NCBI GenBank assembly: GCA_017431745.1
Contig: JAFRKK010000010.1
Span: forward strand, 62,001 to 126,000
Direction: 5' to 3'
DNA: 64,000 nt
Source of the DNA: Candidatus Saccharimonadota bacterium
Lineage (GTDB): Bacteria; Patescibacteriota; Saccharimonadia; Saccharimonadales; Saccharimonadaceae
In this document: in pieces, positions 1 through 64,000 of the stretch
How the letters are laid out: every line of letters begins with the position of its first letter
Position numbering within the stretch: position 1 is the first letter of the stretch
The notes under the pieces: generated by a model
Told to the model about the DNA's origin: nothing
Seen by the model: only the letters and a program-made list of their open reading frames with translations
The model's database searches: none
Made by a program: the position numbers and the translations under genes

Positions 1-1
1 G

Positions 2-76
2 AAAAACTTGTCACGTAAACAAAAGGAACTTTTGGAAGAATTTAGAAAAACTAAAAAACGCGGGTTTTGGGGCTAA
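2..76 (+). CDS. dnaJ: DnaJ chaperone, C-terminal end only
   Basis: The frame opens at the window edge and encodes the last 24 residues before a TAA at 74-76. The tail reads NLSRKQKELLEEF, which matches the usual C-terminus of bacterial DnaJ (L-S-x-K-Q-K-x-L-L-E-E-F). DnaJ is the J-domain co-chaperone of DnaK. It is not next to dnaK (23544) or hrcA-grpE (61440), so the chaperone genes are dispersed. Identification rests on this short tail alone. Confidence 0.7.
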   Translation, partial: KNLSRKQKELLEEFRKTKKRGFWG

Positions 77-77
77 T

Positions 78-296
78 TTACGCCGCAAGTTTTAGTTCGA
101 CTAGGCCGGTGCTGACGTTTCTAACGACGAGGTCAACGCCGTTGGCGGAACGTTCGACGCGGTGAGTGACCCAACCGCTGGAATTTCGGACGACTAAAGA
201 ATTTGAAACTAAACTTCCTTCAATGTAGGAAGTGGAGCCATCTGGTGCTTTGTAGATGAGCCCATTTTGTAATAACATTTCTTGGATTTTACCCAT
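78..296 (-). CDS. Small hypothetical protein, 72 aa
   Basis: This short gene is convergent with dnaJ, ending one base beyond its stop. A good Shine-Dalgarno (GGAGGT) lies 4 nt before the ATG at 296. The protein has no TM segment; its middle (residues 20-60) alternates hydrophobic and polar residues and looks like a small beta-sheet domain. I do not recognise the family. The ribosome binding site and tight packing support it being real. Confidence 0.55.
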   Translation of the reverse strand: MGKIQEMLLQNGLIYKAPDGSTSYIEGSLVSNSLVVRNSSGWVTHRVERSANGVDLVVRNVSTGLVELKLAA

Positions 297-470
297 TTTA
301 CCTCCGTTTGTTTAATTTAGTTTACTCTTGATGGTTTAAAAAAGCAAGCGTGAGAAATTTATTTTTGTGAGGTTTTGTGGTATAATTGGGGTGGAATATT
401 ATAATTTGATGTTATTTGTTAACCCGTTGATATAAGAAAAATATCGACAAAAACAATTAGAAAGGGAATT

Positions 471-1988
471 ATGGAGATTGTTGTTCCAATAATTGCCGCC
501 GTGGTAGGAATCGCTGCTGGGGCGGGAGGAATTTTTGCATATAATAAAAAAAATGAAAAAGGTGGCAAAGATAAGGCGGATGATTTAGTGAGGAAAGCGA
601 AACGGGAGGCGCAGGATATTGTTCTTTCTGCGAAGAAAGAGGCATCTGCGATTACTGAGAAGAACCAGGCGGAGGAAAATGAACGACGTAAAGAATGGAA
701 GAAGACGGAAAATCGTTTGGCGGAACGCGAGAATACTTTGGATGCGAAATTGGATCAATTAGAAAAGAAATCTGAGAAGTTGACGCGTGAAGAAAAGGAA
801 CTTGATGAGCTCAAGCAGGAAGTGCGTGATATTAGGACTAAGCAGCACGAGAAATTGGAAAAGATTGCGGGCTTGTCTAAGGCTGACGCGCGGGAAAAAT
901 TAATGAAAATGACAGAGAATGATATTAAGCAGGATTTGGTCGGACTCGTGACAAAGGAACAGAAGGAGATTAAACACGGAGTTGATGAAGCGGCACAAGC
1001 GATGCTACTTACTGCAATGGAAAGAATGTCTTCTGAAGTGACGGCTGATCGTACGGTGACGGCATTGAAGCTGCCGGATGATGATATGAAGGGGCGGATT
1101 ATTGGCAAGGAAGGTCGTAATATTCAGGCACTGCAGCGTGCAACTGGCGTAGATATTTTAGTTGATGATACGCCGGGTATGGTGGTTTTATCTTCGTTTG
1201 ACCCGATTCGTCGTCAGGTTGCAAGATATGCTTTAGAGCGTTTGATGAAGGACGGGCGCATTAATCCATCGTCGATTGAAGATGCAGTTTCGAAAGCTGA
1301 GCGTGAGATTGAAAAAGAAGTGGTGCGAGCTGGTGAAGATGCGGCACGCGAAGTTGGAATCGTGGGAATCCCACGCGAGATTTTGCACTTACTCGGTGAG
1401 CTGAAATTTAGAACTTCGTATGGTCAGAATGTATTACTACATTCGATTGAAATGGCACATGTGGCTGGCATGATTGCAGAAGAGATTGGTGCTGATAAGA
1501 GAATCGCTAAAACTGCGGCTTTGCTCCACGATATGGGTAAAGCAGTGACTCATAAGATTGAGGGTAAGCACGCTGATATTGGTGCGGAGCTAGCTAAGAA
1601 ATATGGTATGAGCGATGAAGTGGTGCATGCGATTGCAGCGCATCATGATGATATTGAACCAACGACGCCGGAAGCGATTATCGTGAAGATTTGTGATGCG
1701 ATGAGCGCGGCTCGCCCGGGTGCTCGCAATATTTCGGCGGAAAACTTTGCGGAAAGAATGCGTGATCTTGAGAACATTGCAACTTCGTTCCCGGGTATTG
1801 ATAAGGCCTATGCGATTTCGGCTGGTAGGGAAATCCGTGTAATCGTGGAGCCAAAGCAGATTGATGATTTGTCGGCTTTGAAATTGGCCCGTGATATTGC
1901 AAATAAGATTGAAGCGACGATGAGTTATCCTGGAATCATTAAGGTGAATGTGATTCGGGAGACTCGTGCGGTTGAGTACGCGAAGTAG
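471..1988 (+). CDS. rny: Ribonuclease Y
   Basis: RNase Y is the membrane-bound endoribonuclease that starts mRNA decay in many bacteria. The 505-residue protein has the full family layout: an N-terminal TM helix (about residues 4-24), a long charged coiled coil (about 30-150), a KH domain with GRIIGKEGRN (about 205-265), and an HD domain with HSIEMAHVAGM and the metal-binding pair in LLHDMGK (about 323-355). Length is close to the usual 510-520. An AAAGGGA motif precedes the ATG. A TATAAT at 381-386 could drive it with a leader of about 80 nt, unlike most genes here. The DUF1653 gene follows after 32 nt. Confidence 0.95.
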   Translation: MEIVVPIIAAVVGIAAGAGGIFAYNKKNEKGGKDKADDLVRKAKREAQDIVLSAKKEASAITEKNQAEENERRKEWKKTENRLAERENTLDAKLDQLEKKSEKLTREEKELDELKQEVRDIRTKQHEKLEKIAGLSKADAREKLMKMTENDIKQDLVGLVTKEQKEIKHGVDEAAQAMLLTAMERMSSEVTADRTVTALKLPDDDMKGRIIGKEGRNIQALQRATGVDILVDDTPGMVVLSSFDPIRRQVARYALERLMKDGRINPSSIEDAVSKAEREIEKEVVRAGEDAAREVGIVGIPREILHLLGELKFRTSYGQNVLLHSIEMAHVAGMIAEEIGADKRIAKTAALLHDMGKAVTHKIEGKHADIGAELAKKYGMSDEVVHAIAAHHDDIEPTTPEAIIVKICDAMSAARPGARNISAENFAERMRDLENIATSFPGIDKAYAISAGREIRVIVEPKQIDDLSALKLARDIANKIEATMSYPGIIKVNVIRETRAVEYAK

Positions 1989-2020
1989 TTCGTTTTGCTG
2001 AATTATTTGGAGGAGGTTTT

Positions 2021-2263
2021 ATGAAGCGGGAGATAGTGGTTCATGGAGTGTATCGACATTTTAAGGGCGGAATGTATATCGTGGAGGATATTGGGAGAGA
2101 TTCGGAGACGGAAGAGCTAGTGGTGATTTACCGAGCGCTTTATGGCAATGGGATGCTTTGGGTGAGGCCACTTGAAATGTTTATTAGTGAAGTGGACCAT
2201 AAAAAATATCCGGATGTGAAGCAGAAGTATCGGTTTGAGTTAGTGGAGATGAAACAGGAGTGA
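2021..2263 (+). CDS. DUF1653 family protein
   Basis: The 80-residue protein carries the DUF1653 signature: G-x-Y-R-H-F-K-G near residues 10-16, a central V-x-Y-R-A-L-Y segment, and W-V-R-P-L-E-M-F. The family is a small SH3-like beta fold of unknown role. A strong ribosome binding site (GGAGGAGG) precedes the start, and the gene lies 32 nt after rny in the same direction, so cotranscription is likely. Confidence 0.85.
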   Translation: MKREIVVHGVYRHFKGGMYIVEDIGRDSETEELVVIYRALYGNGMLWVRPLEMFISEVDHKKYPDVKQKYRFELVEMKQE

Positions 2264-2296
2264 TATAATGGTAATAAGAGATTAATAAGGAGGAAA

Positions 2297-2557
2297 ATGG
2301 AAGGAAAAATTTGTCAAAGTTGTGCAATGCCGTTAACATCGAAAGACATGTTTGCGACAAATGCGGATGGGAGCGTAAACGAGGATTATTGTAAGTGGTG
2401 TTACAAGGATGGCAATTTTATTGATGAGTGCACGATGGAAGAGTATATTGAAAAATGTTCGCAGTTTGGTGAACAAGCGGGAATGACAAATGAAGAGATG
2501 CGTGAGTATTGTACGAAGATTTTCCCGACTTTAAAGAGATGGAAAACTGTGGAGTAA
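2297..2557 (+). CDS. Small putative zinc-ribbon protein
   Basis: The 86-residue protein has two CxxC pairs, C6/C9 and C32/C35, that would bind one zinc. The opening C-Q-S-C-A-M-P-L and the later E-Y-C-x-x-C-Y-K-D-G match the 'putative zinc ribbon domain' family often found next to transcription regulators. The rest is acidic and helical (E-E-Y-I-E-K, N-E-E-M-R-E-Y). An AGGAGG site precedes the ATG. No enzymatic function can be assigned. Confidence 0.8.
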   Translation: MEGKICQSCAMPLTSKDMFATNADGSVNEDYCKWCYKDGNFIDECTMEEYIEKCSQFGEQAGMTNEEMREYCTKIFPTLKRWKTVE

Positions 2558-2644
2558 TTATTATATGAAGATTGAGTATTTGAAACTTGTCGAGGAGGCG
2601 GGGATTTCTGAGTTGGTGATGGTAATGTAACAGAGGCAAAAAAG

Positions 2645-2676
2645 AGCAAAGAGGTAACTTTTGCTATTGTTTTTTG
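2645..2676 (+). terminator. Possible rho-independent terminator after the zinc-ribbon gene
   Basis: AGCAAA (2645-2650) pairs with TTTGCT (2660-2665), followed by ATTGTTTTTT. The stem is short and AT-rich, so this is a weak call. Confidence 0.4.
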
Positions 2677-2719
2677 ATTTATGATAGAATTAAAGTAATA
2701 TAATAATTGAAAGGTTTTT

Positions 2720-3235
2720 ATGGACAAGAAGAAATCATCTAACAATGTCATTATCGGGCTTTTGATTGCTTTGATCGTGGCGGTTTTGTGTGTGGGCGGA
2801 TACTTTGTTGTTAAGGACATCGTTGATGATCGAGATGACGAATCATCTCAGAGCAGTGATGATTCTGGTAAAAAAGATTCAGATAAGAATAATTCGCATG
2901 ACGACACATCCGATGCCACTCCGACACCTGAACCTGCGCCAGCGGAGGATGAGATTGAAGCGGCTATTATTTATTCCGAGATTCGTGGCAACGATTATTA
3001 TATTGAGGTACAAACGAATGGTGCGATAAGCGGTACTTGTGAAATATCTATGGTGCCTACTAATGGTGGACAAGGACATCACGAAACGGATGATTTAGAC
3101 GTGCAGAACAAGGTGAGTACTTGTGATGAAGATTTTTCATTGAAGGGCTTAAGCCGAGGCGAGCATAAGATTACCGTTGTGATTCGGGCTTATGATGGGC
3201 GAACTAAGACTTTAGAGCAGATTGTGAATTTGTAA
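2720..3235 (+). CDS. Single-TM extracytoplasmic hypothetical protein
   Basis: The 171-residue protein has a short basic N-terminus, a TM helix (about residues 11-32), a low-complexity Ser/Asp linker (about 38-75), a Pro/Thr stretch, then a C-terminal domain of about 90 residues with two cysteines (in G-T-C-E-I and S-T-C-D-E) that could form a disulfide outside the cell. The layout is that of an anchored surface protein. I do not recognise the domain. A GAAAGG site precedes the ATG. Confidence 0.65.
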   Translation: MDKKKSSNNVIIGLLIALIVAVLCVGGYFVVKDIVDDRDDESSQSSDDSGKKDSDKNNSHDDTSDATPTPEPAPAEDEIEAAIIYSEIRGNDYYIEVQTNGAISGTCEISMVPTNGGQGHHETDDLDVQNKVSTCDEDFSLKGLSRGEHKITVVIRAYDGRTKTLEQIVNL

Positions 3236-3256
3236 TCTAGTAGCGTTATGTTTAAT

Positions 3257-3292
3257 GCATCAAAATAGAATAGTTTGATTGATGCTTTTGTT
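3257..3292 (+). terminator. Rho-independent terminator
   Basis: GCATCAA (3257-3263) pairs with TTGATGC (3279-3285), followed by TTTTGTT. It separates the gene ending at 3235 from the convergent gene ending at 3301. Confidence 0.55.
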
Positions 3293-3300
3293 GAATAGAT

Positions 3301-4005
3301 TTATTTCTTTTTGGAGTTGATGGTAACACCACCGAAGGCGCCAGCTGCGTCGATGTAAATAGTGTGTTTGCCTTTTGCTGTGACATCTTTTCTTTCGTCG
3401 CTCGCGCCACCAAAGATGAAGGCGGATTTGACTTTGATTTGGACGTCTTCTGGGATGGTGATGTCGATACCGCCGAAGGCGCAGAAGGCTTTGATGACGG
3501 TGTCTTTTTCGAATTTGGCGTTTATGAGATCTAGGTCGACTCCGCCAAAGACGGCGATGATGTTGGAGCCTTGGAAGGATTCTTTATTATAGGTGCGCTC
3601 ATTGCCGGAGAAGATGGCGGTTTGGGAATCCATGATTTTGCCGTTTTCGAGGTCCTCGATTTTTTTGCCGATTTCTTTATCGTTGTTTGTGTGGAAGATG
3701 CTGCGGAAGACGAGGCCGAGACCGATGGCGATAAGAACGACGGCGAGGATGACCTTCCAGGCGATGTCGTAAGAGAAAACATCCCTAGCCGCGAGGAGAA
3801 GAATGACGCCGATGCCGATTATGACGAGGCTGGAGAGCTTTTCTTTGTCGGTGAAGAGGCTGACGACGCCGGGGACAATGATGAATAAGGTCCACCACCC
3901 GTCAAAGAAAATGTCGATATTAAAGAGGCCGATGGCGTTGCCGCCGAAAATGACGCCGAGTGCGATGATGGCGATGCCCCAGATGATTGGTTTGATTTGT
4001 TTCAT
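3301..4005 (-). CDS. LiaF/YvqF-like membrane protein
   Basis: The 234-residue protein starts with about four TM helices (residues 7-105) of the LiaI/LiaF TM type, then a charged linker and a C-terminal beta-rich domain with repeated F-G-G and A-F-G-G turns (about 150-225). This matches the 'cell wall-active antibiotics response' LiaF-like family, which senses envelope stress with a two-component system in Firmicutes. No kinase is adjacent here, so a regulatory role is inference. An AGGAG site precedes the ATG at 4005. Confidence 0.75.
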   Translation of the reverse strand: MKQIKPIIWGIAIIALGVIFGGNAIGLFNIDIFFDGWWTLFIIVPGVVSLFTDKEKLSSLVIIGIGVILLLAARDVFSYDIAWKVILAVVLIAIGLGLVFRSIFHTNNDKEIGKKIEDLENGKIMDSQTAIFSGNERTYNKESFQGSNIIAVFGGVDLDLINAKFEKDTVIKAFCAFGGIDITIPEDVQIKVKSAFIFGGASDERKDVTAKGKHTIYIDAAGAFGGVTINSKKK

Positions 4006-4118
4006 TTTGTTATACTCCTTTATCTTATGGCAATTATAGCATATGCAAGGTCAGGACGATAGAGAAGCTGATAAATAATCATGGGAGTGGTATAATTATA
4101 AATAGCAGGGAGTTTGAT

Positions 4119-4382
4119 ATGAGTAGTAATAACAAGAAAAGTGATGATAATCGGAAAAATGTAACGAAAACGGTGGTGAAAAGTGCAGCTGCGGGTGCGC
4201 TTGAAAGTGTAGTTGATCAAGCCGTTAATAATGTCGTGCCGACGCGAGCGGCGGTGCATCAAAAGTTTTCTGATATTGCGCGAAATGTGCCAGTGCTAGG
4301 CGATGCGATTGATATTGGGCAGAAGGCGAGCTACCTTGGATACCTAGGTAAGCTCTTTGGGAAGAAGAAAGACAAGAAGTGA
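4119..4382 (+). CDS. Small basic hypothetical protein, 87 aa
   Basis: The protein has a lysine-rich N-terminus, a central amphipathic region (about residues 22-60) and a very basic tail (F-G-K-K-K-D-K-K). It has no clear TM helix. An AGGGAG site lies just before the ATG, and a TATAAT-like box is about 25 nt upstream. The DUF362 gene follows after 30 nt. Function unknown. Confidence 0.6.
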   Translation: MSSNNKKSDDNRKNVTKTVVKSAAAGALESVVDQAVNNVVPTRAAVHQKFSDIARNVPVLGDAIDIGQKASYLGYLGKLFGKKKDKK

Positions 4383-4412
4383 TATAATTGAAATAGAATT
4401 GGAGGAGGAAAA

Positions 4413-5297
4413 ATGACTGCGAAAGTCTATTTTACAAAAGAGATTACACCTGAAGGATTGCAAAAAGTATTTGATGCTTTGAAGGTGGAGTTACCCGGTA
4501 AGGTTGGAGTGAAAGTGTCGACAGGTGAAAAGGGGGCAAAAGGGTATTTGAAGGCGGACCTAATTGGGCCGTTTGTTAAGGGTTTGAAAGGGACGATTGT
4601 AGAATGTAATACTGCTTATCCTGGTGCTCGCAATAAAGCTTCGGACCATATGAAAGTGGCGGAGGAGCATGGTTTTACGTCGTTTGCTGAAGTTGACATT
4701 ATGGATGCGGAAGGGGAGATTAAGATTCCGTTTGAGAAGGGGAAGCATTTGAAATATGATTTAGTGGGTTCTCATTTTGACAATTATGATTCGTTTGTGA
4801 ATCTTGCGCATGGGAAGGGGCATATGATGGGAGGATTTGGTGCGAATTTGAAGAATCAGTCGATTGGGTTTGCATCGCGAAATGGTAAGGCATATATTCA
4901 TTCATGTGGGAAAACCAAGAGTCCAAAAATGTGTTGGGTTTTGAAGCACGAACAGATTGATTTTATTGAGTCGATGGCGGAAGCTGCGACAGCGGTGGCG
5001 GATTATCTTGAGGAAAAGGGGAAACCGATTGTTTATATTACTGTGATGAATGCACTTTCGACATCATGTGATTGCGATGCGGAGCAGGATGACCCAGTGA
5101 TGGAGAACTTGGGGATTGTGGCGTCGGTTGATCCGGTGGCAAATGACCAAGCATTTATTGACATGGTGTGGGCGTCAAAGGATCCGGGTGCGGAGGCTTT
5201 GAAAGAGCGGATTGACTCTCGGCTTGGGCGTGAGATTTTGCCGTATGCGGAAAAGCTTGGGCTTGGCAAAAGGGAATATGACTTGATTGAGATCTAG
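4413..5297 (+). CDS. DUF362 domain protein
   Basis: The 294-residue protein resembles DUF362 proteins, which are often fused to ferredoxin modules. Matching features are an N-terminal V-G-V-K-V-S-T-G-E, C-N-T-A-Y-P-G near residue 65, a G-G-x-G-A-N-L-K segment near 140, and a late V-D-P-V-A-N-D. No ferredoxin domain is attached, but C-D-C-D near residue 215 and other cysteines could bind metal. A GGAGGAGG site precedes the ATG. The biochemical role of the family is not established. Confidence 0.8.
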   Translation: MTAKVYFTKEITPEGLQKVFDALKVELPGKVGVKVSTGEKGAKGYLKADLIGPFVKGLKGTIVECNTAYPGARNKASDHMKVAEEHGFTSFAEVDIMDAEGEIKIPFEKGKHLKYDLVGSHFDNYDSFVNLAHGKGHMMGGFGANLKNQSIGFASRNGKAYIHSCGKTKSPKMCWVLKHEQIDFIESMAEAATAVADYLEEKGKPIVYITVMNALSTSCDCDAEQDDPVMENLGIVASVDPVANDQAFIDMVWASKDPGAEALKERIDSRLGREILPYAEKLGLGKREYDLIEI

Positions 5298-5359
5298 GTT
5301 ACAATTTGCTTGCTCTTAGATGTTGTGGGAATAAATAGGTTTACTGAAATGTGATAAAA

Positions 5360-6118
5360 CTAGTCGGAAGTGTTCCAGCTAGGTAGAAGACTAACAAGGT
5401 CGTAGGCGGTTTGGTCTTTTCTGATGGCATAGTTGGTATGGCCGCCGGAATATTCGTCGTAGCTGCTGCCGCCGAGAATCGTGGTAACATCTTTGACACC
5501 GTCGATACGGTGAGCATTGTAGTTCTTATCATTTAGGATAGCATAAACACGGAGCATGTCTATGGTGCCATCTTCCATGAGGAAGAAGATGTATTCATCA
5601 CCAACACCTTGTCCGAAACCGGCGATTTTTGAAGAGAGGGCTTTGCGACTAAAAGGGACAGTGATAGTGTAGTCATAGTTTTTGATGTCGTAGTAGCGGT
5701 CGACGACTTCTTTGTTGAACGTGATTTTAGCTTGCTTGCCGTCGGTTTTATCGATTTCGATTTTGGCAATTTTCTCGAAATCGGAGTTTTCCGAATCGGA
5801 TTCAGAAAGTTCGGTGAGAGTGTAGCTGAAATTCTTGCGAGCATTCAATATCTTAGAGTTTGGGATTTTGCAATAATCGGCACCGGGAATTTGGTCTTTG
5901 ACACAGTCAAGAGTGCCAAGAGGAGTGTTTTGAGTGAAAGTTTCGGATTTTTCGTCGTCATCAGTGTTGGCAGTGGGAGGTGGCGTAATAGTGCTGTCCT
6001 TACTCCAAGAAATTTCATTAGGTTTATTGAAAAAGAGGAAATAGATTCCTCCGCCGATAATCACTAGGATAAGAATCGCGATAGTGACAATATATGGGGT
6101 GTTACTTTGTTTTGTCAT
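5360..6118 (-). CDS. Membrane-anchored hypothetical protein
   Basis: The 252-residue protein has one N-terminal TM helix (about residues 9-31), a Thr/Pro/Asp linker (about 42-62) and a large extracytoplasmic domain with one cysteine pair (about 69 and 79). It belongs to the class of TM-anchored proteins common in this window. An AGGAGC site precedes the ATG and a TATAAT-like box lies upstream near 6147. Function unknown. Confidence 0.65.
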   Translation of the reverse strand: MTKQSNTPYIVTIAILILVIIGGGIYFLFFNKPNEISWSKDSTITPPPTANTDDDEKSETFTQNTPLGTLDCVKDQIPGADYCKIPNSKILNARKNFSYTLTELSESDSENSDFEKIAKIEIDKTDGKQAKITFNKEVVDRYYDIKNYDYTITVPFSRKALSSKIAGFGQGVGDEYIFFLMEDGTIDMLRVYAILNDKNYNAHRIDGVKDVTTILGGSSYDEYSGGHTNYAIRKDQTAYDLVSLLPSWNTSD

Positions 6119-6199
6119 AGTAGCTCCTTGTTAATTAATTTTATTATAACATAGTATTTGCGCAGAAGTGGATTTCGTGATATAATTATTGGAGTGAGC

Positions 6200-6276
6200 G
6201 GGCCGGTAGCTCAGCTGGTTAGAGCACGAGCCTCTTAAGCTTGGTGTCGTGGGTTCGAGTCCCACCCGGCTCACCA
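6200..6276 (+). tRNA. tRNA-Lys (CUU)
   Basis: The 77-nt gene folds as a cloverleaf: acceptor GGGCCGG/CCGGCTC, D arm GCTC/GAGC, anticodon stem CGAGC/GCTTG with loop CTCTTAA (anticodon CTT), T arm GTGGG/CCCAC. CCA is encoded. A TATAAT near 6180 fits as promoter. Its 3' end is partly copied at 6335-6354. Confidence 0.95.
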
Positions 6277-6285
6277 ATAAGACGG

Positions 6286-6308
6286 AATGCCTTTAGGGGG
6301 CATTTTTT
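6286..6308 (+). terminator. Rho-independent terminator of tRNA-Lys
   Basis: AATGCC (6286-6291) pairs with GGCATT (6299-6304), followed by a run of T. Confidence 0.7.
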
Positions 6309-6334
6309 GAGTTGGGGGACTCGTTCTTCGAATC

Positions 6335-6354
6335 GAGTCTCACCCGGTTCACCA
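6335..6354 (+). repeat. Partial copy of the tRNA-Lys 3' end (possible attachment-site remnant)
   Basis: Eighteen of 20 bases match the last 20 bases of tRNA-Lys at 6257-6276, including the CCA. Duplicated tRNA 3' ends are the usual scar of integrase-mediated insertion. The accessory island starts just beyond it. No integrase gene is visible. Confidence 0.55.
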
Positions 6355-6399
6355 ACAGGGGAACCTGTGGAAAACTCAGATTCGAAGATGAAATTAAAT

Positions 6400-6430
6400 G
6401 GTGATTTAATCTAAAAAATCACCCTTTTTT
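6400..6430 (+). terminator. Rho-independent terminator
   Basis: GGTGATTT (6400-6407) pairs perfectly with AAATCACC (6416-6423), followed by CTTTTTT. No gene precedes it except the tRNA, so it may end a longer tRNA transcript. Confidence 0.65.
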
Positions 6431-6471
6431 GTGCATCAATTTCGAGGTTCGAAACCATATTTCGCACCAAA

Positions 6472-6753
6472 ATGTCCTTTTCGACGAGATCTCCTTTTTC
6501 TAACCTGTTAATTAGCGAATTTAGTGAGTCCGTCGCGAATGAAAACGGGCAAGACTATTCAATTATGGTCGAGGGTGAAACCACGGCCGGCTATTTCTGT
6601 CAGCTTATGGTGAATCCTCAAGAAGTCGCTAAGATTTTTGTCGATTACGACTATGCGCTTTATCGTGTTCTCGGCGAAGATGCGCCGGACGCTATGTGGG
6701 AAGATTTAGGTCGAAAGTTTGGATTAGAGCATGTTTGCTCGGTGGATCTATGA
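6472..6753 (+). CDS. Hypothetical protein, 93 aa
   Basis: The soluble acidic protein has a helical C-terminal half (about residues 45-85). No Shine-Dalgarno is evident before the ATG at 6472, and the upstream sequence contains a second tRNA-like tail (GGTTCGAAACC...CGCACCA, about 6445-6465). It is convergent with the GIY-YIG gene 8 nt away. Codon use is balanced and the frame is open, but no family is recognised. Confidence 0.45.
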   Translation: MSFSTRSPFSNLLISEFSESVANENGQDYSIMVEGETTAGYFCQLMVNPQEVAKIFVDYDYALYRVLGEDAPDAMWEDLGRKFGLEHVCSVDL

Positions 6754-6761
6754 AAGACGAG

Positions 6762-7454
6762 CTATTTTTCTATCTGGTTTCTAATCGTAGTTAGACGTTG
6801 ACCTTTATATAGCCAATATGCGCCACCTTGATATGCTTCTGAACTAGTAGCGGTGCCCAGCCTGCGCTTAACAATGGCTACTGCACGAGAAAGTGTCGCC
6901 TTTGTTCCATCTTGAAGTTCAATTACATTTGTTTCATTAACAACGGTTGCTTTAACGGCGTCGTTTTCAGAAAAGGATAACTCCGCCCCAATAGGTATTC
7001 TGAGTAATCTGAATGTAAGTTTTGCTTTAGTGACTACTCTGGTATTTTGATTATCTGGTATTTTATTACTTTGACCGCACGAATCATCTGAATTATGCTC
7101 TTTTAAAATTGATTCAGAATTTAGACGATTATTATAAGTTTCAATCGATGCATCGTCCAGTGTTCTCGCGCATTCTCTAAATATACTTAGTGCTTTTTCT
7201 GGAGTAACATTAAAAAACTCACGGCCTTTTCTGATGCGCATGTCTGGATTAACAATATCTATGAGGTGGTGTATTTGCTTCTCGGCTTCGTCATACTTTT
7301 CAGTTTTTAGGACTGCATATATTTCGAACGGAAGCGGTACGGCCGTATTGTCTAGTTCTTTTGAGCGAATATTGACTGGGCGAGAACTTTTTCCGATTTT
7401 AACCCAGTCGTCTCTGAAACTTGGATTCGTCAAAATATAAACATAGCCGTTCAT
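6762..7454 (-). CDS. GIY-YIG nuclease, T5orf172 type
   Basis: The 230-residue protein opens with a T5orf172-type GIY-YIG domain (residues 3-90): G-Y-V-Y-I-L-T-N, then V-K-I-G-K-S-S-R with the catalytic-type arginine, and an E-x-x-x-H helix. After a linker (about 105-140) comes a C-terminal domain with W-L-Y-K-G, as in DUF4357-like tails. Such proteins occur in phage and defence regions as DNA endonucleases. A TATAAT at 7465-7470 lies 10 nt before the ATG, so it probably has its own promoter separate from the R-M pair behind it. Confidence 0.75.
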   Translation of the reverse strand: MNGYVYILTNPSFRDDWVKIGKSSRPVNIRSKELDNTAVPLPFEIYAVLKTEKYDEAEKQIHHLIDIVNPDMRIRKGREFFNVTPEKALSIFRECARTLDDASIETYNNRLNSESILKEHNSDDSCGQSNKIPDNQNTRVVTKAKLTFRLLRIPIGAELSFSENDAVKATVVNETNVIELQDGTKATLSRAVAIVKRRLGTATSSEAYQGGAYWLYKGQRLTTIRNQIEK

Positions 7455-7509
7455 AATAGTTAATATTATACCATAGTTTACTGATTATTCAAAGGAGACA
7501 CCATCTACG

Positions 7510-8733
7510 TTACAGCAGTATATTGGCGGAAGTAACACGCCTTTTATGTTTTTCTAGATAATCACGCATATTTTCATTATAGTGTTCGTGTTTTATATGG
7601 AAATGCCCACCTCGTATTTCGCCGACACTAGTTAGATCTTCTGAATAAACGTTTCCAATAGTTTTAAAGGAGTGATCAATATATGGTCTGTCGGTTGGTT
7701 CGTTGGAAAGACGGCCGATTTGTAGTGTTGAATCACTAAAATAAATTATGCCATATTCGAACATTTTGTCGTGATTAGCGCATAGCCAGAAGCCATTATC
7801 TCCGTCTGTCGCTCTGCGATTCTTTTCTGCATCATCATAATGTATATTATGATCAATATCAGTAACGCGTTCAATGTGAGATCCGATTATCATGTGTTCC
7901 ATATCGCAACCACAAATATAACACCTCTTGTCGCCATACTTCTTGAGCAAATTATAGTGAAAGACTGGGGTATCTCGACTGGTATCTCGTGTTGACGATG
8001 AGGCTGTTCTTCCGCCGGGAAGAAGCTCGATTTTTTCTCCAAAATCTACACCCTCTTCTTCGAGTACTTCGCGTTGATCATCTGACAATGCGGTAGAGTC
8101 ATTGTCGAGAACTTGATAGAAAACCACTATTTTTGAGCTGATTCGGGCTAGCGTAATAGCAAAAATAAAAGACTCCATTGCATTAGCTCCGAATGTCTTT
8201 CCGTAAATAGAAATCTGATTAGCGTATTCATCGCTCTCGTCTACGAAAAAAGTTTGTCTATTATGCGAGTTTCTATCACTGGTTTTATTTCGATATGCTT
8301 TTAGATCTTCGTACGAGTTGAAAGGATGGATATCGGTTAACTGAAGTTCGTCCGTGTTGAGAATATTAATGCCAATAGTGACAAAACAACGATAAAAGAG
8401 TTTGGCATAATCCGTACGGTCGTTCCTATCTGGTCTAATGATGTATATATCAAAAGTTTTGTTATTATTTGGATCCTTTTTAAATTCTATATATGCAGGG
8501 GAGACGAATTGCATCAAACGCGCGTTTCTTGAATCATTGTCTGGATTTGAAAGACAAACATAATGTATGCTACCATCATCTGTGTTTTTAACTTTTACAT
8601 AACGCCCGATTCTGCGCGCTTCTGACGACACGACATAGTTTGAAGTATGATGAATTCTTTGCACTATAGCAAGGACGATGTCGTCGCTTAAACTGGCGAC
8701 TGGCCCTCTGTCCGGAAGTACGACTTCAATCAT
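7510..8733 (-). CDS. Probable type II restriction endonuclease, HNH family
   Basis: The 407-residue protein has an HNH fold in its C-terminal part (about residues 268-335): a zinc-type C-Y-I-C-G-C, then I-I-G-S-H-I-E-R-V, and F-W-L-C-A-N-H-D-K-M-F. The order Cx2C...SHI...NH matches the HNH_2-like restriction nucleases. The N-terminal 260 residues have no recognised domain and likely recognise the target site. Its ATG overlaps the stop of the upstream methyltransferase by 4 nt (8730-8733), the coupling expected of a restriction-modification pair. Confidence 0.8.
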   Translation of the reverse strand: MIEVVLPDRGPVASLSDDIVLAIVQRIHHTSNYVVSSEARRIGRYVKVKNTDDGSIHYVCLSNPDNDSRNARLMQFVSPAYIEFKKDPNNNKTFDIYIIRPDRNDRTDYAKLFYRCFVTIGINILNTDELQLTDIHPFNSYEDLKAYRNKTSDRNSHNRQTFFVDESDEYANQISIYGKTFGANAMESFIFAITLARISSKIVVFYQVLDNDSTALSDDQREVLEEEGVDFGEKIELLPGGRTASSSTRDTSRDTPVFHYNLLKKYGDKRCYICGCDMEHMIIGSHIERVTDIDHNIHYDDAEKNRRATDGDNGFWLCANHDKMFEYGIIYFSDSTLQIGRLSNEPTDRPYIDHSFKTIGNVYSEDLTSVGEIRGGHFHIKHEHYNENMRDYLEKHKRRVTSANILL

Positions 8734-10604
8734 TTGTTATTCTCCTTATTATAATTAGTAATTAAAATTTCTTTCCTACCTTTTCTTGCGGCCTTACTAT
8801 ATTCAATAACGTTATAATTATTCTCTTTGATCCAGCTATCTAGCAGGTCGTTATGCTTTCCATTGTGATCTAATACGTTAGATAACATAAACTTAATACC
8901 TTTGCGGTTGGCTTTATTGAGAAATGTATAGAGTCGTTTTTCGTCAGACTCATCCCAGCCATTAAAACCTCTTTTGCCATCATTGTAACTTCCGAGCGTA
9001 ATAAGGTATGGTGGATCGCAATACAGGAATGTTCCATCCTCAAAATATTGTTCCATTTTTTCGAAATCACCGGAGCAAATTAGGAGGTTTTGTTCTTGTA
9101 TTCGTCGGCAGAAGCTAATTAGCTTTGACAACATAACATCATTAAAACCAGCAGGGCCAACTGGATTGTTGCAGTCATATGAAGAATTAAAACGTATTTG
9201 TTGATTAAAACCGTACATAATTAAGACGTATAGCATTTTCAAATTACGCCTATCTAAGGGCGTGGCGTTATACTTATCGCGCAATTTAAGGTATGCTTCT
9301 TTTGCGCCGGGCTCTAATTTGTATCTTTTTACGGTTCGAGTAATATATCTAACAAGTTCGGCAGTGTCAGTGTTTTTAAAGCACTCTAGGAGTCTGGCTA
9401 CTATAAAATTAAAATCGTTATAAATAATTTGCTCCGCTTCTATATTTGCCCCAACACTGTAACCACCGCCAAAAACATCTATGAAGCGTTGAATATTTTT
9501 ATTTGGTAGGTTGTTTTTTATGAAGTCCACCAAATCATACTTGCCGCCCTGATAATTCAACGGTGACGCATACTTTGCTTCTAGATATGGTTTTTTCTCA
9601 ATGAAGAATAAATATTCACAATGTTCATCATTAGAATATGTCTGATGATTACGATATTTTTTGTATGGTATCTTTTTCAGATAGTACGTTTCTTCTTTTC
9701 CATATCGTTTTAATGTGTTTTCTATGTATTTTTTTGACATTAATCCGTCGGAGCTATAACTCAGAATGATATATTTAAAGTCTGCTTTTGCAATTATGAA
9801 ATCAAAAACCTGTTCGACTTCTCCTTGTCGTGAGAATGCGGAAGAAGTTTCGGAAGTATTTCTAAGGCCGCCTTTCCCACTTATCGCTGGGTTATCATAT
9901 CTAGCAATAGTTTCTAGTAAATGGTACTGAACGGAATATTGATTTTTTGTATAGGGTGGATCTAGGTAGAGAATATCGCCACTAACTTCGCAGATTAGTT
10001 CTTCAATAGTTTCATTCCTTACTTCGCTTTCGCATATTGGATTGGATCGGGTTGATTCAACATGGATAAACGGCATTCGTTTGACGGCTCTAGGATCCCA
10101 TTTTTTTAAGTATGATCCGTATACCCCAGCAATATTGGCAACTTTAGATGCAGATTCGATTAGAGCCGCCAGAAGATAATAGTATTCTTTGTCGTTGATT
10201 TTTTCATCTTTGCGCCAGCTTTCTATTTTAGTGCGAATAAAATCAATTCGTTTGCCATTTTCAGAAGAGAAATACATTCTGTTTCCACTTCCGCCGTCAG
10301 AATATTCATTGAATATAAACCCCTCGATACCGTTATTGGTATTATTGAAATAGTCAAATGGATCCAGACCCAATTTAGGAAAAGTCATATCTGGAGTATT
10401 TAGCTTTGCGTACGTTATGACATAACTATAGTATTGGATGTCGTTGGCGGTTATGCGGAATTTATCTTTAAAATAGTCCCCCACGGCCGCAGTCCCACTG
10501 AAAGCGTCGCAAAATGTAAGGTTAGAGTCGTTTAAAATTCCTTGCTGTTTTATGAAATCAGCAATTTCGGGGAGAAGATCTGTTTTTGCACCTATATACC
10601 TCAT
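8730..10604 (-). CDS. Fused double adenine-specific DNA methyltransferase (type IIS-like)
   Basis: The 624-residue protein contains two D12-class N6-adenine methyltransferases in tandem. The first has D-A-F-S-G-T-A near residue 33 and the catalytic DPPY near 216; the second has Y-Q-G-G-K and D-V-F-G-G-G near 350-380 and a second DPPY near 531. Two fused Dam-like modules, as in M.FokI, usually modify opposite strands of an asymmetric site. It is the first gene of the R-M operon. A TATAAT at 10616-10621 lies 11 nt before the ATG. Base composition is more AT-rich than flanking genes, which suggests transfer. Confidence 0.85.
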   Translation of the reverse strand: MRYIGAKTDLLPEIADFIKQQGILNDSNLTFCDAFSGTAAVGDYFKDKFRITANDIQYYSYVITYAKLNTPDMTFPKLGLDPFDYFNNTNNGIEGFIFNEYSDGGSGNRMYFSSENGKRIDFIRTKIESWRKDEKINDKEYYYLLAALIESASKVANIAGVYGSYLKKWDPRAVKRMPFIHVESTRSNPICESEVRNETIEELICEVSGDILYLDPPYTKNQYSVQYHLLETIARYDNPAISGKGGLRNTSETSSAFSRQGEVEQVFDFIIAKADFKYIILSYSSDGLMSKKYIENTLKRYGKEETYYLKKIPYKKYRNHQTYSNDEHCEYLFFIEKKPYLEAKYASPLNYQGGKYDLVDFIKNNLPNKNIQRFIDVFGGGYSVGANIEAEQIIYNDFNFIVARLLECFKNTDTAELVRYITRTVKRYKLEPGAKEAYLKLRDKYNATPLDRRNLKMLYVLIMYGFNQQIRFNSSYDCNNPVGPAGFNDVMLSKLISFCRRIQEQNLLICSGDFEKMEQYFEDGTFLYCDPPYLITLGSYNDGKRGFNGWDESDEKRLYTFLNKANRKGIKFMLSNVLDHNGKHNDLLDSWIKENNYNVIEYSKAARKGRKEILITNYNKENNK

Positions 10605-10847
10605 CTGTATATATTATTATACCACGAGAACACCTTAAGCCGTCGGCAGTGTCGTGAAAAATATGCTTAGTATGATATACTTTTCCACAATGTTTTACCG
10701 TTTCGTGCCAAGAAAAAATCTCACCCCTATTTTCTGTACAATAACTTTCAAAACCCGATTGTGTCCAAGTGGACGCTATCTATTGACTAAATGATAGAAT
10801 GTTTTATTAGAATCGTTGCCGTAATGGTTGATATCTTCCGGTTCGGC

Positions 10848-11240
10848 TCAAAGCGAAAGCTTATGGACGCGCCACTTGCCAATGAAGAACATTTGAATTA
10901 TCGCGTCATTCACGTCGCGGTTATTTAGCGCGCGTGGAATGTATGCGAGGGAAAAGTAGTACCATTTGTCGTATTCGGCGTCTAACCTCGCAAAAACGCG
11001 CTTACCGCGCCCCAAAAGGCGCACATCGAAGCGCTGTGCTAGTGTTTCTAGGGAATAAGTCTTTAATTCGTGGATTGCGTCGCGAACGGGCGATTCCATT
11101 AGTTCCATACGCTCGAATTTATCGTAATCGCGCGAATTAAATCTGCCGCTATGTTCGAGCATGAAACTTTCAAGTTGTCGGGCGGTAACCGGTATTGGCT
11201 CGCCTGGTTTGGTTTTCTTGAATGGGCGGCGTTTTGCCAT
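10848..11240 (-). CDS. Hypothetical protein, 130 aa
   Basis: The basic soluble protein has a lysine/proline N-terminus (residues 1-16) and a helical body rich in arginine (R-F-D-V-R-L-L-G-R-G-K-R-V-F-A-R). An AAAAGAAG motif precedes the ATG. It could bind nucleic acid, but no family is recognised. Its GC-rich codons (GCGC runs) differ from the R-M genes beside it, so the island looks assembled from different sources. Confidence 0.5.
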   Translation of the reverse strand: MAKRRPFKKTKPGEPIPVTARQLESFMLEHSGRFNSRDYDKFERMELMESPVRDAIHELKTYSLETLAQRFDVRLLGRGKRVFARLDAEYDKWYYFSLAYIPRALNNRDVNDAIIQMFFIGKWRVHKLSL

Positions 11241-11292
11241 GTTGCTTCTTTTCGGTTAGAAGTGCGCCTTGCGGCGGTAAAAATTGTCAGCC

Positions 11293-12087
11293 CTACTTTT
11301 TCTTAATGGCTTCTAGGAGCTTTGCCTTGTCTATTAGTATTGGAGCGCTTTTGATTTCAAGATGGTCAATTTTATAACTCATCTTCCAATTTCCAGCTCC
11401 TCTTCCAGAAATTTCTTGATAATACCAGTTGTTATAGCAATCTCTAAAATAAATCCTAAATGATATTTCTACGGTCTTTGCTTCTTTTTCGCAGTCAATA
11501 GCTGAGGCGATGAGGTCGCTATATTTATCTTTTTTATATAAGATGGGCGCAATATTGCAATAATTCTTACTACCTTTAGAATAATGTTTTACACCTCCTA
11601 CCCAGATGTCGTACATTTCTCGTTGACCAACATTCTCAAAAGATAAGGCGATAAATGCAATAGTCTTATTATTCTTCGCTAAATCAATTATTGGCGGAAT
11701 TGTCGTTGTGGACTTTATCGACGGAGTATTCGTCTCAACTTTGATGAGTGGAAGAACATTCTTGCGACTGTCTTCTTTTCTGAATTCATTTTGTTTTTCA
11801 ATGGTTATAGATACCGCCATGATGGCACCTATAAATCCAATAAAAGATGCGGCGATTGTGCCGAAGTAATTAATACTAAAATTCAACCATTCTTTTGAGT
11901 TATCACTATTGACGATGCCTAATCTGCTAGGGGAATCCGTAACGTCAAGAAGATAAATACAGCCAAAAATAAGTAGCGCTGCAATGAAAGTCCATTTAGC
12001 GATTTTAATATATTCGTCCCATTTATCCTTTTTTGGGGCTTTTTTCTTTCTTAAACGATTCGATATATTTAATAGTATTTTTGACAT
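11293..12087 (-). CDS. Two-TM hypothetical protein of the accessory island
   Basis: The 264-residue protein has a lysine-rich N-terminus, TM helices at about residues 29-47 and 72-95, and a C-terminal domain of about 165 residues with six cysteines or aromatic clusters such as N-W-Y-Y-Q-E-I. I do not recognise it. Two-TM proteins with a soluble tail are common as effectors or anchors in defence islands, but nothing specific supports that here. The gene is AT-rich. Confidence 0.5.
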   Translation of the reverse strand: MSKILLNISNRLRKKKAPKKDKWDEYIKIAKWTFIAALLIFGCIYLLDVTDSPSRLGIVNSDNSKEWLNFSINYFGTIAASFIGFIGAIMAVSITIEKQNEFRKEDSRKNVLPLIKVETNTPSIKSTTTIPPIIDLAKNNKTIAFIALSFENVGQREMYDIWVGGVKHYSKGSKNYCNIAPILYKKDKYSDLIASAIDCEKEAKTVEISFRIYFRDCYNNWYYQEISGRGAGNWKMSYKIDHLEIKSAPILIDKAKLLEAIKKK

Positions 12088-12185
12088 ATTATTTTATTCT
12101 TGATATACTAATGCTACAGATGGTAGAAACATAAGCGTATTAAAGTTCTTATAAGTATCGATTGTTTTTATCGGTGCTTGTAAGA

Positions 12186-12216
12186 GTTTTAATAAGCTCT
12201 AGGAGCTTATTAAAAC
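12186..12216. repeat. Perfect 14-bp inverted repeat
   Basis: GTTTTAATAAGCTC (12186-12199) is followed by TAG and its exact reverse complement (12203-12216). No T-run flanks it on either strand, so it is not a typical terminator. It lies just past the stop of the small gene at 12226. Confidence 0.8.
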
Positions 12217-12225
12217 CCTGTGAAG

Positions 12226-12399
12226 TTAAGCCGTCATTACTTGTTCTGTTGAGTTGGCGGCTTTTTCTTTATCTTCTAAACAGAAGCTGAAGAATTGACC
12301 CTTTTTCGGGTAAATCAATTTACCCTTGAGCCGACGATATTTGCAGATAATATGCTTTCGGCACAACGGGTTACCGTGTGGACAATCATTGTTGATCAT
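12226..12399 (-). CDS. Small Cys/His-containing hypothetical protein, 57 aa
   Basis: The start at 12399 is chosen because AAGGA lies 6 nt before it; a longer frame to 12447 lacks a ribosome site. The N-terminal half has D-C-P-H-G-N-P-L-C-R-K-H-I-I-C, a cluster of three Cys and two His that could bind zinc. No family is recognised. Confidence 0.4.
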   Translation of the reverse strand: MINNDCPHGNPLCRKHIICKYRRLKGKLIYPKKGQFFSFCLEDKEKAANSTEQVMTA

Positions 12400-12447
12400 T
12401 ATTGATCCTTTTTTACGATTGCTTATCGCCACCGTACCCTGCAGCAC

Positions 12448-13180
12448 GATGACTGCATCGACATTGTTTCTTTTTATTTTTCAAGTTTTTAAAAGTGCTG
12501 CCTAGAATTACACTCTAGACCTTGTCAAATAAAAAAGTCATATGCCGAGATGAAGACGCAGGCTACGACTTTGCCTTACGGCGTTGAACTTTTTTGAGAG
12601 CTACGCCTTCGTCTCGAAATATGACGCCGGATTTTTAAGGCCGTAACACCGCTTTTTTGCGATCCCTCGTGGCAGTTCAGGCCACATCTTGTATTACCTC
12701 CAATTAACTCTATAAGAGTTACTGGCTACTTTTTATTTTAAACCATATTCGGGAAAAATGCAATATGCCAAATTAAAATTTTAACTGATGATGACGCTAT
12801 ATATGGGGCTTGATGCTTATGCTTATTTATTGTTTTATGCATTGACATTGTATTTCTTTTATTTTCTTCATTGTCATTGTTTTAAGCTTCTACGGCTCCA
12901 GTTAAACCATATTTTCTTAAAAGTTCGAATGGAGTGCGAAGCACGACATCCCCATGGAGCGAAGCGATATCCTTATCTCTTTGCCTGCAAAAGTATACCT
13001 CAGAACTCGCACGGCATCAGAGTAGGGTAGTCCTTTTTAGGTATAACCTTGATCTTAGCCGTGTATTCAGGGTGGTCAATACACCAGTCCACAACCATGC
13101 ATAACCGAATAAGGTAGTCTTTTCGATCCTCACCAAACGAATGAAATATTGAACCCGCCGTGAGGCGTGTTTTTTTGTTG
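12448..13180. other. Non-coding stretch with palindromes and gene debris
   Basis: No convincing gene is seen in these 730 bases. The first half holds the long palindrome at 12537-12624. The part 12780-13030 is AT-rich with no supported frame. On the minus strand, 13000 to about 13150 keeps an open frame with protein-like composition that lacks a start context, so it may be the broken end of a lost gene. This is probably the far boundary of the island. Confidence 0.5.
12537..12624. repeat. Imperfect long inverted repeat
   Basis: TCATAT..CGAGA.GAAG..GC on the left (from 12538) pairs with GC.TTC.TCTCG..ATATGA on the right (to 12624), giving about 20 paired positions with few mismatches around a loop that itself contains small repeats. 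It resembles the nested palindromes elsewhere in the window but shares no core with them. Confidence 0.6.
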
Positions 13181-13192
13181 TATAATATTTGT

Positions 13193-13690
13193 ATGGATAA
13201 AAATAGTAAAACACTAGTTGTATATTTTTCGGCGCAAAATCACACAAAAAATGTGGCGACAAAAATTGCTGAGAGTTTGAATGCTGATGTTTTTGAAATT
13301 GAACCGACACAGCTTTACACTGAAAGTGATTTGAGCTGGACAGATTCTGATTCGCGGGTTTCGCGTGAACATAATGATGAAAATTTGCAAAATGTAGAAC
13401 TAAAAAACACCGTGGTTCCAAATTGGGATGAGTACGATACGGTATTTGTTGGTTATCCAATTTGGTGGGGTGATTCGGCTTGGCCGGTGGATTCTTTTGT
13501 AAGAAAAGTTGATTTTGATGATAAGATCGTGATTCCGTTTTGTACTTCGCATTCTTCTGGGCTTGGTACGAGCGATACAGATCTTAAAGCAAAAGCTACG
13601 GGTGGTAATTGGCAGCCTGGACATCGCTTTTCACAGGATGCTACTGACGTAGATATCAATGAATGGGTTGAGAAATTTATTGAAGCTTAG
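13193..13690 (+). CDS. Flavodoxin-like protein
   Basis: The 165-residue protein has a flavodoxin fold: V-V-Y-F-S-A-Q-N-H-T-K-N-V-A as FMN phosphate loop (about residues 10-23), the strand V-F-V-G-Y-P-I-W-W-G near 80, and I-P-F-C-T-S-H near 108. It likely carries FMN for one- or two-electron transfer or quinone reduction. The start at 13193 is preferred because a TATAAT (13181-13186) ends exactly 6 nt before it, predicting a leaderless message. It is convergent with the histidine kinase, overlapping by 4 nt. Confidence 0.9.
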   Translation: MDKNSKTLVVYFSAQNHTKNVATKIAESLNADVFEIEPTQLYTESDLSWTDSDSRVSREHNDENLQNVELKNTVVPNWDEYDTVFVGYPIWWGDSAWPVDSFVRKVDFDDKIVIPFCTSHSSGLGTSDTDLKAKATGGNWQPGHRFSQDATDVDINEWVEKFIEA

Positions 13691-14628
13691 AACTGGATAG
13701 TGAATTTTGTAGTACTTTTGTTGCTGTCGGCCTTAATTTGCCAATTGTTTTGCGTGCAGAGGGCACTAGCGATGGCAAGGCCGAGGCCGGAGCCTTCTCT
13801 AGTCTTGTCGGTTTGGTAGAAGCGATCGAAGATTTTGTCAAGATCCTTTTTAGGGATTGTGGTGCCATCGTTGGTGACTTTAATACTGTCATCGTTTAAT
13901 ACGACTGTGATTTTTTTGTGACCGTATTTGGTGGCATTATCTAATAGAATATCTAAAATCTGGAGGATGTTTTGTTTTGGTAAAAGGAAGGTTTTTGATT
14001 TAGTATTAGGTTTATAAGTAATTGTGCCGGAGAATTTGGGCTTGAATAGTTCGATGTGGTTTTTGATTTCTTTATTTAAGTCAAATTTTTCGGGTGTGCT
14101 GTTATTATTTCCGGCGTCCATTTTGGCTAGTTGTAGTAAATCTAATACTAGCTTATTCGCGTGAGTGACTTCATGTTCGATATTTCTTTTCCATTTTTCG
14201 TTTGCTTTGCTCACGTCAAGAGCTTCGATATTTGCTTCGATGACGGCGAGTGGAGTTTTGAGTTCGTGGGAGGCGTTGGCGATAAATAGTTTTTGCTTGT
14301 CGTAAGTATCTTTGACTGGTTCGACAATTTTTTGCGATAAATAATAAACAATGCAGAAGGTGCCGATTTCGATAAGCAGGCCGACACAAATAAGAGTAAT
14401 AAGCAGGCGAGAGTTGCCTTCTTCGCGGTCGTTTTTGATGTAGTCGTTAAATGCTTGGTCATCAAAGAATGGCTCGTTGATGCTGATAGTAATGCCGTTT
14501 CTGGGTGGCTCTGGCTCTGGACGCATGGTGGAAGAGAAGAGCATGATGATGGTGCCCGCGAGAATTAATACGGCGGTGGTAGTTGCCATAGTTGTGATAA
14601 TGATTCGGTTTCGTAGTTTCTTAAACAT
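13687..14628 (-). CDS. Sensor histidine kinase
   Basis: The 313-residue kinase has TM helices at about residues 10-32 and 75-97 flanking a short sensor loop, a HisKA box A-S-H-E-L-K-T-P-L with the phosphorylated His near 121, an N box L-D-N-A-T-K-Y-G near 233, and G-S-G-L-G-L-A in the ATPase domain. The loop of about 40 residues outside the cell is too small for a large ligand domain. It is encoded 1 nt after its partner response regulator. Confidence 0.93.
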   Translation of the reverse strand: MFKKLRNRIIITTMATTTAVLILAGTIIMLFSSTMRPEPEPPRNGITISINEPFFDDQAFNDYIKNDREEGNSRLLITLICVGLLIEIGTFCIVYYLSQKIVEPVKDTYDKQKLFIANASHELKTPLAVIEANIEALDVSKANEKWKRNIEHEVTHANKLVLDLLQLAKMDAGNNNSTPEKFDLNKEIKNHIELFKPKFSGTITYKPNTKSKTFLLPKQNILQILDILLDNATKYGHKKITVVLNDDSIKVTNDGTTIPKKDLDKIFDRFYQTDKTREGSGLGLAIASALCTQNNWQIKADSNKSTTKFTIQF

Positions 14629-14629
14629 A

Positions 14630-15289
14630 TTATTTACTCGTTAATTTATAACCTAGACCACGAATGGTAACAATTCTGGCTTTGCTATGGATTTTCTTTA
14701 ATAGTTTACGGATTCTGGATATGTAAGATTCAATATAATTATCTTCGCCAAAGCCATCTTCGCCCCAAATTTTGGCAAGTAAATGCTCTTTGCTAATAAG
14801 AGTGTCTGGAGATTTCATAAATTCGGTGATAATTTCAACTTCTTTGGCGGTAAGCTGCTCGCCGTTTAAAATCGCATTGGTTTTGTCTAATACTAAATCG
14901 CTATAAGTGATGTCTGAAATATCTATATTTTTGGGGCGACGAATTAGGGCTTTGATTCTAGCGACAAGTTCGGCGGTTTTGAACGGTTTGGCAAGATAGT
15001 CATCGGCGCCATGATCTAAGTGACTAATTTTGGTTTCTACTTCGGAAAGGGCGGAAAGCATGATGACTGGTGTTTGGACTTTTTTCTCGCGCATACGTTT
15101 TAGAATGTCAGTGCCGGAAAGTTTTGGCAGCATAATATCTAGAACTACACAATCATAAATATCACTAAGGGCATTTTCTAGGCCGTCTTTGCCGTTGTTT
15201 GCTAAATCTACGGTGAATCCTTGTTTTTCTAAGTTATGTTTTACTGCTTCAGCTAGGAAGGTGGCGTCTTCTACGTAAAGTATTCGCAT
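14630..15289 (-). CDS. OmpR-family response regulator
   Basis: The 219-residue regulator has a receiver domain (residues 1-115) with the acidic pair near the start, the phosphorylated Asp in V-V-L-D-I-M-L-P (about residue 51), and the conserved Lys in D-Y-L-A-K-P-F. The winged-helix output domain (about 125-219) carries the typical R-x-L-R-K-L and T-I-R-G-L-G-Y-K tail. It forms one operon with the kinase. The gene pair diverges from the anchored beta-helix cluster at 15434, whose promoter region it may control. Confidence 0.95.
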   Translation of the reverse strand: MRILYVEDATFLAEAVKHNLEKQGFTVDLANNGKDGLENALSDIYDCVVLDIMLPKLSGTDILKRMREKKVQTPVIMLSALSEVETKISHLDHGADDYLAKPFKTAELVARIKALIRRPKNIDISDITYSDLVLDKTNAILNGEQLTAKEVEIITEFMKSPDTLISKEHLLAKIWGEDGFGEDNYIESYISRIRKLLKKIHSKARIVTIRGLGYKLTSK

Positions 15290-15433
15290 ATTTTTCTCCT
15301 TATTTAATTATAATATAATTTTGCAATCTGAACCTCAAACGAAACTGAAAAATATCTTGGAGTTATTTTAAGGTTTCTTTCAGGAAAGGGGATGATAATG
15401 GTACTGTATAATAATTTAAAAGGAGAATATAAT

Positions 15434-15712
15434 ATGGAAAAAGAAGATAATAGAAAAGATGAAACTAGGGGAAAGATTATACTTTTTGCGATTGGTGTAC
15501 TGATTGGCGCAGTGATTGCGTCGGCGGCATTTCTGATCTGTGTGAATACGCTGGGTGTAAATAATAGTAGCGGATCGTCAATGCAGATGCCAGGTGGTGG
15601 AACTCCGCCAGAAATGCCAAGCGGGGATAGTCAGAGTGGAAATAGCCAAAGTGGACAGGGACAACCACCGGAAAAACCAAGTAATAATAATCAGAGTAGC
15701 GAGAACGAGTAG
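15434..15712 (+). CDS. Small single-TM protein with Pro/Ser-rich tail
   Basis: The 92-residue protein has a charged N-terminus, one TM helix (about residues 15-38) and a low-complexity tail rich in P, S, G, N and Q. The start at 15434 has AAAAGGAG before it; an upstream in-frame ATG lacks one. A TATAAT near 15405 gives a short leader. The next gene begins 8 nt downstream. The region between it and the response regulator gene contains imperfect repeats of AAAC.GAAA and GGTTTCTTTC that could be regulator sites. Confidence 0.65.
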   Translation: MEKEDNRKDETRGKIILFAIGVLIGAVIASAAFLICVNTLGVNNSSGSSMQMPGGGTPPEMPSGDSQSGNSQSGQGQPPEKPSNNNQSSENE

Positions 15713-15720
15713 GAGATTAA

Positions 15721-17049
15721 ATGAATAATAAAAATACTATTATTAATATAGCGATAATTGCGGTTCTTATAGTAACGCTCGGAGTAATGTGGTTTTTTAT
15801 CATTAATGCTTTAATGGGTTCTGAAAATGGTGATATGGCCGCTACGGAAAGTAGCTCGTCGGCTTCGTACTCGGCGGTGAAAGAAATCACATCGGACGAA
15901 GAAATCGATGGGGAAGAGTTTGCTTCAGCTAATAGCGACGAGAACGCAGTGCTGGCTTCGGGCAATATAAAAGTTACTTTAAGTAATATCAAGGTGACGA
16001 AGACTGGAGATTCGGATGGTGGTGACAATACGAGTTTTTACGGAACGAATTCAGCGATACTAGCAAAAGGTGGCGCCAAATTAACAATTAAAAATGCAAC
16101 CATTACAACCGATGCAACTGGTGCGAATGGAGTGTTTAGTTATGGCGGATCGGCAACAACGAGTAATTCTTCGTCAGACGGGACGACGGTGGACATTTCC
16201 GACTCTACAATTTCAACTAGCAAGGATAATTCTGGTGGTATCATGACGACGGGTGGAGGCGTAATGAATGCGGAGAATTTGACGATTAATACGGCTGGGA
16301 CTTCAAGCGCGGCGATTCGTTCGGATCGTGGCGGAGGAACTGTGACGGTTGATGAGGGCACTTATAAAACTACTGGCAAAGGGTCACCAACAATTTATTC
16401 GACAGCGGATATTACAGTGAAGAATGCCAAACTGGTGGCGACCGCATCGGAAGGTGTGGTGATTGAAGGGAAGAATAGTGTAACGCTTGAAAATGTTGAT
16501 TTGACGGATACTAATAATACTTTGAATGGTCAGTCGACGACTTATAAAAACGTTTTCCTTTATCAGTCGATGAGTGGTGATGCGGATTCGGGCGAGGCTT
16601 TATTTACCGCTAAAAATTCCACTATTACTACGAACAAAGGTGATAGTTTTTATGTGACTAATACATCGGCGACAATTAATTTGGAGAATAACACGATTGT
16701 AAATAATGACTCTACAGGAAACTTTTTGAGAATCCAAAAAGACTCTTGGGGACAGTCTGGTAGTAATGGTGGTGTCGTAACGCTAAATATGAGTAAACAG
16801 TCAGTTTCAGGTAATATCGTGGTAGATTCGATTTCGTCGTTAACGATGAAACTTAGTAATGGTTCGTCATTTAAGGGCGCGATTAATAGTGAAAATGCGG
16901 GTGAAGTCGATTTGGTGCTTGATAAAACAAGTACAATTATTTTGACAGGTGATACTTATGTGAAGTCGTTGACGAATGCTGATTCGAGCAATAGCAATAT
17001 TGACACGAATGGGTATAAACTCTATGTGGACGGTGCTTTGCTGAAATAG
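15721..17049 (+). CDS. Membrane-anchored parallel beta-helix surface protein
   Basis: The 442-residue protein has an N-terminal TM helix (about residues 8-31), a Ser/Asp linker, and a long domain of short repeating strands with Asn, Thr and Gly (for example L-T-I-K-N-A-T-I-T-T and V-T-L-E-N-V-D-L-T), the signature of a right-handed beta-helix as in adhesins and pectate-lyase-like proteins. No catalytic motif is seen. It forms an operon with the small TM protein before it and faces the two-component system, which may regulate it. A role in adhesion to a host cell is inference. Confidence 0.7.
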   Translation: MNNKNTIINIAIIAVLIVTLGVMWFFIINALMGSENGDMAATESSSSASYSAVKEITSDEEIDGEEFASANSDENAVLASGNIKVTLSNIKVTKTGDSDGGDNTSFYGTNSAILAKGGAKLTIKNATITTDATGANGVFSYGGSATTSNSSSDGTTVDISDSTISTSKDNSGGIMTTGGGVMNAENLTINTAGTSSAAIRSDRGGGTVTVDEGTYKTTGKGSPTIYSTADITVKNAKLVATASEGVVIEGKNSVTLENVDLTDTNNTLNGQSTTYKNVFLYQSMSGDADSGEALFTAKNSTITTNKGDSFYVTNTSATINLENNTIVNNDSTGNFLRIQKDSWGQSGSNGGVVTLNMSKQSVSGNIVVDSISSLTMKLSNGSSFKGAINSENAGEVDLVLDKTSTIILTGDTYVKSLTNADSSNSNIDTNGYKLYVDGALLK

Positions 17050-17056
17050 TTAGTAT

Positions 17057-17563
17057 TTAGTTTAGGATGGCGATGGAGATGTTGAGGTAGGCTGCGAAAG
17101 TGGTCCAAAGGAGGTAAGGAAGTAAGCACCAAAAGGCAGCACGAGAAAGTTTGTAGGACTTAATGATAAGAATGAGTTCGAGAATCCACATAGCGACTAG
17201 GATGACAAAAGCAAGCCAGTATTGATTGGCATTAAAGAAAATTGGGGTCCAGACGAAATTTAGAATTAGTTGGATAGCATAGATGATGAGAGCGGTACGG
17301 GCGGAGTTCTTTTCAGATTTCTTGCCGGTTAAGTATTTGAGGCAAATAAGGTATGATGCGATGCCCATTAAAATATACAAAATTGTCCAGGCAACAGGGA
17401 AGAGCCAAGCGGGAGGGGCGAGTGGTGGTTGATTAAAAGCGCCAAATTGTTCCATAGCATTGCGGCTGAACATTGAAATAATTAATCCACCGCCAAGCGG
17501 AGCAGCGATACAAAGTGCGCAGCGCCAGATTTTGCCAAAAGTGGTTAGTTTGGTTTTTGTCAT
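17057..17563 (-). CDS. TspO/MBR family membrane protein
   Basis: The 168-residue protein has five TM helices and family motifs: N-Q-P-P-L-A-P-P-A-W-L-F-P near residues 38-52, W-T-I-L-Y-I-L-M-G, and a late W-T-x-F-A-A-Y-L-N. TspO proteins bind tetrapyrroles and affect porphyrin or stress responses. The start at 17563 is chosen for its AAGGAG site; a longer frame starts at 17623 without one. Confidence 0.92.
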   Translation of the reverse strand: MTKTKLTTFGKIWRCALCIAAPLGGGLIISMFSRNAMEQFGAFNQPPLAPPAWLFPVAWTILYILMGIASYLICLKYLTGKKSEKNSARTALIIYAIQLILNFVWTPIFFNANQYWLAFVILVAMWILELILIIKSYKLSRAAFWCLLPYLLWTTFAAYLNISIAILN

Positions 17564-17621
17564 TTGATTCTCCTTTTTCTTGCTTATGGTTAAATTATAG
17601 CACGTTTGGTATAATAAAAGC

Positions 17622-18530
17622 ATGAATGTTTTGGAATATGCTAAAGGAGTAGAAAAGTTGGTTGATCCGATAATGGTGGGACAATCACATTATATGCAAA
17701 AGAAGTTGGCAAAAATGCCAGTGTGGCTGCAAAAGAAAATTGTGACTTCGGCGGCAAAGAAGGCGGATAAAATGCCATTCGTGGTGGAACCGTATTGCAC
17801 GTTTTTGTTTTATAAAATACCAGTGCCGGAGAGAGTGGAGAAGTTTATGCCGGATGGGTTTCGGCCAGCGAAGTCGGCAGTATTTGAAGGCGATGCAGAG
17901 AAATATTACGGGATTGTGTCGATGTTCCGGATTCATACGAGCGTATTTTGGGGAGCTCGGGCGGAATATTATTTGATGGCAGAAAATACCAAAACTGGGC
18001 TACTCTCATGGGTGATGATGGATTATATTAGTGATTCGATTTCATATGATGAGATTCACGGGTTGAAATCCCCGGACGTGAAGGCAGCGGTGATGACGAC
18101 GACGTGTGAAGGAGATTTTGTGTGCGAAATGAGAAATGCAAGTGGAACGAAAAAAGTGGAATGTGTGGCGTCGCTTGAGAAAGCGAAAATGCGGCCATTG
18201 AATGAAAGATTGTGGATAGAGGGAAATACCTCGATAGCTTATGGGCGGTTGGCGGGACAACCAGATGGAGATTTATTTTCGTTAACTTTCTATCCGGAAG
18301 AAATGAAAAGAGCGCTCGATGTTCCACTTAAAGATGTGTCGCATTTTTATGTGTGTTCGGAAACGGTGGGGAAGTTTGGGGCAGTGCTTGATAAGGTGGT
18401 GAGTTTTCCGTATGCGCAGCACATGTTGTCAGATTCGCCGGGGACTCATACGCATTATGGTTCGGAAAAAGCTTTGCGCGAGGCAGTGGAAAAAGTTAAT
18501 TTTAAGAAAATTAAGACTTTGGCGAGATAG
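17622..18530 (+). CDS. Hypothetical protein, 302 aa
   Basis: The soluble protein has a basic helical N-terminus (residues 1-50) and a mixed alpha/beta body. Segments such as V-S-M-F-R-I-H-T and L-S-W-V-M-M-D-Y suggest a beta-barrel of the acetoacetate-decarboxylase kind, but this is only a visual impression. A TATAAT at 17610-17615 ends 6 nt before the ATG, so it is probably leaderless. Divergent from tspO. Confidence 0.6.
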   Translation: MNVLEYAKGVEKLVDPIMVGQSHYMQKKLAKMPVWLQKKIVTSAAKKADKMPFVVEPYCTFLFYKIPVPERVEKFMPDGFRPAKSAVFEGDAEKYYGIVSMFRIHTSVFWGARAEYYLMAENTKTGLLSWVMMDYISDSISYDEIHGLKSPDVKAAVMTTTCEGDFVCEMRNASGTKKVECVASLEKAKMRPLNERLWIEGNTSIAYGRLAGQPDGDLFSLTFYPEEMKRALDVPLKDVSHFYVCSETVGKFGAVLDKVVSFPYAQHMLSDSPGTHTHYGSEKALREAVEKVNFKKIKTLAR

Positions 18531-18587
18531 TTTTATCTGAAACTACTTATGATAGAATAATTTGGTGTTTTATTGTATAATAATAGT

Positions 18588-20012
18588 ATGCGGAAAAAGT
18601 CCGATTTTATACTGAGACTATGTTTAATTATAGGGGATGCGGTGGCTTTGGTGTTGTCGTTTGCGACGGCTTATTATATTCGGGTAAGGATTGACCCGCG
18701 ACCCTATACATTTGAGACTCAGTTTGGTGATTTTGTAGTGACTGTGATGTGGCTAGTGCCGATTATGTTGATTATTATTGCGGCGCTAGGGTTATATCGG
18801 AAATCAGTGGTGATTAATAAATCGAGATTGCCAGAGAGGGGAAGACTATTAATTGCAGCAGTGATGGCAGTGGCAGCATTAATCGTATATGATTATTTTA
18901 CTGGGCAGGAAATTTTCCCAGTAAGAGTGATGGCGTTGACGGCAATGGCGTTGTCGTTTGTCTTCTTGCTAGCGGAGCGGATTATTGTACGATTTATTAT
19001 TCGACAGATCTTCAAAAATGATTACGGAGTGAGGCGAGCGATAATCATTGGAAACTCAAAGAATACAGAGTACTTGGCGGAATATATTTCTTCGAATCCG
19101 GAGTCACAATATCGTTTAGCGGGGATTGTAGCCGGACGAAGGTTTATTCCGGAAGATTTAAAGAAGAAACAGTTTTCTTCGTTGAAGGATGCATTGAAGC
19201 GTACGAAGACGGATGTGATTTTTCAGACGGATGAGAGATCTACGGAATACGTATACAAGCAGGCGGTTAATCGGCATCTTTTGTATTTCTTTGTGCCATC
19301 GGAAACGGCACTATCGTCGCATTTTGGGGAAATGGAGTTGATTGGAAATACGCCAGCTGTGATGGTAATGGCAACGCCACTAAGTGGTGGCTATGCGCTG
19401 ATCAAAAGAATTTTTGATATTTTATTCTCACTTTTAGGTTTAGTGATAACTTTAATCCCGATGACAATTATTTGGATAGTTTTGAAAGTGACGGATTTTA
19501 AGCACTCGCCGATTTATGTAGATGAAAGGTTGACGCAGTATAATCGGAGATTTAAATGCTATAAGTTTCGGTCAATGAAACCGGAATATTCAGGAATGCC
19601 GGCCGAGAAGGCTTTTCGATTGATGGGGAAGTCGGAACTAATTAAAAAATATCGGAGGGATGGGGATTATCTTAAAGATGACCCGAGGATTACAAAGGTG
19701 GGGAAGTTCCTTCGGCGGACTTCACTTGATGAGCTTCCACAACTATTTAATATTTTGAAGGGTGATATTTCGTTGATTGGTCCGCGGGCGTTGCTACCGG
19801 GGGAACTACGTGATTACGGGGATCGGTCGCTTATATTGACGGTGAAATCGGGGTTGACGGGATTTGCGCAAGTGTCAGGAAGAAGGGATATTTCATTCGA
19901 AGAACGGAGAGCACTAGATATTTATTATGTGAGGAATTGGTCATTGATGCTAGATCTTTCGATTTTCTTTAAAACAATTGCGGTGGTATTGAAGGGCGAA
20001 GGAGCGAAATAG
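18588..20012 (+). CDS. Polyprenyl-phosphate sugar-1-phosphate transferase (WbaP/WcaJ type)
   Basis: The 474-residue protein has four N-terminal TM helices (about residues 5-110), a CoA-binding-like Rossmann domain (about 140-240), a fifth hydrophobic helix, and the catalytic bacterial sugar transferase domain with K-R-I-F-D-I near 265, F-K-C-Y-K-F-R-S-M near 320 and S-L-I-G-P-R near 400. It moves a sugar-phosphate onto undecaprenyl phosphate and starts surface polysaccharide synthesis. The start at 18588 is chosen because TATAAT (18576-18581) lies 6 nt upstream. It overlaps the next gene by one base. Confidence 0.93.
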   Translation: MRKKSDFILRLCLIIGDAVALVLSFATAYYIRVRIDPRPYTFETQFGDFVVTVMWLVPIMLIIIAALGLYRKSVVINKSRLPERGRLLIAAVMAVAALIVYDYFTGQEIFPVRVMALTAMALSFVFLLAERIIVRFIIRQIFKNDYGVRRAIIIGNSKNTEYLAEYISSNPESQYRLAGIVAGRRFIPEDLKKKQFSSLKDALKRTKTDVIFQTDERSTEYVYKQAVNRHLLYFFVPSETALSSHFGEMELIGNTPAVMVMATPLSGGYALIKRIFDILFSLLGLVITLIPMTIIWIVLKVTDFKHSPIYVDERLTQYNRRFKCYKFRSMKPEYSGMPAEKAFRLMGKSELIKKYRRDGDYLKDDPRITKVGKFLRRTSLDELPQLFNILKGDISLIGPRALLPGELRDYGDRSLILTVKSGLTGFAQVSGRRDISFEERRALDIYYVRNWSLMLDLSIFFKTIAVVLKGEGAK

Positions 20013-21187
20013 TGAAGGTTGCGCTGGTTTGTGATTGGTTGACAAACGTAGGGGGAGCGGAAAAGGTGTTATTAGAACTACATCGATTATACCCGAAGGC
20101 GCCGATTTATACTTCGAAATATTCGAAAAAGGGAATTGATTGGTTTTTGGATGCGGATGTAAGGACAGGGTGGCTGCAGGTGTTCCCAGCGAGTTTGCGT
20201 CGATTTTTAGGCCCATTGAGACAGCGATGGTTTGCGCATCTTGATCTTTCGGAATATGATTTAGTGATTTCGGTGACGGGGGCGGAGGCGAAAGCTGTGA
20301 AGTGCAAAAATGGGCTTCACATTTGCTATTGCCATGTGCCGACACAGTATTATTGGCAAATGTATGATGATTATTTGAAAAATCCGGGGTTTGGGGTGTT
20401 GAACCCGGTGGTGAGGTTTTTCTTTAAATTGATGGTTGGACCTCTTAGAAAAGCAGATTATAAGGCAGCGCAAGGGCCGGATCAATTTGTGACGATTTCG
20501 GAATATGCGAAAGGGATGATTGCCAAGTATTATAAACGTGATGCGGTGGTAATTCATCCGCCGGTGGAAATTGAGTGCTTTAATAAGGGTAAAGGCGCGA
20601 GCACAGCGTGCCCTTCGGGCACGCTCCAGGCCGCTCTGGCCAAGTCTTCATGTCCCGCAGAGCACACCGTGCTCACGCCTTTACCCGACAACTATTATAT
20701 TACAACTTCTAGGCAGGTGAATTGGAAGCGGCTAGATTTGGTAGTACAAGCTTGCAAGGAACTGAGGAGGGAATTATTGGTAGTCGGAGAAGGACCAGAA
20801 CACAATAATTTAGTTAAAATGTCAAATGGACAGGGAAATATTCGGTTTTTGCCGGTAGTGGATAAAAAAGATTTGGCTGAGTATTTGGCGGGAGCGAAGT
20901 GTTATTTGTTTCCGAGTTTAGAGCCGTTTGGAATTGCACCGGTGGAAGCATTAGCGGCGGGGTGTCCGGTGATTGCGCTGGGCAAAGGTGGGGCTTTGGA
21001 CTATGTGAAGGACGGCGTAAACGGACTTTTATTTGATAAGCAAACTGTAAAAGCCTTGAAGGAGGCGATGCTCAAGTTTGAAACAATGAAGTTTGACCGA
21101 GAAAAAATCACCAAGACTGTGGAAAACTTTTCAGTAGCTAGGTTTGATAAAGAGATAAAGGACTTGGTACGTGGAAAAACTGAATAA
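20012..21187 (+). CDS. GT4-family glycosyltransferase
   Basis: The 391-residue enzyme has an N-terminal G-G-A-E-K-V loop, H-V-P-T-Q-Y in the middle, and the GT4 donor site with E-P-F-G-I-A-P-V-E-A-L-A-A-G near residue 310. It resembles mannosyltransferases of O-antigen pathways. It starts with GTG inside the previous stop and overlaps the next gene by 17 nt. A palindromic DNA element at 20587-20686 interrupts the family fold in frame between V-E-I-E and D-N-Y-Y, adding about 33 residues with Ala, Ser, Cys and Pro; the protein probably carries them as a surface loop. Confidence 0.9.
   Translation: MKVALVCDWLTNVGGAEKVLLELHRLYPKAPIYTSKYSKKGIDWFLDADVRTGWLQVFPASLRRFLGPLRQRWFAHLDLSEYDLVISVTGAEAKAVKCKNGLHICYCHVPTQYYWQMYDDYLKNPGFGVLNPVVRFFFKLMVGPLRKADYKAAQGPDQFVTISEYAKGMIAKYYKRDAVVIHPPVEIECFNKGKGASTACPSGTLQAALAKSSCPAEHTVLTPLPDNYYITTSRQVNWKRLDLVVQACKELRRELLVVGEGPEHNNLVKMSNGQGNIRFLPVVDKKDLAEYLAGAKCYLFPSLEPFGIAPVEALAAGCPVIALGKGGALDYVKDGVNGLLFDKQTVKALKEAMLKFETMKFDREKITKTVENFSVARFDKEIKDLVRGKTE
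20587..20686. repeat. In-frame palindromic element inside the GT4 gene
   Basis: The outer arms of 18 bp (20587-20604 and 20669-20686) match at 17 positions. Inside is a perfect 9-bp hairpin AGCGTGCCC-TTCG-GGGCACGCT and a small CCAG/CTGG hairpin. GC content is well above the host gene. The reading frame stays open through it. Confidence 0.8.
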
Positions 21188-22712
21188 ATTATTTAAGTAT
21201 TCATTATATGTGTTGCCGGTGGCGTTGTTTTTTTCGTATGAGCCGGTGATGCATTTTGGCAGTGACGCTTCGATGAATTTTGAATTATCAATTCCCCTGG
21301 TGTGGCTGGTTTTGTTTGACACTTTAGTGTTTTTGATGTTTGTGAAGGAGAAAAATTTCTTTAGCGGTTTGAGACGAAAATGGATGTGGCTACTCTTCCC
21401 TGTGTGGCTTTCGTTGTCGATACTTTGGTCGCTGAATTTTGTGCGAGGGATGTTGACGGTGGGGATTATGTGGCTTTTGTATTTTGCAGGATATGGAATT
21501 TGGAGTTTTAGAAAACTGCTTGATAAGGAATTTTGGCGAGTGTTTCTTCGATGGTTTTTTGGTGCTTCCCTCGTGATTTGTGCGTGGTGTTTGTTGCAGT
21601 GTATATTAGATTTAATTGGGGTTTCGCGAGAAATGTCGTTGATTTGTGCGGGGTGTACATATCATATGTTTGGTTTTCCGCATCCGGATGGGTTTGCGAT
21701 TGAACCGCAATTCATGGGTAATCTCCTGCTTGCGCCGACGCTTGTAGCAGCGTGGCTGTTAGTGAAGAAACAGGATAGTAAAAATTTAGAACGGGAGCGC
21801 TCACGCGGTGATAGTTTTTACAACAGGTCAGTCGGAGTTCGCACGAAATTACAGTTTCGTGACTCACTCCGTGACTGTTGTAAAAACCACGCCGGTTCGC
21901 GCTTTTTAGGTTCTAAATTTTTGCTATTCTGTTTCTTTACAAACATGTTTACACTGTTTCTGACGTTTTCGCGAGGGGCGATTTATGCGTTTGTCGTGGG
22001 ACTTTTGGTGATGAGTGTGTGGGTGTTGGTGGAGGTGAAGGCTAAATGGAAGAAAGATATACTGAAGCGGGTAGGCTTAATATGGGGGGTGGTAGTTCTC
22101 TCTTTTGGTGTGGCTCTAGGTACGCAAGGGTTAATGGCGGAACTTAGTCCAACGAATGATACGTTTAAAACTGGTGTATCGAAGGTGCTGAATCATCTAT
22201 CACTAGGAGTAATTGAGGTAGACGGTAATTCCCCAGTAAAAGATACGTCAACAGAGGCGGAAGTTGTGGAAAACTCTGTGGAAAAGAACGGGGAAAAGCT
22301 AGAGGACGAGCAGGCGATATTTGATGGATATGTGAGAGAATCTACTGAAACAAGGTTAAGATTATCTGGGGCAGCGATGAATATTTGGTCTAAGGATTTT
22401 GTTACGGTATTATTTGGTGTGGGATTAGGGGGTGCGGGACAAGCGTTGTATGTAAATAATTTGTCGCCAGCGCCAAAGGAGATTGTGCAAAATCAATACG
22501 TCTCGTTGTTACTTGAAACTGGGATAGTAGGTATTTCCCTGTTTTTGTTGACGTTGGTTTTGATAGTGCGGACAGTAATGAAATATGACACTCGCGTGAT
22601 GATAATTAGTCTGCTAGTTGCCTTTGGGGTTTCGCTCTGCTTTTTCTCGGGATTGCCGAATGCTTTGCATATTTATTTGCTGCCAATGGTTTTATTATTC
22701 CTTTTATGGTAA
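21171..22712 (+). CDS. O-antigen ligase/polymerase-like membrane protein
   Basis: The 513-residue protein has about 10-12 TM helices and the Wzy/WaaL-like layout with a large hydrophilic loop (about residues 330-400). It probably polymerises or ligates the polysaccharide made by the two genes before it. A nested palindrome (21781-21921) inserts about 47 polar residues between two TM segments. It starts with GTG and overlaps the GT4 gene by 17 nt. Confidence 0.8.
   Translation: MEKLNKLFKYSLYVLPVALFFSYEPVMHFGSDASMNFELSIPLVWLVLFDTLVFLMFVKEKNFFSGLRRKWMWLLFPVWLSLSILWSLNFVRGMLTVGIMWLLYFAGYGIWSFRKLLDKEFWRVFLRWFFGASLVICAWCLLQCILDLIGVSREMSLICAGCTYHMFGFPHPDGFAIEPQFMGNLLLAPTLVAAWLLVKKQDSKNLERERSRGDSFYNRSVGVRTKLQFRDSLRDCCKNHAGSRFLGSKFLLFCFFTNMFTLFLTFSRGAIYAFVVGLLVMSVWVLVEVKAKWKKDILKRVGLIWGVVVLSFGVALGTQGLMAELSPTNDTFKTGVSKVLNHLSLGVIEVDGNSPVKDTSTEAEVVENSVEKNGEKLEDEQAIFDGYVRESTETRLRLSGAAMNIWSKDFVTVLFGVGLGGAGQALYVNNLSPAPKEIVQNQYVSLLLETGIVGISLFLLTLVLIVRTVMKYDTRVMIISLLVAFGVSLCFFSGLPNALHIYLLPMVLLFLLW
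21781..21921. repeat. In-frame nested palindrome inside the O-antigen ligase-like gene
   Basis: The outer arms AAAATTTAGAAC (21781-21792) and GTTCTAAATTTT (21910-21921) are exact complements. Inside, GTTTTTACAACA pairs with TGTTGTAAAAAC, and the centre has CACGAAA/TTTCGTG around TTACAG. The TTACAACA arms and the GAAATTACAGTTTC centre are shared with intergenic palindromes at 48268 and 61202. Confidence 0.85.
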
Positions 22713-22742
22713 AATAGAATTAAGAATAAATATAGGAGGCAA

Positions 22743-23387
22743 ATGAACGATTTAGTAACTACTAATGAAAAAGCTGAAACTAGGGACGCTGAAACTGTGT
22801 TGACGGATGAGAACGCAACGGTGGACGAGTTAACGGAAGTGACTACGGGGAATACTGATAATGGAGAGGAGGTTGTCATTATAACTACGACGAGTGATGG
22901 CTTGAGCGATGTATCAGTAGTAAATTCTAGAGATGCTGCGATTGGACTAGCAGTGACAGCGGGCGTATCGTTGATACTTACTTTAGTGATATTCTTTGCA
23001 ATTGCGATGAAGAAAAAGATGCCAAAATCAGGATTTATGCGATATTTGCGGGAATTTTTGAATTTTAGGAAGATTTGGATAGCTGGGGTTTTGAAGTTTG
23101 CTTATATTTTCTTAGCTTTGGCGCTGACGATTGGTAGTATCGTGATGATGTTCTTCGGTGGAGATAGAGTATTAGAATTTGTGCTAATTGGAATATTTGC
23201 AATCGTGTTTGGGAACATTCTGCTCAGGCTTGGCTTTGAGTTAACAATGATCACGGTTGGTATTTGGGAAAACACGCGTGATATTAGAGGAACTTTAGTA
23301 AAGGGTGAAGAGGAACCGGAACTAAGGAAACGGATGATTGAGGAAGAAGATTTGATAGAAATGGACGAAGAAGATACGGAAGAATAA
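22743..23387 (+). CDS. DUF4282-like membrane protein
   Basis: The 214-residue protein has an acidic Thr-rich N-terminus (about 1-55), a TM helix (about 60-84), then F-L-N-F-R-K-I-W-I-A followed by two more TM helices (about 112-160), which resembles DUF4282. The tail is strongly acidic. AGGAGG precedes the ATG. It ends at a strong terminator. Confidence 0.65.
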   Translation: MNDLVTTNEKAETRDAETVLTDENATVDELTEVTTGNTDNGEEVVIITTTSDGLSDVSVVNSRDAAIGLAVTAGVSLILTLVIFFAIAMKKKMPKSGFMRYLREFLNFRKIWIAGVLKFAYIFLALALTIGSIVMMFFGGDRVLEFVLIGIFAIVFGNILLRLGFELTMITVGIWENTRDIRGTLVKGEEEPELRKRMIEEEDLIEMDEEDTEE

Positions 23388-23398
23388 ACGAAACAATA

Positions 23399-23426
23399 AA
23401 AATAGCCCTAAAAATGGGCTATTTTT
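23399..23426 (+). terminator. Rho-independent terminator
   Basis: AATAGCCC pairs with GGGCTATT around TAAAAAT, followed by a run of six T. Confidence 0.85.
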
Positions 23427-23440
23427 TGACGACCCCTGTA

Positions 23441-23467
23441 TTAGCACTCTTGACAGTGTAGTGCTAG
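23441..23467. promoter_or_regulatory. CIRCE operator, imperfect, upstream of dnaK
   Basis: TTAGCACTC-N9-TAGTGCTAG matches the HrcA operator (TTAGCACTC-N9-GAGTGCTAA) at 16 of 18 arm positions. The -35 box of the dnaK promoter lies in its spacer. Confidence 0.85.
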
Positions 23468-23478
23468 CGTGCTACAAT
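23450..23478 (+). promoter_or_regulatory. dnaK promoter
   Basis: TTGACA (23450-23455) and TACAAT (23473-23478) are separated by exactly 17 bp and lie between and within the two CIRCE sites. Confidence 0.9.
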
Positions 23479-23488
23479 AGGGGTATGA

Positions 23489-23515
23489 TTAGCACTCTTA
23501 CACTGTGAGTGCTAA
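23489..23515. promoter_or_regulatory. CIRCE operator, perfect, in the dnaK leader
   Basis: TTAGCACTC-N9-GAGTGCTAA is a perfect CIRCE just after the predicted transcription start. HrcA bound here would block initiation, so dnaK should be heat-inducible through HrcA (gene at 61440). Confidence 0.95.
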
Positions 23516-23543
23516 AGAACTAAATTGAAAGGAGAAATAAATT

Positions 23544-25442
23544 ATGTCAAAAATTATCGGTATTGATCTCGGTACTACCAATAGCGCTTTTGCTTATATG
23601 GTGGCTGGTAAACCTGAGGTAATCACCAACGCCGAAGGCGATCGCACTACTCCTTCAGTGGTGGCTGTGACTAAGAAGGGTGAAAGATTGGTAGGAAAAG
23701 TGGCGCAGCGTCAGCGCGTAACTAATCCAAAGAATACTATTTATGGGATTAAACGTTTGATTGGTCGTAAATTTGACGATGATGAGGTACAACGAGATAA
23801 GGAAATTAGTCCGTATAAGATTGTGAAAAAAGGTAATGGTGTAGCGGTTGAGATGGATGGCAAGGAATATACTCCAGAAGAGATTAGCGCAATGGTGCTT
23901 TCGAAGATTAAAGCCGATGCGGAAGCTTTCCTGGGAGAGCCAGTGACCGAGGCGATTATTACTGTGCCGGCTTACTTTGACGACTCTCAGCGCCAGGCTA
24001 CGAAAGATGCCGGAAAAATTGCAGGGCTTGAAGTTAAGCGGATTATCAATGAACCGACGGCGGCTGCTCTTGCCTATGGACTAGAAGGCAAAAAAGATGA
24101 GAAAATTGCAGTATTTGACCTTGGTGGTGGTACTTTCGATGTTTCGATTATGGATATTGGTGATGGGGTGTTTGAAGTACTTTCTACTAATGGCGACACA
24201 CATCTAGGTGGTGAAGATTTTGATAATATTTTGGTTAATTTCCTGGTGGATGAATTTAAGACAGAATCCGGGATTGACATTAAAAATGATGCGGCTGCGA
24301 TGCAACGGGTGAAGGATGAAGCTGAGAAGGCGAAAAAGGAGTTGTCGTCATCAACTTCGACGGATATTAATTTGCCGTTCTTGTCAGCTGATGCGGATGG
24401 TCCAAAGCATTTTGAATACACTCTGACGCGAGCAAAGTTAGAGGAACTAGTAAAACCTTTGCTGGACCGTTTGGCTACGCCTGTAGAAAAAGCACTTAAA
24501 GATGCTAAACTGACCACAAAGGATATCAATGAGATTGTGATGGTAGGTGGGATGACTCGGATGCCAGCAGTGGTTGAGAAGGTAAAGGAGATTTTTGGGA
24601 AAGATCCGATGCAGGGCGTAAACCCGGATGAAGTAGTGGCGGTAGGTGCTGCTATTCAAGGTGGCGTGCTTCAAGGTGATGTGAAGGACGTGCTATTACT
24701 TGATGTGACGCCACTTACCCTTGGTATTGAGACGATGGGTGGAGTACGAACACCATTGATTGAACGTAACACTACGATTCCAACATCTAAATCAGAAGTC
24801 TTTAGTACGGCTTCAGATAATCAGCCGCAGGTTGAAATTCATGTGCTTCAAGGTGAGCGTGAATTTGCAAAAGACAATAAGTCGCTAGGTCGATTTATCC
24901 TTGACGGGATTGCGCCGGCGCCACGTGGCGTGCCACAGATTGAAGTGACCTTTAACTTGGACGCCAATGGGATTTTGAATGTGACGGCGAAGGACAAAGG
25001 GACCGGTAAAGAACAGTCGATTACGATTCAGAATTCGGGGAATATGAGCAAGGAAGATATTGAGAAGGCGCAGAAGGAAGCTGAACTTCACGCAGAAGAA
25101 GATAAAAAGAAAAAAGATTCGATTGATGCGAAAAACCACCTAGAAAATACGATTTATCAGGCAGAAAAAATGCCGGATGAATATAAGGATAAAATTAGCG
25201 GTGAGGATAAGGAAATTATCAAAAAGGCAGTAGAAGAAGCTAGAAAAGTTTTGAATGATGAAACGTCAGATAAAGATAAGTTTGAGGAGGCTACAAAGGA
25301 ACTTTCTGATAAGATTATGCCGATTGGGGCGAAACTTTATCAGACGGAATCGGGCGAAGCGAAAGCAGAAGATGGAGCTAAATCTGATGCTGATTCTGGC
25401 GATGGTGATGAACCGGTTGAGGGAGAAGTGGTTGATAAATAA
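23544..25442 (+). CDS. dnaK: Chaperone DnaK (Hsp70)
   Basis: The 632-residue Hsp70 has the nucleotide-binding motifs [10 protein letters not shown] (residues 4-13), [11 protein letters not shown] (near 190) and V-G-G-M-T-R-M-P (near 335), the substrate-binding domain with [13 protein letters not shown], and a helical lid with an acidic tail. A GAAAGGAG site precedes the ATG. It is monocistronic between two terminators, controlled by two CIRCE sites; its partners DnaJ and GrpE are encoded elsewhere in the window. Confidence 0.99.
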
Positions 25443-25456
25443 TCACTGAGTTGGGT

Positions 25457-25488
25457 AAAAACGGGGCGCTTTAGGTGCCCTGTTTTTG
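25457..25488 (+). terminator. Rho-independent terminator of dnaK
   Basis: AAAACGGGGCGC pairs with GGTGCCCTGTTTT around TTTA and is followed by T-rich sequence. Confidence 0.75.
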
Positions 25489-25505
25489 TGTGGTATAATG
25501 GAGCT

Positions 25506-26525
25506 ATGGCAATTGAGAGGTTGGTAGAGCCGACGGTGGCTCATGATGATACAGAGGAGGAGCGAATTGAGGTAACGCTTAGGCCTGTGAGTTTTGATGA
25601 ATACATTGGACAGGAACATTTGAAGAACAACATAAGGTTGGCGATTGAGGCGGTGAAGAAGCGAAACGACGGCTCGACCCTAGACCATGTATTATTATAC
25701 GGCCCGCCAGGGCTGGGAAAAACTACGATGGCGGGAGTGATTGCACATGAACTAGGGGCATCTTTAAGGGTAACTTCGGGGCCAGCGATTGAACGGGCGG
25801 GGGATCTCGCATCGATTTTGACAAATTTAAAAGATGGAGATGTATTATTTATTGATGAAATTCATCGTTTGCGGAGGGCAGTGGAGGAAGTACTATATTC
25901 TGCAATGGAAGACTATAAACTAGATATTGTGATAGGGAAAGGGCCAGCAGCGAGGTCGGTGCGACTAGACTTGCCAAAATTTACGGTAATTGGGGCTACG
26001 ACAAGAACTGGTTCCCTAGCTGGACCACTCCGAGATAGATTTGGAATAATTCATAGATTAGAATATTATAAAGAACCAGAAATTGAGCAGATTATAACCA
26101 GAACGGCGGGGATTTTGAAAACGGAGATTAAGCCGGAAGCAACGGAGCTTTTAGCTACAAGGTCGCGGTTAACGCCGAGGATTGCAAATCGGCTGTTTAA
26201 GCGAGTACGAGATTATGCAGACGTAAATGGGGATGGGATTATTGATGCGGCAATAGCGAAGGATGCACTTAAATTGATGGAGATTGATTTTATGGGGCTA
26301 GACCCGGCGGATCGAAATATGCTGCGGTTGATGGATGAGAACTATGGAGAAAGACCAGTGGGGCTGGCGACGATTGCGGCGCTTACCGGAGATGAAACGA
26401 CGACTATTGAGGATTTTTATGAGCCGTATTTGTTGCAAATGGGGTTACTTGCGCGGACGCCTAAGGGAAGAATAGTGACGGATAAGGGGCGAAAACATTT
26501 ACAAGATACGAAAAATAAGGTATAA
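25506..26525 (+). CDS. ruvB: Holliday junction helicase RuvB
   Basis: The 339-residue motor of the RuvAB complex shows Walker [10 protein letters not shown] (near residue 66), Walker B F-I-D-E-I-H-R, sensor segments G-A-T-T-R-T-G, and a winged-helix C-terminus with a late R-T-P-K-G-R. It drives branch migration during recombination. The start at 25506 is set by TATAAT (25494-25499) ending 6 nt before the ATG. RuvA and RuvC are not in this window. Confidence 0.98.
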
Positions 26526-26550
26526 TAATAAAAAGCTAAAAGGAGCTATT

Positions 26551-27141
26551 ATGGACGGGAATTTAGCCAAAATTCGTCACGAGAGGAGTAAAAAGGATTT
26601 TCCAGGTCTCTCGCTAGAAGAGGGGGAATTTGTGGAATTTGCGTTTTCACGGGCAAAGATTATTTTGATGATGATTATGGTAGGGATGGCGCTTGGGGTG
26701 ATTGTGGTGTTATTAGTATTTTTGATAGCGCTTTTGAACCAAGAAGTGATTGATGTGATGGGGCAAAAGTTTTTGTTTATTATCCTGTTGGCGCTTCTTG
26801 CGGCGTCAGTGATAATGGGGCTGATAGCCTTGACGACTTATCGAGGAAACAAACTATATGTGACGAATAAGCGGGTGATTCAATTGATGATGAATTCATT
26901 AGTGTCGTCTTCGACGAATACGATTGATTTGATTTCGGTAGAAGACGTAAGTTTTCATCAGAATGGACTTTTGCAGAGGATATTGCATTATGGAACTTTA
27001 AGGCTATCGACGATTGGCGATGAGACGACCTATACTTTTAAGTACTCAGATATTTCACCAGAGGATCTGGAGACGGTATCGGAATTAATCTCGAAGGCAA
27101 AGAAGGATAAAAAAGAGTTGGTTGAATCGAAGGGGTATTAA
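26551..27141 (+). CDS. Membrane protein with bacterial PH-like domain
   Basis: The 196-residue protein has two TM helices (about residues 33-57 and 70-92) followed by a bPH2-type domain containing L-Y-V-T-N-K-R-V-I. The arrangement is typical of small PH-domain membrane proteins of unknown function. An AAAGGAG site precedes the ATG, 26 nt after ruvB. Confidence 0.8.
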   Translation: MDGNLAKIRHERSKKDFPGLSLEEGEFVEFAFSRAKIILMMIMVGMALGVIVVLLVFLIALLNQEVIDVMGQKFLFIILLALLAASVIMGLIALTTYRGNKLYVTNKRVIQLMMNSLVSSSTNTIDLISVEDVSFHQNGLLQRILHYGTLRLSTIGDETTYTFKYSDISPEDLETVSELISKAKKDKKELVESKGY

Positions 27142-27167
27142 AAACTAGCCCGAGAGGGCTAGTTTTT
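27141..27167. terminator. Bidirectional rho-independent terminator
   Basis: ACTAGCCC-GAGA-GGGCTAGT is flanked by A-run and T-run, serving the PH-domain gene and the convergent pilin-like gene. Confidence 0.85.
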
Positions 27168-27555
27168 AGTTGCGATTGTATTTGACGTAGGTATCTTCCT
27201 TTTCGAGAAAGGATTTTAAGGTGTATTCTTTGCATTTACCGTCTTTGCAGTTGGCAGGAGTGTAGGAATAGGAGCTTTCTGGGTCGCCGAGATTATGACC
27301 AGAAGGGTCGGTCCAAAGGCTAGGATCGACGACCTTGAGGTTGTCTTCAGAGATTTGTTCGGGATAATAACCGTGGTCTTTGTAAAAACTTTCTTCAAGG
27401 GCGTAATACATGGCATTGATGGCAGTTTTGCGATCTTCGTCCCTATCAAAAGCATCGATGTTGGATTTTTGGATGAAGAAGAATAGCAAAAGTAGAGATG
27501 CAAATACACCAACGACGATGATTTCTAAAATAGTAAAGCCTTTCTTGCTGTCCAT
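27166..27555 (-). CDS. Type IV pilin-like protein
   Basis: The 129-residue protein has the prepilin signature K-K-G-F-T-I-L-E-I-I-V (cleavage after Gly, Glu at mature position 5) followed by a hydrophobic helix and a small domain with two cysteines. The start at 27555 is chosen because a TATAAT (complement of 27562-27567) lies 6 nt upstream; a longer frame reaches 27573. It would be processed by a prepilin peptidase not encoded here and belongs with the pilus ATPase (35815) and pilin genes (51561-54504). Confidence 0.85.
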   Translation of the reverse strand: MDSKKGFTILEIIVVGVFASLLLLFFFIQKSNIDAFDRDEDRKTAINAMYYALEESFYKDHGYYPEQISEDNLKVVDPSLWTDPSGHNLGDPESSYSYTPANCKDGKCKEYTLKSFLEKEDTYVKYNRN

Positions 27556-27596
27556 GCTTTTATTATAACACATCTCATGGTATAATGTATGTAAGT

Positions 27597-27673
27597 GGTA
27601 CCGTAGCTCAGTTGGTTAGAGCGTGGGACTCATAAGCCCAAGGTCGCTGGTTCAATTCCAGCCGGTACTACCA
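27597..27673 (+). tRNA. tRNA-Met-type (CAU), elongator or Ile2
   Basis: The 77-nt cloverleaf has acceptor GGTACCG/CGGTACT with a G-U first pair, D arm, anticodon loop CTCATAA (CAT), T arm CTGG/CCAG and encoded CCA. The 1-72 pair rules out the initiator type. An A31-G39 mismatch closes the anticodon loop. With a tRNA-Ile(UAU) at 50978, Met is more likely than Ile2. Confidence 0.9.
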
Positions 27674-27689
27674 TTTTTGTGTAAAAAAT

Positions 27690-27711
27690 CTTGGCGCGAT
27701 GCCAAGTTTTT
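27690..27711 (+). terminator. Rho-independent terminator
   Basis: CTTGGC-GCGAT-GCCAAG with A-run before and TTTTT after. It can end the tRNA-Met transcript. Confidence 0.75.
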
Positions 27712-27712
27712 A

Positions 27713-27789
<77 letters not shown>

Positions 27790-27799
27790 GTAATAAAAA

Positions 27800-27880
27800 T
27801 GGTACACCGGATAGGATAATAAATAATCCTGCTCCGGTTACTAATATATCAAACTAAAGCAAGCTTTATTTTGATATATT
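27800..27880. repeat. Palindromic cassette with copied tRNA 3' end
   Basis: The 18 bases at 27800-27817 are identical to 27881-27898, the 3' end of the tRNA-Arg(UCG) gene on the minus strand. Between the copies lie two hairpins: CCGGA..GGAT/ATCC..TCCGG, and AATATATCAAA-C-TAAAGC against GCTTTA-T-TTTGATATATT (27843-27880). Confidence 0.8.
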
Positions 27881-27957
27881 TGGTACACCGGATAGGATTC
27901 GAACCTACGACCCTCTGTTCCGAAGACAGATGCTCTAATCCACTGAGCTACCGGTGC
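27881..27957 (-). tRNA. tRNA-Arg (UCG)
   Basis: Acceptor GCACCGG/CCGGTGT, anticodon stem TCTGT/ACAGA with loop CTTCGGA (anticodon TCG), T loop TTCGAAT, CCA encoded. Length 77 nt. Confidence 0.94.
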
Positions 27958-28002
27958 GTGGAATAATTATACCATATTTTATGGGGTTTTGGTAGTGGGG
28001 GG

Positions 28003-28031
28003 TTGTAAAAATGACAGGGGTGTGCTAGGGT
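28003..28031 (+). promoter_or_regulatory. comEC promoter, leaderless type
   Basis: TTGTAA (28003-28008), 17-bp spacer, TAGGGT (28026-28031), then 6 nt to the ATG. The same arrangement with TAGCGT precedes the gene at 59221. Confidence 0.65.
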
Positions 28032-28037
28032 TGGCGC

Positions 28038-29468
28038 ATGATTGGAAGACTAGGGAATTTAATACATCAATCATATTTTGTAGTGGCGTTAGCTGGAGGA
28101 ATAATCGTTGGCGTAATAATAGGACTTGTTTTTAGGATTAATTTTTTTGCGTCAGCGGTATGGGTGGGGTTTGTAATATTGGTGTTGGTTTTGATTTATA
28201 TTTTCCCGCGGGCGGTATTTGTGGGAGTGGCGTTCGTGGCGGGGATGATTTTGGCGTGGTTTAGAGTATCGGCGGAACTGTACGGTCAGGATTATGTGAG
28301 GCAGTTTTACGGGCAGGAAGTGGTGGTAAGTGGAGTGGTGGATGGTGATCCGGAGGAAGATGAAGGGGAAGTGAAGCTAAAACTGACTGGGCTGAAATTT
28401 GGGGAAGAGGGAATAAACGTAAAAGGAAATTTATACATGACTTTAAAGATGGTAGAAGTGGCAAGGGCGGATGAAATAACGGTAGCGGGGAAAATGCTGG
28501 AAGGATTTGGAACGTACGCGGGGTATATGTATAAACCGGTGGTGAAGCAGGTGCGAAGACCGGAGCCGGGCGACGTGGTGTTAAAGTTGAGAAATTGGTT
28601 TGCGGAAAGAATAAAAGGATTAATACCGGAAAAAGAATCTTCGCTGGGTTTGTCGTATTTACTTGGGATGAAGACGGGGCTTCCGGATGATTTAAGTGAA
28701 AATTTACGGACGGTGGGGTTAGTGCATATTGTGGTGGCTTCGGGAGCACATTTATCGATATTGGTGGAGGTGGCACGGAGATTATTTGGAAGATTATCAA
28801 GGTTTTCGGGGCTTTTGTTTTCAGTGTTATTTACGTTGTTTTTTATGGCGATGGTGGGCTGGACGCCGTCGATAATGCGGGCGGGAGTGATGGTAATATT
28901 GACCTTAGTAGCTTGGTATACGGGACGGAAGTTTGAAGCTTGGCGGATTATTTTAATCGTGGCAGCGTTTACGTTGATGTTAAATCCGAGCTTTATAATT
29001 AATTTAGGATGGTTGCTTTCATTTGCGGCGTATGGTGGGATTATGATGCTAGGACCGAAATTGATAAAATTCTTTTACGGAGAGAGAAAACCGGGGTTTG
29101 TGGGAGCCACGATCATTACGACAGTGAGTGCGACATTGATGACGCTACCGATTACATTATATTATTATGGGACGGTGTCACTGATTTCGGTGGTGGCCAA
29201 TTTATTGATTTTGCCGACTTTGCCGGTGGCGATGGGGCTAGTGTTTGTGACCGGAGTTTTTGCTGGGGTGCCGGGAGTGGAGTTTGCAGTTTCCTGGTGT
29301 GCGACAAAGTTACTGGATTTTCATATTTTAGTGGTGGAGTGGTTTGGAGGAATGAAATGGTTTATGGTGGAAATTGAGCCTTATCGGTGGTGGGTGTTTT
29401 TAATATATTTAATAGTATTTTTGCCTTTAGTGATTAGCTATTTATGGAAAAGAAGAAAAGTGGTATAA
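28038..29468 (+). CDS. comEC: ComEC/Rec2 DNA uptake channel
   Basis: ComEC carries incoming single-stranded DNA across the membrane during natural transformation. The 476-residue protein has N-terminal TM helices, a DUF4131/OB-like loop (about residues 85-185), and the competence domain with G-L-S-Y-L-L-G-M-K, V-A-S-G-A-H-L and W-T-P-S-I-M-R-A-G (about 203-290). It lacks the C-terminal metallo-beta-lactamase domain of longer homologues. With the pilus genes it suggests DNA uptake, possibly as a nucleotide source. Confidence 0.93.
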   Translation: MIGRLGNLIHQSYFVVALAGGIIVGVIIGLVFRINFFASAVWVGFVILVLVLIYIFPRAVFVGVAFVAGMILAWFRVSAELYGQDYVRQFYGQEVVVSGVVDGDPEEDEGEVKLKLTGLKFGEEGINVKGNLYMTLKMVEVARADEITVAGKMLEGFGTYAGYMYKPVVKQVRRPEPGDVVLKLRNWFAERIKGLIPEKESSLGLSYLLGMKTGLPDDLSENLRTVGLVHIVVASGAHLSILVEVARRLFGRLSRFSGLLFSVLFTLFFMAMVGWTPSIMRAGVMVILTLVAWYTGRKFEAWRIILIVAAFTLMLNPSFIINLGWLLSFAAYGGIMMLGPKLIKFFYGERKPGFVGATIITTVSATLMTLPITLYYYGTVSLISVVANLLILPTLPVAMGLVFVTGVFAGVPGVEFAVSWCATKLLDFHILVVEWFGGMKWFMVEIEPYRWWVFLIYLIVFLPLVISYLWKRRKVV

Positions 29469-29502
29469 TTATCTTAAATAGAAGCTAAAAGAAAGGTTTT
29501 TT

Positions 29503-30492
29503 ATGGCGGGGAATATGACTAATAGTCAAATCTATAAGAGGACGATAAAGTTTTCGCTACTAAGAGTATTGTGGGATGTATTTGCTTTTGTGGCGCTGAT
29601 AGGGTTATCGGCAGCGGGGTTCGTGATTGCAGAGAGTGCATCGAACCAAGGTTTGATTGGGCTTGGTATTGGTTTTATATTAGGGGCGATAGTGATGTAT
29701 GTGATTCTCCACTACAAAGCTTTTTCTTATAAGGCAGGCCAAATTGCAATGATGACAAAAGGTGTATCAGAGGGTAAATTGCCTGAGAATGTGATAGGAG
29801 AAGGAAAAGCGATTGTAAAGAAACGATTTAAAACGGTGGCTGCGTACTATGCAGTGACTGGCGCAATTAAAGGGATTTTCCGACAAATTGGTGCTGGAAT
29901 TACGTCTGCAGGGAAGGCTGTGGGTGGTGATACTGGTGGGGCGGTTGGTAGTACAATTTCTGGCGTAATCCAAACGATTGTTAATTATTTATGTGACTGT
30001 TGTTTGGGATGGGTGTTTTATCGTGATAAAGAAAAATCTACCAAGGCAACACTGGAAGGTGCGGTTTTGTTCTTTAAGCATGGTAAGACTTTGGCTAAGA
30101 ATTTGGGACGGGTTTTTGGAATTGGTTTGATTTCGTTTGTGGTGATTGGTGGTTTGTTTGGCGTAATAGCTTATTTTGTGATGTCTTTGTTCCCAGACGT
30201 ATTTAATGATTTAAGTGTTAAAGCTGCCGAAGTTGCTGCAGAGAAAAATGCCGGTGTGGCGGAATTCTTGTCTAATGCAACGAATTTAATGATTGTATGC
30301 GCGGCGTTGGTTGGGGTAGTGTTCTGGGAGATGTTGCATTCGACATTTGTAAGGCCATTTGTGTTAGTTGGAGTTTTGCGAAACTTCATCCAGTCTGGGG
30401 TCGATGATATGCCAAATGAAAAATCGTTTGCTGAATTAGATAAGAAATCTAGTAAATTCGCGAAACTACACAAAGAATTGGAGGAAGAGTAA
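29503..30492 (+). CDS. Multi-TM hypothetical protein with glycine-rich centre
   Basis: The 329-residue protein has TM helices at about residues 24-42, 49-70, 145-170 (weak), 205-235 and 260-285, separated by a glycine-rich stretch (I-G-A-G-I-T-S-A-G-K-A-V-G-G) and a C-D-C-C motif near 167. It ends in a charged helix. GAAAGG lies before the ATG. The stop overlaps the yebC start by one base. Family not recognised. Confidence 0.6.
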   Translation: MAGNMTNSQIYKRTIKFSLLRVLWDVFAFVALIGLSAAGFVIAESASNQGLIGLGIGFILGAIVMYVILHYKAFSYKAGQIAMMTKGVSEGKLPENVIGEGKAIVKKRFKTVAAYYAVTGAIKGIFRQIGAGITSAGKAVGGDTGGAVGSTISGVIQTIVNYLCDCCLGWVFYRDKEKSTKATLEGAVLFFKHGKTLAKNLGRVFGIGLISFVVIGGLFGVIAYFVMSLFPDVFNDLSVKAAEVAAEKNAGVAEFLSNATNLMIVCAALVGVVFWEMLHSTFVRPFVLVGVLRNFIQSGVDDMPNEKSFAELDKKSSKFAKLHKELEEE

Positions 30493-31193
30493 TGTCGGGA
30501 CATAGTAAATGGGCGACGACTAAAAGACAAAAGGCGGTGGTGGATGCTAAACGTGGAGCGCTTTTTACAAAAATAGGGAATCAGATTGCGATTGCGGCGC
30601 GTTCAGGAACTGATCCGGCGATGAACCCATCACTGGCAATGGTGCTTGAAAAAGCGCGACACGCGAATATGCCGAAGGCAAATATTGAGCGGGCGATTGC
30701 GAGAGCGGCAGATAAATCAGCGGCGGCTTTGATTGAAGAAGTTTATGAAGCTTATGGGCCAGGGGGAGTGGGGATTGTGATTGAAGTAGCAACGGATAAT
30801 AAGAATCGGACTTTGCCGGAAGTACGTCATACTTTGGATAAAAATGGGGGTCGGATGGCGGACGCTGGCTCGGTGATGTTTCAGTTTGCACGAAAGGGTG
30901 TGATTGAGGTTACAGAAAAGGGTGATGAGGTGATGATGGTGGCATTAGAGGCTGGAGCAGAAGACGTGGTCGATGAGGATGAGGGCTCGATGATTTACAC
31001 GGAAGCCTCGGATTTGATGAAAGTGAATAAGGCTTTGGCTGATGGCGGTTTTACGGTGACTTCGGCGGAAGTACAATATGTACCATCGTCGTATGTGCCA
31101 GTGGAAGGTGAAAACGCAGAAAAACTAGAGAAATTGCTTTCAGCGATTGATGATTTGGATGACGTGACGAATACGTATACAAATGCGGAATAA
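30492..31193 (+). CDS. yebC: YebC/PmpR family protein
   Basis: The 233-residue protein starts with the family signature M-S-G-H-S-K-W-A-T-T-K and keeps A-R-x-G-x-D-P, Y-E-A-Y-G-P-G-G-V, and N-R-T-x-P-E-V-R. The family acts as a transcription factor or as a translation factor relieving ribosome stalling at proline runs. Cotranscription with the membrane gene before it is likely since the genes overlap by one base. Confidence 0.96.
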   Translation: MSGHSKWATTKRQKAVVDAKRGALFTKIGNQIAIAARSGTDPAMNPSLAMVLEKARHANMPKANIERAIARAADKSAAALIEEVYEAYGPGGVGIVIEVATDNKNRTLPEVRHTLDKNGGRMADAGSVMFQFARKGVIEVTEKGDEVMMVALEAGAEDVVDEDEGSMIYTEASDLMKVNKALADGGFTVTSAEVQYVPSSYVPVEGENAEKLEKLLSAIDDLDDVTNTYTNAE

Positions 31194-31211
31194 TATGATA
31201 TAATTAAGAGC

Positions 31212-31297
31212 GGAAAGGTGGCCGAGTGGTTGAAGGCACTGGTCTTGAAAACCAGAGATGGAAACATCCGCAAGTTCGAATCTTGTCCTTTCCGCCA
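31212..31297 (+). tRNA. tRNA-Ser (UGA)
   Basis: This 86-nt class II tRNA has acceptor GGAAAGG/CCTTTCC with G discriminator, anticodon loop CTTGAAA (TGA) in stem CTGGT/ACCAG, a long variable arm GATGGAAACATC, and CCA encoded. Confidence 0.95.
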
Positions 31298-31327
31298 AAA
31301 AATTAGCCCCGAAGGGCTATTTTTTAG
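31298..31327. terminator. Bidirectional terminator after tRNA-Ser
   Basis: TAGCCC-CGAA-GGGCTA between an A-run and a T-run. It can serve tRNA-Ser and the small minus-strand gene ending at 31324. Confidence 0.8.
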
Positions 31328-31428
31328 CGGCCGTTTTTCAGGCGCGGATGTTTCCGCTTGTCGCTGTGTTTGTGGTTATTATTGCGATTTTGCTTAGAAA
31401 TTGGTCGCAGTTTAATTTTTCTTGCCAT
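31324..31428 (-). CDS. Very small basic protein, 34 aa
   Basis: The peptide starts M-A-R-K-I-K-L-R-P and is full of Lys, Arg, Asn and His. A TATAAT (complement of 31435-31440) lies exactly 6 nt before the ATG, the rule seen for many genes here, and a terminator overlaps its end. This promoter-gene-terminator unit argues that it is real. Composition suggests RNA or ribosome binding; no family is recognised. Confidence 0.6.
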   Translation of the reverse strand: MARKIKLRPISKQNRNNNHKHSDKRKHPRLKNGR

Positions 31429-31479
31429 AGGGATATTATACCATATATGTGGTATAATGGGTAGGGTAAAGGAGGTTTT

Positions 31480-32943
31480 ATGAAAAAATGTTTTGATGCG
31501 GATAAGTATTTGAAGGTGCAGAAGAAAAAAATCGAAAAACGCATCAAGATGTTTGATAAACTGTATATTGAATTTGGTGGTAAATTGATTGATGACCAAC
31601 ACGCAGCCCGGACTTTGCCTGGGTTTTTACCGGATTTAAAAATTAGGTTGCTTCAGGAGTTTAAAGATAATGCGGAAATAATTTTGTGTATTAATGCAGA
31701 TGCGATTGAGAAATCAAAAATTCGAGCTGACCATATGATTTCTTATGAGACGGAAGTTTTGAGATTGATTGAGTTTTTGAGAGCGAAAGGACTGACAGTC
31801 AGTTCGGTGGTGATTACATTGTTTGATGGGCAGAAAAAAGCGGTAGATTTTGCGAATCGGTTGAAGGATTATAAAGTGAAAGTATACTTCCATACTTTTA
31901 CGAAGGGTTATCCGACGGACGTGGACACGATTGTGTCTGAGGAAGGATACGGAGCGAACCCTTACATTAAAACCACAAAACCCTTGGTGGTGGTGTCAGC
32001 GCCAGGGCCGTGTTCGGGGAAGTTGGCGACGAGTTTGTCGCAACTTTATCATGAGAGTAAGCGAGGAGTAAATGCGGGTTATGCGAAATTTGAAACGTTC
32101 CCGGTGTGGTCTTTGCCTTTGAAACACCCAGTGAATTTGGCTTATGAAGCGGCAACGGCAGATTTAAATGATAAAAATATGATTGATTATTTTCATTTAG
32201 AAAAATATGGAGTGCCGGCGGTGAATTATAACCGGGATCTTGAAACTTTTCCGGTTTTGAAAGAGATATTACATCGGATTACGGGGAAGAATGTGTATTA
32301 TTCGCCAACGGATATGGGAGTAAATGTGATTGGCGAGTGCATTACGGATGAAAAAGCAATAAGGAAGGCTGCGTCAGATGAAATAATTAGAAGATATTAT
32401 CGGGCGATGGTGGATTTGAAAAAAGGTTTGGTGGGGCCAGAGGTGCCAGAGAGAATTAAGTTATTGATGAATGAGCTTGGCGTTTCGGAAAAGGATAGAA
32501 TTGTGGCAGGGATGGCAGAGGACAAGAGGGAAAGCGTAGGTAATTTGCCGAGTGCTTGTATTAAAATCGGTAAAAAATATGTGACTGGGAGAAAGACCGG
32601 GTTCCTTTCGCCGGTGTCAGCTACTTTTTTGAATGCACTGAAGGTAACGAACAAAATCCCAGATGAAGTGGATTTGATTGCGCCGATGGTACTTGAACCA
32701 ATTCTTGAAGTGAAGAACAAAACATCTAATTTTAAGGAGTCTTATTTGAAGTTGGGTGAGGTTTTAAGCGCGCTTTCAATTTGTTCGACGACAAACCCGA
32801 TTGTGAAAAAAGCCTTGGAAACTTTGGATAAGTTGGATGGGGCAGAACTTCATGCAACACATATGATTTCGGATGATGAAATGATTATTTTGTCGAACTT
32901 AGGGGTAAATGCGACTTGCGGGACCGAGATAGATATTAATTGA
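31480..32943 (+). CDS. DUF1846 family protein
   Basis: The 487-residue protein is a full-length DUF1846 member: C-F-D-x-D-K-Y-L near the N-terminus, E-F-G-G-K-L-I-D-D, P-G-F-L-P-D-x-K, and a central S-A-P-G-P-C-S-G-K-L-A-T near residue 170. Biochemical function of the family is not settled. An AAGGAGG site precedes the ATG, with TATAAT at 31452-31457. Its end overlaps the convergent Clp-like gene by 8 nt. Confidence 0.9.
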   Translation: MKKCFDADKYLKVQKKKIEKRIKMFDKLYIEFGGKLIDDQHAARTLPGFLPDLKIRLLQEFKDNAEIILCINADAIEKSKIRADHMISYETEVLRLIEFLRAKGLTVSSVVITLFDGQKKAVDFANRLKDYKVKVYFHTFTKGYPTDVDTIVSEEGYGANPYIKTTKPLVVVSAPGPCSGKLATSLSQLYHESKRGVNAGYAKFETFPVWSLPLKHPVNLAYEAATADLNDKNMIDYFHLEKYGVPAVNYNRDLETFPVLKEILHRITGKNVYYSPTDMGVNVIGECITDEKAIRKAASDEIIRRYYRAMVDLKKGLVGPEVPERIKLLMNELGVSEKDRIVAGMAEDKRESVGNLPSACIKIGKKYVTGRKTGFLSPVSATFLNALKVTNKIPDEVDLIAPMVLEPILEVKNKTSNFKESYLKLGEVLSALSICSTTNPIVKKALETLDKLDGAELHATHMISDDEMIILSNLGVNATCGTEIDIN

Positions 32944-35320
32944 TAGTGATTTGGTCGGGAGTAATAGTGAGAGTGCTGCCGGGCTGAGCGGCGCCGGATA
33001 GAATAGCAGCAGCAACAATGTTTTCGACGGTTTTTTGGACGATGCGACGCATTGGGCGAGCACCCATTTTAGGATCGTAGCCTTGGTCGATGAGGATTTG
33101 TTTGGCTTCAGGAGTGACGTTGACCGAGATTTTTTGGATTTCGAGAGTTTTGTTGGTGGAAGCGATGATGAGGTCGAGAACTTGAACGAGATCTTCTTTG
33201 GATAATGGTTTGAAGAGGCAGATTTCATCGAAGCGGTTGAGAAATTCGGGCTTGAATTCGCCGGAGCTAATGAGGCTTTCGATTAATTCTTCTTTGAAGT
33301 CATTGATGTTGTTGCCCGATTCGATTTTTTCGCGAATGGTGTTAGCGCCGGCGTTAGAAGTTGCGATGATGATGGAGTCACGGAAGCTGATCTCGCGGTT
33401 TTTTTCGTCACGAAGAATGCCTTCATCGAGAACCTGGAGGAGCGTGGTGAGGACGGAGGGGTGAGCTTTTTCAATTTCGTCTAAAAGAATAACTGAGAAG
33501 GGTTGTTTCATGACTTGGGCCGTGAGGCTGAGAGAATCGGAGGCGCCGTCACGAATTAGGCGAGAGACGTCGTCGCTTGAAACGAATTCGTTCATGTCGA
33601 GGCGGATGATATTGTCTTCGCCGTCGAAATAAACTTGAGAGAGAGCTTTAGTGAGTTCAGTTTTACCGACGCCAGTAGGACCGAGAAAGAGAAAAGTGCC
33701 GATAGGGCGATTCTGGTTTTTGACTCCGGCACCAGCGCGGCGGAGGGCGTTAGAAACACTTTTGACAGCTTCTTCTTGGTCGACCATGCGTTCGTGGATT
33801 AGTTGCTCGAGGTTTAAGAGTTTGTCACGATCTTCGGTGGTTTCGGCGACTTTGACCTTGACGCCGTAGGAATTTTCAACAGCGGTTTCGACAGATTTTT
33901 CGGTGACGAGACCGTCTGTAGCAAAACTGGCAGCAGATTCTAGAAGCAGTTTGGCTTTACCTGGCATTTCGACATCATGAATGTATTGTTCACTGAGACG
34001 ATAGGCAGTAGTAAGAGATTTGTAAGTATAGATGACGCCTTTTTGATGCTCAAAATAAGGGACTTGATCCATGAGAATTTTGATGGTTTCGTCGTGATTT
34101 GACGGGTGAACCATAATTTTGTTTAGAGAGCTTGCGAGAGCCGGGTTTTTGGCGGAGATTTCGAGGAATTTTTGGTCGTCCATAATAAGGATCATGCGGA
34201 TGCTGCCGGATTGAATGATAGGGGTGAGAGTATTTGAAATATCGATTGAGCCGGGGCCTTCTTCGAAGAAGAGGTGGGCGTTTTTGAGACAGAGAATGAT
34301 GTTTTTGGCTGAATAGATTTCGTTCATGATTTTGATAAGGATATATTCTAGCTCGCCGCGGTCTTTGGCCGTGCTGATGAGGCTGGAAACGTCGAGGGAG
34401 TAGATTTGGCGAAATTTAACGCTTGTAGGGATTTTGGCGTCGGCGTTGAGAAGAGTTTGAGCGAGATAATTGACAATGGTAGAACGGCCGGAGCCATAGG
34501 CACCGATTAATGCGACGTTTTGGCGGCCACCTTTTGAGAAGGTTTGAATGATTTGGTCGATGATTTTGTGGTTTTCGGCTTGTTGAATGTGGAGATTGTC
34601 GCCGTAGTAACGACTGGAAAGATTGGTGGCAAAATGTTGTAAAGTTGGGGTGAAGCCGAAAGCAAGGTCGCGAGCGATGCCGCCAGAGTGAACGGGCTTT
34701 TTGCTGTCTTTGACAATGCCGTGAAGGTAATTATACCAAGTGATGCCCTGGTAGAGGTCGTCACGATTGAGTTTGAGCTGGTTTAATAGAAATTCAAAAT
34801 TTGGGAGGTTTTCGATTAGAGCGACGACGAGAACAGCGCCAGTGATTGCTTCGGAATTGGTTTTTTCACGAATCCTGAGAGCGGTTTCGTAGATGGGCTC
34901 GGTAGCCTTTGGGAGGTATTGGAGGAGCTGTTCGAATAGTGGAATAGTGAGTTCGAAACGAGCCATGAGAAAGGCACCACTGCCTGTGGTGGGGAGGATT
35001 TTGACGAGATTTTCGGGGGTGGTTTGGTCGGTTAGTTTGAGGAGGAGATCTTCTGAGAGGAGGTCGGTAAAATCGCTGGTGTTTTTAATCGGGATGTCTT
35101 TTAGGGCGTTTTTAATCCAGAAAACGAGCATTAAAGGCCAGGCGGCAAAACCAATAAAAAGCCAGCCAAGAGAATTATGAATGGCTAGAAGAGCGATGCC
35201 GCCAGCGAGCAAGGCAAAACAGAAAGTATAGCAAAGAGCGATGACGGCGGGGCTATGGAAAGCCTTCTTCTGCTTAGCTTGGTGGACGCGGGGATTTTTG
35301 GGATTAAAAGTGACGCTCAT
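32936..35320 (-). CDS. Membrane-anchored Clp-type AAA+ protein with degenerate first module
   Basis: The 794-residue protein has two TM helices (about residues 26-70), a Clp-N-like helical region, a first AAA module and a second ClpB/C-type AAA module. In the first module Walker A reads G-A-Y-G-S-G-R-S-T (Lys replaced by Arg, near 272) and the Walker B position reads I-L-C-L-K-N-A-H, lacking the D-E pair (near 343). The second module is intact: G-P-T-G-V-G-K-T near 547, I-L-L-D-E-I-E-K-A-H-P, plus a C-terminal D2-small domain. It starts at 35320, overlapping the upstream TM gene by 4 nt. Role as an unfoldase at the membrane is inference. Confidence 0.85.
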   Translation of the reverse strand: MSVTFNPKNPRVHQAKQKKAFHSPAVIALCYTFCFALLAGGIALLAIHNSLGWLFIGFAAWPLMLVFWIKNALKDIPIKNTSDFTDLLSEDLLLKLTDQTTPENLVKILPTTGSGAFLMARFELTIPLFEQLLQYLPKATEPIYETALRIREKTNSEAITGAVLVVALIENLPNFEFLLNQLKLNRDDLYQGITWYNYLHGIVKDSKKPVHSGGIARDLAFGFTPTLQHFATNLSSRYYGDNLHIQQAENHKIIDQIIQTFSKGGRQNVALIGAYGSGRSTIVNYLAQTLLNADAKIPTSVKFRQIYSLDVSSLISTAKDRGELEYILIKIMNEIYSAKNIILCLKNAHLFFEEGPGSIDISNTLTPIIQSGSIRMILIMDDQKFLEISAKNPALASSLNKIMVHPSNHDETIKILMDQVPYFEHQKGVIYTYKSLTTAYRLSEQYIHDVEMPGKAKLLLESAASFATDGLVTEKSVETAVENSYGVKVKVAETTEDRDKLLNLEQLIHERMVDQEEAVKSVSNALRRAGAGVKNQNRPIGTFLFLGPTGVGKTELTKALSQVYFDGEDNIIRLDMNEFVSSDDVSRLIRDGASDSLSLTAQVMKQPFSVILLDEIEKAHPSVLTTLLQVLDEGILRDEKNREISFRDSIIIATSNAGANTIREKIESGNNINDFKEELIESLISSGEFKPEFLNRFDEICLFKPLSKEDLVQVLDLIIASTNKTLEIQKISVNVTPEAKQILIDQGYDPKMGARPMRRIVQKTVENIVAAAILSGAAQPGSTLTITPDQITIN

Positions 35321-35697
35321 AGAGTGACTCCTATGACTGTCAAGATAATGCCGGCAACGGGGAGAAGTGGAATAAAGGGCCAAAGGAGAATGAGGATGAG
35401 GCTAAGAACACCGCCGAATATGATTATAATAATACCGACGAGAAGTAAAGTAAGGCGAGAGAAAAAGCCGACGATGCGGGAAACTAAGCGGTCTAAGAAC
35501 ATGTGAAATTTGATATCGAGAGAGGCTTGGTCGCTTGCGGCGGCGGCGGAAATTTGACGATAAGGTTTGAAAAGGGTACGGACGAGAGAGCCCATGGAGA
35601 AGAAATCGGTAGTGTTCGAAAGAGCGGTTTTTAGTTTGCTGACAAAAACTTTCCAACCGGAAGAATACCACCACAAAAACATTTCCGTGATTGCCAT
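35317..35697 (-). CDS. Small membrane protein cotranscribed with the Clp-like ATPase
   Basis: The 126-residue protein has an amphipathic N-terminus and two strongly hydrophobic helices (about residues 78-122). The start at 35697 follows a TATAAT (complement of 35704-35709) by 6 nt; a longer frame reaches 35739. Its stop overlaps the Clp-like ATG. It may be the membrane partner of that ATPase. Family not recognised. Confidence 0.65.
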   Translation of the reverse strand: MAITEMFLWWYSSGWKVFVSKLKTALSNTTDFFSMGSLVRTLFKPYRQISAAAASDQASLDIKFHMFLDRLVSRIVGFFSRLTLLLVGIIIIIFGGVLSLILILLWPFIPLLPVAGIILTVIGVTL

Positions 35698-35706
35698 AAG
35701 CTTATT

Positions 35707-35785
35707 ATAACACAAATATCCTTTTTCGGACACACTCAAGGGCGTTCGCCCAAGCTTACGGTCCTCAAAAGGATATTTGTGTTAT
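35707..35785. repeat. Intergenic palindrome with perfect 19-bp arms
   Basis: The arms at 35707-35725 and 35767-35785 are exact reverse complements; the centre has a GGGCG/CGCCC hairpin. It lies between two divergent genes and its left end overlaps the -10 box of the leftward gene; the -10 of the rightward gene is 17 nt beyond its right end. Confidence 0.9.
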
Positions 35786-35814
35786 TTTAAAATGTTTATG
35801 CTATAATATGAAAT

Positions 35815-37437
35815 ATGAATGAAGATGAGGTACAGCTGAAACGGCGTGAGAATGAAGAGGAGGCGACGCGGAATCGGGCGCGGATTTTGGGGTTGCCGTA
35901 TCTAGATACGCGGGAGTTTGAGAATGAAATTCCTTTGGTGAAAGACTTGTTAGACGTGCAGCAGATGCATCAGGATTTTATTATTCCTCTGCAAAAAGGT
36001 GGAGGTGAAGAGCATTACCAATTTATGGTAACTAGTCAAACGCCGAAATCGTTGATTGAAAAAATGCGGCAAGAATATACGGATGAAGGTGAGAGGACGG
36101 ACTTTTTCTTGATTTCGGGGTCGGCGTATAAAGTATTTATGTTAAGATATGACCCGCCGAAACAGGTGCATTATGATGATATTAAAATTGCGGGAGAAGG
36201 GGATTCGGAGACGATTGCTAGCGTTTCGCAGACGTTGGCGCAGGTGTCAACGGAGAAAGTCTTTGACTTTTTGATTGACCAGGCGGACAAATTGGGAGCA
36301 AGTGATATTCATATTGAAAATATGCGAGGGGAAATTCGGATTCGGATGCGGGTGGATGGAATTTTGCATCCAGTGGCGAATATTGACCGAGATAGATACC
36401 GAATATTTATGGGTGAGCTAAGCTCGCGGGCGAATGTGTCGATGGCATCGAATAAACCGCAATCGGGGCATATGCAGAAAGAAATACACCGAGACGGAGC
36501 GACGCATCTCTTAAACATTCGTGTAGAAACGGTGCCGACGATGTATGGGCAAGATGCGGTGCTGAGGCTCTTTAATTTTGATGAATCGCTACTTAATTTG
36601 GATTTACTTGGTTTGTCAGGTGAAGAGTTGAAGGAAATTAGAGAAGTGATTTCGCACCCGCGAGGGTTGGTTTTAATGGTAGGACCGACGGGTTCTGGTA
36701 AGTCGACGACTTTATATTCAATATTGAACGCGCTAAATACTTCGGATCGGAAGATTATTACACTGGAGGACCCGATTGAGTATGGGATTACGGGGATTTC
36801 GCAGATTCCGATTCATACGAATGATGGAGGGTCGTTTGCGGAGGGGTTGCGTTCGGTACTGCGTTTGGATCCAGATGTGGTGATGGTGGGGGAGATTCGG
36901 GATGCGGATACGGCGAAGACGGCAATTCAGGCTTCGATTACGGGGCATTTGGTGCTGTCGTCATTTCACGCGAATTCGTCGAGTGCGGCGTTTTCGAGGA
37001 TGATTGATTTGATTGGGGTGAATCCGATTTTCTCGTCGTCGATCCGGTTGGTGATGGCGCAGCGGTTAGTGAGGAAATTGGCGGATTCGAAGCAGGAACG
37101 ACCGGCGACGGAAGCGGAAGCGAAATACATTCGTGAAGTCTTAGCGGATGCTTCACAGGAAAAATTATCAGGGGTGAATTTGGATGAGATTAAGTTATAT
37201 GACCCAGTAGTGACGGAGGAACACCCGTTTGGGTTTGACGGGCGGACGGTGATTATGGAGCAGCTGATTGTTTCGGATGATATCCAGGCGTTTATTCGAG
37301 GGGATGTGGCGGATGCGAATACGGAAATGATTGAAGCGGCAGCAAAGAAAAACGGGATGTTGACCTTGGAACAGAAGGGGGTGTTGGCGGTGCTGCGGGG
37401 TGAAACAACTTTGGAAGAAGTGTCGCGTGTGATATAA
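35815..37437 (+). CDS. GspE/PilB family secretion or pilus ATPase
   Basis: The 540-residue ATPase has an N-terminal domain (about 1-130), then the motor with Walker A G-P-T-G-S-G-K-S-T near residue 290, an Asp box, Walker B V-V-M-V-G-E-I-R-D, and a His box T-G-H-L-V-L-S-S-F-H. It powers assembly of type IV pili. The usual tetracysteine zinc motif is not visible. TATAAT (35802-35807) ends 7 nt before the ATG. Confidence 0.93.
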   Translation: MNEDEVQLKRRENEEEATRNRARILGLPYLDTREFENEIPLVKDLLDVQQMHQDFIIPLQKGGGEEHYQFMVTSQTPKSLIEKMRQEYTDEGERTDFFLISGSAYKVFMLRYDPPKQVHYDDIKIAGEGDSETIASVSQTLAQVSTEKVFDFLIDQADKLGASDIHIENMRGEIRIRMRVDGILHPVANIDRDRYRIFMGELSSRANVSMASNKPQSGHMQKEIHRDGATHLLNIRVETVPTMYGQDAVLRLFNFDESLLNLDLLGLSGEELKEIREVISHPRGLVLMVGPTGSGKSTTLYSILNALNTSDRKIITLEDPIEYGITGISQIPIHTNDGGSFAEGLRSVLRLDPDVVMVGEIRDADTAKTAIQASITGHLVLSSFHANSSSAAFSRMIDLIGVNPIFSSSIRLVMAQRLVRKLADSKQERPATEAEAKYIREVLADASQEKLSGVNLDEIKLYDPVVTEEHPFGFDGRTVIMEQLIVSDDIQAFIRGDVADANTEMIEAAAKKNGMLTLEQKGVLAVLRGETTLEEVSRVI

Positions 37438-37446
37438 TGTATTATT

Positions 37447-38196
37447 ATGAGTGAAAAGATAGTTTCAGATTATAACGGATATGACTATAAGAAAATTTTT
37501 TGGGAGGACGCGGATCGGGAGTATGAAGATCAGGCGGACCGGATGGCGATTCGGAAGTTGTTGCCGAAGCGGATGGATAAATTTGCGGATATTGGTGGGG
37601 GGTATGGGCGGCTGGCGAATGAGTATTTGAAGCGGGCGCATAAGGTGATTATATTTGATTATTCAAAATCGGAGTTGAAGCAGGCAAAGGAGATTTACGG
37701 CGATAAGATTGAAACGAAAGCAGGAGATATTTATAAGTTGCCGTTTAAGGATGGGGAGCTGGATGGGTTGCTGATGGTGCGGGTGACGCATCATTTGAAG
37801 CACATGGATAAGGCGCTCGCTGAGCTATATCGGGTGTTGAAGCCAGGTGGGGTGGCGGTGATTGAAGTGGCGAATAAACGGACTTTGCCGAAGATTGCGC
37901 GGTATGTGACACGGCGGTCGAAGGTGAATCCGTTTGATCATAAAGTGGCGAACTATAAAGAGATTAGCAAGGATGGGTTTTATAATTATCATCCGAAATA
38001 TGTGGAAGAGATTTTTGAGAAGACTGGGTTTAAGTGTGAGAGGGTGTTGTCTGTGTCTAACTTCCGGAGCGGGAAGTTGAAGAAATTGTTTGGAACGAAG
38101 AATTTGGTGAAGATGGAAAATAATGCACAGCAGATGCTGGCGCCGATTCGGTTTGCGCCGTCGATTTATTACAAGTTGCGGAAACCGGAAGAATAG
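37447..38196 (+). CDS. Class I SAM-dependent methyltransferase
   Basis: The 249-residue protein shows motif I F-A-D-I-G-G-G-Y-G-R (near residue 47), an acidic end of strand 2 (I-I-F-D-Y-S), G-D-I-Y-K-L-P-F, and R-V-L-K-P-G-G-V as in Methyltransf_11. The substrate cannot be told. A TATAAT at 37433-37438, inside the end of the previous gene, lies 8 nt before its ATG. Confidence 0.88.
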   Translation: MSEKIVSDYNGYDYKKIFWEDADREYEDQADRMAIRKLLPKRMDKFADIGGGYGRLANEYLKRAHKVIIFDYSKSELKQAKEIYGDKIETKAGDIYKLPFKDGELDGLLMVRVTHHLKHMDKALAELYRVLKPGGVAVIEVANKRTLPKIARYVTRRSKVNPFDHKVANYKEISKDGFYNYHPKYVEEIFEKTGFKCERVLSVSNFRSGKLKKLFGTKNLVKMENNAQQMLAPIRFAPSIYYKLRKPEE

Positions 38197-38268
38197 GGTA
38201 TAATAATAAAATGTTGATGGGGTCGTCGATTAAAGTCGTCGGCGCCCTCGTTCATTGTTCCCTCACTC

Positions 38269-38343
38269 GGGGCCGTCGTTCAACGGATAGGACATATCCC
38301 CTCTAAGGATACAATGCAGGTTCGATTCCTGCCGGCCTCGCCA
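38269..38343 (+). tRNA. tRNA-Arg (UCU)
   Basis: The 75-nt cloverleaf has acceptor GGGGCCG/CGGCCTC, anticodon stem TATCC/GGATA with loop CCTCTAA (TCT), T arm GCAGG/CCTGC, CCA encoded. It lies directly before the DGR cassette. Confidence 0.94.
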
Positions 38344-38348
38344 AAATT

Positions 38349-38371
38349 TCACGCGTAAGCGTGAGTTTTTT
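38349..38371 (+). terminator. Rho-independent terminator of tRNA-Arg
   Basis: TCACGC-GTAA-GCGTGA followed by GTTTTTT. Confidence 0.8.
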
Positions 38372-38382
38372 GTTGAAAGCTA

Positions 38383-38411
38383 TGGACAATGGGTGGGGAG
38401 TGGTGTATAAT
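38383..38411 (+). promoter_or_regulatory. Promoter of the DGR target gene
   Basis: TGGACA (38383-38388) and TATAAT (38406-38411) with a 17-bp spacer. Transcription should start near 38418, giving a leader of about 75 nt. Confidence 0.85.
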
Positions 38412-38417
38412 TGAATT

Positions 38418-38493
38418 AGCGGTGCCATTTTTGTAAAGAAGCTTCAGAAGCAAGTGTACCGCTGGGGAATAGCAACCAATAAGAGAGGTACAC
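38418..38493 (+). promoter_or_regulatory. Structured leader shared with the second FISUMP gene
   Basis: AGCGGT (38418-38423) pairs with ACCGCT (38458-38463), enclosing the hairpin GCTTC-A-GAAGC. The motif GGTGCCATTTTT and the downstream GGGG-A-AGCAA-CAATAA-AGAGAGG pattern recur before the gene at 54917. The AGAGAGG part acts as ribosome binding site. Confidence 0.6.
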
Positions 38494-40134
38494 ATGAAGA
38501 GCGCGAAGAAGTGCGGAGTCACTTTAGCAAAAATAAGTATAAGAAAAAAGCTGAACAAGCTATGGCATAAGCGATGTTCCAGCGCCGGTATGTTTTACAC
38601 TTCTTCTGCCGGCGCTGTGACCTCGCTTATTTTGTGTGCTGTGCTTTGTGGAGCGTTTGGTTTATTTGCTGGGGCCGATCAGGCTTCCGCTACGGCCTCT
38701 ACACTCACTATTTCGGTTGCGGAATCTGTATCTCTTAGTATTTTGGCTAATGGTACGACTGGTACCTTTGCTACGTCAGATACTAGTACTAATAATATCA
38801 GCGTCAAGACCACTAATGGCACCGGTTATACACTAGGCATTAAAGCTAGCACTGAAGGCAGTAATACTCTAAATGGGGCGAATAGTGCTAGTATACCATC
38901 CCATACAGTTACAGCGGGAGTTAGTGAATCTAATTATGGTAATGATAGCTATGCGTCAACTAATAACTTGAACAATACCTGGGGCTATAGACCATCTAAA
39001 CTGAACTCTAGCGCAAACAGTAACTATCTTCCGGGCCCGACAAGCGCTTCTACGCCAGTCACTCTGGATAAAACGTCCGTATCTAACCCGTCTACGGCTA
39101 ATAACTATAACCTGGCTATAGGGGCTAGAGTGACCAGTAGTGTTGTTTCGGGAACGTACAGTAACACCTTTGTCATAACTGTAGTAGCTAATCCGTCCAT
39201 TTATTCCATCACTTACAATAAGAATACTACAGACACCGTATCTAATATGCCAAGTAACGTAGTAAACCAAGAAACTTCTAGTGAAACAGTTCCCCTAGCA
39301 AGTAATACTCCAACTAGAACTGGTTATACCTTCCAGGGTTGGTGTACGGCTCAAGTAGCTGATGGTGCTGACTGTACTGGTACTTCCTACGCAGCAGGCA
39401 GTAACTGGACTATAGACCAAACCGCCGCTTCCAACTCTCTTACCCTTTATGCTAGATGGAAGGCTTCATCTAACCAATACTGTACGGATTGGTCTACTTG
39501 TATGCAAAACACCACCAGTACAAAACCAGCTTGTGGTACTACTATGACTGATGGTCGTGACGGTAACACCTACACTACTGCTACCATCGGCGGAGTTTGT
39601 TGGATGACCCAAAACCTCAGATTCCAAGGCACAGACCTCAAAGTAGACGAATCAGACGTAACTTCACCTGTGACCTTGACACCGTATAGTCTAGATAAAA
39701 ATGATTCAAGTTATACTAACCATTGTGATAATACTAACGGTTATAACTATGCTTGCACCAAACTCTCAACTGACACTAACTACGGGGCTTATTATAACTA
39801 CTGTGCTGCTAGTGCCGGTGAAGTCTGCAACAATAGCACCAAAGCCGATGCCACTAGAAGTATCTGCCCGGCTGGCTGGAAGCTCCCAACTCAGACTCAA
39901 TTAAATGCAGTACCGAGTAAGGATTCGCACTTTACAGCTGCAGCTGGTCTCGCCGGGAACTACTACGGCGGTACGCTGAACAACGCTGGCTCCTACGGTA
40001 GCTGGTGGGGCTCTACTGCGTATAGTGCTACGTATCAGTACAGCCTCTACTACAACAAGGACTACGACTTCTGGTTCGTCATCAGCCTCTACAAGTACTA
40101 CGGGTACTCAGTTCGGTGCGTACGCGCCTCGTAG
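38494..40134 (+). CDS. DGR target: surface protein with FISUMP (C-type-lectin-like) variable domain
   Basis: The 546-residue protein has a basic N-terminus and hydrophobic export helix (about residues 37-62), a Ser/Thr/Asn-rich beta region (about 65-225), an InlB-type repeat (about 230-325, G-Y-T-F-Q-G-W and L-Y-A-R-W) and a FISUMP domain (about 340-546) with C-W-M-T-Q-N-L, I-C-P-A-G-W-K-L-P-T and a final S-V-R-C-V-R-A-S. The last 65 residues are encoded by the variable repeat. In C-type-lectin-fold DGR proteins this part forms the ligand-binding face. It is probably displayed on the cell surface, binding changing partners; that is inference from known DGR targets. Confidence 0.9.
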   Translation: MKSAKKCGVTLAKISIRKKLNKLWHKRCSSAGMFYTSSAGAVTSLILCAVLCGAFGLFAGADQASATASTLTISVAESVSLSILANGTTGTFATSDTSTNNISVKTTNGTGYTLGIKASTEGSNTLNGANSASIPSHTVTAGVSESNYGNDSYASTNNLNNTWGYRPSKLNSSANSNYLPGPTSASTPVTLDKTSVSNPSTANNYNLAIGARVTSSVVSGTYSNTFVITVVANPSIYSITYNKNTTDTVSNMPSNVVNQETSSETVPLASNTPTRTGYTFQGWCTAQVADGADCTGTSYAAGSNWTIDQTAASNSLTLYARWKASSNQYCTDWSTCMQNTTSTKPACGTTMTDGRDGNTYTTATIGGVCWMTQNLRFQGTDLKVDESDVTSPVTLTPYSLDKNDSSYTNHCDNTNGYNYACTKLSTDTNYGAYYNYCAASAGEVCNNSTKADATRSICPAGWKLPTQTQLNAVPSKDSHFTAAAGLAGNYYGGTLNNAGSYGSWWGSTAYSATYQYSLYYNKDYDFWFVISLYKYYGYSVRCVRAS

Positions 40135-40152
40135 TATGGCTCGTAGCCCCTA
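39939..40152 (+). repeat. DGR variable repeat (VR), 214 bp
   Basis: The VR aligns without gaps to the TR at 42331-42544 (minus strand). I count 19 differences in 16 codons, and each is at an adenine of the TR; no other base differs. All affected codons are AAC or AAT in the TR and read Tyr, Ser, Phe, Ile or Leu here. The stop codon lies within the VR; its last 18 bases, identical to the TR, are beyond the gene and form part of the homing end. Confidence 0.97.
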
Positions 40153-40174
40153 AGCCCTCCACCGGAGAAACATT

Positions 40175-40197
40175 CGCTCCGGCCCGGGGCCGGAGCG
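40175..40197. repeat. Hairpin just past the VR (target-recognition hairpin)
   Basis: CGCTCCGGCC-CGG-GGCCGGAGCG is a perfect 10-bp stem with a 3-nt loop, 22 bp beyond the VR. In the Bordetella phage DGR a similar GC-rich hairpin after the VR is needed for efficient retrohoming. No T-run follows, so it is not a normal terminator. Confidence 0.85.
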
Positions 40198-40212
40198 ATA
40201 AAAGGAAAAAAG

Positions 40213-41130
40213 ATGGAAGAAAAGACAAAAGAGAAAAAAGAAAAGAAAGATTTGGGTAAAGCAGAAGTAAGAAAAATTCTGCATGGGGGGAACAGCGATG
40301 GAGTGATCAACGGCAAAGAGCACAACAGTCGGGGACGGGGACGTTCGCCGGAGGAAAAACGGAAGTCGTACGCTGAGTATCGCGAGCGCAAGAAAAAAAT
40401 TATAGAGTTTGAAAAAACCAATGATCGGTATTTGGCGTTGTGGCCGGCGTCGGATAAAGATACAAATAAGGAACATACTTTTTATAATATGGGTGGGACT
40501 TCGGCGATTATTTATGTGCACGAGATAGGGCCGAGGCTAAAGCGAAAGCCGACATTGCGTCATGATATGGATCATGGGAATAAAAGTGAGAAGTTCCACA
40601 GCGGGATTTGTTCGATTGCGGATTTGGACAAGTTGACGGAAAAATTGGCGGGGATTGGGATAAAACGGGCGAAGACGAAAGACAAAGATTTGGTGCTTTT
40701 TAAACTGAACCGAGAATATCCTCATGCTGAAGTAGTGGAAATGTTGAAGCAAGAACAGAAGAGGGTGGATGCACTGAATAAGGTGATTTATGCAAAGGTA
40801 TTGCATCCAGACATTCATAAGCAAATTTTAGAGTTGAAAAAGTTAATCCCGCCAAAAGTAAAGAACATGGATAAGACTTATCGTGAAGTGATTGGGATGG
40901 AGTTGATAAAAACTTTGATGAATTTGACGCGTCTTTATTCGCAGATGGCGCATGGCGATATTGACGAGAAAGAAGGAGCTAGGAAAATAATGTTAGAAGC
41001 TGACATGATTTTGGAAGAAACTTCGTTGATGAATGAATTGCATCTATGGGAAGTAGCTTTTTGCATTAGAATAGCAGATATAACGAATGGTTTAAGACAA
41101 TTGGTGAAAGGAAAGATACTAAATAAATGA
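40213..41130 (+). CDS. DGR accessory protein: MutS-like (MSL) and Avd-like regions fused
   Basis: The 305-residue protein has a very basic N-terminal arm (residues 1-70), a middle region (about 75-190) with F-Y-N-M-G-G-T-S-A, R-H-D-M-D and F-H-S-G-I-C-S-I that resembles the MutS-like accessory proteins of some DGRs, and a helical C-terminus (about 195-305) shaped like the four-helix Avd protein that binds the reverse transcriptase. Its stop overlaps the RT start (ATGA, 41127-41130), so the two are cotranslated. The MutS-like and Avd-like assignments are by pattern only. Confidence 0.65.
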   Translation: MEEKTKEKKEKKDLGKAEVRKILHGGNSDGVINGKEHNSRGRGRSPEEKRKSYAEYRERKKKIIEFEKTNDRYLALWPASDKDTNKEHTFYNMGGTSAIIYVHEIGPRLKRKPTLRHDMDHGNKSEKFHSGICSIADLDKLTEKLAGIGIKRAKTKDKDLVLFKLNREYPHAEVVEMLKQEQKRVDALNKVIYAKVLHPDIHKQILELKKLIPPKVKNMDKTYREVIGMELIKTLMNLTRLYSQMAHGDIDEKEGARKIMLEADMILEETSLMNELHLWEVAFCIRIADITNGLRQLVKGKILNK

Positions 41131-42263
41131 GATTGACTGATTCATCAAATAATGAATGGCTGAGAAGTTATGAAAACCAGTTACTATTTGAATTATATGT
41201 GGCTTATATTGTAGCAAGGCGGGGCGGTAAGCGCGGTACTTTTGACGAACATAAATTTGAGGTGAACGAATTTGAGAATCTGGTGAATTTGCGAGATTCG
41301 CTGCTTGATAAGACTTATCGTCCTTCGAGAGGGACGGCGCACATTATCCATAATCCGGTGATTCGGGAAATATTTGCGGCGTCGTTTCGGGATAGAATTG
41401 TACACCACTGGATTTATGATAATGTCTATGATTGGTGGGATGCAAGATTTATTTATGATTCGTATAGCTGTAGAGAAGGCAAGGGGACGAAATTTGGGAC
41501 AGATAGATTAAAGTATCATATACAATCGGCTTCGGATAATTATAAGAAAAAGGTTTGGGTAATTAAGCTAGATGTTCAGGGTTATTTTATGAGTTTACCG
41601 CGGGGAAAATTATATGAGCGGGCGATATGGGGATTAGATAGACAATTTGAGGGGAACTATGGAAAGAAATATGAAATGCTGAAGTTTCTTTGGGGGCAGA
41701 CGATATTTGATGATCCTTGCCGTGGTGTGAAAAAGAAAGGTTGGCCGTATGAGTGGATGGATTTGCCGGATTCAAAAAGCCTTTTCAAACAACCGCCTGG
41801 GGTAGGGATTGTGATTGGAAATTTGACTTCGCAACTTTTATCCAATATTTATTTGGATCAGTTAGATAGGTATATTGTGTTTGATTTGGGGTGGAAACAT
41901 TATGGGAGATATGTGGACGATTTTTATATCGTGGTGACGGAAGAGGAGTTGCCACGAGCGATAGCAGACATTGAAGCAATTCGGAGGTACTTGGCGCGGA
42001 TAGGTTTAACTTTGCATCCGCATAAAGTATCAATTCAGCCGGCGGATCGGGGCGTGGAGTTTTTAGGTGGGGTGGTTTATCCTGGGAGAGTGCATCCAGG
42101 GAAAAGAATCGTGAAAAATGCGAGGAAGGCGTTTAATGAAACGGTGGCTGGAGTACGGGATGTGAAGTCTGTGGTGTCGTATATGGGACATATGAAATAT
42201 TTTTCGCATGAGAAGCTCCTAAGTGAGTTGTTCGAAATGGTGGGGTGGGAATACCAATTTTAG
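41127..42263 (+). CDS. DGR reverse transcriptase
   Basis: The 378-residue enzyme has RT motifs in order: R-D-R-I-V-H-H near residue 90, the catalytic-strand V-I-K-L-D-V-Q-G-Y-F near 148, I-G-N-L-T-S-Q near 230 (the Ser-Gln of DGR-type RTs), the catalytic Y-V-D-D near 262, and F-L-G-G near the end. No intron maturase or endonuclease domain is attached. It copies the TR RNA with errors at adenines, and the cDNA replaces the VR. It overlaps the accessory gene by 4 nt. Confidence 0.96.
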   Translation: MRLTDSSNNEWLRSYENQLLFELYVAYIVARRGGKRGTFDEHKFEVNEFENLVNLRDSLLDKTYRPSRGTAHIIHNPVIREIFAASFRDRIVHHWIYDNVYDWWDARFIYDSYSCREGKGTKFGTDRLKYHIQSASDNYKKKVWVIKLDVQGYFMSLPRGKLYERAIWGLDRQFEGNYGKKYEMLKFLWGQTIFDDPCRGVKKKGWPYEWMDLPDSKSLFKQPPGVGIVIGNLTSQLLSNIYLDQLDRYIVFDLGWKHYGRYVDDFYIVVTEEELPRAIADIEAIRRYLARIGLTLHPHKVSIQPADRGVEFLGGVVYPGRVHPGKRIVKNARKAFNETVAGVRDVKSVVSYMGHMKYFSHEKLLSELFEMVGWEYQF

Positions 42264-42270
42264 CAGTTTG

Positions 42271-42299
42271 TTAGAGGAGGCTTTCAAAGCCTCCTCTAA
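42271..42299. repeat. Perfect 14-bp inverted repeat between RT and TR
   Basis: TTAGAGGAGGCTTT (42271-42284) and AAAGCCTCCTCTAA (42286-42299) flank a single C. It lies 32 bp past the TR 3' end and 8 bp after the RT stop. It may end both transcripts or protect the 3' end of the TR RNA; T-runs are missing. Confidence 0.85.
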
Positions 42300-42330
42300 A
42301 CCTCCACGATTTTAGAATAAGATGCGAGTC

Positions 42331-42544
42331 TAGGGGCTACGAGCCATACTACGAGGCGCGTACGCACCGAACTGAGTTCCCGTTGTACTTGTTGTTGTTG
42401 TTGACGTTCCAGTTGTCGTTGTCCTTGTTGTAGTTGAGGTTGTACTGATTCGTAGCACTATTCGCAGTAGAGCCCCACCAGTTACCGTTGGAGCCAGCGT
42501 TGTTCAGCGTACCGCCGTTGTAGTTCCCGGCGAGACCAGCTGCA
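42331..42544 (-). repeat. DGR template repeat (TR), 214 bp, inverted
   Basis: The TR reads on the minus strand, opposite to VR, accessory gene and RT. In the VR frame it contains 20 AAY codons, 16 of which are changed in the VR. This concentration of AAC codons is typical, since mutation of the two A positions reaches many amino acids without making stops. The translated minus strand is not a real protein. Confidence 0.97.
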
Positions 42545-42931
42545 CTGACAAGCAAATACGAGCTGCTTATCTATATTTTATAGATGCCGTGTGGAGGAGA
42601 CGACTTGCTTGGGAAATGCTCGTAACTTTACGGTATGGTTAGTGAAGCAACTGCTCGAACGTGACGAAGTAGCACCACAACTACTTGAAGTTTATAAAAC
42701 CCCAGGTTGAGACAACTCTTTAACGTTACAAACAGCAACTGTTAACGGGCATAGAAGTCGCTTAGAACCTTTATACTCCTTGAAGCAAAAAGGCGTAGAT
42801 GACCTGGAGTTATCTTCCAGGGGACTTCTGCCCTCCACCTTATTCATGCGGTCGGTTGGCGATGTGCCTGAAGTGGCATGCAGATACTACCTCGCGGCCG
42901 GGGGTCAGTCATAATAAATGATGCCCCCTCA
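42545..42931 (-). ncRNA. Hairpin-rich region upstream of the TR, probable 5' part of the TR RNA
   Basis: No credible gene is present. On the minus strand a TATAAT (complement of 42938-42943) would start a transcript near 42931, beginning with a GGGGG...CCCCC hairpin. Further hairpins include CCTGGA/TCCAGG, AAGTAG/CTACTT, AACAG/CTGTT and TGCC/GGCA. Close to the TR, AAGCAA/TTGCTT and ACGAGC/GCTCGT pairings interleave as in a pseudoknot. It matches neither RNase P RNA nor tmRNA signatures. Read on the plus strand the end hairpin could be a terminator instead, so strand is uncertain. Confidence 0.5.
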
Positions 42932-42952
42932 TGTTTTATTATAACATTTTAA

Positions 42953-44296
42953 TTATTTGAGGGAGGGGGTTTTGAAGATGAATTTGACGGAAGTGGCGCT
43001 TTCGTTATTGTAGTGGTGGTAGGAGTTGGCGGCATTGATAGTGCTGCGGAGGCTAGCGGTGAAGGCTTGGAGATTGTTGTTAGCGAAGTCGATAAGTTTA
43101 TTGAGGCCTTGCTGTTTGAAGGCGGTGAGGCCGGAATTCAGAGTATTCGCGCCAGTGGCGAGCTGAGAAGCGCCGCTTGCTAGCTCGTTGGCGCCGGCGG
43201 TAAGGGCAGGAGTTTGGGAGGCGATATAATCGACAGTGCCGGTGTATTCTGCAATGCCGCTTGAAAGAGAAACCAGGCCGGTGATGAGAGCTTTGGTTTG
43301 ACCGAGTTCGGTGGCTTGATCGATCTGACCGATTTGGATTAAATAATTGATGAAATTAGTGAGAATTGAATCGTAGTTTTCGGTAGTGAGCTCCTGACCG
43401 ATTTTTTCACTGGTGGTTGATAGAATGCCGCTTAGAAGTTCGGCGGTGCCGTTATTTAATGCGGCGCTGTGATTAGATAGTTCACTGAGGCCGGAGTCTA
43501 GTTTGGCGATGCCAGAGGCTAGCTTCCCAGCTCCGGTGGCTAGGTCGGTGCTACCTTTGGCTAACTCGGAGGAGCCGGTAATGATTTGATCGAAAGCGGC
43601 ACCTAGGTCGTTGATAGAATTGACAACGCTATCAATGCTGGTGAGCTGAGTAGTGTCAATTTCGGCGAAGAGTTCGTTGGTAGCGAAAGTGTAGGTGTTA
43701 GGTAATTCAAAGTTAGTGACGTCGGCGGTGACGGTGAAACTATCCGGTAAAATATCAGTGCCGAGGTCTTCATTTAAGCCAGCGAAGGTGTAGCCGGCGA
43801 GAAGGGTGCTGCTGGATTCTGAGATGATTTTGCCGTGGTCGATATGAATATTAGTGAACCTTGCTGGGTCAAGAGAGAGGCTGGTGATAGTGAGGAAAGG
43901 AACTAACTTATTTTGATAGGTTTTAGTGGCGGTGAATTTGTAGGCGATTTTGACGTGACCGGACTGGCCGACTAAATCTTCACCTTTGATTTCGTTGCCA
44001 TTTAAGGAATAGGTGATGGAGACAATCAAAGGGAGTGGCTCGGAACTGGTGTTGATGGTGTTATTAACGAAAGATTTATTGACGGAGCCGTCTGGGTTGG
44101 TGATGATATAGACGTTTTCGGATTTGCTGAGGTTGGCGGCTTTATTATTATCGGTTAGGTTGCTGTCGGTAGTGATTAAATTGTTTGATGATTTTTGCTG
44201 GGTTGTAGCAAAACTGCTAATTGCAGCCGTGAAGCCGGTTGATAAAACTAGTGCCAAAACGGCAATAGTGTAGACTAATGATTTTTTCATTTTCAT
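42953..44296 (-). CDS. Secreted partner protein of the MMPL exporter, YhgE/Pip-like repeats
   Basis: The 447-residue protein has a signal/TM segment (about residues 6-27), a beta-rich domain (about 60-230), and a long helical region (about 235-410) with repeated short units such as L-A-S-G, L-A-T-G-A and L-N-S-G, typical of YhgE/Pip and similar exporter-associated proteins. It starts 1 nt after the exporter gene stops, so both form an operon. The exported substrate is unknown. Confidence 0.7.
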   Translation of the reverse strand: MKMKKSLVYTIAVLALVLSTGFTAAISSFATTQQKSSNNLITTDSNLTDNNKAANLSKSENVYIITNPDGSVNKSFVNNTINTSSEPLPLIVSITYSLNGNEIKGEDLVGQSGHVKIAYKFTATKTYQNKLVPFLTITSLSLDPARFTNIHIDHGKIISESSSTLLAGYTFAGLNEDLGTDILPDSFTVTADVTNFELPNTYTFATNELFAEIDTTQLTSIDSVVNSINDLGAAFDQIITGSSELAKGSTDLATGAGKLASGIAKLDSGLSELSNHSAALNNGTAELLSGILSTTSEKIGQELTTENYDSILTNFINYLIQIGQIDQATELGQTKALITGLVSLSSGIAEYTGTVDYIASQTPALTAGANELASGASQLATGANTLNSGLTAFKQQGLNKLIDFANNNLQAFTASLRSTINAANSYHHYNNESATSVKFIFKTPSLK

Positions 44297-44297
44297 A

Positions 44298-46373
44298 TTA
44301 TTTGGTTCCTTTCGTTAACTTTTTCATACCTAGGGTGGTCCTAATAATTAATGGATCAGCGAAAATGAGGAGAGACGGTAGGATGGCCGGGACGAGGACG
44401 ATGCTGATAATAGCGCCGCGAGCGAGTAGCAACGTCATCGAGGAAATCATGTCGGCGCGGGAGCAGATGGCGACACCAATGGTGGCGGCGAAGAGTACGG
44501 CACCGGAAACGATGATGGAAGGGAGGGAAGTTTTGACGGCGATAAAGGCAGCCTTTTTGCTATTTCGGCCATTTAGGCGTTCGCGTTTGTAGCGGGTGGT
44601 GAGGAGGATGGCGTAGTCAACGGTGGCGCCTAATTGGATAGTGCTGATACAAATAGGCGTGATAAAGGATAGTTGGTCGCCAGTGTAGAACGGGAGGCCG
44701 AGGTTGATGAAAATGGCGGATTCAATGACGGCGATGAGGATGACTGGGAGGGAGATGCTGCCAGTGACGAGCATGATGATAATAAAGATGGCAACGATAG
44801 AAACGATGTTAACAACTTGGAAGTCATGAGAAGTGAGATTGATCATATCTTGGGTGAGGCTGGCCTCGCCAACTAGGAAGGCGGTGGAGTCATATTTTTT
44901 CAGAACGTCGTTCATGGCGTTGATTTGGGTGGTCATTTCATCGCTGGCGGTTTTGTATTTGGAAATAGCGAGAGTGAGCTCGTGTTGGTTAGAGCGAGTG
45001 ATATTAACGACGGATTCGGGAAGGATTTCGGCGGGGATTTGGTCGCCGAGGATTTGTTCGAGGTTGAGGACGGACTCGATACCGTCGATAGATTCTAGGT
45101 CGCTGGTGAGATTGAGGATTTTGTCGGTATCAAGATTAGCGTCGGTTAAAATCATGTGGACGTTACTGAGGCCGAATTCTTCGTTTAACTTACGGTTGGC
45201 GACGGCGAAATCCATATCGGAAGGGAGGGAACGGGAGATATCGTAGTAGACGTTTTGGTTGGTTTGCTGATAGCCATAGAGAAAGGGTGGGATGAGAGCG
45301 ATGAAGATAATAATGAAAACTGGGAAAATATTGATGATGAATTTGGCGGTTTTATCAAAAGAAGGGAGGATGGATTTGTGGTCGAGCTTTGGGAGGATTT
45401 TATGGAAAGTAAGAATAAGGGCGGGAAGGACGGTGATGGAGCCAATCACGCCGAAAATAACACCCTTGGCCATCACTAGGCCGAGGTCGAGGCCTAAGGC
45501 GAAAGTCATGAAGCAAAGCGCAATAAAGCCAGCAACGGTGGTAGCAGAAGAACCAATCACGGAGCTAAGAGTGGCCTTGATGGCTTGTTCCATGGATTTT
45601 TCAGGATTTTTGGTTTTGGTGAGGTGTTCGCGGTAGGAATGCCAAAGAAAGATGGAATAATCCATAGTGACGGCGAGTTGTAAAATGGCGGAAAGGGCCT
45701 TAGTGATATAAGAGATTTCACCGAAGACGATATTGGTACCGAGATTGTAAAGGACCATGATGCCGATACTGACAAGGAAGATGAATGGAACGAGCCAGTT
45801 ATCGAGCAAGGCGAACATGATGACAAGTGCCAAGATGACGCCGATAATAATATAGTAGATTTGTTCTGATTCACTGAGGTTACGGAGGTCGGTGACAAAG
45901 GCGGACATACCGGAGACGTAGGCGTGGCTATCGACAATTTGGCGGATTTCTTTGACGGCGTGGATGGTTTCGTCGGCGGAGGTGGAAGTATCGAAAAAGA
46001 CGGCAATGATGGATTCGTTGCCCTTCTTGAAGGTGTCGTAGATGCTATCCGGGAGGATTTCGGCGGGGAGGTTGTTGTTTTCTAGCGTGCCGAGACCGAG
46101 AACAGTGGTGACGTGGGGGACGTTTTTTAAGTCATCTTCGAGACTAGCAATTTGCTGGTTATCTAAATCTTCAGTGATAATCATGGAGAAGGCACCTTTG
46201 CCGAATTCGTCGAGGAGGGCTTTTTGACCTTTGACGGTGTCCATGCTGTCTGGGAGGTAGTTTAGCATATCATAGTTGACTTTGGTATGCAAAAAGCCAA
46301 TTACGGCCGGGATTAAAAGAATCGCGGCGAGCGCTAAAATGAATTTACGGTATTTGACGATAAATCTTCCCAT
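44298..46373 (-). CDS. MMPL/RND-superfamily exporter
   Basis: The 691-residue protein has two repeats of one TM helix, a large outside loop (about residues 35-165 and 370-520) and five TM helices, as in the HAE3/MMPL family. Features include M-D-Y-S-I-F-L-W in TM4 and the matching V-D-Y-A-I-L-L in the second half, the proton-relay Asp-Tyr pairs. It likely uses proton force to move hydrophobic compounds or lipids. It has no Shine-Dalgarno; a palindromic operator covers its start region. Confidence 0.9.
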   Translation of the reverse strand: MGRFIVKYRKFILALAAILLIPAVIGFLHTKVNYDMLNYLPDSMDTVKGQKALLDEFGKGAFSMIITEDLDNQQIASLEDDLKNVPHVTTVLGLGTLENNNLPAEILPDSIYDTFKKGNESIIAVFFDTSTSADETIHAVKEIRQIVDSHAYVSGMSAFVTDLRNLSESEQIYYIIIGVILALVIMFALLDNWLVPFIFLVSIGIMVLYNLGTNIVFGEISYITKALSAILQLAVTMDYSIFLWHSYREHLTKTKNPEKSMEQAIKATLSSVIGSSATTVAGFIALCFMTFALGLDLGLVMAKGVIFGVIGSITVLPALILTFHKILPKLDHKSILPSFDKTAKFIINIFPVFIIIFIALIPPFLYGYQQTNQNVYYDISRSLPSDMDFAVANRKLNEEFGLSNVHMILTDANLDTDKILNLTSDLESIDGIESVLNLEQILGDQIPAEILPESVVNITRSNQHELTLAISKYKTASDEMTTQINAMNDVLKKYDSTAFLVGEASLTQDMINLTSHDFQVVNIVSIVAIFIIIMLVTGSISLPVILIAVIESAIFINLGLPFYTGDQLSFITPICISTIQLGATVDYAILLTTRYKRERLNGRNSKKAAFIAVKTSLPSIIVSGAVLFAATIGVAICSRADMISSMTLLLARGAIISIVLVPAILPSLLIFADPLIIRTTLGMKKLTKGTK

Positions 46374-46374
46374 T

Positions 46375-46401
46375 TTACACCATATATAATATATGGTGTA
46401 A
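46375..46401. promoter_or_regulatory. Palindromic operator at the exporter promoter
   Basis: TTACACCATATA-TAA-TATATGGTGTAA is a perfect 12-bp inverted repeat directly before the exporter ATG. The -10 box (TATAAT, complement of 46401-46406) adjoins it, so transcription would start inside the palindrome. This is a typical repressor site (TetR- or MarR-like spacing); the regulator is not nearby. Confidence 0.75.
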
Positions 46402-46441
46402 TTATACTCCTGTAGGGGTGAAAAGTAAATTGATTATGGCT

Positions 46442-48244
46442 TTAGTCGTCATCTTCGGGAAGGATGGCGAGGTGGGATTCTTCAAGCTGTATAGCATCCA
46501 CTGTGGAAGGAGAATTCATCATGAGGTCGACACCGGAGCCGTTCTTCGGGAAAGCGACGATGTCGCGGATGTTATCAACGGATTCGAGTACCATAAAGAT
46601 ACGATCTAAGCCTGGAGCGCAGCCGGCGTGCGGTGGAGCGCCAAATTTGAAGGCGTTTAGCATGCCGCCGAAGCGGGATTCGACGTATTCATTGTTATAG
46701 CCTAATATGTTGAAAACTTTGTACATGATTTCAGGGTTGTAGTTGCGGACAGCACCGGAGCAGACTTCGTAGCCATTCATCACCATGTCGTATTGGTCAG
46801 CCTTGAGTGCTAACTTCTCCTCGTCGGTTTTAGCGTTCTTTAGGGCTTCTAGACCGCCTTTTGGCATACTGAATGGGTTATGGCCAAAGTCTAGTTTGTG
46901 GTTATTCTCATCCCACTCATAGAACGGGAAGTCCACAATCCAGGTGTAGGCGACTTCGTTGTTGTTTTTGAGGTTGAAATGGTTGGCGAAGCTGATACGG
47001 AGTTGGCCTAAGACTTTGTTGACTTTGGCACGGTCATCAGCTCCGAAGAAGACGGCGTCGCCGGTTTTAGCGTTAGTGAGTTTTTGGACGCTTGCGATTT
47101 CGGTTTCAGTCATGAATTTAAGAATTGGGGATTTAGGCCCTTCAGCTGTATATAATATATAGGCAAGGCCGCCAGCGCCGAGCTTACGAGCTTCCTCAGT
47201 GAACTCGTCGATTTCGCGGCGAGTGAGGCTAGCGGCGTTTGGCACACATATAGCTTTAACGCAATCAGTTTTAAACACTTTGAAATCTGTATCTTTAAAT
47301 ACTTCAGTGAGGTCGATTAATTCTAGACCGTAGCGGAGATCGGGTTTATCTACGCCGTAAGTTTCCATAGCAAAATCAAAAGGCAGACGGGGAATTTTTT
47401 CGCCGGATTTGAGATACTTTTTGGCAGGTTCGGAATTAAGTACGAGTTTTTTATTGCTAAATTTAGTCGCTAGTTCGACAAAGAGCGGTTCGATTTCTTG
47501 GCGGACAATCTCACCGTCGTCGACGAAGGACATTTCCATATCTAATTGGTAGAAATCACCGTAGAGGCGGTCAGCGCGCGGGTCCTCGTCGCGGAAACAA
47601 GGGGCGATTTGGAAATATTTGTTGACGCCACCAACCATTAATAGTTGCTTGAATTGCTGTGGGGCTTGAGGAAGAGCATAGAATTTGCCCGGGTGGAGAC
47701 GGGAAGGAACGAGGAAGTCACGGGCACCTTCGGGGCTGGAGTTAGCAAGAATGGGAGTAGTGACTTCAGTGAAATCATGGTCGTACATGAAGTTGCGAAT
47801 AAAGCGGTAGAATTCGGAACGGCGTTTCAAGATATTTTGCATAGAAGGACGGCGGAGGTCTAGATAGCGGTATTTGAGTCGGAGTTCCTCGCCGGATTTT
47901 TCGCCATCATCGTGAGTGTTGACTGGAAGAGGCTCGGATTTGTTGAGGAGGGTGAGGTCATCAACAACGAGCTCAATGGTGCCGGTTTCGATATTAGGAT
48001 TGATTAAATCTTTGGCGCGTTCGCGCATTTTGCCGGTGGCTCTTAAGACATATTCATCGCGAATGGATTCGGCGAGCTTGAAGGAATCCTGGGTTTCGGG
48101 AGTGATGACTAACTGGATAATACCGGTGTGGTCGCGGAGGTCGATAAAAATGAGACCGCCGTGATCGCGGCGAGAGTTGACCCAACCCTCGACGGTTACT
48201 TGTTTGCCTAAATGGTTCTTTAATTCATTTGCTAAAATTCTCAT
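46442..48244 (-). CDS. aspS: Aspartyl-tRNA synthetase
   Basis: The 600-residue class II enzyme has the N-terminal OB anticodon domain (V-E-G-W-V-N-S-R-R-D-H-G-G), motif 2 F-R-D-E-D near residue 220, the bacterial GAD insertion (about 290-420) and motif 3 G-L-D-R near 545. The start at 48244 has a TATAAT (complement of 48252-48257) 7 nt upstream and the expected M-R-I-L-A-N-E-L; a longer frame to 48313 runs into a palindrome. Whether it is Asp-specific or Asp/Asn cannot be told. Confidence 0.96.
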   Translation of the reverse strand: MRILANELKNHLGKQVTVEGWVNSRRDHGGLIFIDLRDHTGIIQLVITPETQDSFKLAESIRDEYVLRATGKMRERAKDLINPNIETGTIELVVDDLTLLNKSEPLPVNTHDDGEKSGEELRLKYRYLDLRRPSMQNILKRRSEFYRFIRNFMYDHDFTEVTTPILANSSPEGARDFLVPSRLHPGKFYALPQAPQQFKQLLMVGGVNKYFQIAPCFRDEDPRADRLYGDFYQLDMEMSFVDDGEIVRQEIEPLFVELATKFSNKKLVLNSEPAKKYLKSGEKIPRLPFDFAMETYGVDKPDLRYGLELIDLTEVFKDTDFKVFKTDCVKAICVPNAASLTRREIDEFTEEARKLGAGGLAYILYTAEGPKSPILKFMTETEIASVQKLTNAKTGDAVFFGADDRAKVNKVLGQLRISFANHFNLKNNNEVAYTWIVDFPFYEWDENNHKLDFGHNPFSMPKGGLEALKNAKTDEEKLALKADQYDMVMNGYEVCSGAVRNYNPEIMYKVFNILGYNNEYVESRFGGMLNAFKFGAPPHAGCAPGLDRIFMVLESVDNIRDIVAFPKNGSGVDLMMNSPSTVDAIQLEESHLAILPEDDD

Positions 48245-48267
48245 ATCTGTTATTATAACATAAGATT

Positions 48268-48434
48268 GGCTAATTACATAACCTATCTTTCGATATTGAA
48301 ACATGTGCCGCATAAAAATTACAACAGGTCAGGCAGATTCGCTCATAAATTGCCAGTTTCTTCGCTCATCTGTGACTGTTGTAATTTTTATCGGGCAGTT
48401 TCAAATTATCTCAAGATAGATTATGTAATTAGCC
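48268..48434. repeat. Long nested palindrome, TTACAAC family
   Basis: Outer arms GGCTAATTACATAA and TTATGTAATTAGCC (48268-48281, 48421-48434) are exact complements. Inside, ATAAAAATTACAACAG pairs with CTGTTGTAATTTTTAT. The element fills the space between aspS and the CBS gene, overlapping the last codons of the latter. Confidence 0.9.
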
Positions 48435-49004
48435 TAATAAATAATCTAATAGCATTTGGGTGGTGAAGAAACCAGCTAGGGAATCTTTGTCGTCAAGTAC
48501 GAGGAAATAGTGGGAGCCGAGGCGTTCGATTTCTTCGACGGCGAAACTCAGGGAATCGTTCATGTGAAGGTAGTAGAATTCTTTGTCGAGGTATTTTTCG
48601 GCGCGGTCGGTTTTTTTGATTTCGAGTGCGTTGAGAGCTTCGGTGTGAATGATGCCTTTGACTTTGCCGCCGTTATCGACAACTGGAAAATTGGTGAAGC
48701 CGGATTTGTATAGTTTATCCAGAGTGAGTGGGCCGAGGATTTCTTTGTGGTTAACAAAAATCATTTTGTCTTTTTCGACCATGAGATCGCTGATTTTTTT
48801 GTCGTCGAAGCTCATAATGGCGGCGATGCGAGCGCGGTCTGCGTCGCTTAAAATAGATTTAGGCGTACGGCGGAGAACGTCGATAAATTCTTCAAGAGTT
48901 TTAGGAGTGTATTTTGGTGGCTTAGCGGGGGTTTTTGCGCTGCGGAATTTATCGAGTTTGGGATCAAGCCATTTGACGAATTTACGCATTAAATCATCGA
49001 ACAT
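48429..49004 (-). CDS. CBS-domain protein
   Basis: The 191-residue protein has an N-terminal helical segment similar to the linker before CBS pairs in CorC/HlyC proteins (T-L-E-E-F-I-D-V-L, A-R-I-A-A-I-M-S-F), then two CBS motifs (about 68-125 and 130-190: N-F-P-V-V-D-N-G-G-K-V-K-G-I-I and Y-F-L-V-L-D-D-K-D-S-L-A-G-F). It has no TM domain, so it looks like the soluble half of a CNNM/CorC protein. AT-rich -10 sequence lies right before the ATG. Confidence 0.85.
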   Translation of the reverse strand: MFDDLMRKFVKWLDPKLDKFRSAKTPAKPPKYTPKTLEEFIDVLRRTPKSILSDADRARIAAIMSFDDKKISDLMVEKDKMIFVNHKEILGPLTLDKLYKSGFTNFPVVDNGGKVKGIIHTEALNALEIKKTDRAEKYLDKEFYYLHMNDSLSFAVEEIERLGSHYFLVLDDKDSLAGFFTTQMLLDYLLG

Positions 49005-49057
49005 GATATAATATATTATATCATTATTTACAACATTTGAGTAAAGGGAGTTATTAT

Positions 49058-49819
49058 ATGAAAAACAAAATGGGGTTTTCAGTGGTTGGCGTAATCATCG
49101 GAATTTTAGTGGTGGCGCTGATTGGGGTGGCGGCTTATTTTGTGATTGATGGTAATAATAAAGCAACGGATTTTAACAGTTATGACTTTTATTCGATAAT
49201 CCCAGGGAACAAAGATAACGGTGGCATTGGTGACCATGTGAAAGGTTCTGAGACGGCTCCAGTTTTGATATTTGAGTATGCAGACTATCAGTGTCCGGGT
49301 TGCGCTTCGATTAACACAAAAGTTAATAAGGCGATTGAAGAGCTTGATGGGAAATTGGCAGTAGTGTATAGGAGTTATTTGCTTTCGTATCACAAAAACG
49401 GTACGGCGGCGGCTTCGGCAGCGGAAGCGGCAGGTTTGCAAGGTTATTGGAAACCGTATGCGGATAAACTGTTTGCGGAACAGGCGGAGTGGGAATATGC
49501 TTCGGCTTCAGATAGGACAGCGTTATTTGACAAGTATTTCCTAGAGGTGACGGATGGCAAGGGTGATGTAGATAAGTTTAATGAAGATATGGCGAGCGAA
49601 GCGGTGTCGAAGAAAATTAGTTTTGATATGGGGATTGGTAACCGGATGAATATTGAGGGGACGCCGGCATTTTATGTTGATGGACAATTGATTGATTGGG
49701 GCAGTAAGGAAGGCTCGAGCGTGACAGTGAATGGAAAAACTATCACCTGGACTGAAGCTAAGGGCGGTGATGATTTCGTACAACTATTGAAAGATATTGT
49801 TGAAGCTAAATCTCAATAA
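49058..49819 (+). CDS. DsbA-like thioredoxin-fold protein, membrane anchored
   Basis: The 253-residue protein has an N-terminal TM helix (about residues 6-28) and a DsbA/thioredoxin_4 domain with the redox motif C-P-G-C in Y-A-D-Y-Q-C-P-G-C near residue 72 and the cis-Pro in G-T-P-A-F-Y near 200. It probably forms disulfides in exported proteins, many of which here contain paired cysteines. The start at 49058 has AAAGGGAG before it. Confidence 0.92.
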   Translation: MKNKMGFSVVGVIIGILVVALIGVAAYFVIDGNNKATDFNSYDFYSIIPGNKDNGGIGDHVKGSETAPVLIFEYADYQCPGCASINTKVNKAIEELDGKLAVVYRSYLLSYHKNGTAAASAAEAAGLQGYWKPYADKLFAEQAEWEYASASDRTALFDKYFLEVTDGKGDVDKFNEDMASEAVSKKISFDMGIGNRMNIEGTPAFYVDGQLIDWGSKEGSSVTVNGKTITWTEAKGGDDFVQLLKDIVEAKSQ

Positions 49820-49954
49820 AGCTTTGCCATTCGGCTGGGGGGATTTTGGATTGTTTTTGTTTACTTGATTTATTTAAACGTTTGATACGCATATGTTATG
49901 CTATTCTAGCAAAGATTTTTTAATAGTCAAGCATAAAAATGATATAATTGTTTT

Positions 49955-50629
49955 ATGAAAAAGCGTGGGCGCGTTAAGTTCCATAAGATTAAAACTTGGT
50001 GGCTTTTGGTGGCTTTAATTCCGCTGTTTTTTGTGGATGCGACGTTGCTTCGTTTTGACCATATTCGGATGACGGAGTTGAGAGATGCGGTAATGGCGGC
50101 GGACGAGGCGGAAGACGAGGCGGCGGTATCGGAGAACCTGGAGAAGTTGAAGGACTTTGTATTTAATAATATTGTGATAAATGTGGTGGACGATAACGGG
50201 GAGCAGAAAGTGACTTTTGGGACGGGGCCGTTTTATTTGGAGCACATGTATATTCGAGCGGCAAATGCGGCGCTTGCGGAGGCGGAAAAGAATATGGCAA
50301 ATGATGGAAATCCGAATGGAAATGTGTATGCGATGGCTTCGGAAGTGTGTAGGGCGGCGGCGATTGCTAATGGCTGGACTTGGAACTCGCCGGAATATAT
50401 TAATTGTATGATGAGTGAGATTCAAAAATACCCGGCAGCGGATGAATTGCAAACTTCGATTACGGCGAGTTTGCCTTCGACGGAATTGTATCGAAAGAAC
50501 TACGCTTCACCGGTGTGGGCGCCATCGTTTACAGGGTTTATGTTACTTTTGACCTTGGTGATTATTGTTGTAATTTTTATCAGGGGGATATGGTGGGTAA
50601 TACTGAGGCTATCTCTGTTGTTGGCGTGA
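49955..50629 (+). CDS. Two-TM hypothetical protein
   Basis: The 224-residue protein has TM helices at about residues 14-30 and 185-208 with an outside region of about 150 residues containing two cysteines and helical segments rich in Ala and Glu. TATAAT (49943-49948) ends 6 nt before the ATG. The DNA for the last TM helix contains GTTGTAATTTTTATC, identical to one arm of the palindrome family. Function unknown. Confidence 0.65.
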   Translation: MKKRGRVKFHKIKTWWLLVALIPLFFVDATLLRFDHIRMTELRDAVMAADEAEDEAAVSENLEKLKDFVFNNIVINVVDDNGEQKVTFGTGPFYLEHMYIRAANAALAEAEKNMANDGNPNGNVYAMASEVCRAAAIANGWTWNSPEYINCMMSEIQKYPAADELQTSITASLPSTELYRKNYASPVWAPSFTGFMLLLTLVIIVVIFIRGIWWVILRLSLLLA

Positions 50630-50665
50630 AATCAGAGATTTTTGGAAGATTCTTAGAAAAAACTC

Positions 50666-50694
50666 TTGACTTTTTTAGCTTGGGGTCATAAGAT
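50666..50694 (+). promoter_or_regulatory. Promoter of the 67-aa protein gene
   Basis: TTGACT (50666-50671) and TAAGAT (50689-50694) with a 17-bp spacer; start expected near 50701, leaving a short leader with AAGGAGG. Confidence 0.75.
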
Positions 50695-50725
50695 AGGAAT
50701 ATATTAACTTAAGGAGGAAAGCTAA

Positions 50726-50929
50726 ATGGCTTACGAACATACCAATGGTAAGGGTGTGAAATATTACCTACATAAATCTGAAGTGACTCTTCGTGGCGGC
50801 AAACCACAAACTATTTATTTCTTTACTAAGCAAGAGAACGGTGGTAAGGGTACCCCATGTGACCTTCCTGCAGATCGTGTAGTGGTTGAAAATCCACGCA
50901 ATGGTTTCTTGACTTTGAAGAAAAAATAA
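50726..50929 (+). CDS. Conserved small protein, 67 aa
   Basis: The basic protein has the sequence style of small beta proteins: V-K-Y-Y-L-H-K-S-E-V-T-L-R-G-G-K, I-Y-F-F-T-K and a closing N-G-F-L-T-L-K-K-K. It has its own strong promoter, a near-ideal AAGGAGG site and a strong terminator, which suggests high expression. Codons are C- and T-richer than neighbours, as in highly expressed genes. Family not recognised by name. Confidence 0.75.
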   Translation: MAYEHTNGKGVKYYLHKSEVTLRGGKPQTIYFFTKQENGGKGTPCDLPADRVVVENPRNGFLTLKKK

Positions 50930-50948
50930 TTAAAACAGAAAAACAAAC

Positions 50949-50972
50949 AATCGCCCTTCGGGGCGATTTTTT
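50949..50972 (+). terminator. Rho-independent terminator
   Basis: ATCGCCC-TTCG-GGGCGAT followed by six T. Confidence 0.9.
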
Positions 50973-50977
50973 ATTGG

Positions 50978-51055
50978 TGGTGGGGGTATTTGGATTTGAA
51001 CCAAAGACACTGCGTGTATAAGACGCATGCTCTAACCGGGCTGAGCTATACCCCC
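50978..51055 (-). tRNA. tRNA-Ile (UAU)
   Basis: The 78-nt cloverleaf has acceptor GGGGGTA/TACCCCC, D arm GCTC/GAGC, anticodon stem TGCGT/ACGCA with loop CTTATAC (anticodon TAT), T arm TTTGG/CCAAA with loop TTCAAAT, A discriminator, and CCA encoded (followed by a second CCA). The anticodon reads AUA directly. Confidence 0.92.
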
Positions 51056-51093
51056 GCTACCTTATTTTACCATAAAATGCTATAATAGTAAGC

Positions 51094-51528
51094 ATGAACG
51101 GGTTGAAGACGAAAATTCGGAGATTGAATTATAAAATGAAGCATGATTTTTTGACGGTGGAAAATGTGGTTTTGGTGCTCGCGATAGCATTGTGTCTAGT
51201 TTGGACATATCAATCGATTGCAGCGATGTCGAGAAACTGGGAACTGACGGAGAGGTTAGCAACGGAGAAGAAGGCTTTGGAGCTTTTGGGCGTGGAAGTA
51301 GAAGCGGCGGAACTAGAAAATGAATATTATAAAACTAATGAATATCAGGAGCTGCTAGCGCGAAAGTATTTAGATAAAAAAATGCCGGGTGAAAATATGG
51401 TGATTATGCCGGAAAATTCGGAGGCGGCGAAAACTAAATATGAAGTAATTGTGGCAAAAACAGAAGAGACAGAAAAGGAATATTCGAATTTTGAAAAATG
51501 GATGATGTATTTGTTCCCAAATTATTAA
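51094..51528 (+). CDS. FtsB/DivIC-like septum protein
   Basis: The 144-residue protein has a basic cytoplasmic N-terminus, one TM helix (about residues 24-43), a coiled coil (about 48-75) and the motif Y-K-T-N-E-Y-Q-E-L-L-A-R-K-Y-L near 80, which fits the region after the coiled coil in DivIC/FtsB. It probably bridges late cell-division proteins. TATAAT (51081-51086) ends 7 nt before the ATG. Confidence 0.75.
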   Translation: MNGLKTKIRRLNYKMKHDFLTVENVVLVLAIALCLVWTYQSIAAMSRNWELTERLATEKKALELLGVEVEAAELENEYYKTNEYQELLARKYLDKKMPGENMVIMPENSEAAKTKYEVIVAKTEETEKEYSNFEKWMMYLFPNY

Positions 51529-51560
51529 CGAAAAATTAATGCTTATGGTATAATAATAAT

Positions 51561-52325
51561 ATGACAAAGGTAAAGGGTGGTTTCACTTTGGTTGAGGTAT
51601 CGCTGTTCCTGGCGATTACTGGTCTTTTGTTCCTTGGTGTAACAATCGGGGTGCAGAATTCGATTTTTCAGCAAAGATATAATGACTCGGTGCAGAATTT
51701 TGTGGAATTCTTACGTAGCGCATATGCCAAAACGGAGAATGTGCAAAACATTGGTACTGGGGATACAAAGCAGGCGATTTATGGTAAACTGATTACATTT
51801 GGCGAAGCAAAGAATTTGACCGGGGATGAAAACAATGGTGAAGTGTTTATGTACGATGTGATTGGTGACGCAAAATGTAAAGGGAGTTTTAATGGTACAC
51901 TTGATGCTTTGAAAGTTTGTAATGCGGAGGTGCTGAAGGAAAGCGGGAAGCGCGAAACGATAGGACTAGCGGAGGGCTATAGGCCGAAGTGGTCGGCAGC
52001 GATACAGACTACAGACTCTGAGCCGTTTAAGGCATTTAAAGGCGCAATTTTGATAACGCGACATCCGCAGTCGGGGACGATTAATACATTTCCGTTGGTG
52101 GGGAATACGGTAGAAATTAACGAAGGAAAAACGTTGAGGAGCTATTTGATGGACAATAATATTAGTTTTGCGTCTAAGCAGGTAGATTTTTGTGTGAATC
52201 CAAATGGTTACAGTGATAGGAGCGGCGGGATTCGGACTGACGTGAGAATAGAGAAAGGGGCGAGGAACTCAGCGGGAGTTGAAATAATGCCAGACGATAA
52301 AAATGATTGCGTGAGTAGAGGATAA
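51561..52325 (+). CDS. Type IV pilin-like protein 1
   Basis: The 254-residue protein starts with a prepilin motif, G-G-F-T-L-V-E-V-S-L-F-L, with cleavage after Gly and Glu at mature position 5, followed by the hydrophobic helix and a long C-terminal domain with four cysteines. It opens a three-gene pilin operon. TATAAT (51549-51554) ends 6 nt before the ATG. Size suggests a minor or tip pilin. Confidence 0.85.
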   Translation: MTKVKGGFTLVEVSLFLAITGLLFLGVTIGVQNSIFQQRYNDSVQNFVEFLRSAYAKTENVQNIGTGDTKQAIYGKLITFGEAKNLTGDENNGEVFMYDVIGDAKCKGSFNGTLDALKVCNAEVLKESGKRETIGLAEGYRPKWSAAIQTTDSEPFKAFKGAILITRHPQSGTINTFPLVGNTVEINEGKTLRSYLMDNNISFASKQVDFCVNPNGYSDRSGGIRTDVRIEKGARNSAGVEIMPDDKNDCVSRG

Positions 52326-52327
52326 CG

Positions 52328-53203
52328 ATGAAGATTTATGATAATACTATGAATAAAACGAAAGAGGGTTTTACTTTGGTTGAGCTTTCGCTTTCGATTG
52401 CGTTTATTGCGGTGTTATCGTTGGCAGTGGCGTTGATTATTACGAATTCGATTGCGGCATATCATCGGGGATTAATCCTAAACCAAATCAATACGACCGG
52501 CATGGAGTTGGTAGATGATATGCGAGCTGCGGTGCAGAATGCACCGGTGGTGTCTTTGAAAAGCCTGTGTGACACTTGGTTTGGAGGGAATGCTGGAGAG
52601 TGTGAAACGAATAACGGGCAGGCTTTGGTTGCGGTGAAAAAGAGTGGTAATGTAAAAATTGGTAGCGAGAAAGGCGGCAAGGAGCGTCCGTTGTACGGGG
52701 CGTTTTGTACGGGGAACTATTCGTATATTTGGAATTCAGGGTATTATTATAGCGATGAAGGCTCTACTACGGCGGCACCGAAAGCGGAGTTTGCATTTAG
52801 AAACATTAACGGTGATTATGCTGACAGGAAAGATTTTAGACTACTAAAGGTGAAAGATGAAAAACGAGCTGTATGTGTTGCTTATAGTGCGTCGGAGAAG
52901 TTTGATATATCTGATAAAGATAGGTATGGCGTGGTGACAGAAGAGCCGATTGAACTACTTTCAAATGAGAGTAGCTTGGCTTTGTATGATTTGTATGCGC
53001 CAGCGCCGGCAACAAGTAGGAACAATATTTATTATTCTGTGTCGTTTGTGCTAGGGACTTTGCAGGGTGGAGCTGATGTAGCCGCACAAGGAAGTTATTG
53101 TGCGACGCCAGAAGGATTAGAAAATGCAGCGATTGAAAACTTTGATTATTGTGCAATAAATAAATTTAACTTTGCTGCTCAAGCAGTAGGAGGAGGAGAA
53201 TAA
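52328..53203 (+). CDS. Type IV pilin-like protein 2
   Basis: The 291-residue protein has the prepilin motif E-G-F-T-L-V-E-L-S-L-S-I near residue 14 and a large domain with cysteines (for example T-W-F-G-G-N-A-G-E-C). AGAGGA precedes the ATG, 2 nt after the previous stop; its own stop overlaps the next start by one base. It is probably another minor pilin of the same complex. Confidence 0.83.
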   Translation: MKIYDNTMNKTKEGFTLVELSLSIAFIAVLSLAVALIITNSIAAYHRGLILNQINTTGMELVDDMRAAVQNAPVVSLKSLCDTWFGGNAGECETNNGQALVAVKKSGNVKIGSEKGGKERPLYGAFCTGNYSYIWNSGYYYSDEGSTTAAPKAEFAFRNINGDYADRKDFRLLKVKDEKRAVCVAYSASEKFDISDKDRYGVVTEEPIELLSNESSLALYDLYAPAPATSRNNIYYSVSFVLGTLQGGADVAAQGSYCATPEGLENAAIENFDYCAINKFNFAAQAVGGGE

Positions 53204-54504
53204 TGAGTATGAGGAAGTTTAAAAAAGGTGCAGCGTCATTTTATATTGTGGCGTTTTCGACTTTGATATTAATGATTGTGGCAATTAGCTTTGCGACGGT
53301 GATTATTTCGGAGGTGGAACGGACTTCAAACGACGATTTGTCGCAATCGGCTTATGATTCGGCATTAGCCGGGATAGAAGATGCGAAACTTGCATATTAT
53401 AATTATCGGAATTGTTTGGCCCAGGAAGGGGTACATGCGGAAGTGCCAAACGGTGATGCTACAGTAACCTGTAATGAAATGCTATATTATATGGATAAGG
53501 CAAATTCGGTTTCGGAAGAAGAGGATTGCCAGATAGTGTGGAAAATTTTGGGTAAAAGCGGTACTGTGGATGGTGATGTGGTGGAAGTAACGAACGGTGT
53601 AAACAATAATATGCAACAGGCTACTACCTGCGTGACGATGACGGATGAACTTAGTAATTATAGAGGGACTTTGTCGGCATCTAATATGGTTGATGCGATT
53701 AAGTTGTCATTTGCAGACGGAATAACCGCAGACGATGTTGGCAGTATGAGGCTGAAGTGGTTTTCGAGAGATGACGCAGAAAAAGCGGTAGGGAATAAAA
53801 GTGACGCGAGGTTAGTCTACAAATCAGCATTCCCGGCTTTGTCGGTGCCAGTAGCGGCTCCGCCGGTAGTATCATTGACGGTATTACAAACTGGACCGGA
53901 GTTTACGATGGATTCGTTTAATCAAGTTGATCGTGCGCAGTGGTGGACTAATCGCGGTACGCTGTATTTGAGGCCGCAGGGTGCTGCTGCGCCGGTTGGC
54001 AACGAACCGATTGGCGTGGATGCTTTGGTGAAATCGAATGATAAAAGAGTGCAAAATGAGCCTTATGCTGTGAACTGCGCTAATTATGTACGAGATATAG
54101 ATGGTTACGCTTGTTCTATAGACGTAAAGTTGCCAAAACCGGTGGGCGGAGTGAGAAATGATGATACTTTTGAGGTAGTTGTAAGCATGCCATATGGTCA
54201 ACCAGCGACAGAGTTTTCGCTAGAGTTTTATTGTAGTGAAGGTAATGTAGCTTGTGGCATTGAAACTAGGACAAACGAAAGCGGAGCTGGGTCGGTGGCG
54301 AAGACGAAGGGGGTGCAACTAGAAGTAGATTCTACAGGGCGCGCAAACGATTTGTATCGGCGAATATTAACCACACTGAAGACTAAGAATGATTTGGAAC
54401 TTTCGGTGATGGGGCCGTTGGAGCTTTTGGATAGCGGTGATTCGGAGGAAAGTGGATTGACGAAGAACTTAACCGTCACTAAGGAATATAACTTTAAGCC
54501 ATAA
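53203..54504 (+). CDS. PilX-like large pilus-associated protein
   Basis: The 433-residue protein has a basic start, a hydrophobic helix (about residues 13-36) ending in S-E-V-E-R-T-S and then A-Y-D-S-A-L-A-G-I-E-D-A, the pattern of PilX/GspK-type minor pilins. The large outer domain has several cysteines and ends with a beta-strand tail. No clear prepilin cleavage Gly-Phe is present; G-A-A-S-F could take its place. It is the last gene of the pilin operon. Confidence 0.75.
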   Translation: MSMRKFKKGAASFYIVAFSTLILMIVAISFATVIISEVERTSNDDLSQSAYDSALAGIEDAKLAYYNYRNCLAQEGVHAEVPNGDATVTCNEMLYYMDKANSVSEEEDCQIVWKILGKSGTVDGDVVEVTNGVNNNMQQATTCVTMTDELSNYRGTLSASNMVDAIKLSFADGITADDVGSMRLKWFSRDDAEKAVGNKSDARLVYKSAFPALSVPVAAPPVVSLTVLQTGPEFTMDSFNQVDRAQWWTNRGTLYLRPQGAAAPVGNEPIGVDALVKSNDKRVQNEPYAVNCANYVRDIDGYACSIDVKLPKPVGGVRNDDTFEVVVSMPYGQPATEFSLEFYCSEGNVACGIETRTNESGAGSVAKTKGVQLEVDSTGRANDLYRRILTTLKTKNDLELSVMGPLELLDSGDSEESGLTKNLTVTKEYNFKP

Positions 54505-54565
54505 TAATTAATAGTGCATAAACGGTTGACAGATGCTCTATCTCGCGATATAATATATGGTACGT

Positions 54566-54642
54566 CGCGGGGTAGAGCAGCCTGGTAGCTCGTTTGGCTC
54601 ATAACCAAAAGGTCGTTGGTTCAAATCCAACCCCCGCAACCA
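54566..54642 (+). tRNA. Initiator tRNA-fMet (CAU)
   Basis: The 77-nt gene has the initiator hallmark C1-A72 mismatch (CGCGGGG/CCCCGCA), D loop AGCCTGGTA, loop CTCATAA and CCA encoded. The anticodon stem is TTTGG/CCAAA, with only two G-C pairs next to the loop where initiators normally have three. Confidence 0.95.
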
Positions 54643-54650
54643 TAAAGATG

Positions 54651-54676
54651 CAGTGGCCTGAGGGTCACTTTTTTAT
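54651..54676 (+). terminator. Terminator after tRNA-fMet
   Basis: AGTGGCCT pairs with AGGGTCACT (one mismatch) and is followed by TTTTTT. Confidence 0.6.
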
Positions 54677-54686
54677 TGTACTGATG

Positions 54687-54715
54687 TTTACAAAAACAAA
54701 AAAGTTTGAGATAAT
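54687..54715 (+). promoter_or_regulatory. Promoter of the second FISUMP surface gene
   Basis: TTTACA (54687-54692) and GATAAT (54710-54715) with a 17-bp spacer. Start expected near 54722, giving a leader of about 195 nt. Confidence 0.75.
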
Positions 54716-54721
54716 GGTAAT

Positions 54722-54916
54722 GCAATACATTTACTATTTGACGAGACGGATTGTTTCGCCCGACGGTTGAAATGGCATCGTGAGGTTCATTATCGTCGGA
54801 CGCGTCTCGCCAAGATGGTAAATGTATTGCACCCCTCATGGTGCCATTTTTATGTACGCCTTTTCAGAAAGATGGCACCGTAAGGGGGCAAAGGCAATCA
54901 TAACAAGAGAGGCGAA
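54722..54916 (+). promoter_or_regulatory. Long structured leader of the second FISUMP gene
   Basis: The first part is a three-level inverted repeat: GCAATACATTTAC (54722-54734)/GTAAATGTATTGC (54818-54830), CGAGACG/CGTCTCG and CCGACG/CGTCGG. The second part pairs CCCCT/AGGGG and GGTGCC (54840-54845)/GGCACC (54874-54879) and carries the same GGTGCCATTTTT and AGAGAGG motifs as the DGR target leader. Confidence 0.7.
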
Positions 54917-56695
54917 ATGCTTATGCGTACAAAGCAACAAAACATGAAGAAAAAACTAAATACCAAACCCCGATGTCGTTTCATAATGACAATACTACTT
55001 GGACTATCAGCAATAGCCGGTTTAGTTCTTTCTTCAACGCATAATCTGCCTAATACTTCTGCTTTATCTTACGAATCCGAACAAGGCGTCGCCTTCACTT
55101 TCAATCCTACAGTCACTATTTCTATTACGGGTGGTACTGGAGCAACTAATGATGGACTTACTATCACCAACCTCACTCCAGGTGATGTAAAGGATAGTAA
55201 CATCATTACAGTCAGCGCCTCTGCCAATACCCCACTCGGCTATAGCCTAAGTAGTACAGTAGGTAGTAGTACCTATAACACCACAGAACTCAGAAAAGAC
55301 GGTACTAGTACTGCTAATAAGTTCACTAACCTCTCAACTAACAAAGCCTCACTCTCTAACTTTGATGATAACACCTGGGGCTATTCCTATTCTACAGACT
55401 CCGGCTCTACCTGGATTAGTGGCGATATCACTAGTACTACAGCAACTGGCTATAATGGCTTACCTATTTACACTACGTCTAGCCCTATCAAGCTCATTAA
55501 CTCTAGTACTGCAGGTTCCTCATCCATTCAGTTCAAAATAGGCGCTAAAGCCAGCACCAGCCAAATCGCTGGTATTTACAATAACGTCATTAACTTTATT
55601 GGTACAGGTAAAGTGGTCACTACTGAGTATAAGGTTTACTACAATGATCCAAGTGGCGAAGCTACCACCATGCCTACACCTAACCCATTGCAAGGTACTG
55701 ATACTACGGGTAATGCTGCAGTAAAGATTAGTTCTACTGTACCAGTACGAGACGGCTACATGTTTAAAGGTTGGTGTACATCCCAAACCACTAACGACAC
55801 CTGCTCCAGTGACGTAGTCCAGCCAGGCGGCCTCGTAGCCCTGAATCCTGGCACTTCATCTACCACTGCCACAGTTAACAAGACTATCTATGCGATGTGG
55901 GAAAGCAATCTTATGATGCAGAACCTAGATCCGTCTAAGTGCACCACCACTGCAACCACTGTTGTAGACAATCGCGATGGCAAAGAGTATCTCGTTCAAC
56001 GCCTTGCAGACGGCAAGTGCTGGATGACTACTAATCTTAATCTTGCTGGTGGTACCGCCCTCTCTGCAGACGACACCGACGTCACTAGCGCCTATATTAG
56101 TAGCTTCACAACCAGCAACAACCTCACTAAGTCTGGTAATACCATAGTTCTCCCACCATCTACTACTGATTCAGGCTTTGACCAAAACGACTATTCCTAT
56201 GTGGCTAACTCTGGTAATGCTTCTTCTGATTGTTCTAGTGCCCCAGGCTGTTATTCCTACTACTCATGGGATGCTGCTACACTAGGTTCTGGTAGGACCC
56301 TTGCAACTGATAACACTGATGCCGAACAATCCATCTGCCCTAAAGGCTGGCATCTTCCGAATACCAGAACCGGTACCGATGACACTTCAGACTTCAGAAA
56401 ACTGATGATTGCCCTAGGCGGTTCAAGTTCAATCCAAAATTATACTAGCTCTACTACTCCTACTGGAGCCACCATGTCTAGCGCCCTCCAAGCCAGCCCA
56501 AACAGCATCATATTCAACGGTGGCTACGCCAACGGCTCGTTCAGAGATGGAGGTAGCGTCGGCTATTATTGGAGTTCTGCGTCAAAAAATACCGATAGCG
56601 CCCGTAACTTCCGTTTCGATTCTAGTAGCGTCGCTTCGGCCTATAGTAGTGGTCGCAAGGTCGGGTTTAGCGTGCGGTGTGTGCTAGGTAGCTAG
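54917..56695 (+). CDS. Second FISUMP-domain surface protein
   Basis: The 592-residue protein repeats the DGR target plan: basic N-terminus, hydrophobic export helix (about residues 20-42), a Ser/Thr-rich beta region (about 45-225), an InlB-type repeat (about 228-325, G-Y-M-F-K-G-W and I-Y-A-M-W) and a FISUMP domain (about 330-592) ending F-S-V-R-C-V-L-G-S. Its last 60 codons do not align at DNA level to the TR and are not AAC-derived in pattern, so it is not a target of this TR. Codons are C-rich, as in the DGR target and unlike most genes here. It lies after tRNA-fMet, as the DGR target lies after tRNA-Arg. Confidence 0.85.
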   Translation: MLMRTKQQNMKKKLNTKPRCRFIMTILLGLSAIAGLVLSSTHNLPNTSALSYESEQGVAFTFNPTVTISITGGTGATNDGLTITNLTPGDVKDSNIITVSASANTPLGYSLSSTVGSSTYNTTELRKDGTSTANKFTNLSTNKASLSNFDDNTWGYSYSTDSGSTWISGDITSTTATGYNGLPIYTTSSPIKLINSSTAGSSSIQFKIGAKASTSQIAGIYNNVINFIGTGKVVTTEYKVYYNDPSGEATTMPTPNPLQGTDTTGNAAVKISSTVPVRDGYMFKGWCTSQTTNDTCSSDVVQPGGLVALNPGTSSTTATVNKTIYAMWESNLMMQNLDPSKCTTTATTVVDNRDGKEYLVQRLADGKCWMTTNLNLAGGTALSADDTDVTSAYISSFTTSNNLTKSGNTIVLPPSTTDSGFDQNDYSYVANSGNASSDCSSAPGCYSYYSWDAATLGSGRTLATDNTDAEQSICPKGWHLPNTRTGTDDTSDFRKLMIALGGSSSIQNYTSSTTPTGATMSSALQASPNSIIFNGGYANGSFRDGGSVGYYWSSASKNTDSARNFRFDSSSVASAYSSGRKVGFSVRCVLGS

Positions 56696-56805
56696 AGTAT
56701 CACTACTATCCGTAATGAATCGCGTGGTCTCGCTCTGCCCCAACTCCCTCCCTTAAGATAATAGTAAGAGGTAATAAACTAGAGCAAATGTATAATAACG
56801 TAATG

Positions 56806-58212
56806 TTATTTTTTGCGTTTTTTGGCGTGTTTGGTTTTGGCGCTTGGATTCTTGCCAAGAAGTTTGGTAGCGGCAAGTTTAATAATATAATTATAGCTAT
56901 TCATGATATGTGGGGTGCTGGCGAGTTCGACGGCGGTAAGACCGTGGCGAATGGCGAGAGCGATTTCTTCGGCGAGAAGACTAGCGTGAGGCGCAACAAT
57001 GCTGGCACCGATGATGCGGTAGTTTTTGTCGGAAATGAGTTTGATGAAGCCGTAATCGAAGTTGTGAGTTTTGCTGGCGACCACTTCGTTTAGATTAACG
57101 GTAGTTTTTTTGTATTTGCGGTCACGACGGAGGAGATCGTCTTCGGTAAAGCCGACAACGGCGACTTCGGGTTGAGTATAGGTGATACGGGTAAGTCCGC
57201 TATAGTTGACGGGTGTTTTGGAATTACTGATGAGGTTGGCGGCCAAAGTAACACCTTCGTGATAGGCGCGGTCGGTGGAAGATTCGTTGCCGAGACAGTC
57301 GCCGATGGCATAAATATGCTTGGCGGAGGTTTGGAAGAATTTGTCAACGGTAATGCCGGTGGCTTTGAATTTGACTTTGGTGTTTTCGAGGCCATAATTT
57401 AAGTTTGGCTCGCTGCCGGTGGCGAGAACGATGTCGCTGACACGGACTAATTTTTCGGCTCCTTCGTAGCTGAAGATGAGAAAAGCACTGTGCTCATCGC
57501 GGCCAATAGAAATGACTTTACTGCCAAGTAAAATAGTAACACCAAGTTTGCGAGTGAAATAATCGGTAAGGAGATCGCCAACTTCCTTATCCTCACGAGG
57601 GAGGAGACGATTTGAGGCTTCAAGTAGGATAACTCGGCTACCGAGTTCAGCGTAATATGAGGCGAGCTCACAACCGGTGGAACCGCCACCAACGACAGCA
57701 ACTACTTCAGGCAAGCGATGAACTTTGATGGCAGATTCAGGAGTGAGATAATCCATTGATTCAGGGATGGTGATACCGGAAGTTTTGAGATGGGAACCAG
57801 TGGCAAGGATGAAGTTTTCGGCGGTGAATTTTTTTTGATTGACGGCAATGGTATGGTCGTCTAGAAAATTGGCATAACCGCTGAGACAAATAACACCGGC
57901 ATCTTCAAAAAGCTTTTTATCGTTCCCGCCGGCGGCAATAATGGTGTTGAGCTCGCGCGCGGCAACGGTAGGGAAGTTAAAACTGAATTCCTGATTTTTC
58001 AATTCAGGGTAGGAAGAAAGTTTGGCATAATTATGTGCAAAATCAAGCGCAACGCTGTATGGAATGTCGCGAGAATTGAGGTTAGAACCACCATAGAAGC
58101 GACCTTCAACAAGAGCGACGCTTTTTTTGGCTTTAGCTAATTTTAGTGCGGCAGCGGAACCTGCTGGGCCACTACCAATAACTATGTATTTAAAATCGTA
58201 TTTTTTACCCAT
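56806..58212 (-). CDS. FAD/NAD(P)-dependent oxidoreductase lacking catalytic cysteines
   Basis: The 468-residue flavoprotein has the full fold of the disulfide reductase family: FAD site G-S-G-P-A-G (13-18), NAD(P) site V-V-G-G-G-S-T-G-C-E (near 175), the second FAD motif I-Y-A-I-G-D-C (near 308) and a dimerisation domain. Where lipoamide dehydrogenase has C-x4-C it reads G-G-S-N-L-N-S-R-D-I-P (Asn44, Asp49), and the C-terminal His-Pro-x-x-Glu motif is also missing. It cannot be a classical disulfide reductase. It is last in a three-gene operon with an ATP-cone-like protein and a membrane protein. Confidence 0.9.
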   Translation of the reverse strand: MGKKYDFKYIVIGSGPAGSAAALKLAKAKKSVALVEGRFYGGSNLNSRDIPYSVALDFAHNYAKLSSYPELKNQEFSFNFPTVAARELNTIIAAGGNDKKLFEDAGVICLSGYANFLDDHTIAVNQKKFTAENFILATGSHLKTSGITIPESMDYLTPESAIKVHRLPEVVAVVGGGSTGCELASYYAELGSRVILLEASNRLLPREDKEVGDLLTDYFTRKLGVTILLGSKVISIGRDEHSAFLIFSYEGAEKLVRVSDIVLATGSEPNLNYGLENTKVKFKATGITVDKFFQTSAKHIYAIGDCLGNESSTDRAYHEGVTLAANLISNSKTPVNYSGLTRITYTQPEVAVVGFTEDDLLRRDRKYKKTTVNLNEVVASKTHNFDYGFIKLISDKNYRIIGASIVAPHASLLAEEIALAIRHGLTAVELASTPHIMNSYNYIIKLAATKLLGKNPSAKTKHAKKRKK

Positions 58213-58214
58213 CC

Positions 58215-58454
58215 TTATATTATTTTATCACGATTTTCGTAAACATAAGCTAAATCGGCATTGTATTTTTTGAGTTCTTTTAGAATTACTCGGCTGAGAT
58301 CTTTTTCGGTGATGACGGAACGGTTTTTGAGGGACTTTTTGGCGTCCTTCATGGTGCGTTCAATAAAAGATTCGGCGGCGCCTTCGGGAATGCCCACAGC
58401 GCGAGCGTCAATTTTAAGATCTTTGATAATTTCAGTTTCGTCAAAATCTTTCAT
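58215..58454 (-). CDS. Small ATP-cone-like protein, 79 aa
   Basis: The 79-residue protein looks like a stand-alone ATP-cone: I-P-E-G-A-A-E-S-F-I-E-R-T, a middle V-I-T-E-K-D-L-S-R-V-I-L-K-E-L-K, and the ending Y-N-A-D-L-A-Y-V-Y-E-N-R-D. ATP-cones normally regulate ribonucleotide reductase or form part of NrdR. Here it lies between a flavoprotein gene (2 nt) and a membrane protein gene (4-nt overlap). The resemblance is by pattern only. Confidence 0.6.
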   Translation of the reverse strand: MKDFDETEIIKDLKIDARAVGIPEGAAESFIERTMKDAKKSLKNRSVITEKDLSRVILKELKKYNADLAYVYENRDKII

Positions 58455-59161
58455 TGGTAGATGGTCCTAAAACAAATTATTAATACGGCGATGAGGATGT
58501 AGCTAAAAGCGAGGATGAAACGCGTGAAAACTTTGTCATGAGTGCGGGATTTTTGGATGTCGGCGAGATTAAGGCCGGATTGATATTTCCAGCGAATGAA
58601 GAAAAGTGGAATAACTGGAGTGAGGATATAGAGAACGGTAAGGAAATTGCTGGCGAAACCTTCGGAGCCCATGCGCATAATTTCAATACAAGTGACGATG
58701 TAGAGTGGAAGAGTAAAAATTAGTTCGCAAGTGCCAGCTAGAGCACCGAGCATGAAAGCGTCGGAGCGAGTTTTGACAGATTTGGCACTTAAATCGAGGG
58801 CTTTGGCGTATTTTCGGGGAATGAAAAGTTTGGTGCCGGAACCGCGACGGAAATAGAAGAAAAAGCTAACAATGCCAAGAGCTATGAGAATGCCGGCGAT
58901 GGCCCAGAATAGAATGGTAGTTTCTGGATGAAGGTTGTCGAAAAAAAATATGCAGGTGAGGTAGAAGATTGATAGGTATAAACAAGTGGTAATAATTTCA
59001 GCACCGAGAATGAAAAATAACGATAAATATGAGGCTTTGGCTTTAGAAAACTGGCCAAGAGCGTAATGGTAAAAAAGTGCAAAAACACCTGGTGTTAGCT
59101 GTAGGGAAGCCATGACAAGCATAGACAAAATGACGATTCCTAAAGAGATGAAAACGCTCAT
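58451..59161 (-). CDS. Six-TM protein, CcdA/DsbD-like
   Basis: The 236-residue protein has about six TM helices (residues 5-28, 42-68, 80-102, 130-160, 165-185, 210-232), a Pro near the end of helix 1 (L-T-P-G-V-F) and G-A-L-A-G-T-C-E-L near 140, in the manner of CcdA/DsbD electron-transfer membrane proteins. It lacks the paired cysteines of CcdA in both halves, so thiol transfer is doubtful. It is first in the flavoprotein operon, with TATAAT (complement of 59168-59173) 6 nt before the ATG. Confidence 0.6.
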   Translation of the reverse strand: MSVFISLGIVILSMLVMASLQLTPGVFALFYHYALGQFSKAKASYLSLFFILGAEIITTCLYLSIFYLTCIFFFDNLHPETTILFWAIAGILIALGIVSFFFYFRRGSGTKLFIPRKYAKALDLSAKSVKTRSDAFMLGALAGTCELIFTLPLYIVTCIEIMRMGSEGFASNFLTVLYILTPVIPLFFIRWKYQSGLNLADIQKSRTHDKVFTRFILAFSYILIAVLIICFRTIYQ

Positions 59162-59185
59162 GGTTTAATTATAACATGTGGGGGG

Positions 59186-59214
59186 TTGTAATTCCAGCGG
59201 ATTTATGCTAGCGT
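59186..59214 (+). promoter_or_regulatory. Promoter of the LTD surface protein gene, leaderless type
   Basis: TTGTAA (59186-59191), 17-bp spacer, TAGCGT (59209-59214), 6 nt, ATG. Same design as the comEC promoter. Confidence 0.65.
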
Positions 59215-59220
59215 AGCCGC

Positions 59221-60624
59221 ATGAAAAAATTTTTACTATATTTACTTATTATGTTTGTGGTGGGAGCGGGTGGGTTAATTACCAAAATTTGGGTAAGCGC
59301 GGAGAAAGTTTATGTAGATGATGGGATTCCGGAAATTTATATTAAGGCTGTTAATCCAGGCTACACGATTGACGGTAAAAGTAATGTCGGAGAAATGATT
59401 GAAATATCCCGTAAAAACTCCGATGATGTGATACCGCTCGCTGGCATCATGATAGGTTATACCAATACAAGCGGGGAGCAGACGATAGTCGAGTTCCCCG
59501 AGCACAGTTTCTGGGCTGGCGAGAACCTTCTTCTTCGTTTGGCTAGCTCACCGGGAAGTGAGTTGGCCAATCTGACCTACAAGGTCAAAGGCACGAGCTC
59601 TGGGTTGACCCAGAGCTCGGGGCCGGTGGTGCTGAAGAAGGGGGATGTGGTGCTTGATTCGGTTTGTTGGGTGGATGGGCAGGAGGGCTGCTATCGGAAG
59701 TTTAAAAGTGGGAGTGGGGAAAGTTTGGTGCGGAATTTAGCGACAGGTGAATTTGAATTTAAGGTTTTATATGAGCCGGCATATAATCCAGAGAGTTATT
59801 ATGTGGAGGATAGTGGGATGGGCGAAGTAATAGGGCCGAGCCAATGCAAAGGGCTAGAGTTTTCGGAGATTTTGAGTTATTATGAAACGTCGAAATCAGA
59901 ACAGTTTATTGAATTTTATAATCGTGGGTCGGAGCAGATTTTGTTGGATGGTTGTGCGGTGCGATATAAAAATAAAAAATACGTTTTGAAAGGCGTGGTG
60001 AAGCCGGAGGGGTACTTTGTATATTACCCGAATGAAAATGGGTTTAGTTTGACGAAAAATCCAACCAATTCGAATTCTTTGGAATTGATGGATACGGATG
60101 GGCATGTTTTGGATGTACTGGAATATCCAAATGGACAGCGAAAAGGTACCGCTTATGCGTTTATTGGCTATGATGCTGGTGGGCGAGAGCTTTGGCGGAT
60201 AACGTATGCACCAACGCCAGGTTTGGCTAATAATTACCAGGAATATAAAACCTGTGAGGAGGGAAAAGTTTTAAACAAGGAGACGGGAAACTGTGTGAAA
60301 GTGGCGGCGGTGACAGCTAAGGCGTGTAAGGAAGGACAGTATTTGAATCCTTTGACGGGGAGATGTAAGAAAATTCAGACAGCAGAAGAGAAAAAATGTA
60401 AAGAAGGGTATTATTTAAATCCAGATACTGGGCGATGCCGGAAAATAAAAGAGAATAATGGAGCAGATTATAGTTTGGAGCCGGAAACTTATGAAGAAAA
60501 TTCGTCGTTTGTAGCGATTTATGCGGTAATTGGCGTGGTGCTAGCGGCATTACTATACTTAGGGTATGAATTTAGGCGAGAGATCTGGAAGCTTTTTGGT
60601 AAAGTTTTTCGACGATTTCGTTAA
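59221..60624 (+). CDS. Surface protein with lamin-tail (LTD) domains and Cys repeats
   Basis: The 467-residue protein has an N-terminal signal helix (about residues 3-22), two LTD-like beta domains (about 30-175 and 205-340; the second has F-I-E-F-Y-N-R-G), three short repeats with the pattern C-x-E-G-x-x-L-N-x-x-T-G-x-C (about 342-415), a C-terminal TM helix (about 432-452) and a basic tail. It should be anchored by its C-terminus. LTD domains are often found in CPR surface proteins and binding to DNA or glycans is speculated. Its end overlaps the convergent kinase gene by 53 nt. Confidence 0.8.
   Translation: MKKFLLYLLIMFVVGAGGLITKIWVSAEKVYVDDGIPEIYIKAVNPGYTIDGKSNVGEMIEISRKNSDDVIPLAGIMIGYTNTSGEQTIVEFPEHSFWAGENLLLRLASSPGSELANLTYKVKGTSSGLTQSSGPVVLKKGDVVLDSVCWVDGQEGCYRKFKSGSGESLVRNLATGEFEFKVLYEPAYNPESYYVEDSGMGEVIGPSQCKGLEFSEILSYYETSKSEQFIEFYNRGSEQILLDGCAVRYKNKKYVLKGVVKPEGYFVYYPNENGFSLTKNPTNSNSLELMDTDGHVLDVLEYPNGQRKGTAYAFIGYDAGGRELWRITYAPTPGLANNYQEYKTCEEGKVLNKETGNCVKVAAVTAKACKEGQYLNPLTGRCKKIQTAEEKKCKEGYYLNPDTGRCRKIKENNGADYSLEPETYEENSSFVAIYAVIGVVLAALLYLGYEFRREIWKLFGKVFRRFR
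59594..59619. repeat. Perfect 12-bp inverted repeat inside the LTD gene
   Basis: CGAGCTCTGGGT-TG-ACCCAGAGCTCG within the coding sequence, translating to a Ser/Gly/Thr loop. It may be a trace of a palindromic element. Confidence 0.75.
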
Positions 60625-61195
60625 AAACTTGGTCGCGGGATTGATCGCCGTTGACTTCGATAAGTAAGCCGAGAGTGTTATAGTGCTGAATGACGGGAGC
60701 AGTTTTTTCGCGGAATTCCTTTAGACGAGTTTTAAAGGTTTCGGAATCTTTGTCATCAAGGCGGTCGCCGCGATCATTAAGAGTTTTGGCAACTTCGAAA
60801 CGTTGTTCGACGTCAGCTTCAGAAACATTGAGGATGATGACGGCTTTGATTTCGTGACCGGCGCCAGCGGCAACGGACATAACTTGGTCTTCTTCGCCGT
60901 GCCAACGGCCAATCGATGAAAGAACCAAGGGGAACTTGAATAAATCTGGGCGTTCAAAATAAGGTAAAACCCAATCGTAAAATACATTAGTAGGAATGAG
61001 TGCGCCGTTTTTAGAGTAGTGGTTTTTGGTTTGTTCTTCCATAGCGCGGATAATCATGCCAGAACTTAGGAATTTAGCGCCTAAGGTTTCGGCGAGCTTG
61101 ATGCCCTGAGTGTCTTTGCCGGACATGGGGAGGCCGAAAATGTTGATACTGCCGGTACCGAGCCAAGCTTTGATTGTTTCAATTTTATCATCCAT
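60572..61195 (-). CDS. Adenylate kinase family protein
   Basis: The 207-residue kinase has the P-loop G-L-P-M-S-G-K-D-T-Q (residues 21-30), L-S-S-G-M-I-I-R (AMP-binding region), and D-R-G-D-R-L-D-D-K-D near 142 where adenylate kinases have D-x-R-x-D-D. It lacks the long LID insertion. It probably phosphorylates a nucleoside monophosphate; whether AMP is the substrate is open since the usual G-x-P-R-x-x-x-Q is altered. TATAAT (complement of 61202-61207) lies 6 nt before the ATG. Confidence 0.75.
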   Translation of the reverse strand: MDDKIETIKAWLGTGSINIFGLPMSGKDTQGIKLAETLGAKFLSSGMIIRAMEEQTKNHYSKNGALIPTNVFYDWVLPYFERPDLFKFPLVLSSIGRWHGEEDQVMSVAAGAGHEIKAVIILNVSEADVEQRFEVAKTLNDRGDRLDDKDSETFKTRLKEFREKTAPVIQHYNTLGLLIEVNGDQSRDQVFNEIVEKLYQKASRSLA

Positions 61196-61201
61196 AGGTT
61201 G

Positions 61202-61396
61202 ATTATATCATAATAAATGCTTATTTTAGGGTGTGTTTTCTCAGCGTTGAAATACGCGCTAAGATAAAAATTACAACACTCGTCGGATTATTTCGGAAAT
61301 TACAGTTTCCTCAATAATCCGGAGAGTTGTAATTTTTATATGGGCGATTTCAAATGCTTCGAAAAACACACTCTAAAATAAGCGTTATGATATAAT
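61202..61396. repeat. Long nested palindrome between the kinase gene and hrcA, TTACAAC family
   Basis: Nearly the whole intergenic region is palindromic: outer arms ATTATATCATAA/TTATGATATAAT, then GCTTATTTTAG-GTGTGTTTT/AAAACACA-CTAAAATAAGC, then ATAAAAATTACAAC/GTTGTAATTTTTAT, and a GGAAATTACAGTTTCC centre. The left end carries the -10 box of the leftward gene. Confidence 0.9.
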
Positions 61397-61422
61397 TAGC
61401 ACTATTGACTGTAGAGTGCTAA
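61396..61422. promoter_or_regulatory. CIRCE operator of hrcA-grpE
   Basis: TTAGCACTA-N9-GAGTGCTAA matches the HrcA operator at 17 of 18 arm positions. It covers the -35 box, so HrcA should repress its own operon. Confidence 0.93.
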
Positions 61423-61433
61423 TTTGATATAAT
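61405..61433 (+). promoter_or_regulatory. hrcA promoter
   Basis: TTGACT (61405-61410), 17-bp spacer, TATAAT (61428-61433), then 6 nt to the hrcA ATG, predicting a leaderless message. Confidence 0.92.
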
Positions 61434-61439
61434 TAAAGT

Positions 61440-62144
61440 ATGGAAATAACAGAGCGGCAGAGACAGATTTTATGTCAGATTATTGAGGAATATGCCGAGA
61501 CGGCGTCGCCGGTGGGGAGCGTGACGATGGCGAAGCTTTTTAATGTGTCATCAGCAACAGTACGGGCGGAAATGGCGCGGCTAGAGGCGTTGGGTTTAAT
61601 TGCGCAACCGCATACTTCGGCGGGGCGAGTACCGACGGATGCAGGATATCGGTTTTATGTAAATCATTTAGATGGCGTGACTGAGGATTCGGCTTTGGAG
61701 CGAGGAACACATGCAATAGAAGTGCGAGTGTCGTCGCAATCGCAAGCTGATGCAGCGATTCGGCGAGCAGTGGATTCACTGGTGGAGTTAACCGGGAATT
61801 TAGGGCTCGCAACGATTGGTGGGCAACTTTATCTTTCGGGGATTTCACAACTTTTTACGCAACCGGAATTTGTGGATACTAGGAGAGTGCAAGCGGTAGC
61901 AAAATTACTGGATAACTTGGAGCCGTGGCTTCGAGAAGCGGCGCCAGGAGAGCCTTTGAACATCTTTATTGGACAGGAAAATCCGATTGGGCGGAATTCG
62001 GAGGTCTCTTTGATTATTTCGACATTTAGGTCACCGTTTTCGGATAGAAGTTATATTGGAGTTTTGGGGCCGACTAGGCAGAATTATTCTAGAGTAATGT
62101 CGTTAGTGAAATATACGGGCAAAATGTTAGAGGAAGTATTATAA
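61440..62144 (+). CDS. hrcA: Heat-shock repressor HrcA, short form
   Basis: The 234-residue protein has the HrcA winged helix (residues 1-75): R-Q-x-x-I-L-C-Q-I-I-E-E-Y, A-S-P-V-G-S, S-S-A-T-V-R-A-E-M-A-R-L-E and G-L-I-A-Q-P-H-T-S-A-G-R-V-P-T. The rest is shorter than in typical HrcA of about 340 residues, lacking most of the insertion domain. It represses dnaK and its own operon through CIRCE. grpE follows after 10 nt. Confidence 0.93.
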   Translation: MEITERQRQILCQIIEEYAETASPVGSVTMAKLFNVSSATVRAEMARLEALGLIAQPHTSAGRVPTDAGYRFYVNHLDGVTEDSALERGTHAIEVRVSSQSQADAAIRRAVDSLVELTGNLGLATIGGQLYLSGISQLFTQPEFVDTRRVQAVAKLLDNLEPWLREAAPGEPLNIFIGQENPIGRNSEVSLIISTFRSPFSDRSYIGVLGPTRQNYSRVMSLVKYTGKMLEEVL

Positions 62145-62154
62145 AAGGAGGAAA

Positions 62155-62601
62155 ATGAAAAAAGAAAAGGCGGACACAAAAATGGAAGCGGAAAATTCCG
62201 AAGCAAAGCAGGTTTTGGAATTAACAAATGATTTGCAAAGGACGCGGGCGGATTTTGAGAATTATCGTAAACAGGTGGAAACACAAAAGTTAGCGGAAAA
62301 AAAGATGGTGGAGCTGGCGACAGTTTATAAAGTATTGCCGTTAATTGACGATATTGATAGAGCGATTATGAGTTATGCAGAGCTAAAGCCGCTCGAGAAA
62401 TCGCTTGAGAAGACTTTGAAAGGATTGGGGCTGGGGCGGATTTCATCAGAGACAGATGTGGATTTTAACCCGGATTTGCATGAGGCAGTCATGGTGGAAG
62501 GTGATGGTGAAAAGGAAGTAATTGCGGAAACTCTAAGGCCCGGATACTATTACAATGGGGAAGTTTTGCGCCCAGCTATGGTCAAAGTTAAAAAAATATG
62601 A
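62155..62601 (+). CDS. grpE: Nucleotide exchange factor GrpE
   Basis: The 148-residue protein has a charged N-terminus, the long helix with R-T-R-A-D-F-E-N-Y-R-K-Q (about residues 24-36), and the C-terminal beta domain with N-P-D-L-H-E-A-V and R-P-G-Y-Y-Y-N-G-E-V-L-R-P-A-M-V-K-V. It exchanges nucleotide on DnaK. AAAGGAGG precedes the ATG. Confidence 0.95.
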   Translation: MKKEKADTKMEAENSEAKQVLELTNDLQRTRADFENYRKQVETQKLAEKKMVELATVYKVLPLIDDIDRAIMSYAELKPLEKSLEKTLKGLGLGRISSETDVDFNPDLHEAVMVEGDGEKEVIAETLRPGYYYNGEVLRPAMVKVKKI

Positions 62602-62635
62602 TATAATTAATTAAATTAGAGAAAGGATTTATTAA

Positions 62636-63343
62636 ATGGCTGAATATAAGCTGACGCTGGAGAAGCGTGAAGTGACAGGAAAAAAGTTGAAAGATTTAAG
62701 AGCGACTGGAATGATCCCGTCGGTGGTTTATGGTGGCGGTAAAGAGCCAGAATTGATGGCTTCAGAGTATGTGGCGACGGAGAAGGTGCTTTTAGGCGCT
62801 GGTTATCACTCGCCGATTGATTTGACGGTAGATGGTAAGAAAAAATTAGCAATCGTAAAGGAAGTAGATATTGATCCGGTAACGCGGAAGATTATGAATA
62901 TTGAGTTCCAGGCGATTTCGGCGAAGGAAGCAGTGGTGGCAACTACTCCAGTGGTAGTGGTGAACTTCGAGGAGTCAGAGGCTTCGAAGACTTACCACTT
63001 TGCGATGAATTTGTTGATTGACGAGATTGATGTAAAAGCAAAGCCGGCTGATTTGCCAAAAGAACTTACGATTGATGCTTCTGGACTGGTGAACGTAGAT
63101 GATAAATTGACTTTGGCGGCAATTAAACTGCCAGAGGGAGTAGAATATGCAGATAAGGAAATTGACTTAGAGCAGGCAGTGGTGTCATTATATGATCCGG
63201 CGGCAGAAGCCGAGAAACGGGCAGCGGAAGAAGCAGCAGAGGCGGCAGCAGCTGAAGCGGCAGCAACCGAAGAAAATGCTGAAGAAGCTTCCGAAGAAAC
63301 TTCGGTTGAAGAAAAAACTGAGCCTACTGAAGAGGAAAAGTAA
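62636..63343 (+). CDS. rplY: Ribosomal protein L25/general stress protein Ctc
   Basis: The 235-residue protein has the 5S-rRNA-binding L25 domain (about 1-90: R-x-V-T-G-K-K-L-K-D-L-R, G-M-I-P-S-V-V-Y-G-G) and the TL5/CTC C-terminal domain (about 95-185), then an Ala/Glu-rich tail. This long form is common in stress-related CTC proteins. A GAAAGGA site precedes the start, 35 nt after grpE with a TATAAT-like sequence between. Confidence 0.94.
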   Translation: MAEYKLTLEKREVTGKKLKDLRATGMIPSVVYGGGKEPELMASEYVATEKVLLGAGYHSPIDLTVDGKKKLAIVKEVDIDPVTRKIMNIEFQAISAKEAVVATTPVVVVNFEESEASKTYHFAMNLLIDEIDVKAKPADLPKELTIDASGLVNVDDKLTLAAIKLPEGVEYADKEIDLEQAVVSLYDPAAEAEKRAAEEAAEAAAAEAAATEENAEEASEETSVEEKTEPTEEEK

Positions 63344-63493
63344 ATATCTAGTAATTCTCAACGATAAAATTTCGCCAAGATAAAAATTACAACACCAGTC
63401 GGACCTCGACTTGGGACTATCCAAGATCTCGGTCCGTGGAGTTGTAATTTTTATATGGGTAATTTTATATGTTTCGAATTATAGATATTTACT
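63339..63493. repeat. Long nested palindrome between rplY and fba, TTACAAC family
   Basis: Outer arms AGTAAATATCTA/TAGATATTTACT are exact and include the stop codons of both convergent genes. Inside, ATAAAAATTACAAC pairs with GTTGTAATTTTTAT, and the centre has TCGGACC/GGTCCG and CTTGG/CCAAG. It probably works as a bidirectional terminator. Confidence 0.9.
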
Positions 63494-64000
63494 ATTCTTT
63501 TAGTGCCTCGGTATTAGCGATAAGCCTGTCAAGGAAAGCTTGGCGGGCTTTTTCGGTATTGTCGTTATCACCATTCCAAGCGTAAAGGGCGGGATCTTGA
63601 AGGGCGCGAGCGAAACTAAAGGTGACTGGCCAAGGATAAGGACCGTTTTTGGTGATTTCGCGAAGATTATTGGTGGCTTGTTCTGGTGTTTGACCGCCAG
63701 ACAAGAAAACAACGCCGGCGAGATCTTCGGGAATATGGTTTTTTAGAATTTCTGCGGTTTTTTTGCCAACTTCCTCGGGAGTGGATTGTTGTTCTTGCTG
63801 TTTGCCGGCAAGAATCATATTAACTTTTAGAATACAGGCACGAAGATTAACATGGTAGTCGGCGAGTTTACGGAAGAGTTCGTCGAGAATTTTGCCGGTG
63901 ATTAAAGCAGATTGATTAATGTCGTAGTTACCGTCGTAAACCAGTTCTGGCTCGACAATTGGAACGAGGCCGGCGGATTGACAGGCGCTGGCGTATTCGG
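63492..64000 (-). CDS. Class I fructose-bisphosphate aldolase, C-terminal part
   Basis: The frame is open to the window edge, so the N-terminus is missing. Visible features are C-Q-S-A-G-L-V-P-I-V-E-P-E (including the catalytic-site Glu strand), L-K-V-N-M-I-L-A-G-K where the Schiff-base Lys region of class I aldolases lies, V-V-F-L-S-G-G-Q-T-P-E-Q-A and W-P-V-T-F-S-F-A-R-A-L-Q. The enzyme splits fructose-1,6-bisphosphate in glycolysis. Confidence 0.93.
   Translation of the reverse strand, partial: EYASACQSAGLVPIVEPELVYDGNYDINQSALITGKILDELFRKLADYHVNLRACILKVNMILAGKQQEQQSTPEEVGKKTAEILKNHIPEDLAGVVFLSGGQTPEQATNNLREITKNGPYPWPVTFSFARALQDPALYAWNGDNDNTEKARQAFLDRLIANTEALKE

Follow-up and report, generated by a model that had tools for sequence, protein, structure and literature searches.

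How does a diversity-generating retroelement (DGR) provide its reverse transcriptase (RT) with template RNA when the template repeat (TR) lies downstream of the RT gene and on the opposite strand? A locus of this kind is found in the window analysed here, a stretch of 64,000 nucleotides from a Candidatus Saccharimonadota genome (GCA_017431745.1; assembly of 744 kb, 97% complete). In the literature that we covered, the making and priming of DGR template RNA are known in detail only for BPP-1. In its TR RNA, a structured, RT-recruiting, self-priming spacer follows the TR on the 3′ side, and synthesis is stopped by a motif on the 5′ side (PMC12875486). For the window, we consider the model set out below, a DGR whose template RNA comes from a transcription unit of its own that converges with the RT gene, to be highly probable as a whole.

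A complete DGR with a FISUMP target

The locus is certainly a complete DGR. Its TR (42331–42544, minus strand) and variable repeat (VR; 39939–40152, plus strand) form an inverted pair with 91% identity, the VR comprising the final 65 codons of the target gene and 18 nt beyond the stop. The original prediction of a gap-free 214-bp pair, with 19 mismatches in 16 codons and all of them at TR adenines, was reproduced on ungapped realignment (214 columns) and recount. All 19 differences fall on a TR adenine (A>T 15, A>G 3, A>C 1) and the 152 positions with another base are all unaltered; the probability that 19 random mismatches would all hit the 62 adenines among 214 bases is 6e-12. The changed codons had been described as nearly all AAC or AAT; in fact every one of the 16 reads AAC or AAT in the TR, out of 20 such codons there. 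A-specific TR/VR pairs were found again throughout the related loci.

The tract at 40106–40152 (plus strand), common to both repeats and mismatch-free beyond 40105, is by analogy with BPP-1 a candidate initiation-of-homing (IMH) region. An 11-bp palindrome 21 nt 3′ of the VR (40174–40198), which has no T-run on the plus strand, may act in homing as a stem-loop, and an invariant 3′ tract with a downstream palindrome is likewise a feature of BPP-1. In the proposed mechanism, cDNA would replace the VR guided by the invariant tract, and perhaps by the palindrome, so that up to ~20 Asn codons could be rewritten in a lectin-like domain of a surface-type protein.

The target gene (38494–40134, plus strand) encodes an N-terminal membrane/signal segment, a List_Bact repeat and a C-terminal FISUMP domain that carries the VR. 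A putative sigma-70-like promoter (TGGACA-17-TATAAT; 38383–38411, plus strand) precedes it, a consensus match at 11 of 12 positions in a pattern scan. The FISUMP assignment, made earlier from the bare sequence, is borne out by TIGR02145 (E 7e-17) and Pfam Fib_succ_major (E 4e-10). The companion idea of a C-type-lectin-like fold fared less evenly. For the predicted structure of the VR domain (pLDDT 86), Foldseek returned nothing significant (E above 3), while in a structural second look most of the matched chains were C-type-lectin-like (Z 5–7), the DGR variable protein TvpA (2Y3C, Z 7.1) among them, which is supportive of that fold but not decisive. A host-binding role of the target protein, suggested with the original prediction, is conceivable. 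A tRNA-Arg(TCT) gene at 38269–38343 lies directly 5′ of the target promoter and could mark an island boundary.

As had also been predicted, an accessory gene (40213–41130, plus strand) and an RT gene (41127–42263, plus strand) lie between the repeats, their ORFs overlapping by ATGA. The RT matches PF00078 (E 1.5e-12) and phrog_1423 (E 5e-73), and the DGR-type motifs [IVL]GxxxSQ and YxDD are present as IGNLTSQ and YVDD. The check proposed with the original prediction, a search of the RT against the DGR clade, supports the DGR reading: with a profile of 14 related RTs, the best match and closest PDB entry is the BPP-1 DGR RT (8UB7 set, E 3e-40), and retron-type and group II RTs follow at E 1e-12 or weaker, the class being assigned from profile E-values and motifs.

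No Pfam family matches the accessory protein above the cut-off. The AF2 model of the protein (pLDDT 88) comprises an additional alpha/beta part upstream of residue 194 and a four-helix bundle (residues 194–305) that aligns with Avd (4DWL, 8UB7) at Z ~15 over 104–107 residues with an rmsd of 1.8–1.9; helical bundles give matches easily, yet Avd ranks first in Foldseek and agrees with the context. On this model, the C-terminal part of the accessory protein has an Avd fold. Together with the RT it would copy the TR into cDNA, with errors opposite adenines. Among its relatives, six match PF01381, and an XRE-type helix-turn-helix is seemingly N-terminal in the accessory ORFs of L066, L067, L069, L075, L076, L079 and L085.

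The same genome holds a second complete DGR on contig C6 (L041; VR 5576–5836, plus; RT 6699–7841, plus; TR 7867–8127, minus) and two further FISUMP paralogs of the target (L042:8382–9989 and L043:5944–7743), which have VR-like 3′ ends and no TR nearby. These two are 78% and 71% identical to the TR of the window (TR1), with many non-A changes. Because 12–16% of their non-A positions differ, we rejected them (V3/V4) as present TR1 targets. They also serve as a measure of decay: TR and VR in the window differ at no non-A position, against that 12–16%, and the reading frames of the RT and the accessory protein are uninterrupted, with catalytic motifs present, which makes a decayed or inactive element very unlikely. 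The DGR is presumably active at present.

An antisense template repeat with a probable transcription unit of its own

TR/VR pairs were sought on any strand in Saccharibacteria-type genome loci and in 80 viral loci, and were accepted when at least 75% of the mismatches were at A. Over the accepted pairs, 93% of 1655 mismatches are at A, a fraction that is partly conditioned by this filter; orientation is unaffected by it. The TR is antisense to the RT and downstream of it for 66 of the 73 distinct Saccharibacteria-type TRs, at a median of 64 nt from the RT. Four of the remainder are sense and 211–348 nt downstream, and three are sense and upstream. The viral TRs show the reverse preference, 65 of 66 being sense and upstream. 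On the RT tree, the antisense state requires 6 changes, compared with 46 when labels are shuffled, and is thus clustered. An antisense TR is the rule for the Saccharibacteria-type clade, and in 55 of 73 loci the VR is on the strand opposite the TR. The relatives are mostly ruminant-gut Saccharibacteria. The genus of the window consists of reduced-genome bacteria that keep such RTs: a close RT is present in 56 of 99 genomes, with one to four each.

The sequence upstream of the TR points to separate transcription of the TR, convergent with that of the RT gene. Transcription would start from an extended −10 box (TGTTATAAT; 42938–42946, minus strand) and pass through a folded leader, which holds a three-way junction, before entering the TR. 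Across related loci, the extended −10 box (TGnTAWAAT) occurs 5′ of the TR in 26 of 71 leaders, versus 10 on the reverse strand and a shuffle mean of 1.7, and is separated from the TR by 170–390 nt of noncoding leader. The window leader (42545–42931, minus strand; 387 nt, its start placed from the −10 box) has a fold z of −2.6, and no ORF of at least 60 aa is confined within it on its strand. The original prediction had placed the TR on the correct strand, but overlooked the independent antisense unit with its structured leader; likewise, of the extent proposed for the element (38494–42544), the parts stand and the end does not, since leader and promoter carry it to ~42946.

The 3′ end of the TR RNA probably lies near a perfect palindrome (42271–42299) in the short flank between the TR and the RT stop. 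Read from the sequence, this palindrome has no long T-run and is a candidate bidirectional terminator between the convergent RT and TR units, which would set one of the two putative ends of the transcript. A point against the model is that classical terminators occur 3′ of the TR at only 7 of 72 loci; because they are so rare, TR RNA may extend into the RT gene as antisense sequence, where it could acquire a 3′ structure.

A conserved structured RNA 5′ of the template repeat

Comparative evidence indicates that the leader is a conserved structured RNA. In an alignment of seven leaders (L051, L053, L056, L106, L119, L123 and L129), both partners have changed in 11 of 20 pairs, a level that none of 500 shuffles reached, and the signal is lost on a slide by a single column. 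The MAFFT alignment A8 of distant cores misaligns the hairpins and was excluded from the counts. A covariance model built from the seven leaders, without the window sequence (R1), finds its best match of the whole 64-kb window at 42752–42874 on the minus strand (14.8 bits, E 0.02; E 1.3e-4 when only the leader is searched). With the window leader included, two-sided changes are seen at 15 of 20 pairs, again above all of 500 shuffles, in an alignment that is fitted to the model.

The core of the element (42753–42829, minus strand) is a predicted three-way junction of stem A (AGAAGUC/GACUUCU), hairpin B (CCUGGA/UCCAGG) and hairpin C with a CAAG loop, arranged as AGAAGUC-c-(CCUGGA..UCCAGG)-<GCCUUUUUGCUUCAAGGAGUAUAAAGGU>-GACUUCU with a descriptor score of 21. 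Further leader groups, aligned separately, share the plan: stem A of 7–9 pairs, hairpin B, sometimes an extra stem, then hairpin C and the second strand of stem A. Hairpin C is closed by a C(YAHG)G cap, in which the tetraloop is UACG, CAAG, UAAG or UAUG. At a score of 16, the three-way-junction descriptor matches 39 of 71 leaders (reverse strand 5, shuffles 1.6), and these controls carry the weight because the loop class and the descriptor were chosen after viewing leader groups. This rigid descriptor misses ~45% of leaders. A looser two-helix descriptor was dropped, as it matched 71 leaders and ~67–71 shuffles and gave no separation. The distance from junction core to TR ranges from 0 to 208 nt or more across loci, and is 208 nt in the window. 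This unevenness, like the share of leaders missed by the rigid descriptor, counts against the model.

The leader also moves together with the TR when the TR flips, as the sense-TR loci L099 and L105 have leader sequence in common with the antisense-TR loci L050, L113 and L116. In L060 (TR 9439–9698, VR 6859–7121) and L077 (TR 1790–2009, VR 4312–4531), it is the accessory-RT block that is inverted, a state that recombination between TR and VR as inverted repeats, or an assembly error, could explain; leader and TR remain together in both loci, and the core is recognised in L077 only.

Rfam searches of the window leader and the tested Saccharibacteria leaders returned no family matches, and a tmRNA or other known ncRNA in the leader was rejected. 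A counterpart is found in L142, the viral locus that best matches the Saccharibacteria-type RTs. Here Rfam RT-7 (RF03028, 132 bits) occupies 1961–2144, and the TR begins at 2140. RT-7 resembles the window leader in its outer 7-pair stem, two hairpins, three-way junction and position immediately 5′ of the TR, but differs in the loop of hairpin C. The RT-7 covariance model gives no match to the window leader even at E 10, its gathering score not being reached, and none to the Saccharibacteria leaders tested. In the viral loci, the descriptor is matched 5′ of the TR in 19 of 66 cases (reverse strand 0, shuffles ~2, 3′ side 1 of 66), a count inflated by the many viral loci that are near-copies. 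From RT-7 in L142 and these descriptor matches, it is probable that structured RNAs on the 5′ side of the TR are widespread; the Saccharibacteria leader is a new sequence family among them. The placement of RT-7 beside the L142 TR suggests that the RT-n motifs could be leaders of DGR template RNAs.

Riboswitches and attenuators sit in structured 5′ leaders behind a promoter, and the leader could be a cis-regulatory element of this sort that sets the level of TR RNA and stands outside the template machinery. We consider this unlikely, as phage DGRs have the same plan right beside their TR and strong leader-model matches occur only beside DGRs: a second covariance model (R2), run on 295 genomes of the family, gave six strong matches, all beside DGR RTs. 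R2 proved too strict: beyond the sequences used to train it, it yielded no additional leaders with useful E-values. The most likely role of the leader is that of the RT/Avd-binding part of the template RNA.

Priming and relation to known systems

As the RT/Avd-binding part, the leader would recruit or prime the RT, and it may also act as the 5′ stop. Going further, we tentatively propose that the template RNA of this DGR lineage is circularly permuted relative to BPP-1, with the RT-Avd-recruiting, primer-placing structure 5′ of the TR in a retron-like order, and with the three-way junction, which RT-7 displays in a phage DGR too, as a general DGR template-RNA core. A plausible alternative, which we hold below even likelihood, is that the leader is a roadblock that ends the cDNA at the 5′ edge of the TR, or an RNA stabiliser, and that priming depends on an unrecognised 3′ structure as in BPP-1. 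There, reverse transcription halts at a 5′-flank motif located in avd, and recruitment and priming fall to the 3′ spacer (PMC12875486). Synthesis must in any case begin 3′ of the TR, where terminators are as rare as described above, and RNA antisense to the 3′ end of the RT gene is one example of a structure that could serve. Two observations count against this alternative: the conserved three-way junction was found in none of 72 3′ flanks of TRs, and the window core, 208 nt from the TR, is far away for a precise stop.

The window DGR shares with BPP-1 the A-specific TR/VR differences, a DGR RT, an Avd fold and a VR at the C-terminus of the target. It differs in layout: in BPP-1 the TR is sense and upstream of the RT with a structured spacer 3′ of it, whereas here the TR is antisense and downstream, with a putative promoter of its own and the structured RNA on its 5′ side. 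The sense upstream TR with 3′ spacer of a BPP-1-type cassette is absent from the window locus.

DGR cassette patterns have been compiled (PMC6642488), and a rare "inverted" type (group 4), of which only three cases were known, has TR and VR together on the strand opposite the RT (Schillinger et al., 2012; PMC3521204). As in group 4, the TR and RT of the window are on different strands; unlike group 4, the VR is on the RT strand and the TR alone is antisense, which places the locus outside that group. DGR clade 2 of Roux et al. (2021; PMC8144416) is restricted to Patescibacteria and comprises cellular CPR DGRs. The window DGR is also a cellular CPR DGR, a likeness by host type. The words strand, orientation and noncoding are absent from the main text of that paper. 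Judged against the part of the literature that we covered, a DGR template-RNA layout with an antisense downstream TR, its own promoter and a 5′ leader is new.

Outside DGRs, a structured RNA 5′ of the template is also seen in the msr-msd RNA of retrons. The likeness to the window goes as far as this position; neither the 2′-OH priming nor the a1/a2 pairing of retrons finds support here.

With its stand-alone antisense TR, compact conserved 5′ RNA and short 3′ flank, the clade is well suited to a clean test of the RNA parts that a DGR requires, and its layout makes the start of DGR copying testable. The stand-alone TR unit is possibly a separable template for directed diversification, and the leader RNA can be used to search for template RNAs of DGRs. 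Another conserved leader, CATAGGTYRYCCGTC...GGGAAAAA...GGTGRCAACCG, was observed 5′ of the TR in gut-phage DGRs (L168–L219), and its outer stem apparently covaries.
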